From an uncultured Gammaproteobacteria bacterium (lineage in GTDB: Bacteria > Pseudomonadota > Gammaproteobacteria > Nitrosococcales > Methylophagaceae): a DNA stretch of 64,000 bases. The stretch is taken from assembly GCA_905479075.1 (NCBI GenBank), contig CAJQLA010000005.1, forward strand, positions 62,001-126,000. The letters run 5' to 3'. This document shows, piece after piece, positions 1-64,000 of the stretch. The notes beneath the pieces were generated by a model that was not told the origin of the DNA, made no database searches, and saw nothing but the letters and a program-made list of their open reading frames with translations. Position 1 is the first letter of the stretch, and each line of letters opens with the position of its first letter. Position numbers and translations under genes: made by a program.

Positions 1-76
1 ACAGAAATTAGAAGCGCATAAAACAATGCCTTTAGAAGAAGACAGCTCGGATCCGGAGAAGTGGCATGGCGGATGA
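1..76 (+). CDS. ccoQ: CcoQ, cbb3 oxidase small subunit (3' end only)
   Basis: Only the last 24 codons are present (reading frame from base 2, stop at 74-76). The tail contains a PLEED motif followed by acidic and polar residues, as in the C-terminus of CcoQ/FixQ, the small membrane subunit that stabilises the cbb3 oxidase complex. The stop codon lies inside the start of ccoP (11 bp overlap), which matches the usual ccoN-ccoO-ccoQ-ccoP order. The identification rests mainly on position; the transmembrane part is outside the window. Confidence 0.7.
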   Translation, partial: QKLEAHKTMPLEEDSSDPEKWHGG

Positions 77-1052
77 GAATAATAGTGCTGATGAGAATCA
101 GTCTGAACAAGTATCTGATACTGGCCATAGTTGGGATGGCATAAGAGAGTTAAATAATCCGTGTCCACGATGGTGGTTAAACTCACTCTATCTAAGTGGA
201 TTAATGGTATTGATATATTTAATTTTATATCCTTCATTACCATTAATAAATGGTAGTTCAAAAGGCCTACTTGGTTGGACACAAATGACAGAATATAAAG
301 AGGATCTTGCAGAGATAGAGGCTCGTCGTGCGCCGTTTGAAAAAAAGTTTTCGGCAATGACAGTTCCAGAAGTGCTAGCTGATCAAGAAATGCTTAATTA
401 TGTTACTGCGTCTAGTAAAGTGTTGTTTGGTGATAATTGTGCTGCCTGTCATGGTGTTGGTGGTCAAGCTGTAGAAGGATTAGCTTACCCTGTTCTTGCT
501 GATGATGATTGGCTTTATGGTGGTTCTACAGATCAAATTATGATGAGTATAGCCAATGGTCGACAAGGTGAAATGCCCGCTCATGAAGGGTCAATGACAA
601 ATGATGAAGTGAATCAGCTTACACAGTTTGTTATAGATAGTTCTAATGCTGTCTTAAACGAAGCAGGTAAGGCACTCTATATGGAACAAGGCTGTTATGT
701 TTGTCATGGCAATGATGCGAAGGGTATTACAGAAATTGGCTCTGGCGATTTAACCGATAAGCTTTGGCGTTTCTCAGGTGATTTTGAAGAGGTTCGTTAC
801 ACTATTTTGCATGGTGTGAACGATAATTCAGATCCTAAAACTCGACAAGCTATCATGCCGCAATGGAATGAAAAATTAGCCGTTATGTTGCAAGCAAAAG
901 CTAACGCGATTGCTGAAAACCAAGATCCTAGGATGTTAGAGTGGAATAAGGTATTTGAAGGTGATGAAACTGAACGTCTCACAGAGTCAGATATTAAAAA
1001 ATTAACCATCTATGTACATCAGCTTGGTGGCGGCCAGTCTCTTAGCCAATGA
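66..1052 (+). CDS. ccoP: CcoP, cbb3-type cytochrome c oxidase diheme subunit III
   Basis: This is the diheme c-type cytochrome that passes electrons to the catalytic CcoN subunit of the high-affinity terminal oxidase. The 328-residue protein starts with a FixP_N-type segment (WDGI..LNNPCPRWW, about residues 23-37) and one membrane helix at about 40-60. Two periplasmic cytochrome c domains follow, with heme motifs CAACH at 125-129 and CYVCH at 210-214. Likely axial methionines are M170 (GEMP) and M264 (IMPQW). The length is normal for the family. It overlaps the end of ccoQ and is followed, after 152 bp, by the maturation genes ccoG-H-I-S. No FNR box was identified with confidence in this window, because the operon promoter lies upstream of it. 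Confidence 0.96.
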   Translation: MADENNSADENQSEQVSDTGHSWDGIRELNNPCPRWWLNSLYLSGLMVLIYLILYPSLPLINGSSKGLLGWTQMTEYKEDLAEIEARRAPFEKKFSAMTVPEVLADQEMLNYVTASSKVLFGDNCAACHGVGGQAVEGLAYPVLADDDWLYGGSTDQIMMSIANGRQGEMPAHEGSMTNDEVNQLTQFVIDSSNAVLNEAGKALYMEQGCYVCHGNDAKGITEIGSGDLTDKLWRFSGDFEEVRYTILHGVNDNSDPKTRQAIMPQWNEKLAVMLQAKANAIAENQDPRMLEWNKVFEGDETERLTESDIKKLTIYVHQLGGGQSLSQ

Positions 1053-1204
1053 ACATCAAAAGCCATTGAATAATTTGGATGACTTTGTTGTCATAGAGTA
1101 GTCATCACGTTTCTATTAGGTTTTACCAGCATAGAAGCATTATGCACATTTTCCAGTAATTAAATTTATAAATGAATCAAGCAGTTTCGTTTTAGGCAAA
1201 AGCA

Positions 1205-2623
1205 GTGAGCGAATTAAGTAAAAAAACCGCCGAAAAGAATGATGCTGTTTATCAGGGGGCTTCTGAATGGCGATTGAATACGGGTGGTTTGAAAATAGTT
1301 GCCAAACGAATGGTAGGTCGTTTTCGCACGCTCAAATGGCTTGGTATGCTGACTTGGTTACCCTTTTTCTTAGGGCCTTATTTACGATGGAATGGTGAGC
1401 AAGCCATTCTATTTGATATACCTAATCGACAATATAATTTTTTCAGTATCACACTTTATCCACAAGATATCTGGATGTTGTCACTGACATTGCTATTTTT
1501 TGCTATTTTACTCGCTGCAGTAACGAGTGTGGCGGGAAGAGTATTTTGTGGTTATTTCTGTTTCCAAACAGTTTGGACAGATGTGTTCACTTATATTGAG
1601 ACCAAACTTGAAGGAAGTACGCCTCATCAAGTAAAGCTTTTTAATTCGGCTGAGTGGACGGTTGATAAGTTTAAACGAAAAGCTGCTAAGCATACTTTAT
1701 GGTTGTTGATTTCAATGTTGACAGGTATTTCTTTTGCAGCTTGGTTTACTGATGCCTATCAACTTTGGTATGACTATCTAACACTACAAGCACCATTGTT
1801 TACATGGGTTATTTTGGGCATGTTTACCGCAGGGACTTATATCTTAGCGGGTTTTATGCGAGAACAGGTTTGTTTTTGGCTTTGTCCCTATGCACGCTTA
1901 CAAAGTGTTATGTACGATCAGAATACTATTTTGCCTTCATACGATGAAGAACGTGGTGAACCGAGAGGAAAATTAAAGAAAGGACAATCACAACAACAAA
2001 AAGGAAGTTGTGTCGACTGTAACTTGTGTGTGGCCGTTTGTCCTACTGGGGTAGATATTAGAGATGGTCAACAACATGGCTGTATTACATGTGGTCTATG
2101 TATCGATGCCTGCGATACGATAATGGATAAAACCAACCAGCCTAAAGGCTTGATTCGTTATGCTTCGCATAATGAAATTCATCATGCTACGGAAACAAAA
2201 TCACCTTATAAAAGACCACGAGTGATGGTTTATGCTTTAATTATGCTTTCGGCATTATCAGGTGTTGTGTATGGCTTTAGTCATTTATCGCCGACAGAAT
2301 TCAAAGTAATTCATGAGCGACAGCCTTTATATGTCCGCTTAAGCGATGGCGCTATTCAGAATAAATATACGGTTAAATTGCTTAATAAAACGAAAGAAGC
2401 ATTAGAAATTAAATTTGGAATTGAAGGCTTAGAGGGTGCAACGTTACATAATCTAGACCGTATACTTGTAGAGCCAGGTCAAGTTGTTCCTGTTACGGCA
2501 TTTGTACGAGTTCCATACGAGCAATTTACTCAAACGATCTCGCCTATCGTATTCAAAGGGAAAGCACTGCCAGATGGGGCACTGACTGTAGAATATGAAA
2601 GTATGTTTATGGGCCCTAAGTAA
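1205..2623 (+). CDS. ccoG: CcoG (FixG/RdxA-like), cbb3 oxidase accessory ferredoxin-like membrane protein
   Basis: The 472-residue polytopic membrane protein has membrane segments at about residues 44-60, 91-110, 164-181, 199-216 and 338-357. A cytoplasmic dicluster ferredoxin region carries cysteines 269/272/275/279 and 293/296/299/303. Further cysteine pairs lie in or beside membrane helices (FCGYFC at 114-119, CFWLC at 223-227). CcoG proteins are thought to reduce copper for cbb3 assembly. The C-terminal 100 residues form the IgG-like periplasmic domain typical of the family. The start is GTG at 1205. Only 6 bp separate it from ccoH, so co-transcription is likely. Confidence 0.95.
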   Translation: MSELSKKTAEKNDAVYQGASEWRLNTGGLKIVAKRMVGRFRTLKWLGMLTWLPFFLGPYLRWNGEQAILFDIPNRQYNFFSITLYPQDIWMLSLTLLFFAILLAAVTSVAGRVFCGYFCFQTVWTDVFTYIETKLEGSTPHQVKLFNSAEWTVDKFKRKAAKHTLWLLISMLTGISFAAWFTDAYQLWYDYLTLQAPLFTWVILGMFTAGTYILAGFMREQVCFWLCPYARLQSVMYDQNTILPSYDEERGEPRGKLKKGQSQQQKGSCVDCNLCVAVCPTGVDIRDGQQHGCITCGLCIDACDTIMDKTNQPKGLIRYASHNEIHHATETKSPYKRPRVMVYALIMLSALSGVVYGFSHLSPTEFKVIHERQPLYVRLSDGAIQNKYTVKLLNKTKEALEIKFGIEGLEGATLHNLDRILVEPGQVVPVTAFVRVPYEQFTQTISPIVFKGKALPDGALTVEYESMFMGPK

Positions 2624-2629
2624 AAGATC

Positions 2630-3130
2630 ATGATTTCTCAACATAATAAAGAAGGACTGAAAAACCCTTGGGTATTGGGGCTCATTCTGTTTTTATGTGT
2701 TTTTTTAATAATGAATGCGATCTTTATATATCTTGCGTTTCGCCAGCCACCAAATTTAGTTGTGAAAGACTTTTATGAGCGTGGTCAAGATTACCACGTG
2801 ACTCAGAAACAGATTGAAAGGGAAAAACAATTAGGCTGGTCAGGTATGATCTTGGTCCCAGCTAAAATTCGAGTCAATCATAAACACAATATAGAGGTGA
2901 TTATTCAAGGGAAGAATTCAAGTGTATTAACACTCGATACAGTTGAATTCCACGCCTATAGACCTTCGGATAGCAGAGCTGATTTTATGGCAATAATGCA
3001 ACAAAAATCTGTTGGTAACTATGAGACGGATATTCAATTCTCTCTTCCTGGTGTATGGGATGTTATCGTGGAAGCCAAGCAGGGAGATGATAAGTTTTTA
3101 TTGACACGAAGAGTGTCCGTTTATCCTTAA
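2630..3130 (+). CDS. ccoH: CcoH (FixH), cbb3 oxidase assembly protein
   Basis: The 166-residue protein has a single N-terminal membrane anchor at about residues 14-37, followed by a periplasmic domain. The family signature is visible just after the helix: the VVKDFYERGQDY segment resembles the usual V..dYY.kG..Y motif. CcoH is needed for assembly or stability of the cbb3 complex. It lies directly behind ccoG and ahead of the copper ATPase gene, as in most ccoGHIS clusters. I see nothing missing. Confidence 0.93.
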   Translation: MISQHNKEGLKNPWVLGLILFLCVFLIMNAIFIYLAFRQPPNLVVKDFYERGQDYHVTQKQIEREKQLGWSGMILVPAKIRVNHKHNIEVIIQGKNSSVLTLDTVEFHAYRPSDSRADFMAIMQQKSVGNYETDIQFSLPGVWDVIVEAKQGDDKFLLTRRVSVYP

Positions 3131-3197
3131 CCTGTTTCGTTACTATAAATTGCTTAAACTAACCATAAAAAATAATCATTTAGCCTGAGAAAAAACA

Positions 3198-5630
3198 TTG
3201 ATGACACAGTGTTACCATTGCGGTTTAGCGGTTGAAACAGACGCCTATTTTAAAGCTGTCATTGCAGGTGATAGCAGGGATTTTTGCTGTTTGGGCTGTC
3301 AGTCTGTTTGCCAGTCTATCTTCGAAGCTGGACTACAAGGGTTTTATCAAAAAACACCAGAAGGAACACAATTACAGCCTCCACCGACAATGGAATCCGA
3401 GTTCACGTCTTATGACTTAGACGAAGTACAGCAGGATTACATTGATGAACAGGGTGATGAACGCACAATTAATTTACTTATTAATGGTATTCATTGTGCT
3501 GCTTGTGTTTGGCTGATTGAACGTGCGCTGTCCAAGTTAAAAGGTGTGGTTTCTGCTCAAGTTAATTTAACCAACAAACGCTTGCGCTTGTGTTGGAATA
3601 AAGATGAACTTCAGCTTTCGCAGGCATTAACTATTTTAAGTCAGTTGGGCTATGCAGCCGTTCCTTTTGATCCTCTGACATCAGACGCGCGCACTGTAAA
3701 ACAACATCGATCACTTCTCTACCGTATGGCTTTTGCTGGCTTTGCCATGATGAACTTAATGTGGATTTCAATAGCATTATATTCAGGTGCAGATCAGGGA
3801 CAATTTAGGGTTTGGTTTCATTGGCTTAGTTTTGTCATAGCAACGCCGACATTATTTTATTCTGGCTACCCTTTTCTAAGAAATGCAGTATTAGGATTAC
3901 GTCACGGTTATATGACGATGGACTTACCTATTGCCATCGGAGCGATGACTACATACAGCTATTCAAGCTACAGCTTGCTATTAAATTTACCTGGTAGTCA
4001 TGTCTACTTTGATACTGTCGTTAACTTTATGTTTGTTATTTTAGTAGGCCGTTATTTGGAGGCTTTATCTAAAAAAGATGCGATGTCGTCAATGTATCGT
4101 CTGCTTGAAATGCAGCCTAAAGTAGCGACTTTAATCGAAGAGGGTAAGAGTAAAGTCGTTCCGATAAGGCATGTGAAAGAAGGCGACTATTTACTGGTTA
4201 AGCCGGGCCAAAAAATACCTGTAGATGGTGTGATAGTAGAAGGGCAGAGTGCAATTGATGAGTCGATGTTAACGGGAGAGTCATTAGCGGTAGCCAAAGT
4301 AGTGGGAGATAAAGTAGTTGCTGGCAGTTTGAATTGTGAAGGTGCTTTTACAGTTCAGGCAGAACATGTTTTACGTAATACAGCACTGACCAAAATTTTG
4401 GGATTGATGGAAGATGCTCAATCCTCTAAGCCACCTATCCAATGCACTACAGACAAAATAGTACCTTGGTTTGTTGTCATTACATTGTTGTTAGCGACAG
4501 TCACTTTTTTTTATTGGAATCAATTTGATTTCGAAAAAGCATTGTTAGCCGCAACCTCAGTATTGATCATCACCTGTCCGTGTGCTTTCGGTTTGGCTAC
4601 GCCTATGTCAATTGCAGTGGCGACAGGGGTGGGAGCAAAGCGGGGTGTTTTAGTAAAGCAAGGCATTGCATTGGAGTTGCTTTCTAAAATCAATCATATT
4701 GTTTTTGATAAAACAGCGACTTTGACCAAAGGTGACTTAAACGTAGAGATCATATCGCCTAAAGCAGGCCTTTCAGAAGATGAGTTATTGATAATGGCTG
4801 CTTCTGTCGAAAAACAGTCTGAACATGCTGCGGCAAAAGCGTTAGTTGCTAAAGCCGAAGATAAAGCATTAGCACTAGGAAATGTTAGTGGTTTTAACTC
4901 TTTCCCTGGACAGGGAGTAAAGGGATTGTATGACGGAAAACAGCTGATTATTGGTACAAAAAAATGGTTAGAGGCACAAAATATTGTGTTTTCGACTTAT
5001 TGGACACATGAGGCAGGTGCTCATCAAGATGAAGGTGTTAGCTGTATTTTTATTGTTGAAGATGACCTTGTTTTAGGCCTGATCGGCTTTTCAGATTCGC
5101 TCCGGGCAGATGCTGTGAGCACTGTTAAAGCATTACAGAAAGAAGGTATTGCTATTAGTGTTATCAGTGGAGATAAGGAGCAAGTGGTTAGTGCTATTTG
5201 TCGCCAGTTCGACAATGTGGGCTATCAAGCAGAAGTGTTGCCACAGGACAAAGCTAAAGCGATTGCAGCATTGCAGCAAAGTGGAAAACTCGTCGCTATG
5301 GTTGGGGATGGTGTTAATGATGCGCCTGCTTTGATACAAGCTGATGTAGGTATAGCTTTAGCATCGGGCACAGATGTATCAGCTGAAAGTGCGGATATTG
5401 TGCTCAATCACAATACAATTTTTAGTGTGTTTGAATCTAAACAGCTATCAACAAAAACATTGCGTACTATCAAACAGAATATTTTGCTATCGCTTACTTA
5501 TAATGTAATTATGGTGCCTTTGGCAATGATGGCGATAGTAACACCATTAATGGCGGCGCTAACGATGCCGATAAGCTCATTATTGGTCATTGCTAATGCA
5601 GGTCGAATACAAAAAATGTATAAGGATTAG
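3198..5630 (+). CDS. ccoI: CcoI (FixI/CopA2-type) copper-exporting P1B ATPase with altered catalytic motifs
   Basis: This P-type ATPase should move copper across the inner membrane for insertion into the cbb3 oxidase. The 810 residues contain an N-terminal Cys-rich metal-binding segment (CYHCG at 5-9, CCLGC at 30-34), an HMA domain with GIHCAAC at 97-103, eight predicted helices with the CPC ion site at 460-462, the actuator TGES at 359-362 and the hinge GDGVND at 703-708. Two motifs are unusual. The phosphorylation signature reads DKTAT at 504-508 instead of DKTGT, and the nucleotide-binding HP motif reads SEHA at 541-544 instead of SEHP. The phosphorylated Asp504 itself is intact. Its position between ccoH and ccoS supports the assignment. 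Confidence 0.94.
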
Positions 5631-5635
5631 TTAAA

Positions 5636-5845
5636 TTGGAAGTAATATACGGCTTATTACCGGGCATGTTGTTGCTTGGGATTATTGGCGTTGGACTGTT
5701 CTTTTGGGCTGTTCGTAATGGCCAATATGACGATATGGACGGCGCAGCCAATCGTGTATTAATGGATGATGATCTAGAGGAGAGAAACAACGCTACAGGG
5801 ATAGAAAGTAATAGCGGTCAGAATGATGTAGAGAAAAACAAGTAG
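5636..5845 (+). CDS. ccoS: CcoS, cbb3 oxidase maturation small membrane protein
   Basis: The 69-residue protein has one N-terminal membrane helix (about residues 5-25) and the family signature FFWAVRNGQYDDMDGAA followed by an acidic LMDDD. The start is TTG at 5636, five bases after ccoI; no better ATG start leaves the helix intact. CcoS is required for cofactor insertion into CcoN and closes the ccoGHIS maturation cluster. The C-terminal 25 residues are hydrophilic and variable. Confidence 0.92.
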   Translation: MEVIYGLLPGMLLLGIIGVGLFFWAVRNGQYDDMDGAANRVLMDDDLEERNNATGIESNSGQNDVEKNK

Positions 5846-5900
5846 GTATTGAGTTTATCATTCATTTAACCCAGCCAAATAATGGTTAAGTAAACACTTT

Positions 5901-8324
5901 ATGAAAAAACCTTTCAATATTAATAACTTACTTAAGATCTGGTCTGTTACTGCTATCTTAGTCATACTGCTAGTGTTATTGGCAGTGATGTATTTTTATC
6001 AGTTACTGCCTACCATGGCTAATGCCATAACATCAGAACAGTTATGGATTTTGATCTTTGTCGTCGCGGCAGTGTCAGCGACGATATTATTGATTGCTTC
6101 CACCATCTCGAAAAAGATAAATACCTCATTACTGGCTCTGAGCGATGGTGCTGATGGCTTATCTGCTGAAAAAATATCGTTAGATGGCTTTAATGTCTTA
6201 GAAAACGATTTTGATAAGCTTAAAAAAGAAGTAGAAAACTCAAATCAGGCATTAACTGACAACAAGGCATTATTACAAAGCCGAGAGAATAATTTCAATA
6301 TAATAATCAATGGCTTACCTGAGGCTGTGTTGACTTTGACATCCACAGGCGAAATTGCGTCAGCCAATACTTATGCATCGGAGGTTTTTTCCGTTGATGC
6401 AGTTAATTTAGTAGGCGAAAATATCATCCGCTTTTTTGATTCTGAACATCAAATTAATGATGTTGAGGATATTATTGAGCAACAAAAGCTTGGTAGGGAT
6501 TTCAAAGGTGTTGACTATAACGGGCACCCATTTTTTATGCGGGTTTCCTTGAATACAGTTGAAAATGGTGATGAACAATATTATCTCTCGGTTATCTCCG
6601 ATATAACAGCCCTAAAACAAGCCGAAAACAAGCTCACAACAACCAGCCTTGAACTTGATACTATTTTACAAAATGCGATGGTGGGTATTGCTTTTATCAA
6701 GGACAGAGTGCTATTAAGGGTCAACCAAAAGTTTGCAGAAATATTTGCGTACGATAATGATGAAATTATTGGTCAAAGTACACGTTATTTATGTCCAGAC
6801 AATGAAAGTTTTGAACAATTAGGGCTTGAAGCATATAAACAGCTTGAGCAGGGTGAACCTTATGAAGGTTTAATGCAATTATCTAAGAAAAGTAATGAAT
6901 TATTTTGGTGTGCAATATCTTGTAAAGCGATTTCATCAGAGCGACCTCAAGACGGTACGATATGGCTATTTGAAGATGTTACGCAGCAACATGAAAGTGA
7001 TGAAAAGCTTAAGAAACTTGCACAGATAGATTCATTAACGGGCCTGCCTAATCGTAGTGTGTTTAACGATCGTTTAAATCACGCCATTCATAAAGCGATG
7101 CGAAGTGATGGACGCTTAGCTATTTTCTTTATGGATTTGGATCATTTCAAACATATCAATGATTCTCTAGGTCACAAAGCGGGCGATCAATTATTGATGG
7201 AGGTTGCTAAACGGTTGCAAGATTGTGTCCGGCAGGAAGATACCGTTGCTCGTCTTGGTGGCGATGAGTTTACCGTTATTTTAGAAGATATTTTGTCAGT
7301 ACAATTTGTCGCTAAAGTGGCTGAAAAAGTGATGTCATCGATTTTGAAGCCGTATAAACTTGACTCAACAGAAGTTACGATTAGTGCGAGTGTTGGTGTC
7401 AGTTTGTATCCTGCTGATGGCCGTAACGCCGATAGTTTAATTCGTAATGCCGATGCTGCCATGTACCACGCTAAAAATAGTGGTCGGAATAATTTCCAAT
7501 TTTATTCTTCAGAAATGAATGCGCAGGCTATGCATCGATTAGCTATGGAAACTGAGCTGCGAAAAGCGATAGAACAGGAAAGCTTTGCATTAAATTTTCA
7601 ACCGCAAGTCGATATTAATACTAGGCAATTATTAGGTGCTGAGGTGCTATTACGTTGGCATAGTGATAAATGGGGTGATGTGCCACCAACTGAATTTATT
7701 CCCATTCTTGAAGATACTGGTTTGATCGGTGTAGTTGGAGAAATGGTTATTAAAGAGGGTTGTCGGGCCTATATGAAGTTGAAAGAAAAATTAAGGCCTG
7801 ATTTTAAAATTGCAATTAATTTATCTGGTCGTCAATTTCATGGTACACCACTATCAGTCTTCGTTAAAAATACACTCGAAGCAGAAAGTATGTCGGCGGA
7901 TAATCTGGAATTAGAAATTACCGAAAGTATCCTGATGAAGGATACTGAACTTGCGATCAGAACCTTATCAGAGTTAACAAAACTAGGGGTGACGCTCGCT
8001 ATAGATGATTTTGGCACAGGTTATTCTTCCTTATCGTATTTGAAAAAATTCCCATTGAATGTATTAAAAATCGATAAAAGCTTTGTTAATGATGTGACCA
8101 GGGATCCAGATGATGCTGCTATTATTGGTGCTATCTTAGCGATGTCTCATCACTTGCAACTAGATGTTGTAGCAGAAGGAATTGAAACAAAAGAACAACT
8201 TGAATTCCTGCAGAAACATCACTGCCAAAGAGGCCAAGGCTTTTACTTTAGTAAGCCTTTAAATTTCACAGACTTTTCTATCCTAGTTGAGAGCTATTTA
8301 GAGCCAGGGATACAAATGAGTTAA
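5901..8324 (+). CDS. Membrane-bound PAS-GGDEF-EAL cyclic-di-GMP signalling protein
   Basis: The 807-residue protein has two N-terminal membrane helices (about 13-33 and 47-67). A linker of HAMP-like or coiled character follows, then PAS domains at about 130-235 and 250-370, a GGDEF domain with intact GGDEF at 453-457, and an EAL domain at about 545-805. An RxxD inhibitory site (RQED) sits five residues before GGDEF, as in product-inhibited diguanylate cyclases. In the phosphodiesterase domain the signature reads EVL at 581-583, a tolerated variant, and the DDFGTGY motif at 702-708 is intact. Both activities are therefore possible. The ligand of the PAS domains is unknown. The stop overlaps the convergent gene at 8321 by 4 bp. 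Confidence 0.93.
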   Translation: MKKPFNINNLLKIWSVTAILVILLVLLAVMYFYQLLPTMANAITSEQLWILIFVVAAVSATILLIASTISKKINTSLLALSDGADGLSAEKISLDGFNVLENDFDKLKKEVENSNQALTDNKALLQSRENNFNIIINGLPEAVLTLTSTGEIASANTYASEVFSVDAVNLVGENIIRFFDSEHQINDVEDIIEQQKLGRDFKGVDYNGHPFFMRVSLNTVENGDEQYYLSVISDITALKQAENKLTTTSLELDTILQNAMVGIAFIKDRVLLRVNQKFAEIFAYDNDEIIGQSTRYLCPDNESFEQLGLEAYKQLEQGEPYEGLMQLSKKSNELFWCAISCKAISSERPQDGTIWLFEDVTQQHESDEKLKKLAQIDSLTGLPNRSVFNDRLNHAIHKAMRSDGRLAIFFMDLDHFKHINDSLGHKAGDQLLMEVAKRLQDCVRQEDTVARLGGDEFTVILEDILSVQFVAKVAEKVMSSILKPYKLDSTEVTISASVGVSLYPADGRNADSLIRNADAAMYHAKNSGRNNFQFYSSEMNAQAMHRLAMETELRKAIEQESFALNFQPQVDINTRQLLGAEVLLRWHSDKWGDVPPTEFIPILEDTGLIGVVGEMVIKEGCRAYMKLKEKLRPDFKIAINLSGRQFHGTPLSVFVKNTLEAESMSADNLELEITESILMKDTELAIRTLSELTKLGVTLAIDDFGTGYSSLSYLKKFPLNVLKIDKSFVNDVTRDPDDAAIIGAILAMSHHLQLDVVAEGIETKEQLEFLQKHHCQRGQGFYFSKPLNFTDFSILVESYLEPGIQMS

Positions 8325-8926
8325 TAGAATTGGAAAACTGTTTTTTCTTGCTCTCGTATAAAAACAGTCAAGCCAATATTGGGGTAATACCAAACTTGTT
8401 TAGTGTGTTCTTTATTCTCAAAATCGATTTTTTCTGGCTTGCCAAAACGAAATTGAACTGTTTCTTTATCAAGTCGAACTGCCGGAATATAACTTAAAGA
8501 TTCGATGGGTTTATCTAGCAGTTTGGCTATGTCTTGACTGTTGACTTCATATTTTCTTGCGCCACTGGCCTGCAGAAGTGATTTTTGTGAGTGGTCTAAT
8601 AAAGAGGTAGTCTCTTGTTTTGTGATAGCTAAAGTAAGGATGATTTTAGCGGATAAGCCTGCAATATTGATACTGTTAAAATAGACTTCAAGACTGGGTT
8701 TTTTATTAGGTTCAGTAAAAAGGGCGATATCCCCATAATCATGGAATTGCTTTTGTGCTTGTCGGTAGCTTGAGTTTTTTAGGTGTAAATTAAGCACACG
8801 AGGGTAACCATCACCGATCATTTCAACTTGCCAAGGTACAGGTGCTGGTATTTGCTTGGTCGGTATGAACAAGACCAGTATGGTTAAAACAGCTGCTATG
8901 AACAGCGTGATAGAAATAGCGCGCAT
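8321..8926 (-). CDS. Conserved-looking hypothetical membrane-anchored protein
   Basis: I do not recognise a family. The 201-residue protein starts with one hydrophobic segment (about residues 5-23) that could be a signal anchor. About 175 mainly polar residues follow, presumably periplasmic, with no cysteine pair or catalytic motif visible. The gene is 13 bp downstream of dtd on the same strand and may be co-transcribed with it. It converges on the GGDEF-EAL gene with a 4 bp stop-stop overlap. Codon usage looks like that of its neighbours. Confidence 0.75.
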   Translation of the reverse strand: MRAISITLFIAAVLTILVLFIPTKQIPAPVPWQVEMIGDGYPRVLNLHLKNSSYRQAQKQFHDYGDIALFTEPNKKPSLEVYFNSINIAGLSAKIILTLAITKQETTSLLDHSQKSLLQASGARKYEVNSQDIAKLLDKPIESLSYIPAVRLDKETVQFRFGKPEKIDFENKEHTKQVWYYPNIGLTVFIREQEKTVFQFY

Positions 8927-8939
8927 TATGGGAAGTTAT

Positions 8940-9392
8940 TTATTCTTGTGATGGTGGGGCAGTCAAGTTAAAGGTGACGGGGCCATCGTTTATTAATGAA
9001 ACCTGCATATCAGCACCGAATTTCCCCATCTCAACCTGTGAATAAACCTGTTTACTTTGTGTGCAGAAATAATTAAACAGCTTGGCTGCATCTGATGGAT
9101 GCGCTGCACTTGTAAAGCTGGGTCTTCGGCCTTTTTTAGTATCGGCGGCTAAAGTAAATTGCGGCACAAGCAGTAAACCACCTTGTATATCTGTAAGCGA
9201 TAAGTTCATTTTACCATCGGCATCATCAAAAATTCGGTAGTCAAGTATGCGGCTGATAAGTCGATCAGCTTGATATTCACTATCATGACGCTCGATTCCG
9301 ACAAACACCAGTACACCTTTACCGATGCTGGCAATTTTATTATTTGAGATCGAGACATTGGCCTCAGTGACCCGTTGTAGTAGAGCAATCAT
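8940..9392 (-). CDS. dtd: D-aminoacyl-tRNA deacylase
   Basis: The enzyme removes D-amino acids mischarged onto tRNA. The 150-residue length is normal for DTD. Both family signatures are visible: PQFTLAAD near residue 80 (the usual SQFTL motif with Ser changed to Pro) and NDGPVTFNL near the C-terminus, which carries the cross-subunit Gly-cisPro selectivity motif. The N-terminus MIALLQRVTEANV is typical, so the ATG start at 9392 is secure. It leads a probable two-gene reverse unit with the hypothetical gene downstream. Confidence 0.95.
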   Translation of the reverse strand: MIALLQRVTEANVSISNNKIASIGKGVLVFVGIERHDSEYQADRLISRILDYRIFDDADGKMNLSLTDIQGGLLLVPQFTLAADTKKGRRPSFTSAAHPSDAAKLFNYFCTQSKQVYSQVEMGKFGADMQVSLINDGPVTFNLTAPPSQE

Positions 9393-9540
9393 GGTTAGTT
9401 AGTTGTGATGTTTATCAAAACTTTATCTAGTAAAAAAATAATTTTTAACCACAAACTGATCGCATTCTTTTAAATCAGTTTGATCCGTCAATGAAATAGT
9501 CGGGACTATATCATGACTAATGATGGTAATTATGGTGTGA

Positions 9541-9568
9541 TTGCGAGAAAATGACTCACTTGTATATT
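9541..9568 (+). promoter_or_regulatory. Candidate sigma-70 promoter for sucC-sucD-nadE-glnB
   Basis: TTGCGA at 9541-9546 and TATATT at 9563-9568 are separated by 16 bp and lie 40 bp before sucC. The 216 bp between dtd and sucC holds no other gene. This is a consensus-by-eye call only. Confidence 0.35.
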
Positions 9569-9608
9569 TAATTTAGTAGCAGTTAAACAAGAAAGGCAAT
9601 TAAGCGAT

Positions 9609-10781
9609 ATGAACTTGCATGAGTTTCAGGCGAAACAATTATTTGGTCGATATAAAATACCGACACCTAACGGACAAGTTGTCACAAGTGGGACACAAGC
9701 AAGACAAGCTGCCGAACAGCTAGGTGGAGAATTATGGGTTGTAAAGGCACAAGTTCATAGTGGTGGTCGGGGTAAAGCGGGTGGGGTAAAGTTAGTCGAG
9801 ACTTTAGATAGTGTCGCTGATGCGGCCTATGACATGCTCGGCCAACGCCTAGTGACACATCAAACTTTAGCGCAAGGTTTGCCAATCAATCAGGTGTTAG
9901 TCGAGCAGCCTTCTGATATTCAACGTGAATTATATTTAGCGGTGGTGATTGATCGCGTTAGCCAACAAATCGTGTTTATGGTTTCTGCTCAAGGAGGAAT
10001 GGATATAGAGCAAGTGGCAGATGAAACGCCAGATGCGATACTTAACTTGTTTATTGATCCTATTGTCGGTTTACAGGGTTACCAATGCAGAAGGGCTGGC
10101 TTTTTCCTCGGCTTAACGGGCGATGCTTTCAAACAGTTACAGAATTTAATGCAGGGTCTATATCAATTATTTATTGAAAATGATGGCAGTCTTGTGGAAA
10201 TAAACCCGTTAGTCGTGACGGGCCAGAATGAGTTGTTAGCAGTCGACGCTAAAGTGAACCTAGACGATAACGCATTATTTAGGCACGCTGAACTAGCTGC
10301 AATGTTTGACCCTGCACAGGAAGATGAAACGGAAGTTGTTGCGCAGCAGCATGGCTTAAATTATATTTCGCTCGATGGAGAAGTCGCTTGCATGGTTAAT
10401 GGTGCCGGTTTGGCTATGGCAACAATGGATTTGATTCAAAAAGAGGGAGGCAGTCCTGCTAATTTTCTTGATGTTGGTGGAGGTACAACTGCAGAGCGTG
10501 TAGCTCAAGCATTTAAGCTGATTTTATCGGATAGTAAAGTGAAATCAATATTGGTGAATATTTTCGGCGGTATTGTACGTTGTGACCTGATAGCCGAGGG
10601 CATTATCCAAGCGGCGAAGGAAGTTGAATTGACATTACCTGTCATTGTTAGGCTTGAAGGTACCAACGCTGATTTAGGACGTGGGTTATTAGCTAATAGT
10701 GGTATGACGATCTCAGTCGCACAAGATCTAACGGATGCTGCAAAGCAATCTGTTGCCGCTGCAAAGGAAGTAGCCAAATGA
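9609..10781 (+). CDS. sucC: Succinyl-CoA ligase (ADP-forming) beta subunit
   Basis: SucC binds the nucleotide with its ATP-grasp domain and pairs with SucD to interconvert succinyl-CoA and succinate in the TCA cycle. The 390-residue protein begins [12 protein letters not shown] and contains the [10 protein letters not shown] nucleotide loop at about residues 51-60. The metal-binding region VEINPLVV lies near 197-204 and the C-terminal [11 protein letters not shown] segment near 320. All are as in Escherichia coli SucC. The paralogous malate thiokinase MtkA looks similar, so malate-CoA ligase activity cannot be excluded from sequence reading alone. There is no sucAB (2-oxoglutarate dehydrogenase) beside it. 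The stop overlaps sucD by 4 bp. Confidence 0.92.
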
Positions 10782-11652
10782 GTATCCTGATTGATAAAAA
10801 AACCCGTGTTATCTGCCAAGGTTTTACAGGTAAACAAGGTACATTCCATTCCGAACAAGCGCTTGCTTATGGGACTAATTTAGTCGGTGGTGTGACCCCG
10901 GGTAAAGGAGGACAAACGCATTTAGGAAAGCCGGTCTTTAACACTGTATATGATGCAGTTGAGCAAACCGGCGCAGACGCAACGATGATATATGTTCCAG
11001 CTGCTTTTGCTGCTGATGCTATTTTAGAAGCAGCTGATGCCGGCATAAGAATAATTGCCTGTATTACGGAAGGCATTCCTGTACTAGATATGTTGCGCGT
11101 AAAACATGCGGTTAATAACTATGGTGTTAATTTGATTGGTCCGAATTGTCCAGGCTTGATTACACCAGGGGAGTGTAAAATTGGCATTATGCCAGGATCC
11201 ATTCATCTTCCCGGTAAAATTGGCATAGTGTCACGTTCAGGTACATTGACTTATGAGGCAGTACATCAAACGACACAAAATGGCTTAGGACAAAGTACTT
11301 GTGTTGGTATAGGCGGCGATCCTATACATGGTATGAGCTTCATTGATTGCCTTGAATTATTTGAAAATGATCCACAGACAGAAGGTATCGTCATGGTAGG
11401 TGAGATCGGTGGTCAAGCAGAAGAAGATGCTGCGGACTATATTCGTGATCACGTTACAAAGCCTGTAGTGGCCTATATCGCTGGTTTAACAGCACCTGAG
11501 GGTAAAAGAATGGGGCACGCCGGTGCTATTATTAGTGGCGGACAAGGTACGGCAGAAGCGAAGTTCGCGGCTTTAGAAAAAGCAGGTGTCCGCTTAGCGT
11601 TGTCTCCTGCTGAAATGGGCGATCAAATTTTTGAGGCGATGGCGAATAACTG

Positions 11653-11653
<1 letters not shown>
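10778..11653 (+). CDS. sucD: Succinyl-CoA ligase alpha subunit
   Basis: SucD binds CoA and carries the phosphohistidine intermediate. The 291-residue protein shows the N-terminal CoA-binding segment ([10 protein letters not shown] at about 15-24 and GVTPGKGG at 38-45), the [10 protein letters not shown] loop at about 121-130, and the active-site histidine H247 in [14 protein letters not shown]. Length and motifs match bacterial SucD. The start codon sits in the ATGA overlap with sucC. The stop shares one base with the nadE start, so translational coupling across sucC-sucD-nadE is likely. Confidence 0.94.
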
Positions 11654-13640
<1,987 letters not shown>

Positions 13641-13661
13641 TAGCTGAACGAAAATTCTCAA

Positions 13662-14444
13662 TTATTCAACAGTTGTTTGGCGTACATGTGTTATGCCAGA
13701 ATGATCTGGATAATTGAGCTCTAAAACACGTAAAGCATCGTCAGATAGATCTGTTAATCCAAGTATTTTATATGCCTTAGCCATGATGAATAAGGCATCA
13801 GCCATGGCTGGCGTACGAGGATAGTTTTCAATAACGTATTTGCCGCGATTAGCAGCAGCGATATAAGAACTTCGACGCATATAAAAGTGCGCTACATTGA
13901 CTTCATATTGTGCTAAGCGATTGCGTAAATAGACGATACGTTGACTGGCATCTTCACTATATTGGCTATTCGGATAACGATTAACTAATGCCGTAAAGTC
14001 TTTTAGAGCAAAAAAAGCCGAGCCAGGATCACGTTGAGTTTCATCACGTGGTATGTATTTTTCCACGATACCGATATCGCGGGTAAAGTTGATTAAGCCG
14101 CGTAAGTAAATTGCATAATCCATACTTTCATTAAGCGGGTATACACGCATAAAACGGTCAATGGTGGCAATAGCTGCCTCAGGGTCATCGCCTTTGTAAT
14201 GTGCATAAGCCGATTCTAATAGCGCTTGCTGAGCATAGTCGCCGAATGGAAAACGTGCTTCTAATTGGCTGTAATAACGTAAAGCCGTTTGATAATCTTC
14301 TTCATCTAAAGAAGCTTTAGCTTCAGAATATAGATGTTCAACTGTCCAGTCATCCTCGACATTTTTGATCTCTTTCTGTTCGAACATAGAACAGCCAGAC
14401 AAGGTGAAAATAGTGATGAGAAGCGGTATGTAATATTTTTTCAT
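13662..14444 (-). CDS. bamD: Outer membrane protein assembly factor BamD
   Basis: The 260-residue lipoprotein has a signal peptide ending in LSGC (lipidated Cys18), followed by tandem TPR repeats over roughly residues 30-245. Typical BamD segments include YxxAKxxLDEEDYxTALRYY, ARFPFGDYAQQALLE and YPNSQYSEDA. BamD is the essential lipoprotein partner of BamA in beta-barrel insertion. The gene is convergent with glnB and stands alone. A second Bam lipoprotein, BamE, is encoded at 30781-31449. Confidence 0.94.
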   Translation of the reverse strand: MKKYYIPLLITIFTLSGCSMFEQKEIKNVEDDWTVEHLYSEAKASLDEEDYQTALRYYSQLEARFPFGDYAQQALLESAYAHYKGDDPEAAIATIDRFMRVYPLNESMDYAIYLRGLINFTRDIGIVEKYIPRDETQRDPGSAFFALKDFTALVNRYPNSQYSEDASQRIVYLRNRLAQYEVNVAHFYMRRSSYIAAANRGKYVIENYPRTPAMADALFIMAKAYKILGLTDLSDDALRVLELNYPDHSGITHVRQTTVE

Positions 14445-14591
14445 GTGTGTAGATTACGCTAGCATGAGAGTGAAGGCAAAGCTGATTGTACTATCTTGGA
14501 AAAATAAATTGTAGTCAATGTTTTTGGATTTCAAGAAATCGAATCAATGTACAATAGTGTGATAAATTTTGACAACGGTTTTAAGGAAACG

Positions 14592-15746
14592 ATGCAACAT
14601 TTAATTATTGGCATATTGTTAGGTTTAACTTTTTCAATGCCTCTCAAGGCGACAACATTTGACTTGGCTGATGAACAGACACGTGTAGTTGGACATAATT
14701 TAGTTGTATTGAGCAGGATGGAAGATACCTTGCTTGATATAGCGAGACGTTTTGACCTCGGCTATAGTGAAATTGTGAGTGCAAACCCAGGCGTTGATGT
14801 GTGGTTACCTGGTGCCGGGCAGCGAGTTGTTGTGCCTAATCGTTTTATTCTGCCCGATGCACCAAGAAAAGGTATTGTGATTAATTTAGCCGAAATGCGG
14901 CTTTACTATTACCCAAAGAAAGAAAAGGGTCGTACTCAGCAAGTGATTACTCATCCTTTAGGTATAGGGCGAGAAGGTTGGAAAACACCTTTGGGTAGCA
15001 CTAAAATTATTCAAAAGAAGAAAGATCCTACTTGGACACCACCTGCCTCTATATTAGCCGAACATTTAGCAGAAGGTGATCCATTACCAAAAGTAGTGCC
15101 CGCGGGTCCCGATAACCCATTAGGTGCTTTTGCTATGCGTTTGGGCATGCCAGGCTATTTATTGCATGGGACAAATAAGCCTTATGGTGTGGGTCTGCGG
15201 GTGAGTCATGGTTGTATTCGCTTATTTCCTGAAGACATTGAACATTTGTTTGGCAAAGTTGACTTGAACACGACTGTAAATATTATCTATCAACCTTATA
15301 AAGCGGCATCACAAGATGGGATCCTTTATGTAGAAGCGCATGCAGATCAAGAAGACATGGATCCCAATGTTAACAATATGACAACAATGGTCTCAGCTAT
15401 TTTGAAAGAAAAGGATCAGATTAATGATGAGGATTGGCTATTTGCGCAAACTGCGATTGAACAGCAAGAAGGTATCGTTAAACCAATTGATGATCTAGAG
15501 GCAGAGGTTATAGAAGGTGTTTGGTTTCTGCACGCCGGCTTAGCAGAAGATTCAAAAGAAAAACTGAATCAGGCATTAGAAGATTTAAACGCCAATGAGA
15601 ACTTCTGGCCAATCAATGGGGCGCATGGCGAAATGCTATTAGGGCCATTTGAAAATAAACAACAAGCTGAGAAGATGAGTGATGAATTGTCGCACTTGAT
15701 GGGTGAATCGGTGTGGTTGACTTTAGTGGCGAGTGAGGTGTTGTAG
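14592..15746 (+). CDS. LysM and YkuD-type L,D-transpeptidase (ErfK/YbiS family)
   Basis: This enzyme forms L,D-peptide crosslinks or attaches lipoproteins to peptidoglycan. The start chosen is ATG at 14592, because it follows a TAAGGAAAC Shine-Dalgarno sequence and gives a clean signal peptide; an in-frame ATG at 14547 would add 15 residues before it. The mature 384-codon product has a LysM-like segment (about 35-90), a YkuD catalytic domain (about 95-245) with SHGCIR at 205-210 (H206, C208), and a C-terminal SPOR-like segment (GPFENKQQAEKM). The adjacent, convergent Lpp-like lipoprotein gene is a plausible substrate source. Confidence 0.92.
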   Translation: MQHLIIGILLGLTFSMPLKATTFDLADEQTRVVGHNLVVLSRMEDTLLDIARRFDLGYSEIVSANPGVDVWLPGAGQRVVVPNRFILPDAPRKGIVINLAEMRLYYYPKKEKGRTQQVITHPLGIGREGWKTPLGSTKIIQKKKDPTWTPPASILAEHLAEGDPLPKVVPAGPDNPLGAFAMRLGMPGYLLHGTNKPYGVGLRVSHGCIRLFPEDIEHLFGKVDLNTTVNIIYQPYKAASQDGILYVEAHADQEDMDPNVNNMTTMVSAILKEKDQINDEDWLFAQTAIEQQEGIVKPIDDLEAEVIEGVWFLHAGLAEDSKEKLNQALEDLNANENFWPINGAHGEMLLGPFENKQQAEKMSDELSHLMGESVWLTLVASEVL

Positions 15747-15768
15747 AAAAAATTATATTTCAGAGATA

Positions 15769-15806
15769 AAAAAGCCGGGGCATCATAAGATGCCCCGGCG
15801 CTTTTA
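15769..15806. terminator. Bidirectional rho-independent terminator
   Basis: A perfect 10 bp stem (GCCGGGGCAT at 15774-15783 pairing with ATGCCCCGGC at 15790-15799) with a 6-base loop lies between the convergent transpeptidase and lpp-like genes. The A-run at 15767-15773 gives a strong U-tract for the reverse-strand lipoprotein transcript. The CTTTTA run on the other side can also serve the forward gene. Confidence 0.85.
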
Positions 15807-15817
15807 TATAATCGTTA

Positions 15818-16099
15818 TTATTTGCTCATTGCTTTATGAAACATACGATCTACTTTTTCATTCGCTGCATCAGCTGAAGCTTGAGCAGAACGTGCAGTTT
15901 CTAGAGCTACATTAGCTGTATTTTCAACTTGTAACAGGTGTGTTTCAATTTTACCAACGTGAGCTTCTACACGTCCGAAGTGGTCTTTAATGGCAGTGAT
16001 ATCAACAGTATCAAGGCTATGGTGATGACCTGAGCTCGCACATGCTGTTAAAAGCGCTAAAGGTAAAACTACAGCACCCAATTTAGTTAATGATTTCAT
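15818..16099 (-). CDS. Lpp/OprI-like alanine-zipper murein lipoprotein
   Basis: The 93-residue protein has a lipoprotein signal ending in LLTAC (Cys20), then a His-rich linker, then an Ala-rich heptad region (VALETARSAQASADAANEK) typical of trimeric Lpp-type coiled coils. It ends in lysine (MSK), the residue that an L,D-transpeptidase joins to peptidoglycan in Lpp. A strong Shine-Dalgarno sequence (AAAGGGGAAAAG) and a strong terminator suggest high expression. Its convergent neighbour is an L,D-transpeptidase, which supports a cell-wall anchoring role. Confidence 0.85.
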   Translation of the reverse strand: MKSLTKLGAVVLPLALLTACASSGHHHSLDTVDITAIKDHFGRVEAHVGKIETHLLQVENTANVALETARSAQASADAANEKVDRMFHKAMSK

Positions 16100-16237
16100 T
16101 CTTTTCCCCTTTGTTTAAATTAATGAACCTTGCGGCCTATTACATTGCCATTAAGCAATATACTACGAGGCTATCAGGATTTAATTAAGCTGTCCAACCC
16201 TTTGAAAACATAATCTGTCTGATGGGCAATTTGTTGT

Positions 16238-16243
16238 TATAAT
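16238..16243 (+). promoter_or_regulatory. Candidate -10 box upstream of suhB
   Basis: A perfect TATAAT lies 84 bp before the suhB start in a 227 bp divergent intergenic region shared with the lipoprotein gene. I could not find a convincing -35 hexamer at the right spacing. The call is therefore weak. Confidence 0.3.
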
Positions 16244-16326
16244 AGCGCGCTTTATTAGAATCATGGTTGGTCGTTGCTACCATCTTGCTAATTCATCTTT
16301 GTTTTTTGCTCTGGAAAAATTAGTCT

Positions 16327-17124
16327 ATGCATCCTATGCTGAATATCGCTATTCGTGCAGCGCGTAGTGCGGGTAATATTATTGTTCGCTCATTACAACA
16401 CGTCGAACACCTAGAAATTACCACAAAAGGTCGTAATGATTTTGTATCTGATGTTGATAGGCTTGCAGAACAAGAAATAATTAATACCATCAAAAAAGCT
16501 TATCCAGAACATGCGGTTTTGGCCGAAGAGTCTGGTCAAAATGGTGAAAGTGATACTGTTTGGGTTATTGACCCTTTAGATGGGACAACAAATTTCTTAC
16601 ACGGTTTTCCACATTATTGTGTCTCGATAGCTGTTGTGTTCAAAGGTAAGGTTGAGCATAGTGTTATCTATGATCCCTTACGTGATGAATTATTTACTGC
16701 TACACGCGGCTCTGGCGCAAAATTAAATGACAGACGCCTTCGTGTGACGAAACGTAAAGAATTAAAAGAAGGATTATTAGCGACGGGTTTTCCATTTAAA
16801 TATCCCGAGCATCTGACACCTTATTTAGCCACATTTAATGCCATTTTCCCTCAAGTTGCAGATATTAGACGTGGTGGCTCTGCTGCTTTAGATCTTGCTT
16901 ATGTTGCGGCAGGTCGAGTCGATGGCTATTGGGAAATTGGTTTGCAGAAGTGGGATTTAGCTGCAGGCATGTTACTCATTGAAGAAGCGGGCGGTATTAC
17001 CAGTGATTTTGTTGGTGGTAACAACCATTACGAGAGTGGCAATATTGTTGCTGGAAACATAGCTATACAACAGCAAATGTTGGATTCAATTTCACCTCAC
17101 TTAACAGACGAACTTAAGCGATAG
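16327..17124 (+). CDS. suhB: Inositol-1-monophosphatase SuhB
   Basis: The 265-residue magnesium-dependent phosphatase of the IMPase superfamily has its metal-binding motifs in order: AEESG near residue 69, DPLDGTTNFLHGFPHY near 84, and WDLAAGMLLIEEAGG near 215. In Escherichia coli SuhB also acts in rRNA antitermination complexes with NusA. That second role is family knowledge, not visible here. The gene stands alone between the divergent lpp-like gene and typA. A short inverted repeat (CGTATT/AATACG) followed by CTTTT at 17128-17151 may be a weak terminator. Confidence 0.94.
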   Translation: MHPMLNIAIRAARSAGNIIVRSLQHVEHLEITTKGRNDFVSDVDRLAEQEIINTIKKAYPEHAVLAEESGQNGESDTVWVIDPLDGTTNFLHGFPHYCVSIAVVFKGKVEHSVIYDPLRDELFTATRGSGAKLNDRRLRVTKRKELKEGLLATGFPFKYPEHLTPYLATFNAIFPQVADIRRGGSAALDLAYVAAGRVDGYWEIGLQKWDLAAGMLLIEEAGGITSDFVGGNNHYESGNIVAGNIAIQQQMLDSISPHLTDELKR

Positions 17125-17185
17125 AGTCGTATTTTTAATGCAATACGCTTTTCCGATTCAGCTTTAACTATAAGAACAAATAATA

Positions 17186-19018
17186 ATGACATCAAGTACA
17201 AGAGAAATAAGTAAGCTACGTAACATTGCGATCATAGCCCATGTCGATCACGGTAAAACAACGTTAGTCGATCAGTTGCTGCGTCAGTCAGGCACGTTCA
17301 GTGAACATGAAGAACTACAAGAACGTGTGATGGACTCTAATGATTTAGAACGTGAACGTGGTATTACTATCTTGTCAAAAAATACAGCAATCAGCTGGAA
17401 TGGTTACCACATCAACATTGTTGATACACCAGGACATGCTGATTTTGGTGGTGAAGTAGAACGTGTTTTATCGATGGTTGATTCAGTTCTTCTTTTAGTT
17501 GACTCAGCTGAAGGACCGATGCCTCAAACTCGCTTTGTGACACAAAAAGCTTTAGCTCTTGGTCTAAAACCGATTGTCGTTATCAATAAAATTGATAAGC
17601 CAAGTGCACGCCCAAGTTGGGTGTTGGATCAAACGTTTGATTTATTTGCCAACCTAGATGCAACAGATGAACAATTGGACTTTGACGTTATTTATGCATC
17701 AGGGCTGAATGGTTTTGCAGGGCTTGACGAAGATGTTCGTTCGGGTGATATGACACCACTATTTCAGCTTGTGGTGGATAAAGTGGAGCACCCTGAAGTT
17801 GATGCTGAAGGACCGTTCAGAATGCAGGTTACCTCGCTTGACTATAATAGTTATGTGGGTGTTATAGGTGTTGGCCGAATTGAGCGTGGCACGGTTAAAA
17901 CCAATACGCCAGTTACAGTCGTCGATACGGAAGGTAACAAGCGTAATGGTCGTGTTTTAACAGTCATGGGTTTCATGGGGCTGCAAAGGGAAGAAGTTGA
18001 ATCAGCACAGGCTGGAGATATCATCGCTTTCACGGGTCTAGATCCTCTGAATATATCAGATACGCTTTGTGATCCTAATGCTGTGGAAGCATTGCCTCCA
18101 TTGACTGTCGATGAACCGACAGTCACGATGACATTTCAAGTCAATAATTCACCGTTTGCGGGTAAAGAAGGCAAGTTTGTAACAACACGTCAGATTAAAG
18201 AACGACTAGATCGAGAGTTAATACATAATGTGGCATTACGTGTAGAACAAATGCCAGAAGATCCTGATAAATTTAAGGTGTCAGGTCGTGGTGAATTACA
18301 CCTCTCAGTTTTAATAGAAAATATGCGTCGCGAGGGTTATGAGATGGGTGTATCTCGACCAGAAGTGATTATTCGAGAAGTGGATGGTGTTAAAGAAGAG
18401 CCTTATGAATCTGTTACTGCTGATGTAGAAACTGAACATCAAGGCACCATCATGGAGAAGTTAGGTGAACGTGGCGCACAACTAAGCGATATGGTACCGG
18501 ATGGTAAAGGCCGTGTACGTTTAGACTTTACGATTCCATCCCGTGGTCTGATTGGTTTTAGAACAGAGTTTTTAACCGCTACACAAGGTACAGGACTCAT
18601 CTATAGTGTGTTTGATCACTATGCGCCAGTGAAAATGGGTGATTTTGGTAAACGGACTAATGGTGTGTTAATCGCCAATGGTGTAGGTAAAGCTGTTGCG
18701 TTTGCGATTTTTAATTTACAAGAACGTGGCCGTATGTTCATTGGGCATGGCGATGAAGTTTATGAGGGTATGGTTATTGGTATCCATTCTCGTGATAATG
18801 ATCTCGTTGTAAACCCGCTTAAAGGTAAGCAGCTTACCAATGTTCGTGCCTCTGGTACTGATGAAGCTATTTCCTTAACGCCGCCTATACGGATGAGCTT
18901 GGAACAAGCGCTTGAATTCATTGGTGAGGATGAGTTGCTTGAAGTAACGCCAAAATCCTTACGTGTACGTAAGAAATTGTTACTAGAGCATGAACGAAAA
19001 CGTGCTTCGCGTGGTTGA
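17186..19018 (+). CDS. typA: Ribosome-associated translational GTPase TypA/BipA
   Basis: The 610-residue EF-G-like GTPase has the G1 motif [10 protein letters not shown] near residues 18-27, G2 RGIT, G3 [10 protein letters not shown], and G4 NKID. Domains II, III and V follow, with the BipA-specific C-terminal domain. BipA binds the ribosome and helps 50S assembly and stress adaptation, especially at low temperature. Length and all G motifs are normal. It is monocistronic by spacing (61 bp before, 82 bp after). Confidence 0.97.
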
Positions 19019-19100
19019 ATAGAAAAAAGCTAGAACTTAGCATCTTTTAATAAGACAGGGTATGCTAATTGGATGCTCTATAGTTGTATAAGGTTTCATT

Positions 19101-19322
19101 ATGCGGATTTTGATTTTAATTGCGATTGGATTATTACTGTACATCATTATTGGTAATATTCTCCGTAAAAATAAACTTTCATCACTAGAAGATACTGACC
19201 CAGAAAAGATGGTGAGCTGTAAACATTGTGGCTTACATATTCTTGAACAAGAAGCGCTTAAGTCGGGACAAAGTTTTTATTGCTCGCAAAGCCACCTTGA
19301 GGCAGATACTCAAGCTAAATAA
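19101..19322 (+). CDS. PP0621-like small membrane zinc-ribbon protein
   Basis: The 73-residue protein has one N-terminal membrane helix (about residues 2-20) and a short cytoplasmic tail. The tail carries a treble-clef or zinc-ribbon-like pattern, CKHCG at 40-44 and FYCSQSH near 58-64. Similar small proteins of the PP0621 family precede pilS in pseudomonads. Its stop codon overlaps the pilS start by one base (TAATG), so the two are probably translated together. The function is unknown; a role in PilS regulation is inference from the coupling. Confidence 0.8.
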   Translation: MRILILIAIGLLLYIIIGNILRKNKLSSLEDTDPEKMVSCKHCGLHILEQEALKSGQSFYCSQSHLEADTQAK

Positions 19323-20920
19323 TGCTAGGGAAAAATAGCAAATTGGATACTAATGCCGATGCTTTATCATGGCGTTCCCTTCTTGCTTTTTCTAGCTATC
19401 GCTTATTTTTAGCACTCATCTTATTTATTGTTTTTTACTTTGATTTACCACCGGCATTTCTGGGTGAATCAAAGCCAGATCTATACCTCGCCATCAGCCA
19501 AACCTATATTGCCACGGCTTTTGTATTATTGCTCTTTGTGTTCAATCGCTGGGACTCATTTACTAGACAAGTAAAAATACAGCTAACAATAGATATCATT
19601 TTATTGGCCTTGATTATTCATGCGAGTGGTGGGCTTCGATCTGGTTTAGGTTCTTTATTGGTGGTCGTCGTTATTTCCGGTGGTGCGCTAATTCCAGGCC
19701 GCTTTGCCGCCTTTTTTGCTGCATTGGCAACGTTTTCTGTGCTATCAGAAGCCGCTTTCTCCCAGACTTTGGGTGATGGCTCATCCAAATATAGCTATGC
19801 AGGTCTTTTGGGTGCGACTTTTTTTGCAACGGCTATATTGACAGAATTACTATCAAAGAAAATTATATCTAGTCAAAAATTAGCTCAAGAAAGAGCGGAA
19901 GATTTGGCAAATCTAGCAGTATTAAATAACCATATTATTAGTCGAATGCAAACAGGCGTTTTAGTGATTGATGGGGAAGGTAGAATACAATTAAGCAATG
20001 AGTCTGCACAGAAAATATTAGGCATAGAAGCTGCAAAAAAAGAAGATACCTTAAAATACTGGGTGCCCATATTAGGTATTCAGCTGTGGCGTTGGAAGCA
20101 GAGCCGCACCAACACTTTTGAGCCTTTCCAAGCGCGCACTGACTTACCCGAGGTTGTAGCGAGTGCGATGAACTTAGCAAGTGGTGAGACAGTACTTTAT
20201 ATAGAAAACACATCTGCAGTGGCACAACAGGCACAGCAATTAAAATTAGCCTCATTAGGACAACTGACAGCAAGTATAGCCCATGAAGTGCGTAATCCAC
20301 TTGCCGCGATAAGCCATGCTGGTGAACTTTTATCAGAAGCTAAAGCAGAAGATGAAGAACTTACAAAGCTAACAGGTATTATTCAGCGACATAGCTCTCG
20401 CGTGAATAATATTATAGAAACGATTTTAGAAATGAGTCGTATGAAAGCGATTGAACCATCAGTCTTAGTTTTAGAAACATGGCTTGAACAATTTATTGGT
20501 GAATTTTGTGATTATCATCAACTAGATAGACGAGAAGTCAACCTAGTGAGTAAAGCGCCTTTGGCCACAGTATATATTGATGCTGATCAACTTCATCAAG
20601 TCATGTTGAATCTATTTGAAAACGCTTGGTATTATTCTCATTCAGAGGATGATGAACGGATTATCGTTACACTAGAGCAACAGGGTAATGATGTGATCAT
20701 TGATGTCGCTGATAATGGGCCGGGTGTTTCGGAAAAAATTAGAGAAAGTCTGTTTGAACCTTTCCAGTCTCAACGCCAAGGTGGTACAGGATTAGGTTTA
20801 TACTTGGCACGCGAGTTGTGTCAAGCTAATGGTGCTCGTTTAAGCTATTTACCCGATGAGCAAGGGCGAACTTGTTTTAGAATAAATATATCAGTAGACC
20901 GATTCGAGAATTTAGCATGA
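19322..20920 (+). CDS. pilS: PilS-like sensor histidine kinase
   Basis: The 532-residue protein has about six membrane helices in its first 180 residues, a PAS domain at about 195-300, and a HisKA/HATPase core. The phosphorylated histidine is H321 in SIAHEVRNPLAAI. The N box (NLFENAWYY), the G1 box DNGPGV and the G2 box GGTGLGLYLA are intact. In Pseudomonas PilS monitors pilin in the membrane and controls PilR. The gene overlaps pilR by 4 bp (ATGA). No pilA is in the window, so the pilin target is assumed. Confidence 0.88.
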   Translation: MLGKNSKLDTNADALSWRSLLAFSSYRLFLALILFIVFYFDLPPAFLGESKPDLYLAISQTYIATAFVLLLFVFNRWDSFTRQVKIQLTIDIILLALIIHASGGLRSGLGSLLVVVVISGGALIPGRFAAFFAALATFSVLSEAAFSQTLGDGSSKYSYAGLLGATFFATAILTELLSKKIISSQKLAQERAEDLANLAVLNNHIISRMQTGVLVIDGEGRIQLSNESAQKILGIEAAKKEDTLKYWVPILGIQLWRWKQSRTNTFEPFQARTDLPEVVASAMNLASGETVLYIENTSAVAQQAQQLKLASLGQLTASIAHEVRNPLAAISHAGELLSEAKAEDEELTKLTGIIQRHSSRVNNIIETILEMSRMKAIEPSVLVLETWLEQFIGEFCDYHQLDRREVNLVSKAPLATVYIDADQLHQVMLNLFENAWYYSHSEDDERIIVTLEQQGNDVIIDVADNGPGVSEKIRESLFEPFQSQRQGGTGLGLYLARELCQANGARLSYLPDEQGRTCFRINISVDRFENLA

Positions 20921-22284
20921 ACCCACAAGCATTAGTCATTGATGATGAGCCAGATATTCTTGAGTTATTAACGATGACACTATCTGGTATGTCTGTCGAT
21001 TGCATTACCGCGGAAAATATTGCCCAAGCTGAGCAAGCGCTCAAACAATACAACTTTGATTTTTGCTTAACCGATATGAGATTGCCTGACGGCAATGGTT
21101 TGGACTTTGTGAAAAATTTGCAAGTAAGCATGCCCGATTTGCCTGTCGCTGTAATCAGTGCGCACGGCAATATGGATTTAGCCATACAAGCTTTAAAACT
21201 GGGTGCCTTTGATTTTATTTCGAAACCCGTGAAACTGCGTGTATTGCGTGATTTAATTGAAACAGCACTTAAACTAACCCCTAGCGATCCAAAGAGAATG
21301 GATCGTCGTTCACGACATCGTTTATTAGGTGAGACTGAACCTATGCAATTACTGCGCGGGAAAGTGACTAAATTAGCCCGTAGTCAAGCACCCGTCTATA
21401 TCAGTGGAGAGTCAGGTACAGGTAAAGAGCTAGTCGCAAGGTTGATCCATGAGCTTGGCGTTCGCGCTGATAAGCCTTTTGTGCCAATCAACTGCGGGGC
21501 AATTCCTAGTGAGCTGGTTGAAAGTGAGTTTTTTGGTCATAAAAAAGGGGCTTTTACCGGCGCGATAGAAGATAAAGAAGGTTTATTCCAAGCAGCAAAT
21601 GGAGGTACCTTACTGCTTGATGAAGTGGCTGATTTGCCATTAATGATGCAAGTTAAGTTACTTAGAGCATTACAAGAAAAAACGATTCGTCCCGTGGGTG
21701 GTCATGATGAAATTTCAGTCGATGTGAGAGTATTGTGTGCAACGCATACAGACCTAGCTGAAAAAGTAGTTCAAGGCACATTTCGAGAAGATTTGTTTTA
21801 TCGTTTGAATGTCATAGAGGTAGCTGTACCAGCCTTACGTGAACGTAGTGAAGATATCGCTATTTTAGCTGACTCTATTTTAGAGAAACTGGCTGAAAAA
21901 AATGACATAGATATACCCAAGTTATCAAAAAATGCATTAAAAGCGCTGAAGCTTTATGATTTCCCCGGCAATGTGCGTGAGTTAGAAAATATTTTAGAGC
22001 GAGCCATAACGTGGATGGAAGGTAGTGAAATCAGCGAAAGCGATCTTATGCTATCAGATAATAATTCCCCGCGCTCTATCAGCTCGTTAAATAGTTCGTC
22101 TGATAATCAACAAATCAATGTAGGCATGACAAATGATTTAGCGTCACATCTTGAAGATCAAGAACGCCAGATTATTCTTCAGGCTCTCGAGTCAGTACGA
22201 TGGAATAAAACGGCAGCGGCGAAGAAGCTTGGGATTACTTTCCGTGCTTTACGTTATAAGCTGAAAAAATTGGATTTAGAATAA
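20917..22284 (+). CDS. pilR: PilR-like sigma-54 response regulator
   Basis: The 455-residue NtrC-family regulator has a receiver domain with phospho-acceptor D53 (CLTDMRLPDGNG). The AAA+ domain follows, with Walker A GESGTGKE at 164-171 and the sigma-54 contact loop GAFTGA at 211-216. A Fis-type helix-turn-helix at the C-terminus contains the NKTAAAKKLGITFRALRYK stretch. It should activate sigma-54 promoters, with type IV pilin genes as the expected target. Coupling to the PilS-like kinase and the PP0621-like gene supports the assignment. Confidence 0.9.
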   Translation: MNPQALVIDDEPDILELLTMTLSGMSVDCITAENIAQAEQALKQYNFDFCLTDMRLPDGNGLDFVKNLQVSMPDLPVAVISAHGNMDLAIQALKLGAFDFISKPVKLRVLRDLIETALKLTPSDPKRMDRRSRHRLLGETEPMQLLRGKVTKLARSQAPVYISGESGTGKELVARLIHELGVRADKPFVPINCGAIPSELVESEFFGHKKGAFTGAIEDKEGLFQAANGGTLLLDEVADLPLMMQVKLLRALQEKTIRPVGGHDEISVDVRVLCATHTDLAEKVVQGTFREDLFYRLNVIEVAVPALRERSEDIAILADSILEKLAEKNDIDIPKLSKNALKALKLYDFPGNVRELENILERAITWMEGSEISESDLMLSDNNSPRSISSLNSSSDNQQINVGMTNDLASHLEDQERQIILQALESVRWNKTAAAKKLGITFRALRYKLKKLDLE

Positions 22285-22323
22285 GCAGATACTTTGAAAA
22301 GTACCTTAAATTTATTCGAAAAA

Positions 22324-22400
22324 TGGGGTGAGTGATGGGGCTCGAACCCACGACAACCGGAATCACAATCCGGGACTCTACCAACTGAGCTACACTCACC
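22324..22400 (-). tRNA. tRNA-His (anticodon GTG)
   Basis: Read on the reverse strand, the sequence from 22400 to 22324 folds into a complete cloverleaf. It has the 8 bp acceptor stem characteristic of tRNA-His (GGTGAGTG/CACTCACC, including the encoded G at -1), a GCTC/GAGT D stem, the anticodon arm CCGGA-TTGTGAT-TCCGG with GTG, a TTCGAGC T loop and an encoded CCA. It is 97 bp downstream of rnr on the same strand and faces the end of pilR. Confidence 0.96.
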
Positions 22401-22496
22401 ATTATGAACGTTTAATATAAAAAAAGAATTTTATGTTCATTTGGGAAGCCGCTAATTCTACTTCCTTTATTTTTCTGGTCAAGTAGTAATTCAGAT

Positions 22497-24680
22497 TTAA
22501 ACGATTTCTAAGTCTATTTTTTTATCATCTAAATTAACACGGACCACTTTTACCTGTACTTTATCAGCAAGGCGGTAAGTTTTTCGAGTCCTTTCTCCCA
22601 TTAAACGATGGCCTGTTGCATCAAATTGGTAATAATCATTTTTTAGTGCGGTAATATGAACCAGACCCTCAATATAAATATCGCTTAATTCGACAAATAA
22701 GCCGAAACTTGTGACGCCACTAATAACTCCTTGGTGGACTTCTCCAACCCTTTCTTGCATATATTCGCACTTTAACCAATCGCTGACGTCACGTGTTGCT
22801 TCATCTGCACGGCGACTGGTCATAGAACAGTGATCGCCATGTTGAATCATCTCTTCATGAGAATAAGGCCATTTTTTATTATTTTTCTCCTTCAGAATAT
22901 GGCGAATAGCGCGATGAACTAAAAGATCTGGGTAGCGTCTGATTGGGGATGTGAAATGGGCATAAGCTTCGAGCGCAAGACCAAAGTGGCCCATATTATC
23001 AGGACTATAGACCGCTTGTTTCATGCTACGGAGCATAACTGTCTGTAGAAGGTGAGCGTCAGGTCTTTTAGCTGCGGTAGCAAGTAGCGCTGCATAATGA
23101 CTAGGTTGAGGATCATCACCGCCACCTAGCATTAAACCTAGTTCGGATAGAAATTCACGTAATCCTGACAGTTTTTCTTCTGAAGGTGTTTCATGGATGC
23201 GGAATAAAGCAGCGATGTCATGTTCAATTATAAATCGGGCTGCACAGACATTAGCTGCAATCATAAATTCTTCGATTAGGCGATGAGCATCATTACGTTC
23301 TCTTGGCTCTATAGAAGATATTTTTCGGTTTTCATCAAAAATAAACTGTGTTTCAGTTAATTCAAAATCAATAGCACCACGTTGTTTGCGTGCAAGTAAC
23401 ATGGTTTGGAACAACTTATTCATGGCCTGTAAGTCAGGGAGAATTGATTGATATTGCTTACATAGTGCCTCATCATTATCAACTAATATCGCAGCCACCT
23501 TATTGTATGTAAGGCGTGCTTTAGAATTCATCACTGCATTGTGAAATTGGTAGGATTCAATTTCACCCTCTTTAGATAGTGTGATTTCACAGACCATGCA
23601 AAGACGATCAACTTCTGGGTTGAGAGAACAAAGACCATTTGATAAAACTTCGGGCAACATTGGAATAACTTGACTTGGAAAATAGACAGAAGTCCCTCTG
23701 TCATTTGCATCACTATCAAGAGGACTACCTGTTTTTACATAATAAGAAACATCAGCGATAGCTACCCATAAACGCCAGCCAGACTCAATTTCTTCTGCAT
23801 AAACGGCATCATCAAAGTCACGCGCATCTTCACCATCAATAGTCACCAAAGGCAGATGTCTTAGATCTAAGCGGTTTTCAATGGCAGAATCAGGGATTTC
23901 ACTGCCAAAGGACTCTGCTTGCTCCAAGGCTTTTGCAGACCACGTATGGGGAAGCTCAAAATCACGCAGAGCAATATCAATCTCCATACCAGGCGCAAGA
24001 TGATCACCTAAAACCGTAACAACCTTACCGAGTGGCGAGCGATGACGACTAGGGTGATCGGTAATCTCTATTTCAACAATTTGACCTTCTTTGGCATCCA
24101 TAACATTTTGAGGTGGAATCAAAATATCTTGGCTAATGCGTCGATTGTTTGGAATTAAATAATAAATGCCTGCATCGACAAGTAGCCGGCCAACAATACG
24201 TTCATTGGCATGTTGAATTATTTCGACAATACTGCCTTCTTTTCGTCCTCTGCGATCGACACCAGTCACGCGGGCAACAGCGCGATCTCCGTGCAAGGCT
24301 ATTTGCATTTCTCTTTGATTAAGGAATAGATCATCACTAGCGTCATCAGGAATGAGGAAACCATAGCCATCTGCATGACCCACTATGCGACCTGTCACTA
24401 AGTTCATCTTAGAGACAACACCATAAGCACCTTTTCGATTACGAAGGAGCTGTCCATCTCTTTCCATGGCCCTGAGGCGACGTCGTAGTGCTTCAGTTTC
24501 TTCCTCGCCTTTAAGTCCTAATAAGCGGGATATCTTTCTCTGGGTAAGAGGGCGATTATTTTGTTTTAGGATCTCAAGAATAAATTCACGGCTTGGTATG
24601 GGATTTTCATACTTTTCTGATTCGCGTGTTGAATAGGGATCGTTTAGTTTCTTTTTTGACATTGATTGGTTGTTTTCCAC
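22497..24680 (-). CDS. rnr: Ribonuclease R
   Basis: The 727-residue 3'-5' exoribonuclease degrades structured RNA and matures or surveys rRNA. The N-terminal winged-helix region (about residues 25-90, SREFILEILKQNNRPLTQ) and cold-shock domains precede the RNB catalytic domain. The metal-binding cluster DGEDARDFDDAVYA lies near residue 285, and a C-terminal S1 domain follows. The protein ends about ten residues after the S1 domain (VNLDDKKIDLEIV). It therefore lacks the long lysine-rich tail found in Escherichia coli RNase R (813 residues). The usual downstream rlmB is absent; tRNA-His follows instead. Confidence 0.95.
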   Translation of the reverse strand: MENNQSMSKKKLNDPYSTRESEKYENPIPSREFILEILKQNNRPLTQRKISRLLGLKGEEETEALRRRLRAMERDGQLLRNRKGAYGVVSKMNLVTGRIVGHADGYGFLIPDDASDDLFLNQREMQIALHGDRAVARVTGVDRRGRKEGSIVEIIQHANERIVGRLLVDAGIYYLIPNNRRISQDILIPPQNVMDAKEGQIVEIEITDHPSRHRSPLGKVVTVLGDHLAPGMEIDIALRDFELPHTWSAKALEQAESFGSEIPDSAIENRLDLRHLPLVTIDGEDARDFDDAVYAEEIESGWRLWVAIADVSYYVKTGSPLDSDANDRGTSVYFPSQVIPMLPEVLSNGLCSLNPEVDRLCMVCEITLSKEGEIESYQFHNAVMNSKARLTYNKVAAILVDNDEALCKQYQSILPDLQAMNKLFQTMLLARKQRGAIDFELTETQFIFDENRKISSIEPRERNDAHRLIEEFMIAANVCAARFIIEHDIAALFRIHETPSEEKLSGLREFLSELGLMLGGGDDPQPSHYAALLATAAKRPDAHLLQTVMLRSMKQAVYSPDNMGHFGLALEAYAHFTSPIRRYPDLLVHRAIRHILKEKNNKKWPYSHEEMIQHGDHCSMTSRRADEATRDVSDWLKCEYMQERVGEVHQGVISGVTSFGLFVELSDIYIEGLVHITALKNDYYQFDATGHRLMGERTRKTYRLADKVQVKVVRVNLDDKKIDLEIV

Positions 24681-24989
24681 TTAATAAAGTGCCAAATCCG
24701 ACTGAATATGATTCAGATGCCGGAAGAGGCGACATGGCTCGACGCGCTAACTTCAGGTGCTTAGAGGTGATTATTCGTGCGAGTAAAAAACTTGCTTTTG
24801 CACCAGCTGGTAAAAGCTTGAATCTAGGCGTTAATTATTTTATATGGTCATTCTAACCTTAATCATTAGATATAAGTTTATTTTTCAATCATTAAGCCTT
24901 GCTTGTGGTTTCTACTTTTAGCGATAATGACGAGGCGTAAAGTGTTAAAATAATTAAGTCTTCTACAGGGTTATAAAAAAGTTGAAACA
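24681..24989. other. 309 bp divergent intergenic region between rnr and coq7
   Basis: No convincing protein gene lies here. The region holds the rnr upstream sequence, a decayed tRNA-Leu-like sequence on the forward strand (about 24718-24805), and an AT-rich stretch before coq7. A small open frame crossing from the rnr 5' end has no Shine-Dalgarno sequence and no family resemblance. Confidence 0.7.
24718..24805 (+). pseudogene. Degenerate tRNA-Leu (CAG)-like sequence
   Basis: The forward strand resembles bacterial tRNA-Leu(CAG). GACGCGCTAACTTCAGGTG at 24740-24758 differs by one base from the D-stem/anticodon segment of Escherichia coli tRNA-Leu(CAG) as I remember it. A GCG/CGC D stem, a TTCAGGT anticodon loop and a terminal CACCA at 24800-24804 are present. 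The acceptor needs a bulged C, the anticodon stem has an inserted base (GCTTAG for GTTAG), the long variable arm does not pair, and the T loop is TAAAAAA in place of TTCRANT. It is most likely a dead tRNA gene or a fragment left by recombination at a tRNA site. Confidence 0.55.
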
Positions 24990-25625
24990 GTGCTGAACGG
25001 ACTACTTGATACACTTATTATTGAATGTGATAAAGCGTTAAAAACTTTATCAATGCCATCAGTGGAAGCTGGTCGAGATATTCCTGGCTCGGATCTCTCA
25101 GAAAATGAGATGACTAAAGCTGAGAAAGCTAAGTCAATTGCTTTAATGCGGGTTAATCATTCGGGTGAAGTGTCTGCCCAAGCTTTGTATCAAGGACAAG
25201 CGCTAACTGCTAAATTACCTGATGTAAGGCGTGCTATGGAGCAAGCGGCAGCAGAGGAAACTGAGCATCTAGTGTGGTGTCAGCAAAGAATCAATCATTA
25301 TGGCGGGCACGTTAGTATTCTAAACCCATTATGGTATGCCGGCTCATTTACCTTAGGTGCGATAGCAGGGAAAGCGGGCGATAAATGGAGCCTCGGTTTT
25401 GTGGTTGAAACAGAACGACAAGTGGTAAACCACCTTGAAGAGCATTTGGCTAAAATCAGTGAAAAAGATCTGAAGAGTCGTGCTGTTTTGGAACAAATGA
25501 AAGAGGATGAACTGCATCACGGTACTATGGCATTAGAGGCTGGTGGCGCAGCGTTACCAGCCCCTATCAAATTGGCTATGAGCCTTGTTTCAAAAATAAT
25601 GACACAAAGCAGTTATCGAATCTAG
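24990..25625 (+). CDS. coq7: 2-polyprenyl-3-methyl-6-methoxy-1,4-benzoquinone monooxygenase (Coq7)
   Basis: The 211-residue di-iron hydroxylase carries out the last ring hydroxylation of ubiquinone synthesis. Di-iron ligands are visible in the two repeat halves: the MRVNHSGEVSAQALYQGQ and EETEHLVWCQQR regions (about residues 53-98), then VVETERQVVNHLEEHL and EDELHHGTMALE (about 137-190). The start is GTG at 24990 with a poor Shine-Dalgarno sequence, but the N-terminal LLDTLIIECDKALKTL fits the family. The presence of Coq7 rather than UbiF indicates the Pseudomonas-like ubiquinone pathway. Confidence 0.94.
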   Translation: MLNGLLDTLIIECDKALKTLSMPSVEAGRDIPGSDLSENEMTKAEKAKSIALMRVNHSGEVSAQALYQGQALTAKLPDVRRAMEQAAAEETEHLVWCQQRINHYGGHVSILNPLWYAGSFTLGAIAGKAGDKWSLGFVVETERQVVNHLEEHLAKISEKDLKSRAVLEQMKEDELHHGTMALEAGGAALPAPIKLAMSLVSKIMTQSSYRI

Positions 25626-25763
25626 TTTGCCGCTTATGTGCTGTCCCCAGATAAGTGATATCGCGTTTATTAGATAAAGTCTATGTCATTACTTCGTTAA
25701 AATTGATTCTGAGGAATGCGTTTTTCTTAGAAGAGAATATCACCTAATGATCATACCCCATAC

Positions 25764-25791
25764 TTGAGCAGAAACTAAGCTTGCCTATTGT
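25764..25791 (+). promoter_or_regulatory. Candidate promoter for the Lon-like protease gene
   Basis: TTGAGC (25764-25769) and TATTGT (25786-25791) are separated by 16 bp in the 213 bp gap before the protease gene. Both hexamers are imperfect. I see no heat-shock consensus. Confidence 0.25.
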
Positions 25792-25838
25792 ATTTATCTG
25801 TCCTAAGCTAAAACTAAGTCATCATACTTGGGAAGATT

Positions 25839-28232
25839 ATGGCAAAAAATACGCGCCTTGCCCCAGAACAATTGTATCAATATTGTGATAGCAAACAATT
25901 TGATTTTTCCTCTACGGCGGATTTAAAGACGCTGCCAACAATCATTGGACAAACAAGAGCTATAGATGCGATAGATTTTGGCATTAATATCTCGGGAGAT
26001 GGTTACAATTTATATGTTATGGGTCCCACTGGTTCAGGTAAATATACACTGGTTAAGCGTTATCTGGAACAGATAGAAAAAACACAATATGAAGGCGTTG
26101 ATTGGGCTTATTTACATAACTTTTCCGATGACCAATGTCCTTGGTATGTGTCACTGCCATCAGGTGAAGGTCGGCAATTACGTCATGATATTGAGGCCTT
26201 GATTAGGCGACTTGTTGAAGATCTACCGACTGCGTTTGACGATGAGTATTACCGCGGTAGAATTCGTGCAATTGATGAAATGTCACGTAAACATCGCGTG
26301 CAAATGTTCGGCACTATTCAAGCAGAAGCCGATCGTAAAGATATCTTGTTATTGAGAATGCAGGATAATAGTTATGCTTTTGCCGCTAAGCGCAATGGTG
26401 AACCGATGACGTCAGAGGAGTTTGAACAGCTTCCTTTAGATAAGCAAGAACAAACCGAAGATGCAATCGCCAGTCTACATGAGGAATTACAAAATACCTT
26501 ACTTGAGTTACGCGAGTGGGAGCGTAGTAATCAGCAACAGGTCGCGGCATTAAATGAAGAAGTAGCGCTTGAAGTCATTAGTCGGCAAATTAATAAGCTG
26601 AAACATGCCTATCCTAAGTCATCAAGGCTACAAGTTTACTTTGATGCAATGCAAATAGATTTAAGAGATAACGTCGATACTTTTTTGAAGTTAGATGAAG
26701 AACATGATGATGCCTCAACACATTCAGAAGAATCTATATTACGTCGCTATCAAATTAACCTTATCGTTGATAACAAAGAGTTAGATGCTGCGCCTATTGT
26801 TTATGAAAACTTACCAAGCCATCAGAGCCTATTAGGCAGCATCGAAAATATGGCGATGATGGGTGCCTTAGTGACGGACTTTAGCTTAATAAAAGCTGGG
26901 GCAATTCATCGTGCTAATGGCGGCTATTTGATTCTAGATGTAGAGCAGTTGTTGATGCAGCCTTATGCTTGGCAAGGTTTGAAGCGGGCTTTACAATCGA
27001 AAGAAGTTCGTTTTGATGTGTTAGAACAAATGTATAGCCTTGTCTCGACTGTATCGTTAGAACCTGAACCTATTCCACTCGATTTGAAAGTGATTTTACT
27101 TGGCGATAGAGAACTGTATTACCAACTTTTTGCTCTTGATCCTGAATTTGCTGAGCTTTTTAAAGTCATTGCTGACTTTGAAGAGGAAATGCCTAGAACA
27201 AGTGAAAATGAAAAACTATATGCCCAACTTATGGCAACCACGGTACAGCAGGAAGGATTATTGCATTTGAATAGTGATGCGATAGCCAGTGTCATAGAAT
27301 ACGGTGCCCGAGAAGTAGATGATGCGGCCATGTTTTCACTTCATCAAGGAAATATGACTAATCTACTACGCGAAGCTGATTATTGGGCAAAAAAACAGGG
27401 ACATAGAGTCATTACCCGCTCTCATGTTATCAATGCCATAGAAAGTAGAATTAACAGAACAGATCGTTTAAGAAAACAACTTTATAAACAAATCGAACGT
27501 GATGTAATGCGTATTGAAGTGACAGGAGAGAAAATAGGGCAGATCAATGCACTGTCTGTACTTTCCGTTGGCGATTTTAATTTTGGCCAACCATCTAGGC
27601 TGACTGCAAACTGCCGTTATGGGGATGGCGAACTGATAGATATTGATCGTGAAGTTGAATTAGGTGGTGATATCCACTCAAAAGGCGTTTTGATTATGAG
27701 TAGTTATCTTGGCAGTCATTATGCCAAGAATAAACCGCTTTCTATGACGGCCAGTTTGGCTTTCGAACAAAGTTATGGTCAAGTAGATGGAGATAGTGCG
27801 ACTGTTGCCGAATTATGCGTTTTATTATCATCAATGGCGCAGACTCCTATTAAACAATCAATCGCGATTACAGGCTCAATGAATCAACATGGCATGGTGC
27901 AAGCGATTGGTGGGGTTAATGAAAAAATAGAAGGTTTTTTTGATATTTGCCAACAATTGGACTTTACAGGGCAACAGGGTGTGATTATCCCTAGCAGTAA
28001 TGTGCAACATTTGATGTTAAGAAGTGATGTTATTACTGCCGTGTCGGAAGGGCGTTTTCATATCTATGCCATAGAGACGGTTGAGCAGGCTCTGGCCTTG
28101 TTAACTGATATGCCAATAGGTAAAGTCAATGATGAAGGCATTTATCCTGAGGTAAGTTTTAATGCATTAGTGATGGAACAGATTAATTATTGGGCTGAAA
28201 TTCATAAAAATGATAAACATGACGATAACTAA
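25839..28232 (+). CDS. Lon-like AAA ATP-dependent protease (AsrA/LonB-like)
   Basis: The 797-residue protein fuses a divergent AAA domain to a C-terminal Lon-type Ser-Lys protease domain. The Walker A segment GPTGSGKYT at about 62-70 has the family's unusual residue after the lysine. A long coiled insert covers about 170-280. The catalytic dyad is S653 (VDGDSATVAEL) and K696 (IGGVNEKIEGFFD). This family differs from classical Lon by lacking the N-terminal LON substrate domain; in Pseudomonas the AsrA member induces the heat-shock response. It is monocistronic by spacing. Confidence 0.9.
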   Translation: MAKNTRLAPEQLYQYCDSKQFDFSSTADLKTLPTIIGQTRAIDAIDFGINISGDGYNLYVMGPTGSGKYTLVKRYLEQIEKTQYEGVDWAYLHNFSDDQCPWYVSLPSGEGRQLRHDIEALIRRLVEDLPTAFDDEYYRGRIRAIDEMSRKHRVQMFGTIQAEADRKDILLLRMQDNSYAFAAKRNGEPMTSEEFEQLPLDKQEQTEDAIASLHEELQNTLLELREWERSNQQQVAALNEEVALEVISRQINKLKHAYPKSSRLQVYFDAMQIDLRDNVDTFLKLDEEHDDASTHSEESILRRYQINLIVDNKELDAAPIVYENLPSHQSLLGSIENMAMMGALVTDFSLIKAGAIHRANGGYLILDVEQLLMQPYAWQGLKRALQSKEVRFDVLEQMYSLVSTVSLEPEPIPLDLKVILLGDRELYYQLFALDPEFAELFKVIADFEEEMPRTSENEKLYAQLMATTVQQEGLLHLNSDAIASVIEYGAREVDDAAMFSLHQGNMTNLLREADYWAKKQGHRVITRSHVINAIESRINRTDRLRKQLYKQIERDVMRIEVTGEKIGQINALSVLSVGDFNFGQPSRLTANCRYGDGELIDIDREVELGGDIHSKGVLIMSSYLGSHYAKNKPLSMTASLAFEQSYGQVDGDSATVAELCVLLSSMAQTPIKQSIAITGSMNQHGMVQAIGGVNEKIEGFFDICQQLDFTGQQGVIIPSSNVQHLMLRSDVITAVSEGRFHIYAIETVEQALALLTDMPIGKVNDEGIYPEVSFNALVMEQINYWAEIHKNDKHDDN

Positions 28233-28276
28233 GTTGATAACTAGTAAAATCATGAAATACATAGAGGTACCAAGCT

Positions 28277-28693
28277 ATGAATAGAAAAACATCCTTTGTT
28301 ATTGTTATGCTCACGCTATTTTTATATATGAAATCAGCATTTGCACTTACCCAATTACCACTCCCTACAGAACCCATTTATTTTGAACCACCAGTGGTTC
28401 ATGCTAGTGAAGAATATGAACAATTGAGTTGTGTCGAGCTGGATAATTCAATTGGTTTTTTACAACCATATAGATATAGTTACAAACCTAATTTTTATGA
28501 AGATGAAGCAAACAAAGTCGCTGCTTTATTAGTCACGGTAGATAGTGTTCCGATAGTCGAAGGTTGGCTAGGCTTAGCCTATCTAGGGTATTCAGCCTTA
28601 TTGGAAGAAAAAGAGCAACGACGCGTTTTAGCAGTCAATCAGCAAGTATCTATGCTTCAACGACTCAAGGCAAAAAAGCACTGCTTTGAGTAA
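28277..28693 (+). CDS. Small secreted protein of unknown function
   Basis: I do not recognise a family. The 138-residue product has a clear signal peptide (MNRKTSFVIVMLTLFLYMKSAFA, cleavage after residue 23). A mature part of about 115 residues follows, with two cysteines (C52 and C136) that could form one disulfide. A hydrophobic stretch near 88-105 (LLVTVDSVPIVEGWLGLAYLG) may insert in a membrane or pack in a core. It sits 44 bp after the Lon-like protease gene and 114 bp before the WYEAN-repeat gene, with no strong terminator on either side. A shared transcript is possible but unproven. Confidence 0.75.
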   Translation: MNRKTSFVIVMLTLFLYMKSAFALTQLPLPTEPIYFEPPVVHASEEYEQLSCVELDNSIGFLQPYRYSYKPNFYEDEANKVAALLVTVDSVPIVEGWLGLAYLGYSALLEEKEQRRVLAVNQQVSMLQRLKAKKHCFE

Positions 28694-28734
28694 ACGAAAA
28701 CGGATATATCTAGTGTTATAAGAATTCAATAAAC

Positions 28735-28798
28735 TTGAGCCGAGGACTTTAAGTGATGTACTATCAAGCTACGAGTGATATACGTACTCGAGGGGAGG
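28735..28798 (+). promoter_or_regulatory. Leader of the WYEAN-repeat gene: candidate promoter, hairpin and strong ribosome-binding site
   Basis: TTGAGC (28735-28740) and TACTAT (28759-28764), 18 bp apart, form a possible promoter. An inverted repeat CGAGT/ACTCG (28772-28776 and 28786-28790) follows. AGGGGAGG at 28791-28798 is a near-perfect Shine-Dalgarno sequence nine bases before the ATG at 28808. This choice makes 28808, not the in-frame GTG at 28775 or ATG at 28799, the likely start. Confidence 0.45.
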
Positions 28799-28807
28799 AT
28801 GGTCGTT

Positions 28808-29938
28808 ATGAATACAACAATAGACTTGAATAAACAGTGGTTTGATATTAAGAAAGAGCGGGTTACCAAAGGCAAAAAAAAATGGTATCAGGCTAATCTT
28901 AAATCCACTCAGGCACCTGAATCTACAACGCCAAGGATAGATAGCAATGATAATATCGAACAGGTAATACCTTGGTACGAGGCAAATATGACAAAACATT
29001 TAGATATAAAGAAAAAATGGTATGAAGCCAATTTAAAGGCGGCTGTTACATCTGTAAGGGCAAACCGGCAAAAATGGTATGAAGCTAACTTGAAAGATAA
29101 CGACAGTGATAAAACACCATGGTATGAAGCGAATACGGCTCCGTATTCAGAAGTTAAACAAAAGTGGTATCAAGCTAATCTAGAAAAGGCGCGTGAAAAC
29201 CAGAGTAAATGGTATCAAGCAAATCTAGATAATACGCCTACTGAAACGCATTGGTATGAGATCAGCAATGATAATGTCAATGAGGTTAAAAAACATTGGT
29301 ATGAAGCGAATTTAGAGACTGCACGGAAAAGTCGTAAAACTAAACCATGGTATGCAGCTAATATTGCTGTGGACCCTCATGCAGATCTAAAGAAAAAATG
29401 GTATGAGGCTAATATCGCGCTTGTTAAATCTAAACAAACTAAGAGTAAATGGTATGAAGCCAATACTCAAACTGCCCGTGCTTCCCAAAAAAACTGGTTT
29501 GAAGCATCAAAAGAAGATGTGACACCTTCTGAAACACCTTGGTATGAAGCCAATATACAACAGCATGTTGAGACTAAGAAAAAATGGTACGAAGCAAACC
29601 TAGAGGCTGCGCGGACATCGGTTAGAGAAAATAGGCAGAAGTGGTATGAAGCAAATATAGAAAATACCGATACAAGTGATGTCAAGCCTTGGTACGAAGC
29701 GAATATAAATGCTGATCCAACAGTTGATATTAAACAGAAGTGGTATGAGGCTAACTTAGAGACTGCAAGGCAGTCTCGTAAAAATAAACCATGGTATGAA
29801 GCTAATATCGCTGTAGATCCACATGCTGATGTTAAGCAAAAATGGTATGAAGCTAATATGAAGTTGGCAAGAACAAAAAATATCAAGAAAAAATGGCATG
29901 AAGCCAATGCTAAAGTGGTGAGAGATAAGCAAAAATAA
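28808..29938 (+). CDS. WYEAN-repeat protein, unknown function
   Basis: I recognise no family. The 376-residue product has no signal peptide or membrane helix, so it is probably cytoplasmic. It consists almost entirely of boxes with consensus [K/P]-W-Y-E-A-N-[L/I]. Tryptophans sit at 11, 26, 56, 71, 90, 105, 120, 135, 149, 164, 181, 198, 215, 230, 245, 260, 279, 295, 312, 329, 346 and 363, mostly 15 or 17 residues apart. Fourteen boxes read exactly WYEAN; others are WYQAN, WYAAN, WYEIS, WFEAS or WHEAN. The spacers are rich in Lys, Arg, Glu, Asn and Ala. Box codons vary synonymously (tat/tac, gaa/gag, gca/gcc/gct/gcg), which indicates selection on the protein. It is flanked by a strong Shine-Dalgarno sequence and a strong terminator. 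A multivalent binding scaffold is one inference; no function is assigned. Confidence 0.85.
   Translation: MNTTIDLNKQWFDIKKERVTKGKKKWYQANLKSTQAPESTTPRIDSNDNIEQVIPWYEANMTKHLDIKKKWYEANLKAAVTSVRANRQKWYEANLKDNDSDKTPWYEANTAPYSEVKQKWYQANLEKARENQSKWYQANLDNTPTETHWYEISNDNVNEVKKHWYEANLETARKSRKTKPWYAANIAVDPHADLKKKWYEANIALVKSKQTKSKWYEANTQTARASQKNWFEASKEDVTPSETPWYEANIQQHVETKKKWYEANLEAARTSVRENRQKWYEANIENTDTSDVKPWYEANINADPTVDIKQKWYEANLETARQSRKNKPWYEANIAVDPHADVKQKWYEANMKLARTKNIKKKWHEANAKVVRDKQK
28883..29908 (+). repeat. Coding tandem repeat array (about 45-51 bp period)
   Basis: Twenty-one WYxAN-type boxes recur every 42-57 bp inside the gene. Larger internal duplications are visible: codons 68-97 match 257-286 at 24 of 30 residues, and codons 171-202 match 319-350 at 27 of 32 residues. 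The array probably grew by duplication of multi-box blocks. The DNA copies have diverged at third positions. Confidence 0.8.
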
Positions 29939-29974
29939 TAATACTATTATGTAGTTATTAAATTAGCATATAAG

Positions 29975-30010
29975 ATAGCTGCAACCAGCGAAGGTTGCAG
30001 CTATTTTTTA
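29975..30010 (+). terminator. Rho-independent terminator after the WYEAN-repeat gene
   Basis: A perfect 12 bp stem (ATAGCTGCAACC at 29975-29986 with GGTTGCAGCTAT at 29993-30004), a 6-base loop and a T-run directly after it lie 37 bp behind the stop codon. This is one of the strongest terminators in the window. It separates the repeat gene from carbonic anhydrase. Confidence 0.92.
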
Positions 30011-30104
30011 TGTAGAATAGGAAAAGTCATTCTTTAAAGTAAAGGCTTTAAAACAGATAAATAAATTATAATCAGAAAAATATTAGGCGGGAGAACAATT
30101 TTTT

Positions 30105-30734
30105 ATGGCTAGTCAACAAAAGCTATTAAGTGGATTTAAACGATTTCAGCAACAGTATTTTGGTGATGACCGCCGTCTGTATGAGAGTATGAAAGATGGT
30201 CAGCCGGCTAAGACATTGATGGTGGCATGCTGTGATTCACGTGTTGATCCAGCTATTTTGACAGACTGCGATCCAGGTGATTTGTTTACTGTACGTAATG
30301 TTGCTAATTTAGTCCCACCCTGCGAGACTGGAGGTGATTACCACGGTACCAGTGCAGCCATAGAATTTGCGGTTAATAACTTGAATGTTGAAAACATCAT
30401 TGTAATGGGCCATGCAAATTGTGGCGGTATTCAGGCTTTGTGGGATGATGATGGCACAGTCAAATCACAGTTTATCCAGCCTTGGGTATTCATCGCAGAT
30501 AAAGCAAGAGAAAAAGTTAAAAAGGAGCATGCTGGGAAAGATCGTAAACAGCAATTAACGGCTTGTGAGCAAGAAGCTATTTTGGTATCACTTGAGAATC
30601 TACTGACTTTTAAATGTATCAAAGAACGTTTAGAGCAAGGCAATATCAGTTTACATGGCTGGTATTTTGATGTTCGGATTGGTGAATTATTTAGTTACCA
30701 AGCACAAACAAATAGTTTTGAAATAGTCCGATAG
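30105..30734 (+). CDS. can: Beta-class carbonic anhydrase
   Basis: The 209-residue zinc enzyme interconverts CO2 and bicarbonate. Zinc ligands C43, H103 and C106 are visible in ACCDSRVDP and MGHANCGG, with the catalytic Asp44-Arg46 dyad. No signal peptide is present, so it is cytoplasmic. A good ribosome-binding site (GGCGGGAG) precedes the start, and a TATAAT lies at 30067-30072 without a clear -35. The preceding terminator makes it an independent transcript. In heterotrophs and methylotrophs this enzyme supplies bicarbonate for carboxylations. Confidence 0.95.
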   Translation: MASQQKLLSGFKRFQQQYFGDDRRLYESMKDGQPAKTLMVACCDSRVDPAILTDCDPGDLFTVRNVANLVPPCETGGDYHGTSAAIEFAVNNLNVENIIVMGHANCGGIQALWDDDGTVKSQFIQPWVFIADKAREKVKKEHAGKDRKQQLTACEQEAILVSLENLLTFKCIKERLEQGNISLHGWYFDVRIGELFSYQAQTNSFEIVR

Positions 30735-30780
30735 CACCTTTTTACTGGTAAATTTGGGAGAAAGAAGGGGTTAATAGAGC

Positions 30781-31449
30781 CTATTCTACTTCCTCGTCAC
30801 CTAAGCCAATACCACTCTTAATGCGATCGATAAGCCCTGGGCCTTCTGATTCCTCATCTGTGTCTTCACTATAGATTTCTTCAGGTTCATCATCAGAGCT
30901 AAGGGTATCTTTAACCTTGTCTAATAAGCCTGTGTTTTGTTTAGGAATGGGGACTTCAGCTGGCTCTGGTAATTCAACGTCTTCTTCGACGATTGCTTCT
31001 GTTTCATCAGCCATCCCAAGCGTGTCTTTAATATCATCGATAAGGCCGGTATTGCGTTTTGTGAGGGGCACTACGACATTTTTATCTGTTCGAACAACTT
31101 CAGGTAATTCCTCACGTGCAACAACACGCGTATTTCCATCAAGACGATTTAGCTTTTCATCTTTGAAGAAAACGGTAATACGACGCTGCTCACGGTCGCC
31201 ATTTCCAGGTTGGTAAGTGTAAATGTAGTCCCAGCGATCCGGATTAAAAGTGTCTATAAGCAATGGTGTGCCCATAACATAAGCGACTTGACTTTTTGTC
31301 ATTCCATGCTCTAATTGATTGAGCATTTCTTGCGTGACATCATTACCTTGACGGATATCAATCCGATAAACACCAGGAATTTTATCTTTATTACAGCCAC
31401 TAATTGACAATAATAATAAGGAAAAAGTGTAAATGAGAAGAGTTTTCAT
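30781..31449 (-). CDS. bamE: BamE (SmpA/OmlA) lipoprotein with an extended, repeated C-terminus
   Basis: Residues 1-112 form a normal BamE: signal peptide with lipidated Cys19, then the QGNDVTQEMLNQLEHGMTKSQV segment and the fold up to about residue 105. BamE stabilises the BamA-BamD complex. The total of 222 residues is about twice the length of Escherichia coli BamE (113). The extra part is acidic and carries three copies of a short amphipathic motif: NTGLIDDIKDTLGM (133-146), NTGLLDKVKDTLSS (172-185) and PGLIDRIKSGIGLG (204-217), with Asp/Glu/Pro-rich linkers. It is divergent from fur, an arrangement common in gammaproteobacteria. Confidence 0.92.
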   Translation of the reverse strand: MKTLLIYTFSLLLLSISGCNKDKIPGVYRIDIRQGNDVTQEMLNQLEHGMTKSQVAYVMGTPLLIDTFNPDRWDYIYTYQPGNGDREQRRITVFFKDEKLNRLDGNTRVVAREELPEVVRTDKNVVVPLTKRNTGLIDDIKDTLGMADETEAIVEEDVELPEPAEVPIPKQNTGLLDKVKDTLSSDDEPEEIYSEDTDEESEGPGLIDRIKSGIGLGDEEVE

Positions 31450-31528
31450 TTATATTTAACATCTGTAATTTATTTACCAGAGTGCGATGATACGCTAAAC
31501 ACTCTGTTTCGACGAGGTATTGATCGTA

Positions 31529-31948
31529 ATGGAAAGTCAAGATTTAAGAAAAGCAGGGCTAAAGGTCACTTTACCTCGTTTAAAGGTGTTAGAAATACTA
31601 GAACAAACTGCGCAAAGGCATATGAGTGCGGAAGATGTGTATAAAGCGCTTCTTGAAATGGGCGAGGAAATTGGCCTTGCTACTGTCTATCGTGTGCTGA
31701 CCCAGTTTGAGGGCGCAGGGTTAGTTTCAAGGTTGAGTATTGAGGGTGGCCACGCAGTTTTCGAACTTGTTGATGGTTCTCACCATGATCATTTACTTTG
31801 TGTGAGTTGTAACCGTATCGAAGAGTTTGTAGATGAAGTCATTGAAGAGCGCCAACGTGTTATAGCGGCAGAGAAAGGTTTTGAAATGACTGAGCATAGT
31901 CTTTATATCTATGGCATCTGTAAGGAATGTCAGAAAAAAGCCGGCTAA
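31529..31948 (+). CDS. fur: Ferric uptake regulator Fur
   Basis: The 139-residue iron-responsive repressor starts at ATG 31529, 11 bases after GAGG; an in-frame TTG at 31520 is too close to that site. It opens with the typical ELRKAGLKVTLPR-like segment, then the winged helix (LATVYRVLTQFEGAGLV), then the metal-binding HHDHLLC. Two CxxC pairs (CVSC and CKEC) bind structural zinc. It is divergent from bamE and overlaps recN tail to tail by 4 bp. I found no strong Fur box in the 79 bp divergent region. Confidence 0.96.
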   Translation: MESQDLRKAGLKVTLPRLKVLEILEQTAQRHMSAEDVYKALLEMGEEIGLATVYRVLTQFEGAGLVSRLSIEGGHAVFELVDGSHHDHLLCVSCNRIEEFVDEVIEERQRVIAAEKGFEMTEHSLYIYGICKECQKKAG

Positions 31949-33627
31949 ATTAAGTTATCACTTGTTTGCTCTAACATTTCCTGCGCGTGCAAGCGTGTTT
32001 TTTCGGTGAGTTTGACTCCGCCCAGCATGCGCGCTATTTCTTCTATACGCTGTTTTTCGTCTAAAAGTGATATTTCAATATGGGTGCTATCACTAAGCTG
32101 TTTTTTGTTCACTTGTAATTGATGATGGGCCTGAGCAGCCACTTGCGGTAAATGTGTAATGCAAACAACTTGCTGTGTTTTAGCAAGGCTGCGTAGATGC
32201 TTGCCCACTATTTCGGCGATACCACCGCCAATACCCACATCCACTTCATCAAATACCAATGTTGGCACACTACGCGTTCCTGCAGTGACGACTTGGATCG
32301 CTAGGCTAATACGAGCCAGTTCACCACCTGAAGCGACTTTACCTAGCTCTCCCGCAGCTTGTCCAGGATTCGTACTGACTAGTAATTGAACATGATCGGC
32401 ACCTGTTTCATTGAATGCCTGTAGCTGCATTGGCGATACAATAATTTCAATCTGACCCGCTGGAATAGCAAGCTCTTGAATTGTTGCCATGATTTTTTTG
32501 GCAAGCGGCTTAGCAGCTTTCTTTCTTTTAGCGGTGATTTTGTTACATAGGTCCAAACAATGTTGTTTTTGGCTCAGTAGTTGTTGCTGTAACTGCTCAA
32601 TTTGGTTATCTATTTCGTTAAAACTGCTGAGTTGATCGCAAAGTGATTGAAAATGCGCTGGCAATGCTTCAATTTCGACATGATGTTTGCGGGCTAGTGA
32701 ATGTAATGTACTTAATTGTGTTTCTATTTCTTCCAGTCTGGCCGGATCTAAGTCGATATTATTTAAGTAATGGCGCAATTCTGTTTCCGTTTCATCGAGC
32801 TGAACCACTGTTGAATTAAGAATTTCAATAAGATTGGCAAAGCGAGGTTCAACATCAATTAAATTTTGCAATTCGTTCAGCGCCGTATTGATTTGAGTGT
32901 ACGCAGCCCCATTCTCTTGCTCAAACAGTTGATGAAGACTAGATTGGACTGTAGTGGTTAATTGCGATGCATTCGCTAACTGATGTTGTTCGTGAATTAA
33001 TTCCTTTACGTTATCTTCACTTAAACCAAGCGGTTCTAGCTCTTTAATCTGGTAATTAAGCAAATCTAACTGCGAACGATATTGCTCTGCTTGTTGTGTT
33101 TGTATGTCAATTTGTTGTTGTAATGAATGCCATTGTTGGTGTGCAGTTTTTAACTCATTCAACAAGGGTTTTGTGTTGGCGACAGTATCTAGTAATTGAC
33201 GTTGTGTATCTGGTCTGACTAGAGACTGGTGGGCATGTTGACCATGAATATCGATGCTTTTTTCACTAATGATTTTCATTTGACTCAAAGGCACAATTCG
33301 ACCATTGATATAAGCACGTGAGCGGCCATCTCGAGAAATCGTTCTACGAAGGTGGCAAAGTTCCTGATCGTCTAGCTCCTGGTGAATTAACCACTGTTGA
33401 AGCTGCTCGTTTTGGCTAACATCAAAACTAGCCTCAATCTCAGCACGATCGTGGCCTTGTCTGATCATGTTTGAATCAGCTCTATCTCCTAAAACCAGGC
33501 CTAAGGCATCAACCAAAATTGATTTGCCAGCACCTGTTTCCCCAGTCAGTGACATCATGCCAGATTTGAGTGTTAACTCAATATCATCTACAACAGCTAA
33601 GTGGCGAACACAGAGGTTAGTTAGCAA
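31945..33627 (-). CDS. recN: DNA repair protein RecN
   Basis: RecN is an SMC-like ATPase used in double-strand break repair. The N-terminal Walker A GETGAGKS lies near residue 30. A long coiled-coil middle (about 150-370) follows, and the C-terminal ABC signature SGGELARISLA and Walker B VPTLVFDEVDVGIGG are present. I chose TTG at 33627 because it follows GGGGA at good spacing and gives the usual N-terminus (MLTNLCVRHLAVVDD). An ATG at 33645 would add six residues and increase the overlap with nadK to 29 bp. It is probably co-transcribed with nadK. Confidence 0.93.
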   Translation of the reverse strand: MLTNLCVRHLAVVDDIELTLKSGMMSLTGETGAGKSILVDALGLVLGDRADSNMIRQGHDRAEIEASFDVSQNEQLQQWLIHQELDDQELCHLRRTISRDGRSRAYINGRIVPLSQMKIISEKSIDIHGQHAHQSLVRPDTQRQLLDTVANTKPLLNELKTAHQQWHSLQQQIDIQTQQAEQYRSQLDLLNYQIKELEPLGLSEDNVKELIHEQHQLANASQLTTTVQSSLHQLFEQENGAAYTQINTALNELQNLIDVEPRFANLIEILNSTVVQLDETETELRHYLNNIDLDPARLEEIETQLSTLHSLARKHHVEIEALPAHFQSLCDQLSSFNEIDNQIEQLQQQLLSQKQHCLDLCNKITAKRKKAAKPLAKKIMATIQELAIPAGQIEIIVSPMQLQAFNETGADHVQLLVSTNPGQAAGELGKVASGGELARISLAIQVVTAGTRSVPTLVFDEVDVGIGGGIAEIVGKHLRSLAKTQQVVCITHLPQVAAQAHHQLQVNKKQLSDSTHIEISLLDEKQRIEEIARMLGGVKLTEKTRLHAQEMLEQTSDNLI

Positions 33628-34486
33628 GCTTTCGTCCCCATTCAAGCTTTGCCCGTAGAATAGAATAGTGGTCGTGATCTTCTAAATGCAGTAATTTAAC
33701 TGTTTGCGAATGTCGTTCAATTTTGACTGTGTCGCCCGGCTGTAGAATATGTCCTGGCCTTCCATCACAAGTCACCATACAGGTGCTATCTGTTTTGTCG
33801 CTCATTATGATTTCAATCAGATTACTAGCGGCGACAATAAGGGGGCGATTACTGAGAGTATGAGGACAGACCGAGGCGAGGACCACAGCATCTAAATCGA
33901 CATCTAAGATTGGACCACCAGCAGACATAGCGTAGGCAGTAGAGCCTGTAGGGGTCGCTACGACAAGTCCATCAGCGCGCTGGCTATTGAGAAACTTACC
34001 ATTAAGGTATGTTTCGAATTCGATCATATGGAGCCCCTGATGACCGTGAACAACAACATCATTCATTGCAGTCCCTACTGGCATTGGAGAGTCATTGATT
34101 GTGGCTGTTAATAGGAAGCGTGTGTCTTCTCGATATTCGCCAGTCAAAATTTTGGAAAGCTGTCTATCGAGGTTAGTTAAAGTAACATCAGCTAAAAAGC
34201 CTAAGCGGCCAACATTGATACCAACCAGTGCTAAATTACTACCCGCCATAGCACGAGAAGCCGAGAGTACAGTGCCGTCACCTCCTATAGCGATGACTAA
34301 GTCGCAGCTTGATGCAAAATCATTGCTCGAAACGACCTCTAAGTCGGCTAGAAAGTTAAGCGGTTCGTTGATGACAATAGATAATGACTTTGATTTCAAA
34401 AAATCACTAATTTGTACAACGGCATTTTCTAGTATTGGATCATCTTTTCGGATAAATAATCCAATACGTTTAAAAGGTGTCTTCAT
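33617..34486 (-). CDS. nadK: NAD kinase
   Basis: The 289-residue enzyme phosphorylates NAD to NADP. The GGDGT motif lies near residue 70 (VIAIGGDGTVLSASR), a typical AMNDVVVHG motif follows, and the glycine-rich TPTGSTAYAMSAGGPI segment lies near 181-197. Length and motifs are typical of gammaproteobacteria. The gene overlaps the recN start, which reproduces the common nadK-recN pair. Confidence 0.96.
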   Translation of the reverse strand: MKTPFKRIGLFIRKDDPILENAVVQISDFLKSKSLSIVINEPLNFLADLEVVSSNDFASSCDLVIAIGGDGTVLSASRAMAGSNLALVGINVGRLGFLADVTLTNLDRQLSKILTGEYREDTRFLLTATINDSPMPVGTAMNDVVVHGHQGLHMIEFETYLNGKFLNSQRADGLVVATPTGSTAYAMSAGGPILDVDLDAVVLASVCPHTLSNRPLIVAASNLIEIIMSDKTDSTCMVTCDGRPGHILQPGDTVKIERHSQTVKLLHLEDHDHYSILRAKLEWGRKLAN

Positions 34487-34660
34487 AATTACCGGGTCAC
34501 GTAGCTTGTGTTATAAGGGCTAATTGTATATTCGTCATAATAAAAAATATCGGAGCCTAGTTAATCAGCATCAATTCTATCCTAATAGTTCTATCATGAG
34601 TGCCATAAGATGATAAAATAACAAAATTTTTAAGCAACTTTATTTCTATAAGGAACAAGC

Positions 34661-35092
34661 ATGGCAATTGAACGTACTCTTTCTATTATTAAACCTGATG
34701 CAGTAGCAAAAAATGTGATTGGTGAAATTTATTCGCGTTTTGAAAAAGCGGGTTTAAGTGTAGTAGCGGCAAAAATGATTCACCTAAGTAAAGACGGTGC
34801 TGAAGGATTTTATGCTGAGCATAAAGAACGTCCTTTCTTTAATGCGCTTGTTAGCTTCATGACATCTGGCCCTGTTATGGTACAAGTTCTGGAAGGTGAA
34901 GGCGCGGTACTTAAAAATCGTGACCTTATGGGTGCAACAAATCCTGTGGAAGCTGAAGCAGGGACTATACGCGCTGATTTTGCTGCAAGTATTGATGAAA
35001 ATGCTGTACATGGATCTGATTCCGCGGAAAGTGCAGCAAGAGAAATTGCTTATTTCTTCACCTATGAGCAACTATGCGGTCGTACACGTTAA
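34661..35092 (+). CDS. ndk: Nucleoside diphosphate kinase
   Basis: The 143-residue enzyme transfers the gamma-phosphate between nucleoside triphosphates and diphosphates. It starts [15 protein letters not shown] and has the active-site histidine in [12 protein letters not shown] near residue 118. The sequence is full length with no unusual residues. A TAAGGAAC ribosome-binding site precedes the ATG. It is the first gene of the ndk-rlmN-pilF-rodZ-ispG-hisS series. Confidence 0.97.
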
Positions 35093-35112
35093 TCAGTGAG
35101 TAATGCATTATT

Positions 35113-36210
35113 ATGTCGCGCACTAATTTATTTGATTTAGACCTTGAAGGTCTGGAAGGATTTTTTGCTGAATTAGGTGAAAAGTCTTTCCGTGCGCGTC
35201 AACTCATGCAATGGATCCACCAGTATCGAGTGGTGGACTTTGCAGAAATGAGTAATTTTAGTAAAGGATTACGACAAACCTTATCTGATAAAGCAGAGTT
35301 AACATTACCGGAAGTTTTGCATGAACATGTTTCAAAAGATGGGACGCGAAAATGGATCATCCGTCTATCTTGTGGTAATTCTATAGAAACTGTTTTTATA
35401 CCTGAGGACGGTAGAGGAACACTTTGTGTTTCATCCCAAGTAGGCTGTGCGCTTGAATGTACGTTTTGCTCAACGGCACAGCAGGGTTTTAACCGTAACC
35501 TGAGTGCCAGCGAAATAATCGGCCAATTGTGGATAGCAAACGAGTATCTTGGCAAGGAGCCAAAAGGTAATCGTATGGTCACTAATGTTGTGATGATGGG
35601 CATGGGTGAACCCTTAGCCAATTACAAGAGTGCTGTCTCAGCCATGAAGTTAATGCGTGACGATTTAGCCTACGGTATTTCTTGGCGCAGGGTTACTTTG
35701 AGTACATCGGGCATGGTGCCGATGATTGATAAGTTACGTGAAGATTGTCATGTGAGTCTGGCTATATCACTGCATGCTGCAAATGATGAATTACGTAGTG
35801 AAATTATTCCACTCAATAAGAAATATCCTATTTCTGAATTATTAGCGGCGTGTAAAAGGTATGTTGACGGGCATCAAAAACGGCATATCACCATAGAATA
35901 TGTTTTACTGGAAGGTATTAATGACTCTGCTAAAGATGCTCAGGATTTAATGCGTATCCTTAAAGGTTTATCAACGAAGATTAATTTAATTCCCTTTAAT
36001 CCTTTTCCCGGTACATCCTATAAATGTTCTTCCAAGAAGGTCATGGTGCGTTTTAAACAACAATTGATCGATGGTGGTTATGTGGCGACTATTCGCCGAA
36101 CACGAGGTGATGATATTGTGGCAGCATGTGGACAGTTAGCGGGTGAGGTGCAGGATCGTACCCGTCGTACGCAAAGGCTTAACATTGAAAAAGGAGTGGC
36201 AACCATATGA
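35113..36210 (+). CDS. rlmN: Dual-specificity rRNA/tRNA (adenine-C2)-methyltransferase RlmN
   Basis: This radical-SAM enzyme methylates 23S rRNA A2503 and tRNA A37. The 365-residue protein has the iron-sulfur motif CALECTFC near residues 113-120, the GMGEPL motif near 160-165, and a C-terminal cysteine in the [10 protein letters not shown] segment that forms the methyl-transfer pair with a second cysteine. Its stop overlaps pilF in an ATGA junction. Confidence 0.96.
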
Positions 36211-36965
36211 GCAGAAACAATATTTTGGTTTTAGCAATAGTGTTGTTCCTCTCGGGCTGCCAATCAATGAATGGTTCTAGACCAAACTATGTTGCCCCTG
36301 ATGCAAAAGCTGCTGAACTTAATATGCGCTTGGGGTTGAATTACTTACAACGTGGTGATTATGAGATCGCCTTAGAAAAACTTGAAAAAGCACTCAAACA
36401 AGATCCTGGCTTATCACCTGCACATAATACTATCGCTTTGCTATATCAACGTATCAGCGTGAACGATAAGGCTGAATATCACTTCAAACAAGCAATACGA
36501 TACGAACCTGATTATTCACAAGCACATAATAACTTTGGTGTCTTTTTATGTCAGGTTGGCCGCTACAAGGAAGCAGAACAAAGCTTTTTAGAGGCCGTTA
36601 AAAATCCTTTATACAGAAGCACTGCACAGGCATATGAAAATGCGGGTTTGTGCGTTAGCCGTATACCTGATGCTGTGTTGGCAAAGAGCTACTTACGAAA
36701 AGCGTTGCAGTATAATCCAAACTTATCTAAAGCATTATTGCAAATGGCTGAAATACATTATGATGAGCAAGGTTATATGCGTGCTAGAGCTTATATCGAA
36801 AGATACCGTACGGAATCAAGATGGACGCCAAGAGCGTTATTATTGGCTATCAAAATTGAACATAAGCTAGGTGATAAGAATGCGGTGTCAAGTTATAGGG
36901 TGTTATTGAAAGGCAAATTCCCAGATTCAGATGAGGCTTTGATAGTGGAGAAAGGTAACTTTTAA
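36207..36965 (+). CDS. pilF: Type IV pilus biogenesis TPR lipoprotein PilF/PilW
   Basis: The 252-residue lipoprotein has a signal ending in LSGC (Cys18) and about six TPR repeats starting at residue 30 ([22 protein letters not shown]). PilF acts as pilotin for the PilQ secretin in the outer membrane. Its place between rlmN and rodZ is conserved in gammaproteobacteria with or without pili. The PilS-PilR pair elsewhere in this window suggests that this organism makes type IV pili. Confidence 0.92.
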
Positions 36966-36966
36966 T

Positions 36967-37488
36967 ATGACTGAAACTAAACAAGAGATAAATGAGCAGG
37001 GAGAAGCTCTTGGGTTAGGTGAAAGGTTAAAGCAAGCACGGGAAGCAAAAAAATTAAGTTTGGACGAAGTGGCGGCTCAATTAAGAATTGCCAAAGTATG
37101 GCTTGATTCTATAGAAAAAGAAGCATGGGCCGCTTTGCCTAGTCGCACCTATGCAAGGGGCTATTTTATTAGCTATGTAAAATTTATGGGTTTACCCGAA
37201 GATACTTTATTAAGCTTATTTAATTTACAATACGCGGAGCCTGCTAAAGTGGCTCCGAGTTTAAATCAAAAGCAAACTTCAAATGTGAAGGTGAAAGTAC
37301 TGGCTGTTATAGTGCCATTATTATTGATTGCTTCAGCTTGGTTTAGCTGGCAGTTTTTATTTGAGAATAAACAAAATGATGAAGCGGCATGGTTGGGGGA
37401 CGGCCATACTATTTTACATAGCCAATTTAATGAAAAGACCACATTAAATGTTGCGACCTTTATTTCAAGTTTCGAGCACAATAATTAA
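36967..37488 (+). CDS. rodZ: Short RodZ-like helix-turn-helix membrane protein
   Basis: RodZ links MreB to the cell-wall elongation machinery. The N-terminal helix-turn-helix domain (about residues 17-88, LGERLKQAREAKKLSLDEVA) is clear, and one membrane helix follows at 110-130. The protein then ends after only about 43 periplasmic residues. Normal RodZ (337 residues in Escherichia coli) has a long linker and a beta-rich DUF4115 domain after the helix, which are absent here. The next gene starts 15 bp later, so no remnant of the domain is present downstream. The short form may still bind MreB. Confidence 0.85.
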   Translation: MTETKQEINEQGEALGLGERLKQAREAKKLSLDEVAAQLRIAKVWLDSIEKEAWAALPSRTYARGYFISYVKFMGLPEDTLLSLFNLQYAEPAKVAPSLNQKQTSNVKVKVLAVIVPLLLIASAWFSWQFLFENKQNDEAAWLGDGHTILHSQFNEKTTLNVATFISSFEHNN

Positions 37489-37503
37489 TACGATGCTTAG
37501 TTA

Positions 37504-38631
37504 ATGAGTTCACAGATACACACAATTACACGACGAAAATCGCGACAAGTGATGGTAGGGAATGTTGCTGTAGGTGGCGACGCACCTATTGCTGTGCAAA
37601 GCATGACTAATACGGAAACCTGTGATGTTGCTGCTACTGTAGAGCAAATCAATGCATTAAGCTCAGTAGGCGCCGATATAGTGAGGGTTTCAGTTCCATC
37701 CATGGAAGCAGCAGAAGCATTTGGAAAGATAAAACAGCAAGTGAACTTGCCCTTAATTGCCGATATTCACTTTGATCATAAAATTGCATTACGCGTTGCT
37801 GAGTTGGGGGTCGATTGCCTACGTATCAACCCCGGTAATATAGGACGGGAAGACCGCGTTCGAGCAGTGGTCGAGAGTGCAAGAGATCATAATATACCTA
37901 TAAGAATTGGGGTGAATGCAGGTTCTTTAGAAAAGGATCTACAAAAAAAGTATGGTGAACCGACACCCGATGCTCTGGTTGAATCCGCCATGCGCCACAT
38001 TGATATTTTAGATAGGCTAAATTTCCCTGATTTTAAAGTCAGTTTAAAGGCCTCAGATGTGTTTATGACCGTCCATGCCTATCGAAAACTGGCTACTCAG
38101 ATAGAGCAACCATTACATTTAGGTATCACAGAGGCCGGTGGTTTGCGTTCAGGAGCGGTCAAGTCAGCTATTGGCTTAGGTATGCTTTTGTCAGAAGGTA
38201 TCGGTGACACAATTCGTGTGTCTTTAGCTGCTGATCCAGTAGAAGAAGTGCGTGTTGGTTTTGATATTCTAAAAAGCTTACGAATTCGCAATAAAGGCAT
38301 TAATCTCATTGCCTGTCCATCATGTTCAAGACAACAGTTCGATGTCATTTCTACTGTGAACAAATTAGAAAATCGTCTTGAAGATATATTAGAACCCATG
38401 GATGTGGCAGTCATTGGTTGCGTGGTCAATGGCCCTGGCGAAGCAAAAGAAGCCGCCATAGGCTTAACAGGAGGCACACCAAATTTATTATATGTTGATG
38501 GCAAGCCTAGCCATAAGGTTAATGATGACGAATTAGTCGATGAGTTAGAAAAAGAGATTAGACAAAGAGTCGAGCGCCAACAACAAGTTACTCACCCAGA
38601 AAAAATTATTCCGATAAAGGACATCAGTTAA
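37504..38631 (+). CDS. ispG: 4-hydroxy-3-methylbut-2-en-1-yl diphosphate synthase IspG
   Basis: The 375-residue iron-sulfur enzyme acts in the penultimate step of the non-mevalonate isoprenoid pathway. The iron-sulfur cysteines are in [12 protein letters not shown] near residue 270 and in [13 protein letters not shown] near 305. The N-terminal TIM-barrel segment contains [12 protein letters not shown]. It is full length. Two bases separate it from hisS, the standard neighbour. Confidence 0.96.
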
Positions 38632-38633
38632 TC

Positions 38634-39890
38634 GTGGCAGACACTATCCGTTCAATTCGGGGAATGAATGATATTCTCCCGGATACAACTCCTTATTGGC
38701 AGGCTGTGGAATCAACCCTGAATGAGGTGTTGACAGCTTATGGCTATCAAGAGATCCGTTTCCCAATTGTTGAAAAAACAGCTTTGTTTAGTCGCTCCAT
38801 AGGTGAAGTGACAGACATTGTTGAGAAGGAGATGTATAGCTTTACTGATAGAAATGGTGACAGCCTGACACTTCGACCTGAAGGTACTGCTGGTTGCGTG
38901 CGTGCAGCGATGCAAAACGGCTTACTAAACCAAACGCAGCGTCTTTGGTATATGGGCCCTATGTTTAGGCATGAACGCCCTCAAAAGGGCCGTTATCGTC
39001 AGTTTCACCAAATTGGTGTTGAAGCCTATGGTTTTAAAGGTCCCGATATTGATGCTGAAATGATTGTAATGACAGCTCGTTTATGGAAGCAACTCGGTTT
39101 ATCTGGTTTAACATTGCAAATTAATTCCTTGGGCTCAACTGAAGCCAGATTGGCTTATCGGCAAACATTAGTGACCTATTATGAGGCAAATCAAACGTTG
39201 TTAGATGAAGATAGCCAACGACGTTTACAAAGTAATCCGCTACGTATTTTGGATAGTAAAAACCCCGCAATGCAGGAATTAAATGATAATGCGCCAACAT
39301 TGCTAGAACATCTTGACGATGAGTCAAAACAAGATTTTGATGCGCTTCGTGAAACTTTAGACTCAATTGGCATTGAGTATGAAGTTAACCCTCGTTTGGT
39401 TCGGGGTTTGGATTACTATGGCAAAACAGTTTTCGAGTGGGTGACAGATCATTTAGGTTCTCAGGGAACAGTTTGTGCCGGTGGTCGTTATGATAGTCTA
39501 GTAGCGCAGTTAGGTGGGAGAGGGGCGACAGCTATTGGTTTTGCGATTGGGCTTGAACGTTTAATCGCTTTATTAGAAGCGATGGATGCCTTACCTGAAA
39601 TTGGAAACATTGATGCCTATATTGTGGCTGTTGGTGACAATGCCGCTAAACAGGCATTATTCTTGGCAGAACAATTGCGGGACCAAATTCCCGATTTGAA
39701 GTTGATTACTCACTGTGGTGGTGGTAGTTTTAAGAGCCAATTTAAACATGCAGACCGGAGTGGGGCCCGTTGGAGCTTGATTTTGGGTGATGATGAAATT
39801 AATCAACAAGTCATTAGTGTGAAAACAATGGCGACAGGAGAACAAGAAACGGTTCCCTGGGATGCTTTAGCTAATTATTTACAATCTTAA
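38634..39890 (+). CDS. hisS: Histidine-tRNA ligase
   Basis: The 418-residue class II synthetase has motif 1 near residues 45-70, motif 2 in the [19 protein letters not shown] segment near 110-128, the histidine-A signature [13 protein letters not shown] near 260, and a C-terminal anticodon domain. The start is GTG at 38634. In most gammaproteobacteria yfgM-bamB-der follow hisS; here pgi follows instead, so the conserved block ends at this point. Confidence 0.96.
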
Positions 39891-39905
39891 ATATAGAAGA
39901 AAAAT

Positions 39906-41546
39906 ATGACTCCTTTGAATACATCTGAATGGCAATCATTAGAACGCCACTATTCTGATATTAAATATCTTTCAATGCGGGATGAATTCGCACTAGATTC
40001 TGGTCGCTTTGAACGTTTGTCCATAAGCAGCGGTGATTTACTTTTAGATTACTCAAAAAATCGTATTACAAAAAAAACGATATCAAAACTCGCTGCTTTA
40101 GTTGAGTCATTAGATTTATCTGGATGGATAGAAAAGATGTTCACTGGCGAATCCATTAATACGACTGAAGGCCGTGCCGTTTCACATATAGCGTTAAGAA
40201 ACCGCAGCAATACACCGATTATTGTAGATGGCGAAGATATTATGCCAGCCATTAATGCGGTGTTAGCACAAATGAAACGTTTTTGTGGCAAAGTCCATAG
40301 TGGCGAATGGCTTGGTTACACAGGCAAACAGATAACAGATATTGTCAATATTGGGATTGGGGGGTCTGACTTAGGCCCAGCGATGATATGTGACGCCTTA
40401 GAACCTTATGGTGTTGAAGGCATGAATGCCCATTTTGTATCCAACGTCGATGGTACTGATCTGAGCACGACACTCGAAAAATTAAACCCTGAAACAACCC
40501 TCTTTGTCGTGGCTTCGAAAACCTTTACTACGCAAGAAACATTGACGAATGCGCAATCAGCTAGGGCCTGGTTTTTACAAGCAGGTAGTCAAGAGGATGT
40601 CGCACAACATTTTGTTGCTGTTTCAACCAATGCTGAAGCGGTAGCTGAATTTGGCATTAATACCGACAATATGTTCGAAATTTGGGATTGGGTCGGCGGT
40701 CGGTACTCTCTTTGGAGTGCGATTGGTTTGCCTATTGCTTTATATGTTGGGATGGATAATTTTGAGCGCCTACTCGATGGCGGTCATGAGATGGATAATC
40801 ATTTCAGACACCAACCATTTGAAGACAATATCCCCGTTGTTATGGGTTTGTTAGGGATTTGGTATATCAACTTCTTTGGTTCTCAGACACATGCTATTGT
40901 ACCTTACGATCATTCTCTAGCTCGTTTTCCAAGTCATATGCAACAATTGGATATGGAAAGTAATGGTAAGAACACGAATAGACAAGGACAACGCTTACGG
41001 TATGGAACAGGCCCAGTCATTTGGGGTACACCCGGTACCAATGGTCAGCATGCTTATTTCCAGTTGATCCATCAAGGAACACAAATAATTCCTGTTGATT
41101 TTGTTTTGCCTGTTAATAGTCACTACCCGGAAGTAGATCATCAATCAATTTTATTGGCTAATGGCTTAGCGCAATCAGAAGCTCTAATGAAAGGTAAAAA
41201 TGCCGAGGAAGTAAGGGCCGAGCTAGTAAAAGAAGGTCTTGAAGGTGAGGAGCTTGAGGCTTTATTACCACATAAAATCTTCCCAGGAAACAGACCTAGC
41301 AATACATTATTATTCCCTAAATTAACGCCTGAGATGCTAGGTCAGCTAGTCGCTTTGTATGAACACAAAGTCTTTGTACAAGGTGTTGTCTGGAATATTA
41401 ATTCGTTTGATCAGTGGGGTGTTGAGTTAGGTAAGCAGCTTGCTAAAGCAATATTGCCTGACTTGGAGCAAGGTGCTGAAGTTTCCGTTCATGATAGCTC
41501 AACGACTTCTTTGATTAATTTAATCAAACAACTGAGAACCTATTAA
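39906..41546 (+). CDS. pgi: Glucose-6-phosphate isomerase
   Basis: The 546-residue enzyme interconverts glucose-6-phosphate and fructose-6-phosphate. Visible signatures are [12 protein letters not shown] near residue 155, SNVDGTD near 190, the catalytic-base region MESNGKN near 355, and the C-terminal [12 protein letters not shown]. It ends at a strong bidirectional terminator shared with glgB. It provides glucose-6-phosphate for the adjacent glycogen genes and, in RuMP-pathway methylotrophs, also works in the formaldehyde cycle. Confidence 0.96.
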
Positions 41547-41561
41547 GCCGTAACGAAAAAA

Positions 41562-41597
41562 ATAAAAAAGGCCTGGTTAATCCAGGCCTTTTTTATT
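41562..41597. terminator. Bidirectional terminator between pgi and glgB
   Basis: GGCCTGG (41570-41576) pairs with CCAGGCC (41582-41588) around a 5-base loop, and the stem is flanked by six A on the left and six T on the right. It therefore gives a U-tract on both strands for the convergent pgi and glgB transcripts. Confidence 0.9.
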
Positions 41598-41605
41598 TAT
41601 AAGTT

Positions 41606-43780
41606 TTAATCCGCCTTTTGCAAAACAATACCTGATAGTGGCGGTAGATTCATCACGATGGAATAAGCCCTGTCTGACCAGGGTGTTTCTTCAGTCTGTA
41701 CTAGTGGTTTGTTTTCAAAGTTACTACCACCATAATATTCAGAGTCAGAATTAAAGATAGCTTTGTAATTACCTTTTTCCGGCACGCCGATACGATAATT
41801 TTCCCGTGGTACTGGAGTAAAATTAAAGATAGAAATCACGCGCTGTTCACCATCTTTTCTGATAAAACTCAAAATAGAATGTTCTCTATCATTACAGTCT
41901 AGCCATTCAAAACCATGTGGATCGAACTCATGTCGATACAGCGCTGGTGTTTCTGTATATAGCTTATTCAAATCTGATACTAATGTTTTCATACCCTTAT
42001 GTAGCGGGTAATCAAGTGTGTACCAATCAAGTGATTGTTCACAGTTCCACTCATTTCCTTGAGCAAACTCAGAGCCCATAAACAGTAGCTTCTTACCTGG
42101 GTAAGTAAACATAAGGGTGTAGAGCAATCTTAAGTTAGCAAAACGTTGCCATTCATCGCCAGGCATTTTATTGAGCATTGAGCCTTTACCATGAACAACT
42201 TCATCATGAGAAAATGGCAGAACAAAGTTTTCAGTAAATGCGTATAGCAATCCAAATGTTAGGGAATCATGGTGGTAGCGACGATGGATGGCATCTTGTT
42301 TCATATACTCAAGAATGTCATGCATCCAACCCATATTCCATTTCATGGAGAATCCAAGTCCTCCCATATGCGCTGGACGCGACACCATCGGGTAGGAGGT
42401 TGATTCTTCAGCCGTGATTAAACTGCCTGGGAATTCTTGATGCAGAACGCTGTTCATATGTTGTAAAAACTCTATAACCTCAAGATTTTCACGACCGCCA
42501 TGTTTGTTAGGGATCCAGTTGTCACCTTCTCTTGAATAGTCTAAATAGAGCATAGAGGCAACGGCATCAACGCGGAGTCCGTCAATATGGAATTCGCCTA
42601 ACCAATAAAAAGCACTAGATAAGAGGAAGTTAAATACTTCATTACGGCCATAGTTAAAAATGAGTGTGCCCCAGTCTTGATGTTCACCTTGACGTGGATC
42701 AGCATGTTCATATAAAGCGCTACCATCAAAGCGGGCTAAACCATGAGCATCTTTTGGAAAATGTCCTGGCACCCAGTCGAGGATAATCCCTATATTATTT
42801 TGATGGCATTTATCAATAAAGTAACGTAACTGGTCAGGAGAACCAAAACGGCTAGTAGGCGCAAAATAGCCTGTTGTTTGATAACCCCATGAGATATCAA
42901 GGGGGTGTTCTGTGATTGGCAATAATTCGATATGGGTGAAACCGAGCTCTTTGACGTAAGGGACGAGCTGGTCTGCCATCTCTATGTAATTTAAAAATTC
43001 ACCTGCTTCGTTACGTTTCCATGAGCCTAAATGGACTTCATAGACTGAATGTGGAAGGTGTAGCCAGTCTGCTTGATTACGTGTTGACATCCAATCACCA
43101 TCTTGCCACTCATATTGTGTGGGGGCGGTAACGATAGAAGCTGTACCAGGACGAAGCTCGCATTGCTGGCCATAGGGATCTTTTTTGCTGTGGAGTGAGC
43201 CATCATCTCGATTTTTGATCTCAAACTTGTATAAGTCACCTGCTGTTAAGCCCGGGATAAATAACTCCCAGACACCGGTATCACCGCGTGATCGCATAGG
43301 ATGACGTCGACCATCCCATTGGTTGAAGTCACCAATAATACTGATACGTTCAGCGCTAGGGGCCCAAGTGGCAAATAACACGCCTTCAACACCATCTACA
43401 TTATGCGTATGGGCACCAAAAACGCGATAGGCGTGCCAGTGTTTACCCTCGGCAAATAAGTGCAAGTCATATTCTGAAAGTTGGGGCTGGAAGCAATAAG
43501 GATCATAGTCGTGAGAAGTCAGTTCACTATTTATTTGACGATCTACCGTATAGGGTATTTCAAGTTCACTCGATTTCCCAGTCCACTGGAAAAGATCAGT
43601 GCCTTCTATTCTTTGAAGAATGAGTGAATTATTAAGCGATGCTTTTTGCGTGTCTGGTAAGAAAATAGTGACTGTTGTTTTGTCATCTTTAGAGTGTGCA
43701 CCTAGGACTGAAAACGGATCATGGTGACGCGCTTCTATGATTTTCACTAAGTCGTCAGATAATTTGTTTTCTAAAATCAT
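41606..43780 (-). CDS. glgB: 1,4-alpha-glucan branching enzyme GlgB
   Basis: The 724-residue GH13 enzyme makes alpha-1,6 branches in glycogen. The order is an N-terminal N1 domain (about 1-110), a CBM48 domain ([24 protein letters not shown]), the GH13 barrel and a C-terminal beta domain. Catalytic motifs are visible: [12 protein letters not shown] (nucleophile Asp), TAEEST (acid Glu) and [13 protein letters not shown]. It is transcribed away from glgC across a 94 bp divergent gap, so the two may share regulatory sequence. Confidence 0.96.
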
Positions 43781-43874
43781 AGTGTTGAAGTTCCATATAA
43801 AAATTTATTGATGTCTACAAGGTGCTTGTGGCAGTCTTATAGGTATATTCCTAACTCATCGATGGAGATGTCAT

Positions 43875-45143
43875 ATGTCAGACAATAATAGCACGCGCTT
43901 TGTTAGTCGTCTTACTCGCGATACATTAGCATTAATTTTGGCAGGTGGGAGAGGATCAAGGCTTAAACAGTTAACAGATTGGCGGGCTAAACCAGCAGTA
44001 CCGTTTGGTGGTAAATTTAGGATCATTGATTTCCCATTATCAAACTGTGTTAACTCTGGTATCAGACGAGTAGGAGTTCTCTCTCAGTATAAATCTCATT
44101 CACTTGTAAAACATATCCAACAAGGTTGGGGTTTTATGGGTGGTCAATTGGGTGAGTTTGTTGAATTATTGCCAGCATCACAACGTACTGAAAAAGGTTG
44201 GTATGAAGGGACTGCTGATGCGGTTTATCAAAACCTTGATATTTTAAGGAATCATGGTCCTGAATATGTATTGATTCTTGCCGGTGATCACATTTACAAA
44301 ATGGATTATGGCGATATGTTGGCGGATCATGTAGAAAAGGGTGCTGATATGACGATAGGGTGCCTAACAGTATCTTTAGAAGAAGCAAAGGCCTTTGGGG
44401 TGATGTCAGTGGATGCAGCCAATCGTATAGTCGCATTTGATGAAAAGCCTGATTCTCCTAACCCAATACCAGGTCAGGATGATGTAGCGCTAGCTTCTAT
44501 GGGTATTTATATCTTTAATGCGGCATTTTTATACGAGCAGCTTGTTAAAGATGCCGATAATCAAGATTCAACGCATGATTTTGGTCATGACATTATCCCT
44601 TCTTTGATTAAAAATTATAAGGTTTTGGCTCATCCATATAAAGATGTACAGGGTAATGATCCTGGGTATTGGCGAGATGTAGGGACGATTGATGCGTTTT
44701 GGTCTGGAAATTTAGAATTGATTGGCATTACTCCCGAACTGAATATATATGATTCCGATTGGCCAATATGGACGCATCAAGAGCAGTTGCCCCCAGCAAA
44801 ATTTGTATTTAATGATGATAACCGTCGCGGTATGGCAGTTGATTCTATGATATCAGGCGGGTGCGTGATTTCTGGAGCAACAGTGAGTCATTCGGTATTG
44901 TTTTCGAATGTAACAGTGCATAGTTATGCCATTGTTGAAGATGCTGTTGTGCTGCCTGAAGTTAACATAGGCCGCAATTGCAGGTTGAAGAATGTGGTTT
45001 TAGATAAAGGCTGTGATATACCACCAGGTACAGTTATTGGTGAAGATTCCGTTGCAGATGCAGAAAAATATGAAGTTTCGCCGAATGGAGTCGTTTTAGT
45101 TACCCCTGAAATGCTAGGACAGAATTACCGACATGTCAGATAA
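43875..45143 (+). CDS. glgC: Glucose-1-phosphate adenylyltransferase GlgC
   Basis: The 422-residue enzyme makes ADP-glucose, the committed step of bacterial glycogen synthesis. It carries the nucleotidyltransferase motif [16 protein letters not shown] near residues 16-31, the [12 protein letters not shown] motif near 114-125, and a C-terminal left-handed beta-helix. The N-terminal lysine and arginine residues of the allosteric site are present. It overlaps the GH57 gene by 11 bp. No glycogen synthase (glgA) is in the window. Confidence 0.96.
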
Positions 45144-46815
45144 GTTAAAAGTTGTTTTATGCTGGCATATGCACCAGCCCCAGTACAGTGAACCATTAGG
45201 AGGCATGTATCAATTACCTTGGACATACCTACATGCAATAAAAGATTATTCTGATATGGCTTGGCATCTGGAAAATGTGCCAGAAGCGAGAGCCGTGGTG
45301 AATTTTGCCCCCACATTAATAGAGCAAATTTCTGATTATGATCTGCAGCTTAAAGAACGGTTTAGAGGGACAGGCCGCATAAAGGATCCTCTGTTGCTCG
45401 CGTTAGACTCGCCTGTGCAACCGATGCATATCGAAGATCGAAAAACATTGATTAGTGCTTGTCTTCGAGCAAACGAAGAAAAGTTAATTTCACCCTTTCC
45501 TCACTTTTCTAAATTAGCAAGTATGGCGAGAGGGTTTTTAGAAGAGCCAGAGTGTTTAGCCTATATCAATGATCAGTTTATGATTGACCTTCTTGTTTGG
45601 TATCACTTAGCTTGGATGGGTGAATCAATAAGGCGAACTGATATACGTATCCAAGGGCTAATGAAGAAAGGCCAGCACTATGATTTTCATGACCGTCGAA
45701 AATTGATGACGGTTATCAGTGAGTTGTTGAATGACCTTATTCCGCGTTATCGGCGATTAGCTGAATCAGGTAAAGTCGAATTATCTGTAACACCTTATGC
45801 GCATCCGATTATACCGTTAATGCTGGATATTGAATCTACCTATGATGCAATGCCTGATGCTGAATTACCAGGAATTACAGTTTATCCGGGTGGTAAAGAA
45901 CGTGCGAATTGGCATATGGAAGAAGGCCTCCGTGTTTTTGAATCTTATTTTGGATTTAGACCGAAAGGGTGCTGGCCATCTGAGGGTGCTGTCTCAACGG
46001 ATACTTTAAAGCTGGTTAAAGAGCATGGTTTTACATGGGCGGCTACAGGTGAGAATGTGCTACGTAACAGCCTTAGTAAATCAGAGATGACAAATGAAAG
46101 TATTCATAAGCCATTCAAAGTGACTGATGATGGCGCAGCCTGCTTTTTCCGTGATGATGGATTGTCTGATTTGATTGGCTTTACCTACACTGGCTGGGAT
46201 GCGGAACATGCTATTACTGATTTTATAGGCCATCTAAAACGTATTAATAAAGATACGAAAGGTGAAAAAGATCGCGTTGTTTCAGTGATATTAGATGGTG
46301 AGAATGCCTGGGAATATTATCCTTACAATGGCTATTACTTTTTGCAAGGATTGTACAAGCAATTATCAGAACACCCGGACATTGAACTCACGACATTTTC
46401 TGAGTGTTTAGATAATGAAGTCGAAGCGACTGAGATCCCTGAGATCGTTGCTGGTAGCTGGGTCTACGGTTCATTCTCTACTTGGATAGGTGATCCTGAT
46501 AAAAATCGAGGTTGGGATTTATTAAGTCAAGCTAAGAAAACCTATGACAGAGTCATGAAAAAAAGAAGCTTCGATGATGAAATGATGTTAGCGCTAGAAA
46601 GACAGCTAGCTATTTGTGAAGGTTCGGACTGGTTCTGGTGGTTTGGCGATTACAACTCTGGCGACAGTGTGAGTGATTTTGAACGTTTGTTCAGGTTGCA
46701 TCTATCAAATTTATATCAAATGTTAGGCGAAGAAGTGCCTCAAGTTTTATCTGAGGTTGTTTCTCGCGGCGGTGATGGTATTGAGCAGGGCGGGACAATG
46801 CGACGTGGAGGCTAA
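45133..46815 (+). CDS. Glycoside hydrolase family 57 enzyme (alpha-amylase-like)
   Basis: The 560-residue protein has the GH57 signatures: HMHQP at 12-16, a GCWPSEG motif near residue 280, WAATGENVL near 300 with the likely nucleophile Glu, and [13 protein letters not shown] near 335-347 with the acid Asp. GH57 members act on alpha-glucans as amylase, glucanotransferase or branching enzyme. This type, linked to glgC and malQ, is probably an alpha-amylase or 4-alpha-glucanotransferase acting on glycogen. It is coupled to glgC by overlap and to malQ by direct abutment. Confidence 0.9.
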
Positions 46816-48273
46816 GTGAACCAACAGGCTAGTGTTTTTAACCAACGACGTACTGGCGTATTACTACATATTACCAGCCTACCCAGTAGCAATTTGGGAA
46901 AAGATGCCTATCGATTTGTTGATTTCTTAGCTGCAACAGGCACTACAATATGGCAAATGTTACCACTGGGGCCGACGCATGCTGATAACTCACCCTATCA
47001 ATGCTTATCTGCACATGCTGCTAACGCAAGTTTAATTTGTCCTCATTGGGTCACTCAACAGTCCTGGGCTATTGCTGATGAGTTAGACGTGTCTAACTTG
47101 TCTATTCTAATTGCCAAGGCCTTTCATCAATTTGATACGTATGCTGATGATGAAGAAAAGCAGCTGTTTTCTGATTTTTGTCAGCAGCATGCCTATTGGT
47201 TGGATGACTATGTATTATTTTGTGAAATACGCCATTTAAATTTTACAAATGCCTGGTTTGATTGGCCTGAGGCGTTACGTGATCGAGAAGTCGATGCTTT
47301 AGCTAGGATTAGGTGTGATCGACAACAAGCGCTTGATATTCGTTGTTTCGAACAATTTATATTTTTTCAACAGTGGCGATCATTGAAGCGCTATGCCAAT
47401 GAACATGGTGTTTTATTATTTGGTGATATGCCAATTTTTGTCGCCCATGACAGTGCAGACGTTTGGGCTAATCAAGGCTTATTTACCTTAGACAATACGG
47501 GGCAGGCAACACGAGTAGCGGGTGTACCACCTGATTATTTCTCTGCAACAGGCCAAAGATGGGGTAATCCACTTTATGAGTGGGAGGCCCACCAACAACA
47601 AGATTATCTCTGGTGGCAACAGCGTTTAAGTACGCAACTGGATTTATTTGATCTCGTTAGAATAGATCATTTCCGTGGCTTTGAAGCTTGTTGGGAGATT
47701 CCTGCAAATTGTGATACTGCTATTGATGGCGCTTGGGTGAAAGCACCAGGTGATGAGCTATTTGATAAGCTTTTATCTGTTTTCGGTGAATTACCTTTGG
47801 TTGCAGAAGATTTAGGCATCATTACCGATGAAGTGACGGTATTACGTGAAAAATATGCAATGCCTGGCATGAAAATTTTACAGTTTGCTTTTGGTTCTGA
47901 TGCTGATGCGACTAACCCGTATCTTCCTCACCAACACTGCCGAGATAGTGTTGCCTATACAGGCACACATGATAACAACACGACAGTGGGTTGGTATCAG
48001 GAGGTAGATGAGGGCACACAACAGCATATAGCAAGTTATTTGGGGCGTGATGATGTGAGCATGCCTTGGACCTTAAATAGGATCGCTTTACAATCAGTAG
48101 CAGCATTAGCAGTGCTACCTATGCAAGATATTTTATCCTTAGATGGTAGCCATAGAATGAATGTACCAGGGACTACAGAAGGTAACTGGTCATGGCAATT
48201 CTCTTGGGAAATGTTAACGGACGATAGCCAAGCGCAATTATTGAACTTAAATAAACTTTATGGGCGGTGTTAA
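46816..48273 (+). CDS. malQ: 4-alpha-glucanotransferase (amylomaltase)
   Basis: The 485-residue GH77 enzyme disproportionates maltodextrins. The nucleophile Asp lies in DLVRIDHFRGFEACWEIP near residues 279-296, the acid Glu in PLVAEDLGIIT near 335-345, and the third Asp in TGTHDNNTTVGWY near 390. The length is typical of the short bacterial plant-like DPE1 type. The GTG start at 46816 immediately follows the GH57 stop. Together with GH57 it would recycle linear glucans from glycogen. Confidence 0.95.
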   Translation: MNQQASVFNQRRTGVLLHITSLPSSNLGKDAYRFVDFLAATGTTIWQMLPLGPTHADNSPYQCLSAHAANASLICPHWVTQQSWAIADELDVSNLSILIAKAFHQFDTYADDEEKQLFSDFCQQHAYWLDDYVLFCEIRHLNFTNAWFDWPEALRDREVDALARIRCDRQQALDIRCFEQFIFFQQWRSLKRYANEHGVLLFGDMPIFVAHDSADVWANQGLFTLDNTGQATRVAGVPPDYFSATGQRWGNPLYEWEAHQQQDYLWWQQRLSTQLDLFDLVRIDHFRGFEACWEIPANCDTAIDGAWVKAPGDELFDKLLSVFGELPLVAEDLGIITDEVTVLREKYAMPGMKILQFAFGSDADATNPYLPHQHCRDSVAYTGTHDNNTTVGWYQEVDEGTQQHIASYLGRDDVSMPWTLNRIALQSVAALAVLPMQDILSLDGSHRMNVPGTTEGNWSWQFSWEMLTDDSQAQLLNLNKLYGRC

Positions 48274-48276
48274 GTG

Positions 48277-48660
48277 ATGAGTAATCCTGAGACTTTAAGC
48301 TATGCTAAGACACATGAATGGGTGAAACGCGAAGACAATGGCGAACTCACGGTAGGTATAACGGACCATGCACAGGATTTATTGGGTGATTTAGTGTTTG
48401 CTGAACTCCCAGCGGTAGGAAGTCATATCACGGCGGCTGAGCCTTGCATGCTGCTTGAGTCTGTTAAGGCTGCATCTGATATATATATGCCATTGAGCGG
48501 AGAAGTGGTAGCAGTAAATCAGGCATTGGAAGGTACGCCAGAACTGGTTAATGAAGATGCTTTCGGTGACGGTTGGTTATTTAAGATAAAAGCTGATGAT
48601 ATCGAAGATATCGATTCATTATTGTCAGCCAGTGCCTACGAATTATTGCTGGATGAATAA
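48277..48660 (+). CDS. gcvH: Glycine cleavage system H protein
   Basis: The 127-residue lipoyl carrier has the lipoylated lysine K64 in [14 protein letters not shown], and the EHA-like segment [15 protein letters not shown] is normal. GcvH shuttles the aminomethyl group between GcvP and GcvT. ATG 48277 is preferred; GTG one codon earlier is possible. No gcvT or gcvP is adjacent. The gene follows malQ by three bases and so appears to be carried in the glycogen operon. Its 3' end overlaps the convergent anmK by 25 bp. Confidence 0.94.
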
Positions 48661-49760
48661 ATTGCACCTAGAACAACTGGGTGACTGGCACCGGTTACTG
48701 AAGGAATATTACCCGGTTTATTGTTGCTAGTTCTATAGGCTAACCAAGCAAAAGCACAGGCTTCGACCCAGTCTGGATGAATGCCTAATACTTCTGTTGT
48801 CGTCACTATTTGTTCAGGTAATAAAGACGCTAGTAAATTAAATAAGGTCTTATTGTGGCTGCCTCCACCACAGATAAATACAGAGCTTACAGTTGGGCAA
48901 TGATATTGAATATCTTTAGCTATTACTTGTGCTGTTAAGTGCAGTAGCGTCGCCTGTACATCCTGTGCCGATAGCGTATGTTCAAAAATAGATAACTGCT
49001 TATCTAGCCAACTCAGATTGAAATACTCACGACCAGTACTTTTGGGGACAGCTTGAGCGAAATAAGGGTCGTTTAAACATTGCTCAAGTAATTCCATGTT
49101 AACTTGCCCTTGTGCTGCCCATTGTCCATCTTCATCATAGCTACGGTTTTGATGTTGCTTTATCCAAGCATCTAACAAGGTATTTCCAGGACCGCTATCA
49201 AAACCAATAATAGCTTCATTATTGTTAGAAGGCAGATAACTAATATTGCTAATACCACCGATATTAATAACTGCGCGTGATTCTGTTTGACTGCTAAAAG
49301 CATACGCATGGAACGCAGGGACGAGGGGCGCGCCTTGACCAGATGACGCAATATCACGTTGTCTAAAATCTGCGATTGTGCGAATTGTAGTTAGCTCTGC
49401 AATAGTATGGGCATCACCAATTTGCATACTAAAGGGATATTGGCTATCGGGGGAGTGGAACAAAGTATGTCCATGACAACCGATTGCCGAAATAGTGCCG
49501 GCTGAAAGAGTCGTTTCTTGAAGTAGTGTGTTGATATACTGAGCAATTAATTGGCCTAGCTCAATATTGAGACTGCCTAATTGTTCAAAGCTGCAGTGTT
49601 GTTCGCTAATAACATGGTGAAGTGTTTCTAGCAGGTGTTCTGGAAAAGCAAATGTTTTTGCTGTAATTAACTGGCAAGCATTATCATCGGTAATATCAAC
49701 AATAGCGATATCAATGCCATCTAGGCTGGTGCCTGACATAACTCCAATATAATAGGACAA
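48636..49760 (-). CDS. anmK: Anhydro-N-acetylmuramic acid kinase
   Basis: The 374-residue kinase phosphorylates and opens anhydroMurNAc during peptidoglycan recycling. It starts [15 protein letters not shown] and has the nucleotide-binding segments [14 protein letters not shown] and [10 protein letters not shown]. It lies five bases downstream of the M23 endopeptidase gene on the same strand, so wall cleavage and wall recycling are encoded together. This anmK-M23-tyrS arrangement is common in gammaproteobacteria. Confidence 0.96.
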
Positions 49761-49765
49761 GGTCT

Positions 49766-51271
49766 TTATTCGTTAATTGCGACAGCTGTGCGTTGTAATG
49801 TATCTAATTGTGCTAAAAGAGGCTGGGCCTGATTTTTGAAATTAGCACGATGTTTTTTAGGTAAAGGCTCTGCCTTTGGCAAGGCAACTGTTAGCGGATT
49901 CCGGTGTACACCATTAACTCGGAACTCATAATGCAAATGAGGACCTGTTGCTAAACCGCTACTGCCAATATAACCAATAGTTTGCCCCTGCTTGATACGC
50001 TTTCCTCGTTTAAGACCTTTCCTGTATCGAGACATATGGGCATACAAAGTTGTGTATTTTCCACCGTGTGACAATACAACGGTACGACCATAGCCGCCTT
50101 TTGTGCCGACAAAGTCAACCTTACCATCACCTGTAGCTAGAATAGGTGTCCCCCTCGCTGCAGCATAATCGACACCTCGATGTGGTCTGTTTGTTTTTAA
50201 AACAGGATGTTTCCTATTAGGATTAAAGCGAGAACTTATGCGTGAAAAATGTACAGGTGTCCGACTGAAAGCTTTACGCATACTGTCGCCTTCAGGAGAA
50301 TAATAACGACCATTACCCTCTGCATCAGCAAACCGAACAGCTCTGAATGTTTTTCCTTGATTGGTAAATTCCGCTGCCAGAATGTCACCATCATCTATCT
50401 TATCGCCATCAAGATAGTGTTCATCATAGATGACTTTGAAATGATCACCTTTGCGTATATCAAGCGCAAAATCAACATCCCAACCAAAAATATAAGCCAA
50501 TTCCATGATGACTTTGTCAGATAAGCCTGAAATAAGTCCGGCTTCAAATAATGACGTCTCAACACTGCCTGTGATTTGTCTTTGTCTTAATTCAATATCA
50601 CGTTTAATCGTTTCCGCTTGATAACCTTCATCAGTCAAATTAACTTGAAAAGTCTCAATGGGACTCATAACGAGTTGGAGTTGTTGTAAAGAAACAGACT
50701 CTGCTTGCTTATCAAGACCAAACCGCAGAAGTTGTCCTGGCTTGAGGTCTAATAAGGGCTTTATTTGTTTATTTAATTTGGCAACATTATAGACATCTGT
50801 CGCATTGAGGCCGACCTTGGGGAATAATAAAGATAAGTTATCACCCGGTTCAATCGTTATTTCTTGCCACTGAATACTAGAAAATTCTTCATTTATATCA
50901 ATGTTAGCATCGTCATTTTGTGCGAGGGTTGCTTGTTCTGCCGCGTTGATTTCTGATAATTCGACTTGATTCAAATTAGGCGCAATAACTGCTTTTTGTT
51001 GATAGGAGACAGGTAGAACGAGTGTCTCACTGGATGTTTTTAAAAAGTGGGCTTGCTGAGTTTCAAGTGGCTGACCAGGTAACGCGATGACTTGTGATTG
51101 GACACCTGTACTTGGGGCTTCATTGGTTGCCAGAACAATATTAGTAATAAAAATACCACTAATAATTAACAGGGAAAGTAGAGCAAGTTGCCGATACTTT
51201 GCAAGCCGGTTAGCGGTGCTAGAAAATATATTTTCTTGGTTTGCAGAACGTATTAATCGGTTTCTTTTCAT
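49766..51271 (-). CDS. M23 family murein endopeptidase (MepM-like)
   Basis: The 501-residue protein has one N-terminal membrane anchor (about 28-49), a LysM/OapA-like domain near 130-200, a linker domain, and a C-terminal LytM/peptidase M23 domain. Zinc ligands are visible in the HRGVDYAA segment and in HLHYEFRVNG near residue 455. MepM-type enzymes cut D,D-crosslinks and allow wall growth. It is divergent from tyrS across 129 bp and is followed by anmK. Confidence 0.93.
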   Translation of the reverse strand: MKRNRLIRSANQENIFSSTANRLAKYRQLALLSLLIISGIFITNIVLATNEAPSTGVQSQVIALPGQPLETQQAHFLKTSSETLVLPVSYQQKAVIAPNLNQVELSEINAAEQATLAQNDDANIDINEEFSSIQWQEITIEPGDNLSLLFPKVGLNATDVYNVAKLNKQIKPLLDLKPGQLLRFGLDKQAESVSLQQLQLVMSPIETFQVNLTDEGYQAETIKRDIELRQRQITGSVETSLFEAGLISGLSDKVIMELAYIFGWDVDFALDIRKGDHFKVIYDEHYLDGDKIDDGDILAAEFTNQGKTFRAVRFADAEGNGRYYSPEGDSMRKAFSRTPVHFSRISSRFNPNRKHPVLKTNRPHRGVDYAAARGTPILATGDGKVDFVGTKGGYGRTVVLSHGGKYTTLYAHMSRYRKGLKRGKRIKQGQTIGYIGSSGLATGPHLHYEFRVNGVHRNPLTVALPKAEPLPKKHRANFKNQAQPLLAQLDTLQRTAVAINE

Positions 51272-51400
51272 CTGGAAGCTCGACTGCTTACATAGTTAAC
51301 GTGACATTCTCTCAGTATTTTACGGGGAATGGAAGCCTTCATTAGGCAATGATGTGATAATATTCGCGCCAGATCAAAAATTATTAAGCGGAGAGTAAGT

Positions 51401-52600
51401 ATGGTTGCTGGACAAGCAGCATTGGCTGAAATAGAACGTGGCGCAGAAGAAATATTGGTGAAAGCTGAACTGATTGAGAAATTAGAAACAGGACGTCCTT
51501 TGCGTATTAAAGCTGGTTTTGATCCTACTGCTCCCGATCTGCATCTTGGTCATACTGTGTTAATTAATAAGTTAAAACAGTTTCAAGATCTAGGTCATGA
51601 AATCCTATTTTTAATTGGTGATTTCACAGGTATGATCGGTGATCCAACAGGTAAAAATGTCACCAGAAAGCCGCTGACACCTGAGCAAGTTAAAGAAAAT
51701 GCAAAATCCTATCAGGAGCAAGTATTCAAAATTCTTGATCCTGAAAAAACGACAGTTGTCTTTAATTCAGAGTGGATGAACAAATTATCTTCAGCCGATA
51801 TGATCCGCCTTGCGTCTAATCATACTGTGGCGAGGATGCTTGAACGTGATGATTTCCAAAAGCGTTATTCAGGTGGTCAGGCTATTGCAATCCACGAGTT
51901 TTTGTACCCTTTAATACAAGGCTATGATTCTGTTGTTTTAGATGCTGATGTTGAATTGGGCGGAACAGATCAAAAATTCAATTTACTTATGGGCCGTGAA
52001 TTGCAGAAGGCTTATGGTAAGCCACAACAATCTATTTTGACGATGCCTATCCTTGAAGGTTTGGATGGCGTACAGAAAATGTCAAAATCACTTAATAATT
52101 ATATTGGCGTTAACGATTCCGCGAATGAAATGTTTGGCAAAATCATGTCAGTTTCAGATGAGTTAATGTGGCGTTATTTTGAATTATTAAGCTTTAGACC
52201 GCTAGATGAAATCGCAGAATTTAAGTCGCAAATCGACAATGGCGGTAACCCTCGTGATATCAAATTTAAATTAGCTCAGGAATTAATCAGTCGTTTTCAT
52301 AGTGAACAAGCTGCTACTGATGCTCAGAATGATTTCATTAACCGATTTAGTAAAAATGCAATTCCAGATGATATGCCAGAAGTGGAATTAACCGACGGTG
52401 GTGAAGGAATTGTACTGGCTAATATATTAAAGGACGCAGGTCTGGTTAGTAGTACTTCTGAAGCACATCGTATGGTTAAGCAAGGTGCAGTCAAAATTGA
52501 CGGCGAGCGCGTAGGCGACAGCCGTCAAATTCTGCAGTCAGGATTTATGGCTGTTATGCAGGTTGGTAAACGTAAGTTTGCCCGTATAAAAATCCAATAG
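51401..52600 (+). CDS. tyrS: Tyrosine-tRNA ligase (TyrZ-type)
   Basis: The 399-residue class I synthetase has the HIGH-like motif HLGH in [13 protein letters not shown] near residue 50, KMSKS near 227, and a C-terminal S4 RNA-binding domain (about 335-395). The sequence around the HIGH motif and the length match the second TyrRS subfamily, TyrZ, rather than the 424-residue Escherichia coli TyrS. A GGAGAG Shine-Dalgarno sequence precedes the ATG. It stands alone. Confidence 0.95.
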
Positions 52601-52655
52601 CAGCAATATTTGTTGTTGTTCAGTACTAACTAGTAGGCACTAAAGACTTTATCAT

Positions 52656-53024
52656 TCAACCCCATCGTTCATAATGGTGGTCTACTTGTGCCAATTCATT
52701 ATTGTGTGGAATATAATGACAGTCTATATGATCATCATGAACGTCCAGAACGACTTTTTCATGACGCCATAAACTATTGTAATAAAAGTCAATCTCATGT
52801 TTTATAGGTTCATCATCAAAGGTGATTTGGACAGTATAATGATCATAGGCACCATAACCAGATTTGATTTTTTTAAACTTTCGCGTCATGGCTGATGGTG
52901 CTAGGTTACGACCAGATAATAACTGACTTTCCTGATCCCAAGTGTGTATTACTGAATAATGTTTTATTCGATGATTTGAGGTATTTTTAAGGTACATTTT
53001 GAGTATGTGAAAACCTGTTTTCAT
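52656..53024 (-). CDS. Orphan small His- and Tyr-rich protein, function unknown
   Basis: I recognise no family. The 122-residue product is rich in His, Tyr, Asp and Lys, with no signal peptide, membrane helix or cysteine motif beyond one Cys near residue 103. The last 40 residues hold a striking series of His and Asp (VHDDHIDCHYIPHNN and VDHHYERW) that could bind metal. A compact alternating beta pattern is plausible. It stands alone between tyrS and rho, with a poorly filled 309 bp region upstream. Its isolation and unusual composition make it a candidate accessory gene. Confidence 0.65.
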   Translation of the reverse strand: MKTGFHILKMYLKNTSNHRIKHYSVIHTWDQESQLLSGRNLAPSAMTRKFKKIKSGYGAYDHYTVQITFDDEPIKHEIDFYYNSLWRHEKVVLDVHDDHIDCHYIPHNNELAQVDHHYERWG

Positions 53025-53333
53025 AATAATTCCTTTTAAAATATCGGGTCTACTTAATAAGTAATCTGCAAGTATGGTTTAGGTAGTCTCAATGTAGACA
53101 AAAATTTGACTCAATTACTTCATAAGAGAGAATGCAAAGACTATTCCATATTCTTAATAGCCCAAAGCCGATGAATAAGTATGAAAATTAGTATTTTTAA
53201 TGCTAGACGCACTATTAAATTGTTGTTATTATGCAAGCCAAATTTCTGAACCAACTCCCCCACATTAATTTTTTAATTGCACCATGCGCGTGCCAAATTA
53301 CACATCAATAAAAAATCCCATTTTAGGTAATAC
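53025..53333 (+). promoter_or_regulatory. 309 bp upstream region and likely leader of rho
   Basis: No protein or RNA gene is seen. The region is AT-rich on the left and has a C-rich, G-poor stretch near 53248-53300 (for example CCAACTCCCCCACATT). Such composition suits Rho binding, and rho is autoregulated through its leader in Escherichia coli. A role here is inference only. No clear intrinsic terminator is visible. Confidence 0.35.
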
Positions 53334-54593
53334 ATGAATCTAACAGATCTTAAAAAGCAATCAGCTGCAGAGCTGATGGAACTTGCTATTTCGATGAAAT
53401 TGGAAGGCTTAGCTCGAAATCGTAAACAAGACTTAATCTTTTCCATAGTAAAAGCGCACGCTAAGAAAGGCGACGAAGTTTATACAACAGGGGTATTAGA
53501 ACTATTACCTGATGGCTTTGGTTTTTTACGTTCACCAGAAGATTCTTACGTAGCAGGTCCTGATGATATATATGTATCACCTAGCCAGATAAGACGTTTT
53601 CATCTAAGAACAGGTGATACCTTAAAAGGTAAAATCCGAGCCCCTAAAGACAGCGAACGTTATTTTGCTTTAATTAAAGTTGACGAAATTAACTTCGAAA
53701 AACCTGAATTATCAAAAAATAAAGTTCCGTTTGAGAATTTAACCCCTTTGTTTCCGAATGATCGTTTCACCCTTGAACGTGGTAATGGTAGTACTGAAGA
53801 TTTAACACCTAGGATTGTGGATTTGGCTGCTCCCATCGGTAAAGGGCAACGTGCATTGATCGTTGCACCGCCAAAATCGGGTAAAACAATGATTTTGCAA
53901 TCTATTGCTCAATCAATTGCGGCAAATCATCCTGATAGTTATTTGATCGTACTATTAATCGACGAACGTCCCGAAGAAGTAACAGAAATGCAACGTTCAG
54001 TGATAGGAGAAGTGGTTTCGAGCACTTTTGATGAACCTGCTTCTCGACATGTACAAGTTGCTGAGATGGTCATTGAAAAGGCCAAAAGATTAGTTGAACA
54101 CAAACAAGATGTTGTGATTTTACTTGACTCAATTACACGACTTGCTCGTGCCTATAACACTGTTGCGCCATCATCAGGTAAGGTTTTGACAGGTGGTGTC
54201 GATGCTAATGCCTTACAAAGACCTAAACGTTTTTTTGGTGCTGCTAGAAACATTGAAGAAGGCGGCAGCTTGTCCATTATTGCAACGGCTCTTGTTGAAA
54301 CAGGCTCACGCATGGATGAGGTTATCTTTGAAGAGTTCAAAGGTACCGGTAATATGGAATTACAACTAGAACGTAAGTTAGCTGATCGTCGTATTTATCC
54401 AGCGATCAACGTGACACGTTCAGGTACACGTCGTGAAGAAATGCTGACTCGTGATGACGATCTACATAAATTATGGGTACTTCGTAAATTATTGGCACCT
54501 ATGGAACCAGTGGATGCGATGGAATTCTTGATGGATCGCTTAAAAGCGACTAAAACCAATGCTGAGTTTTTTGAAACAATGAAGCAAGGTTAA
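53334..54593 (+). CDS. rho: Transcription termination factor Rho
   Basis: The 419-residue hexameric RNA helicase has the N-terminal RNA-binding fold (about 1-130, [13 protein letters not shown]), Walker A PPKSGKT at about 179-185, Walker [17 protein letters not shown], and the Q and R loops in the C-terminal half. The length is the same as in Escherichia coli and there is no insertion domain. It is followed after 28 bp by miaA. Confidence 0.97.
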
Positions 54594-54621
54594 CAAGACC
54601 CTGGTTACAGCGCTGTCAACA

Positions 54622-55563
54622 TTGCCGCCGGCCTTATTTATTATGGGGCCTACTGCTGCTGGGAAAACAGATTTAGCGATAAAACTGGCACAGGATTATC
54701 CTGTTGAAATTATTAGTGTTGATTCTGCTCTCGTTTATCGAGGCATGGATATTGGGACTGCTAAGCCAGAACCTGCAGTCCTAGAGCAATACCCTCATCA
54801 TTTAGTTAATATTCTAGAACCAACAGAATCCTATTCAGTTGGTGATTTTCGCCGAGATGCATTGGGTTTAATGGCGGATATTACAAAAAGAAAAAAAATC
54901 CCCCTTCTTGTTGGCGGCACAATGCTTTATTTCAAAGCGCTACAACAAGGCTTAGCCGATTTGCCAGAAGCAGATAAGATAGTAAGAGCTGAGCTAGACG
55001 CTCTGGCTAGTGACAAAGGCCTGTCATATCTGCATGCGCGATTATCAGAAGTCGATCCGATCTCAGCAAAGCGCATTCATCCTAATGACCCTCAGCGTAT
55101 ACAACGTGCATTGGAAGTATATGAAATAACGGGCAAGTCACTTACAGAACTGACAAATATGACGGACAATACGATTCCTTATCGTGTGACCAAAATGATA
55201 CTCAGTCCATTTGATCGAGCGGTTTTGCACCAGCGAATAGCAGAACGTTATAAGGTAATGGTGGCGTCAGGTTTTATTGATGAGGTACAAAACTTATTTA
55301 CTAATCCTGATTGTCATACCGAATTACCCGCTATCCGTGCCGTAGGTTACAGACAAGTATGGCAATATTTAGCTGGTGAAGTTGATTTGCCAACCAGTAT
55401 AGATAAAGCGATTATAGCTACAAGACAGATGGCAAAACGACAGTTAACTTGGCTTAGGGCCCAGAATGACGGTACATGGTTTGATACTGGACTTGGTCTA
55501 CCGATGGATCAGGTAAATAACTTTTTAAGTGATAAATTACCTGAGTTAAATATTAATACGTAA
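54622..55563 (+). CDS. miaA: tRNA dimethylallyltransferase MiaA
   Basis: The 313-residue enzyme adds the isopentenyl group to A37 of tRNAs reading UNN codons. It has the P-loop GPTAAGKT at 9-16, the DSALVYRGMDIGTAKP segment near 34-49, and the catalytic insertion and QRIQRALEVYEITGKS motif. The start is uncertain: TTG at 54622 gives the right N-terminus but has a weak Shine-Dalgarno sequence, and no ATG lies upstream in frame before rho ends. Translational coupling to rho may help. hfq and hflX follow, as usual. Confidence 0.93.
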   Translation: MPPALFIMGPTAAGKTDLAIKLAQDYPVEIISVDSALVYRGMDIGTAKPEPAVLEQYPHHLVNILEPTESYSVGDFRRDALGLMADITKRKKIPLLVGGTMLYFKALQQGLADLPEADKIVRAELDALASDKGLSYLHARLSEVDPISAKRIHPNDPQRIQRALEVYEITGKSLTELTNMTDNTIPYRVTKMILSPFDRAVLHQRIAERYKVMVASGFIDEVQNLFTNPDCHTELPAIRAVGYRQVWQYLAGEVDLPTSIDKAIIATRQMAKRQLTWLRAQNDGTWFDTGLGLPMDQVNNFLSDKLPELNINT

Positions 55564-55570
55564 TGATAAA

Positions 55571-55610
55571 GACCTTGCATTTATTATGGTCTATAATAGA
55601 CCTTATAAAA
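55571..55610 (+). promoter_or_regulatory. Palindromic operator-like or promoter sequence upstream of hfq
   Basis: A perfect palindrome GGTCTA-TAA-TAGACC (55588-55602) includes a TATAAT (55592-55597). A further GACC at 55571 gives overlapping inverted repeats. It lies 48-79 bp before hfq in the 86 bp gap after miaA. A transcription-factor site covering a promoter, or an mRNA hairpin, are both possible. Confidence 0.4.
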
Positions 55611-55649
55611 TGTAGGTGATACTTAATAATAATAAACTGAGAGGAATTT

Positions 55650-55877
55650 ATGGCTAAGGCCCAATCATTACAAGACCCATTTTTAAATGCACTAAGGCGC
55701 GAAAATGTGCCTGTTGCAATTTACCTAGTTAATGGTATTAAATTACAAGGCCAAATAGATTCTTTTGATCAGTTTGTGATTTTATTAAAAAACACGGTGA
55801 ATCAGATGGTCTATAAACATGCGGTTTCAACGATTGTACCAGCGAGAAATGTAACGATAAATGAAGAAGATGAGTAG
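55650..55877 (+). CDS. hfq: RNA chaperone Hfq
   Basis: The 75-residue Sm-like protein pairs small RNAs with mRNAs. Residues 7-66 form the Sm core with the Sm2 motif [13 protein letters not shown] and the N-terminal [16 protein letters not shown]. The C-terminal tail after residue 66 is very short (about nine acidic residues), unlike the 102-residue Escherichia coli Hfq. Short-tailed Hfq is normal in several gammaproteobacteria. A GAGAGGAA ribosome-binding site precedes the ATG. Confidence 0.97.
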
Positions 55878-55888
55878 GGGTTTTTTGA

Positions 55889-57034
55889 TTGTTTGATCGT
55901 CCGGATAGCAATGCTGCATTTGATGAATCTGCAGAGAAAGAAGCTGTTGTTCTAGTTCATTTAAATTTTAATGACTTAAATTTTGCAGAATCTGAACAAG
56001 AATTTATCGAACTCGTTAATTCTACTAACGCTGAAATTGCCACGATTGTGCATGGTAAAAGACGATCACCTGATCCAAAATATTATGCGGGCAGTGGTAA
56101 GGTAGAAGAAATACGTGAACAAGTTGTCGCTAGTAACGCAGCTTTAGTTATTTTTAACCATGATCTTTCACCCAGCCAAGAACGTAATTTAGAACAAAAA
56201 TTACATTGTCGCGTTATTGCCAGAACAGGACTTATCCTTGATATATTTGCCAGAAGAGCGCGATCTCATGAAGGTAAACTCCAAGTTGAGCTTGCCCAGC
56301 TGAAACATTTATCGACTCGCTTAGTGCGTGGTTGGACTCATTTAGAAAGACAAAAAGGTGGTATCGGCTTACGTGGACCTGGTGAAACACAGCTTGAAAC
56401 GGATCGCCGTTTATTAGGTCAGCGGATTAAATCGTTAAAAAAACGATTAGGTAAAGTTCGTTCACAGCGTCAACAAGGTGGACGTTCGAGACAGCGTAGC
56501 GATGTCCCTGTTGTTTCATTGGTGGGTTATACCAATATGGGAAAATCAAGCTTATTTAACAGGATGACCACTTCAGATGTGTACGCCGATGATCGGTTAT
56601 TTGCCACATTAGATCCGACGCTGAGGCGTTTAAAATTAACAGGGACGCAAGGCCTAGTAATGGCAGATACAGTTGGTTTTATTCGAAAACTACCACATGA
56701 TCTTGTCGAATCCTTTAGTTCAACACTTGAAGAAACACGCAATGCAGCATTATTGCTTCATGTTGTAGAAGCCGGCGCGAGTGACAGAGAAGAATTGATG
56801 GAACATGTCAATGACGTGTTAAGGCAAATTGATGCCGATGAGGTTCCTCAAGTGATTGTTTGTAATAAAATAGATAGATCAGAGGAACATGAAGCACGCA
56901 TTGATAGAAATGAAGACGGCCATATTACTCGCGTGTGGTTATCGGCCCAAACTGGGGAAGGTATAGACTTACTAAGACAAGTACTTCAAGAGTATTTCCC
57001 TGAACAAGAAAGTTATTTAACACAACCGGTATAA
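55889..57034 (+). CDS. hflX: Ribosome-associated GTPase HflX
   Basis: The 381-residue protein has the N-terminal HflX nucleotide-binding domain, a coiled linker ending in a Gln/Arg-rich segment near residue 195, and a GTPase domain with G1 GYTNMGKSS near 212-220, G3 DTVGF and G4 NKID. HflX splits stalled ribosomes under stress. The start is TTG at 55889, placed well after AGGGG. It follows hfq by 11 bp, and the hflK-hflC pair follows after a 195 bp gap. Confidence 0.95.
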   Translation: MFDRPDSNAAFDESAEKEAVVLVHLNFNDLNFAESEQEFIELVNSTNAEIATIVHGKRRSPDPKYYAGSGKVEEIREQVVASNAALVIFNHDLSPSQERNLEQKLHCRVIARTGLILDIFARRARSHEGKLQVELAQLKHLSTRLVRGWTHLERQKGGIGLRGPGETQLETDRRLLGQRIKSLKKRLGKVRSQRQQGGRSRQRSDVPVVSLVGYTNMGKSSLFNRMTTSDVYADDRLFATLDPTLRRLKLTGTQGLVMADTVGFIRKLPHDLVESFSSTLEETRNAALLLHVVEAGASDREELMEHVNDVLRQIDADEVPQVIVCNKIDRSEEHEARIDRNEDGHITRVWLSAQTGEGIDLLRQVLQEYFPEQESYLTQPV

Positions 57035-57229
57035 ATATTTCAATTAAGTTGCATTGATAAATATACGATAAATAGCCTGTGAGGGCTTGTATTTTAGCTA
57101 TTCACTCCCCATCTATTTTCTAGAAGGAAACGCAGAGACGCAATCAGTGGTTCCCTAATGCGGACTATGTCCGTAAAATAGGCGTGTTTCAAATTTTCAA
57201 ATCTTATTTTTCGTAGCTTGGAGTGCTAA

Positions 57230-58417
57230 ATGGCTTGGAATGAACCCGAAAATGGTAACAAAGATCCATGGGGTAACAAAGATGATAAAGGCCCACCTGA
57301 TATTGATGAGGTTGTCCGCAATATGCAACGCAAAATAGGCGGAATTTTTGGCGGCGGATCTTCAGGCGGTGACGCATCCAATTCGGGATCTGTTGGCTTT
57401 GGTCTAATTTTAATCGTAGCTTTTTTAGTCTGGATGTTATCTGGTATTTATATTGTTGATGCTGCTGAACGTGGTGTTGTGCTTCGTTTCGGTGCTTTCA
57501 CTAAAATTACAATGCCTGGACCACACTGGCATTTACCTTATCCAATAGAAAGTGTTGAAGTCGTGGATGTTGACGAAAATAGGACTGCTGAAATCGGTTA
57601 TCGTTCAACAAATGGTCGCTCTGGCAGTACCATTCATTCAGAATCATTAATGCTCACCAAAGATGAAAATATTGTTGATTTAAAAATCGCTGTTCAATAT
57701 AGAATTAACGATGCGGCACTTTATAAATTCAATGTCAGAAATCCTGATTTACTATTACGTCAGATGACTGAAAGTGCTGTACGTGAGACTGTTGGTCAAT
57801 CGAAAATGGACTTTGTATTAACAGAAGGTCGTAGTGCCATCGCGAGCATGACAGAAAAGTTACTTCAATCCATGCTTGATGAGCATGAAACAGGTTTGCT
57901 TATCACCAGTGTGAATATGCAAGATGTTCAGCCACCTGAACAAGTACAAGCGGCTTTCGCTGATGTTGTGAAAGCACGTGAGGATGAGGTTCGTCAGAAA
58001 AATGAAGCTGAAGCTTACGCCAACGATATCGTGCCAAAGGCACGTGGTGGCGCTTTCCGTATTATTCAAGAAGCTGAAGCCTATAAGAGTCAAGTTATAG
58101 CACAAGCAACGGGTGACACCAGTCGTTTCTTACAAGTTATGAAGGAGTATGAAAAAGCACCTGAAATAACAAGTGAACGACTCTATTTAGAGTCTATGGA
58201 ATCAGTTTACACTCAAAGTCAGAAGGTCATGGTTGATGTCTCAAAAGATAGTAATAATGTGTTGTATTTACCACTAGATAGAATGCGTTCAGGCTCTGGG
58301 AACACAATGGGTAAAAAATTAAATCTGGGTGATTTAACGAACTATCCAAGTGACGGTAAGGTGTCAACAAGTTCTGCGCCTTCTCGAGTAGATTTACGCA
58401 ATAGAGGAGGCCGATAA
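57230..58417 (+). CDS. hflK: HflK, FtsH-regulating SPFH membrane protein
   Basis: The 395-residue protein has a Gly/Asn/Asp-rich cytoplasmic start (about 1-55), one membrane helix (about 60-83), an SPFH/band-7 domain, and a long charged helix (VVKAREDEVRQKNEAEAYAN). With HflC it forms the large periplasmic cage around FtsH protease. It has a Shine-Dalgarno sequence (TTGGAGTG) before the ATG. The 195 bp gap upstream contains a small CGGAC/GTCCG hairpin at 57161-57173 and presumably a promoter. Confidence 0.96.
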   Translation: MAWNEPENGNKDPWGNKDDKGPPDIDEVVRNMQRKIGGIFGGGSSGGDASNSGSVGFGLILIVAFLVWMLSGIYIVDAAERGVVLRFGAFTKITMPGPHWHLPYPIESVEVVDVDENRTAEIGYRSTNGRSGSTIHSESLMLTKDENIVDLKIAVQYRINDAALYKFNVRNPDLLLRQMTESAVRETVGQSKMDFVLTEGRSAIASMTEKLLQSMLDEHETGLLITSVNMQDVQPPEQVQAAFADVVKAREDEVRQKNEAEAYANDIVPKARGGAFRIIQEAEAYKSQVIAQATGDTSRFLQVMKEYEKAPEITSERLYLESMESVYTQSQKVMVDVSKDSNNVLYLPLDRMRSGSGNTMGKKLNLGDLTNYPSDGKVSTSSAPSRVDLRNRGGR

Positions 58418-58418
58418 T

Positions 58419-59282
58419 ATGTCTTCACGATTTAATACCATTATATTCATTGGCATATTGGCCTTCATCACAATCAGTTCGGCAATTTTTTATGTCGATG
58501 AACGTGAAAAGGTGTTAATGCTTCGCTTGGGACAAATAGAACGTTCTGATTATGAGCCAGGTATACAATTTAAGATTCCATTCATCAATGAAATTCGTCG
58601 ATTCGATGGACGTGTTCTTACTTTAGATGCAACACCAGCACGTTACCTAACAGGCGAGAAGAAAAATGTATTAGTCGATTCATTTATTCTCTGGCGTATT
58701 TCTGATGTTGCGACCTATTTCAAATCAATGGGTGCTGATGAAAATCGCGCGCAATCACGGTTATCGCAAATCATTAAAGACGGGTTACGAGGCGAGTTCG
58801 GTAAGAGAACGATCCAGGAAGTTGTGTCAGGTGACAGGGCTACTATGGTCGACAATATACTGGCCCAAGCAAATAAAATTTCTTCTGAATTTGGTATTGA
58901 AATTGTTAATGTTCGGATTAAACGTATCGATTTACCAAGTGAAGTAAGTTCTTCTGTATATACACGTATGGAAGCTGAGCGTGAAAGGGTCGCCAAAGAC
59001 TTACGTTCACGCGGTGCCGAAGAAGCTGAGAAAATTCGTTCAGATGCCGATAGGCAGAAAACGATTATCGTAGCTGATGCTAAACGTGATGCAGAAATTC
59101 TACGTGGTAACGGTGACGCTACTTCTACTGAAATCTATGCAAATGCATATCAGCAAAATAGTGAATTTTATTCTTTATATCGTCGTTTGACAGCATATAA
59201 AAATATCTTTCAGGGTGATGATATGCTGGTACTTGAGCCAAAAGGCGAGTTTTTCGAGAACTTTAATAGTTCAACAAAATAG
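58419..59282 (+). CDS. hflC: HflC, FtsH-regulating SPFH membrane protein
   Basis: The 287-residue partner of HflK has one N-terminal membrane helix (about 6-25), a band-7 domain, and a C-terminal helical region with the ARMEAERERVAKDLRS-like segment. The typical DADRQKTIIVADA motif is visible. It starts one base after hflK and precedes a DUF2065 gene by six bases, reproducing the conserved hflK-hflC-yjeT order. Confidence 0.96.
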   Translation: MSSRFNTIIFIGILAFITISSAIFYVDEREKVLMLRLGQIERSDYEPGIQFKIPFINEIRRFDGRVLTLDATPARYLTGEKKNVLVDSFILWRISDVATYFKSMGADENRAQSRLSQIIKDGLRGEFGKRTIQEVVSGDRATMVDNILAQANKISSEFGIEIVNVRIKRIDLPSEVSSSVYTRMEAERERVAKDLRSRGAEEAEKIRSDADRQKTIIVADAKRDAEILRGNGDATSTEIYANAYQQNSEFYSLYRRLTAYKNIFQGDDMLVLEPKGEFFENFNSSTK

Positions 59283-59288
59283 TCATTT

Positions 59289-59483
59289 GTGGATGCGCTG
59301 CTAGAAAGCTTGTTTATAGCTTCGGCTCTGATGTTAGTGATAGAAGGTATTACCCCTTTTCTCAGTCCATCGGTGTTTCGCAAAGCGCTAATACAAATGG
59401 CGACGATGAAAGATCAGCACCTTAGAGGCATAGGCTTTTTCAGCATGTGTTTAGGTGTACTAATACTATACTGGGTACATTGA
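59289..59483 (+). CDS. DUF2065 (YjeT-like) small membrane protein
   Basis: The 64-residue protein has two membrane helices (about 4-24 and 44-62) and the family's P.L.P..FRKAL.Q.A segment between them, followed by LRGIGFFSMCLGVL. The start is GTG at 59289. The function is unknown. The gene nearly always sits between hflC and hisZ or purA in gammaproteobacteria, as here. Confidence 0.88.
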   Translation: MDALLESLFIASALMLVIEGITPFLSPSVFRKALIQMATMKDQHLRGIGFFSMCLGVLILYWVH

Positions 59484-59487
59484 TTAA

Positions 59488-62820
<3,333 letters not shown>

Positions 62821-62872
62821 AATTTAATGTTTCCAATAGAAGTGAACAAAAATAAGTAAACCCTTAGTGACA

Positions 62873-62901
62873 TTGCTGGATGCACTTCACTGAGTGATAT
62901 A
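62873..62901 (+). promoter_or_regulatory. Candidate glyA promoter
   Basis: TTGCTG (62873-62878) and GATATA (62896-62901) are spaced by 17 bp, about 40 bp before the glyA start. The -10 is imperfect; TATAGA two bases on is an alternative. I see no glycine riboswitch fold in the 120 bp gap. Confidence 0.3.
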
Positions 62902-62940
62902 GAATACAGCCTTATTTTACAGTAGAAACAGGGGAATACT

Positions 62941-64000
62941 GTGTACAAGAAAGACATGAGCATCGCTGGTTTTGATGATGAATTATTTGAAGCGATTGAA
63001 GCTGAAAATCAACGTCAAGAAGATCATATAGAACTTATCGCTTCTGAAAATTATACTAGTCCACGTGTAATGGAAGCACAAGGCTCATCGTTAACGAATA
63101 AGTATGCAGAAGGTTACCCTAGCAAACGTTATTATGGCGGCTGTGAATTTGTTGATAAAGCTGAACAACTCGCCATTGATCGTGCAAAAGAACTATTTGG
63201 TGCTGATTACGCTAATGTTCAACCGCATTCTGGTTCACAAGCGAACGCGGCAGTTTATTTAGCATTATTGAATGCGGGTGATACGATTTTGGGAATGAGC
63301 CTAGCCCATGGTGGTCATTTAACACACGGTTCAAAAGTCAGTGCATCGGGCAAGATATATAACTCTGTTTCCTATGGCTTAAAAGCAGATACGGGTGAGA
63401 TAGATTATGAAGAAGTTGAACGCCTAGCTAAAGAGCATCAACCTAAAATTGTTGTGGCGGGTTTTTCTGCCTATTCACGAATTATTGATTGGCAGCGTTT
63501 TCGTGATATAGCTGATTCAGTAGGTGCTTTTTTATTGGTCGATATGGCGCATGTTGCAGGTCTTGTTGCTGCAGGTGAATATCCTAATCCAGTACAAATT
63601 GCTGATGTGACAACGACAACGACACATAAAACACTTCGTGGTCCACGTGGTGGCCTTATCTTAGCTAAAGCAAACCCTGAGATTGAGAAAAAACTTAACT
63701 CTGCTGTCTTCCCTGGGTTTCAGGGTGGTCCATTGATGCATGTGATTGCTGCTAAAGCGGTATCATTCAAAGAAGCGATGTTGCCGGAATTTAAAACTTA
63801 TCAGCAACAAGTAGTAAAAAATGCAAGAGTAATGGCCGATGTCTTTATGACACGTGGCTATGATGTTGTATCAAACGGAACAGATGATCATTTATTCTTG
63901 GTGAGTTTTATCGAAGCAGGCTTAACAGGTAAAGATGTTGATGCATGGTTGGGTGATTCATACATTACAGTGAACAAAAATGCCGTACCTAATGATCCAC
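62941..64000 (+). CDS. glyA: Serine hydroxymethyltransferase (5' part, cut by window end)
   Basis: The first 353 codons are present. The enzyme interconverts serine and glycine with tetrahydrofolate. It has the typical [20 protein letters not shown] segment near residue 33 and [13 protein letters not shown] near 55. The PLP-binding lysine lies in [15 protein letters not shown] near 229. The start is GTG at 62941, well placed after AGGGGA; the in-frame ATG at 62956 would cut five residues. Nothing suggests it is broken; it simply continues past the window. Confidence 0.96.

Follow-up and report, generated by a model that had tools for sequence, protein, structure and literature searches.

Linker proteins that cluster Rubisco are among the closest described systems to the protein analysed here. 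In EPYC1, CsLinker and PYCO1, helical motifs follow one another in tandem with flexible segments between them, and the KWSP motif of the diatom linker PYCO1 is a precedent for a Trp-centred, helical, oligomerising sticker (PMC10288592). FLIPPer, a search for such linkers, looks for structured elements that are 20-120 residues apart (PMC11570498). The window, i.e. the whole 64,000-nucleotide stretch of DNA that was analysed, encodes a protein of similar layout: it carries a W-Y-E-A-N box again and again, and its predicted helices start 33-61 residues apart, within the FLIPPer range. The features of the gene are collected in Table 1.

Table 1. Features of the WYEAN-repeat gene and its surroundings (positions in the window).
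Feature	Position	Strand	Basis
Promoter-like element: TTGAGC, 18-nt spacer, TACTATC	28735..28765	+	conserved; function inferred
Ribosome-binding site, GGGGAGGA	28792..28799	+	sequence
WYEAN-repeat protein gene, 376 aa plus stop	28808..29938	+	ORF, coordinates, length, orthologues
N-terminal lead, residues 1-55; conserved start, first boxes partly degenerate here	28808..28972	+	alignments
Superunit 1, residues 56-244, begins WYEANMTKHLDIKKKWYEANL	28973..29539	+	repeat step, conserved columns
Superunit 2, residues 245-376; absent or partial in short orthologues (202-267 aa)	29540..29935	+	
Intrinsic terminator: 13-bp stem, 6-nt loop, T run	29974..30010	+	folding, hairpin script

The WYEAN repeat is confirmed as a real feature of the product, a basic (pI 9.4), cysteine-free protein with 22 tryptophans, 21 of them inside W[YFH]xx[NS] boxes, and 19 WY pairs. 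The pattern W[YFH][EQA][AI][NS] fits 21 boxes, WY[EQA]AN fits 18 and exact WYEAN fits 14, so the count of about 21 given in an earlier note on this DNA was right, as were its reading frame, coordinates and length. The steps from Trp to Trp are 14-19 residues (15-19 in that note), with one exception, a 30-residue gap (residues 26-56) in which, according to the alignment, the relatives have an extra box that is degenerate in the window copy. The 18 observed occurrences of WYxAN compare with a maximum of one (mean 0.013) in 10,000 shuffles of the same composition. The orthologues, most of which start with M-[ST]-x-T-[IM]-[DE], support the ATG downstream of GGGGAGGA as the start codon; the alternative in-frame starts at 28799 and 28775 have no such support. 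Neither a signal peptide nor a membrane helix was seen when the sequence (MNTTIDLNKQWFD...) was inspected by eye, i.e. with no predictor.

That the protein has no recognisable family, as the earlier note held, is borne out by the searches. There was no match above the curated cut-off in Pfam for the protein or its orthologues (the best scattered E value, 1.6e-4, belongs to unrelated families, in at most 9 out of 41 members), nor in NCBIfam, which was run with the window protein alone; PHROGs and PDB contained no significant relative, a plasmid collection gave no match, and the best match in a phage collection was at chance level (E 0.2). In the literature searched we found no paper that mentions the protein itself or its motif as a protein motif. 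Thus no known domain family came to light, and there are homologues in which the boxes are conserved. In the host's family, Methylophagaceae, a profile search recovered orthologues in 35 out of the 37 genomes that are at least 90% complete, in 3 of 4 genera; it did not find the protein in G031 or in G029, whose genome measures 1.1 Mb. In a class-wide sample of 274 gammaproteobacterial genomes the protein was found only in three members of the family, with none in the remaining 271. A pattern-based scan across 84,980 species, with tblastn as confirmation, yielded 47 loci that synteny places in Methylophagaceae, and no orthologue outside this family. Two loci, L045 and G320:C8 (M. muralis-like), have a frame that is broken about three quarters along, with the rest in another frame, which may be a frameshift, a sequencing error or early decay.

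The boxes are set in a larger unit of about 190 residues. Long forms contain this superunit twice, with a step of approximately 183-192 residues, and in the window the second copy is 66% identical to the first over 131 residues, while short orthologues (202-267 residues) have one superunit, in some cases plus a partial second copy. The number of boxes differs by lineage, from 10 to 23 in most complete forms. In three loci (L025, L026 and L029) the halves share 79-82% identity, i.e. they are more alike than they are to their counterparts in other species, which indicates that superunits were repeatedly duplicated or homogenised by gene conversion with the boxes staying fixed. All orthologues are free of cysteine and basic (pI 8.7-9.8, near 9.4 in nearly all), with a net charge of +2 to +32. 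An AlphaFold2 model of the window protein (41 sequences) shows separate helices (approximately 69%), low-confidence linkers and no tertiary fold (pTM 0.22, mean pLDDT 65, up to 87 in blocks); its main helices, eight in number and about 19-43 residues long, begin at residues 4, 56, 115, 159, 192, 245, 306 and 340. The model of a short orthologue (24 sequences) gives the same picture of a string of helices without packing (pTM 0.24).

Codon alignments of orthologues separate the boxes sharply from the rest. Box positions are 86-100% identical with pN of 0.000-0.066, as compared to 49-96% identity and pN of 0.018-0.325 in the spacers, and the pS of the boxes (0.47-0.88) is about equal to that of the spacers; synonymous sites are near saturation. 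Between M. aminisulfidivorans (L041) and Methylophaga sp. SAT92 (L039), for instance, the box residues are 100% identical at a box pS of 0.81. Within the gene, too, alanine codons vary (GCT 8, GCA 5, GCC 4, GCG 3). Judging from these alignments, the amino acids and not the DNA are under constraint in the boxes, and the earlier claim that selection acts on the protein holds; synonymous codons vary freely both within the gene and between species. The description of the spacers as simple charged stretches is not supported, since some of their segments are conserved at specific positions and most of their length is predicted to be helical: cross-genus alignments contain invariant spacer columns (H64, K68 and R87 among them), and TEKHWYE and DPHAD recur at corresponding positions across genera. 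On the strength of these conserved segments the protein is, by its sequence pattern, an ordered repeat protein and not a series of boxes amid arbitrary filler.

The upstream region is conserved in one element. The promoter-like sequence (family consensus [CG]TTGT-N15-T-N2-TG-TA[ACG]TATC-[AG]) lies 5' of 44 out of 45 WYEAN genes, mostly 36-49 nt upstream of the start codon, with a constant step of 24 nt from TTGT to TAnTATC. It has an unusual -10 sequence, TA[ACG]TATC, and is kept across the family, whereas the remaining intergenic DNA diverges. Where found, the exact pattern occurs about once per genome, and 20 of its 21 matches are at the WYEAN gene. The invariant spacing and the near-uniqueness suggest gene-specific control; an alternative-sigma regulon was considered and rejected, as the exact pattern marks essentially this gene alone. 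Downstream, folding of positions 29960-30015 gave -28.9 kcal/mol (z = -8.1) for the hairpin region, although a simple terminator scanner did not list it. Strong hairpins are also present after several orthologues, but among 45 of them the test detected a terminator-like hairpin in only 22, some of these weak, and a reversed-sequence control also scored at some loci. With a promoter of its own and, in the window, a terminator, the gene is probably a separate transcription unit, a conclusion that is well supported for the window, and operon structure consequently indicates no client. Codon usage (CAI 0.65, z -0.9 relative to the expectation for this protein) gave no sign of very high expression.

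The gene order, which is less informative than it may seem, is coq7 - lonC - SP138 - WYEAN - beta-carbonic anhydrase - bamE - fur - recN. This order and the high identity of the flanking Coq7, Fur and RecN across the WYEAN loci place the host in Methylophagaceae. At many loci lonC is absent or displaced, and in at least one (L009) a metallo-beta-lactamase-fold hydrolase lies between WYEAN and carbonic anhydrase. The carbonic anhydrase is downstream at most loci, and it is missing at L022, L040, L046 and L061. G029, a complete-looking, streamlined relative, has a coq7-fur interval (L098, 5712-8483) without lonC, SP138 and the WYEAN gene that retains carbonic anhydrase and a bamE-like gene. SP138, a secreted protein of 138 residues (28277-28693), is found about 100 bp before WYEAN almost everywhere. 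Two of its cysteines (C52, C136) are invariant, PIYFEPP is a conserved segment and its end is KHCFE. SP138 has no match in Pfam or NCBIfam, but distant homologues exist in other Gammaproteobacteria, directly after an HtpG-like gene in L084 and L086. We do not consider SP138 a diagnostic functional partner, because these distant homologues have no WYEAN gene nearby, the L065 locus keeps WYEAN but lacks SP138, and WYEAN is preceded by a promoter of its own.

A five-residue Trp-Tyr motif that is fixed about twenty times at a high amino-acid cost must bind something specific. We tentatively favour the idea that the protein is a soluble cytosolic multivalent scaffold, specific to Methylophagaceae, that gathers a partner bearing repeated binding sites into clusters; the cytosolic location, the docking role, the clustering and the nature of the partner are what we infer. 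Separate basic alpha-helices, predicted to be strung together by short flexible linkers, would each bear one to three boxes as near-identical docking sites (stickers). Exposed Trp/Tyr pairs with flanking Lys/Arg would make many weak contacts and cross-link a partner presenting a repeated, probably acidic, site, most simply a homo-oligomeric enzyme or another abundant complex, and the number of boxes would determine the valency of the resulting cluster or condensate. Multivalent docking is suggested by the combination of fixed boxes, varying copy number, separate helices and flexible joints. The scaffold is further favoured by boxes much more constrained than spacers at equally high pS, by a lineage-dependent valency of units duplicated or homogenised around fixed boxes, by the basic, cysteine-free composition of all orthologues, by two AlphaFold2 models without tertiary packing, by near-universal presence in the family and by the PYCO1 precedent. 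Against it speak the operon structure, which points to no client, and the ordinary codon usage, as linkers of abundant enzymes are usually abundant themselves. The mostly helical prediction, too, is unlike the largely disordered linkers, and low-confidence helices may be the default prediction for a repetitive Lys/Ala/Glu-rich sequence. Of the analogy to multivalent linkers drawn in the earlier note, the sticker-like layout is supported, but its Rubisco example is not. A role as linker of Rubisco or carbonic anhydrase, in the manner of pyrenoids or carboxysomes (EPYC1, CsLinker, PYCO1 or CsoS2 type), is largely refuted and highly improbable, even though beta-carbonic anhydrase adjoins WYEAN at most loci and RuBisCO_large proteins are encoded by many Methylophagaceae. 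The host genome, which is 99.99% complete, and four relatives (G003, G011, G012 and G018) have WYEAN and no RuBisCO_large match, so Rubisco cannot be the general client; moreover, the four loci named above keep WYEAN without carbonic anhydrase, G029 shows the reverse, and in the window a terminator lies between the two genes. RuBisCO_large was found in 14 out of 23 searched genomes of the host's genus (G001, G002, G004, G006-G010, G013-G015, G019-G021), the subtype being true Rubisco or Rubisco-like, although M. thiooxydans, according to its description, is a methylotroph that uses the ribulose-monophosphate cycle.

The main rival, a serious one though less probable than the scaffold, is a protein that coats or condenses nucleic acid (nucleoid-, RNA- or ssDNA-associated). 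Lys/Arg would sit on phosphates and Trp/Tyr would stack on bases, with 21 boxes spanning a long stretch of DNA or RNA. The pI near 9.4 in nearly all orthologues fits this, and so does the sole similarity found outside the family, a weak one to the basic repeat tail (RKKYYQSNKDSKKAY..., with KKWYEANKEKK) of a viral-contig protein (L068, 2647-3285) that has an N-terminal GIY-YIG domain (PF01541, E 1.3e-8). BLASTP gives 33% over 75 aa (E 2e-7, a single comparison) and hhalign 91% over 27 columns; the phage collection contained no match to the tail. The basic tail of such nucleases would plausibly contact DNA. However, the match covers a short stretch of biased composition with KWYEAN itself at its centre, and the resemblance may be convergent. 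The charge is modest and uneven, the many Glu/Asp among the boxes (WYE, DPHAD) are unusual for a coat, and there is no known nucleic-acid-binding domain. It is quite improbable that W-Y ladders pair the boxes into fibres or helical bundles and that the protein has no further client: a best hydrophobic period of about 94-96 degrees (15 residues per 4 turns) in several predicted helices, as in right-handed coiled-coil-like arrays, together with very regular boxes and the absence of cysteine, would suit such self-association, but the hydrophobic moments are no larger than in shuffled helices (z -0.2 to 1.3), the register is disrupted by breaks that contain Pro and by spacings of 17 and 19, and neither model shows packing. 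As a peripheral coat of membranes or storage granules the basic helices would lie amphipathically on an anionic surface, and lysines, interfacial Trp/Tyr, multiple helices and the lack of a transmembrane segment agree with this; it is nonetheless very unlikely given the low mean hydrophobicity of the helices and moments (0.3-0.45 per 18 residues) that are ordinary for the composition, so the moment test gave no support to amphipathic membrane helices. A chance low-complexity reading frame without function has a biased composition in its favour and nothing else; with purifying selection, family-wide conservation and a conserved promoter against it, it is refuted, and its probability is practically negligible.

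Whatever the partner, this is a strictly conserved core gene of marine, methanol-consuming methylotrophs whose family, with the DMS degrader M. thiooxydans among its members, is important ecologically, and its product belongs to no described protein family. The regular repeat and the cultured strains make the partner and the effect of box number directly testable, and hence the protein a clean natural case of bacterial multivalency. It is a long shot, drawn by analogy, that the new Trp-Tyr helical sticker organises a membraneless compartment found only in methylotrophs of this family by clustering a one-carbon enzyme, e.g. a formaldehyde-handling one; if true, this would be a bacterial analogue of the pyrenoid linkers that acts on a non-Rubisco client.

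It is instructive to compare the general features of the WYEAN protein to those of known repeat proteins. The tail of the GIY-YIG protein resembles it in that a [KR]-[KR]-[WY]-Y-x-x-N repeat, about 15 residues long, lies in a helix-prone sequence rich in Lys, but its repeats are of the KxYYxxNKEK type and the similarity is centred on the box. The WYEAN protein has neither a GIY-YIG nor another nuclease domain (GIY-YIG is absent from the window protein at E 10 and was not among the 25 of 28 families listed for the 41 orthologues), its boxes belong to a superunit, and its gene belongs to the chromosomal core of a single bacterial family. Pentapeptide-repeat proteins (PF00805) gave weak, chance-level profile matches in 4 out of 41 members (best E 0.0027), and the designed chain 5dra matches at E 0.25, in both cases probably via the A-N-L triplet; unlike them, the WYEAN protein has no five-residue periodicity (A(D/N)LXX does not recur every five residues, the box spacing being 14-19) and is predicted to be alpha-helical, not a beta-helix. 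With EPYC1, CsLinker and PYCO1 it shares tandem helical motifs on flexible joints, as predicted, and with PYCO1 a putative Trp-containing sticker. It differs in having about 21 boxes as opposed to five or six stickers and approximately 69% predicted helix as opposed to large disorder, and in being bacterial, with a host that has no RuBisCO_large match; in the PDB searches no sequence relation was found. We file the protein as a new, undescribed family that adds one more form to the multivalent helical repeat proteins already known, and not as a new kind of system. With the client absent and no homology found, it is not a member of the pyrenoid linkers, but it would work like one if the scaffold reading is right.
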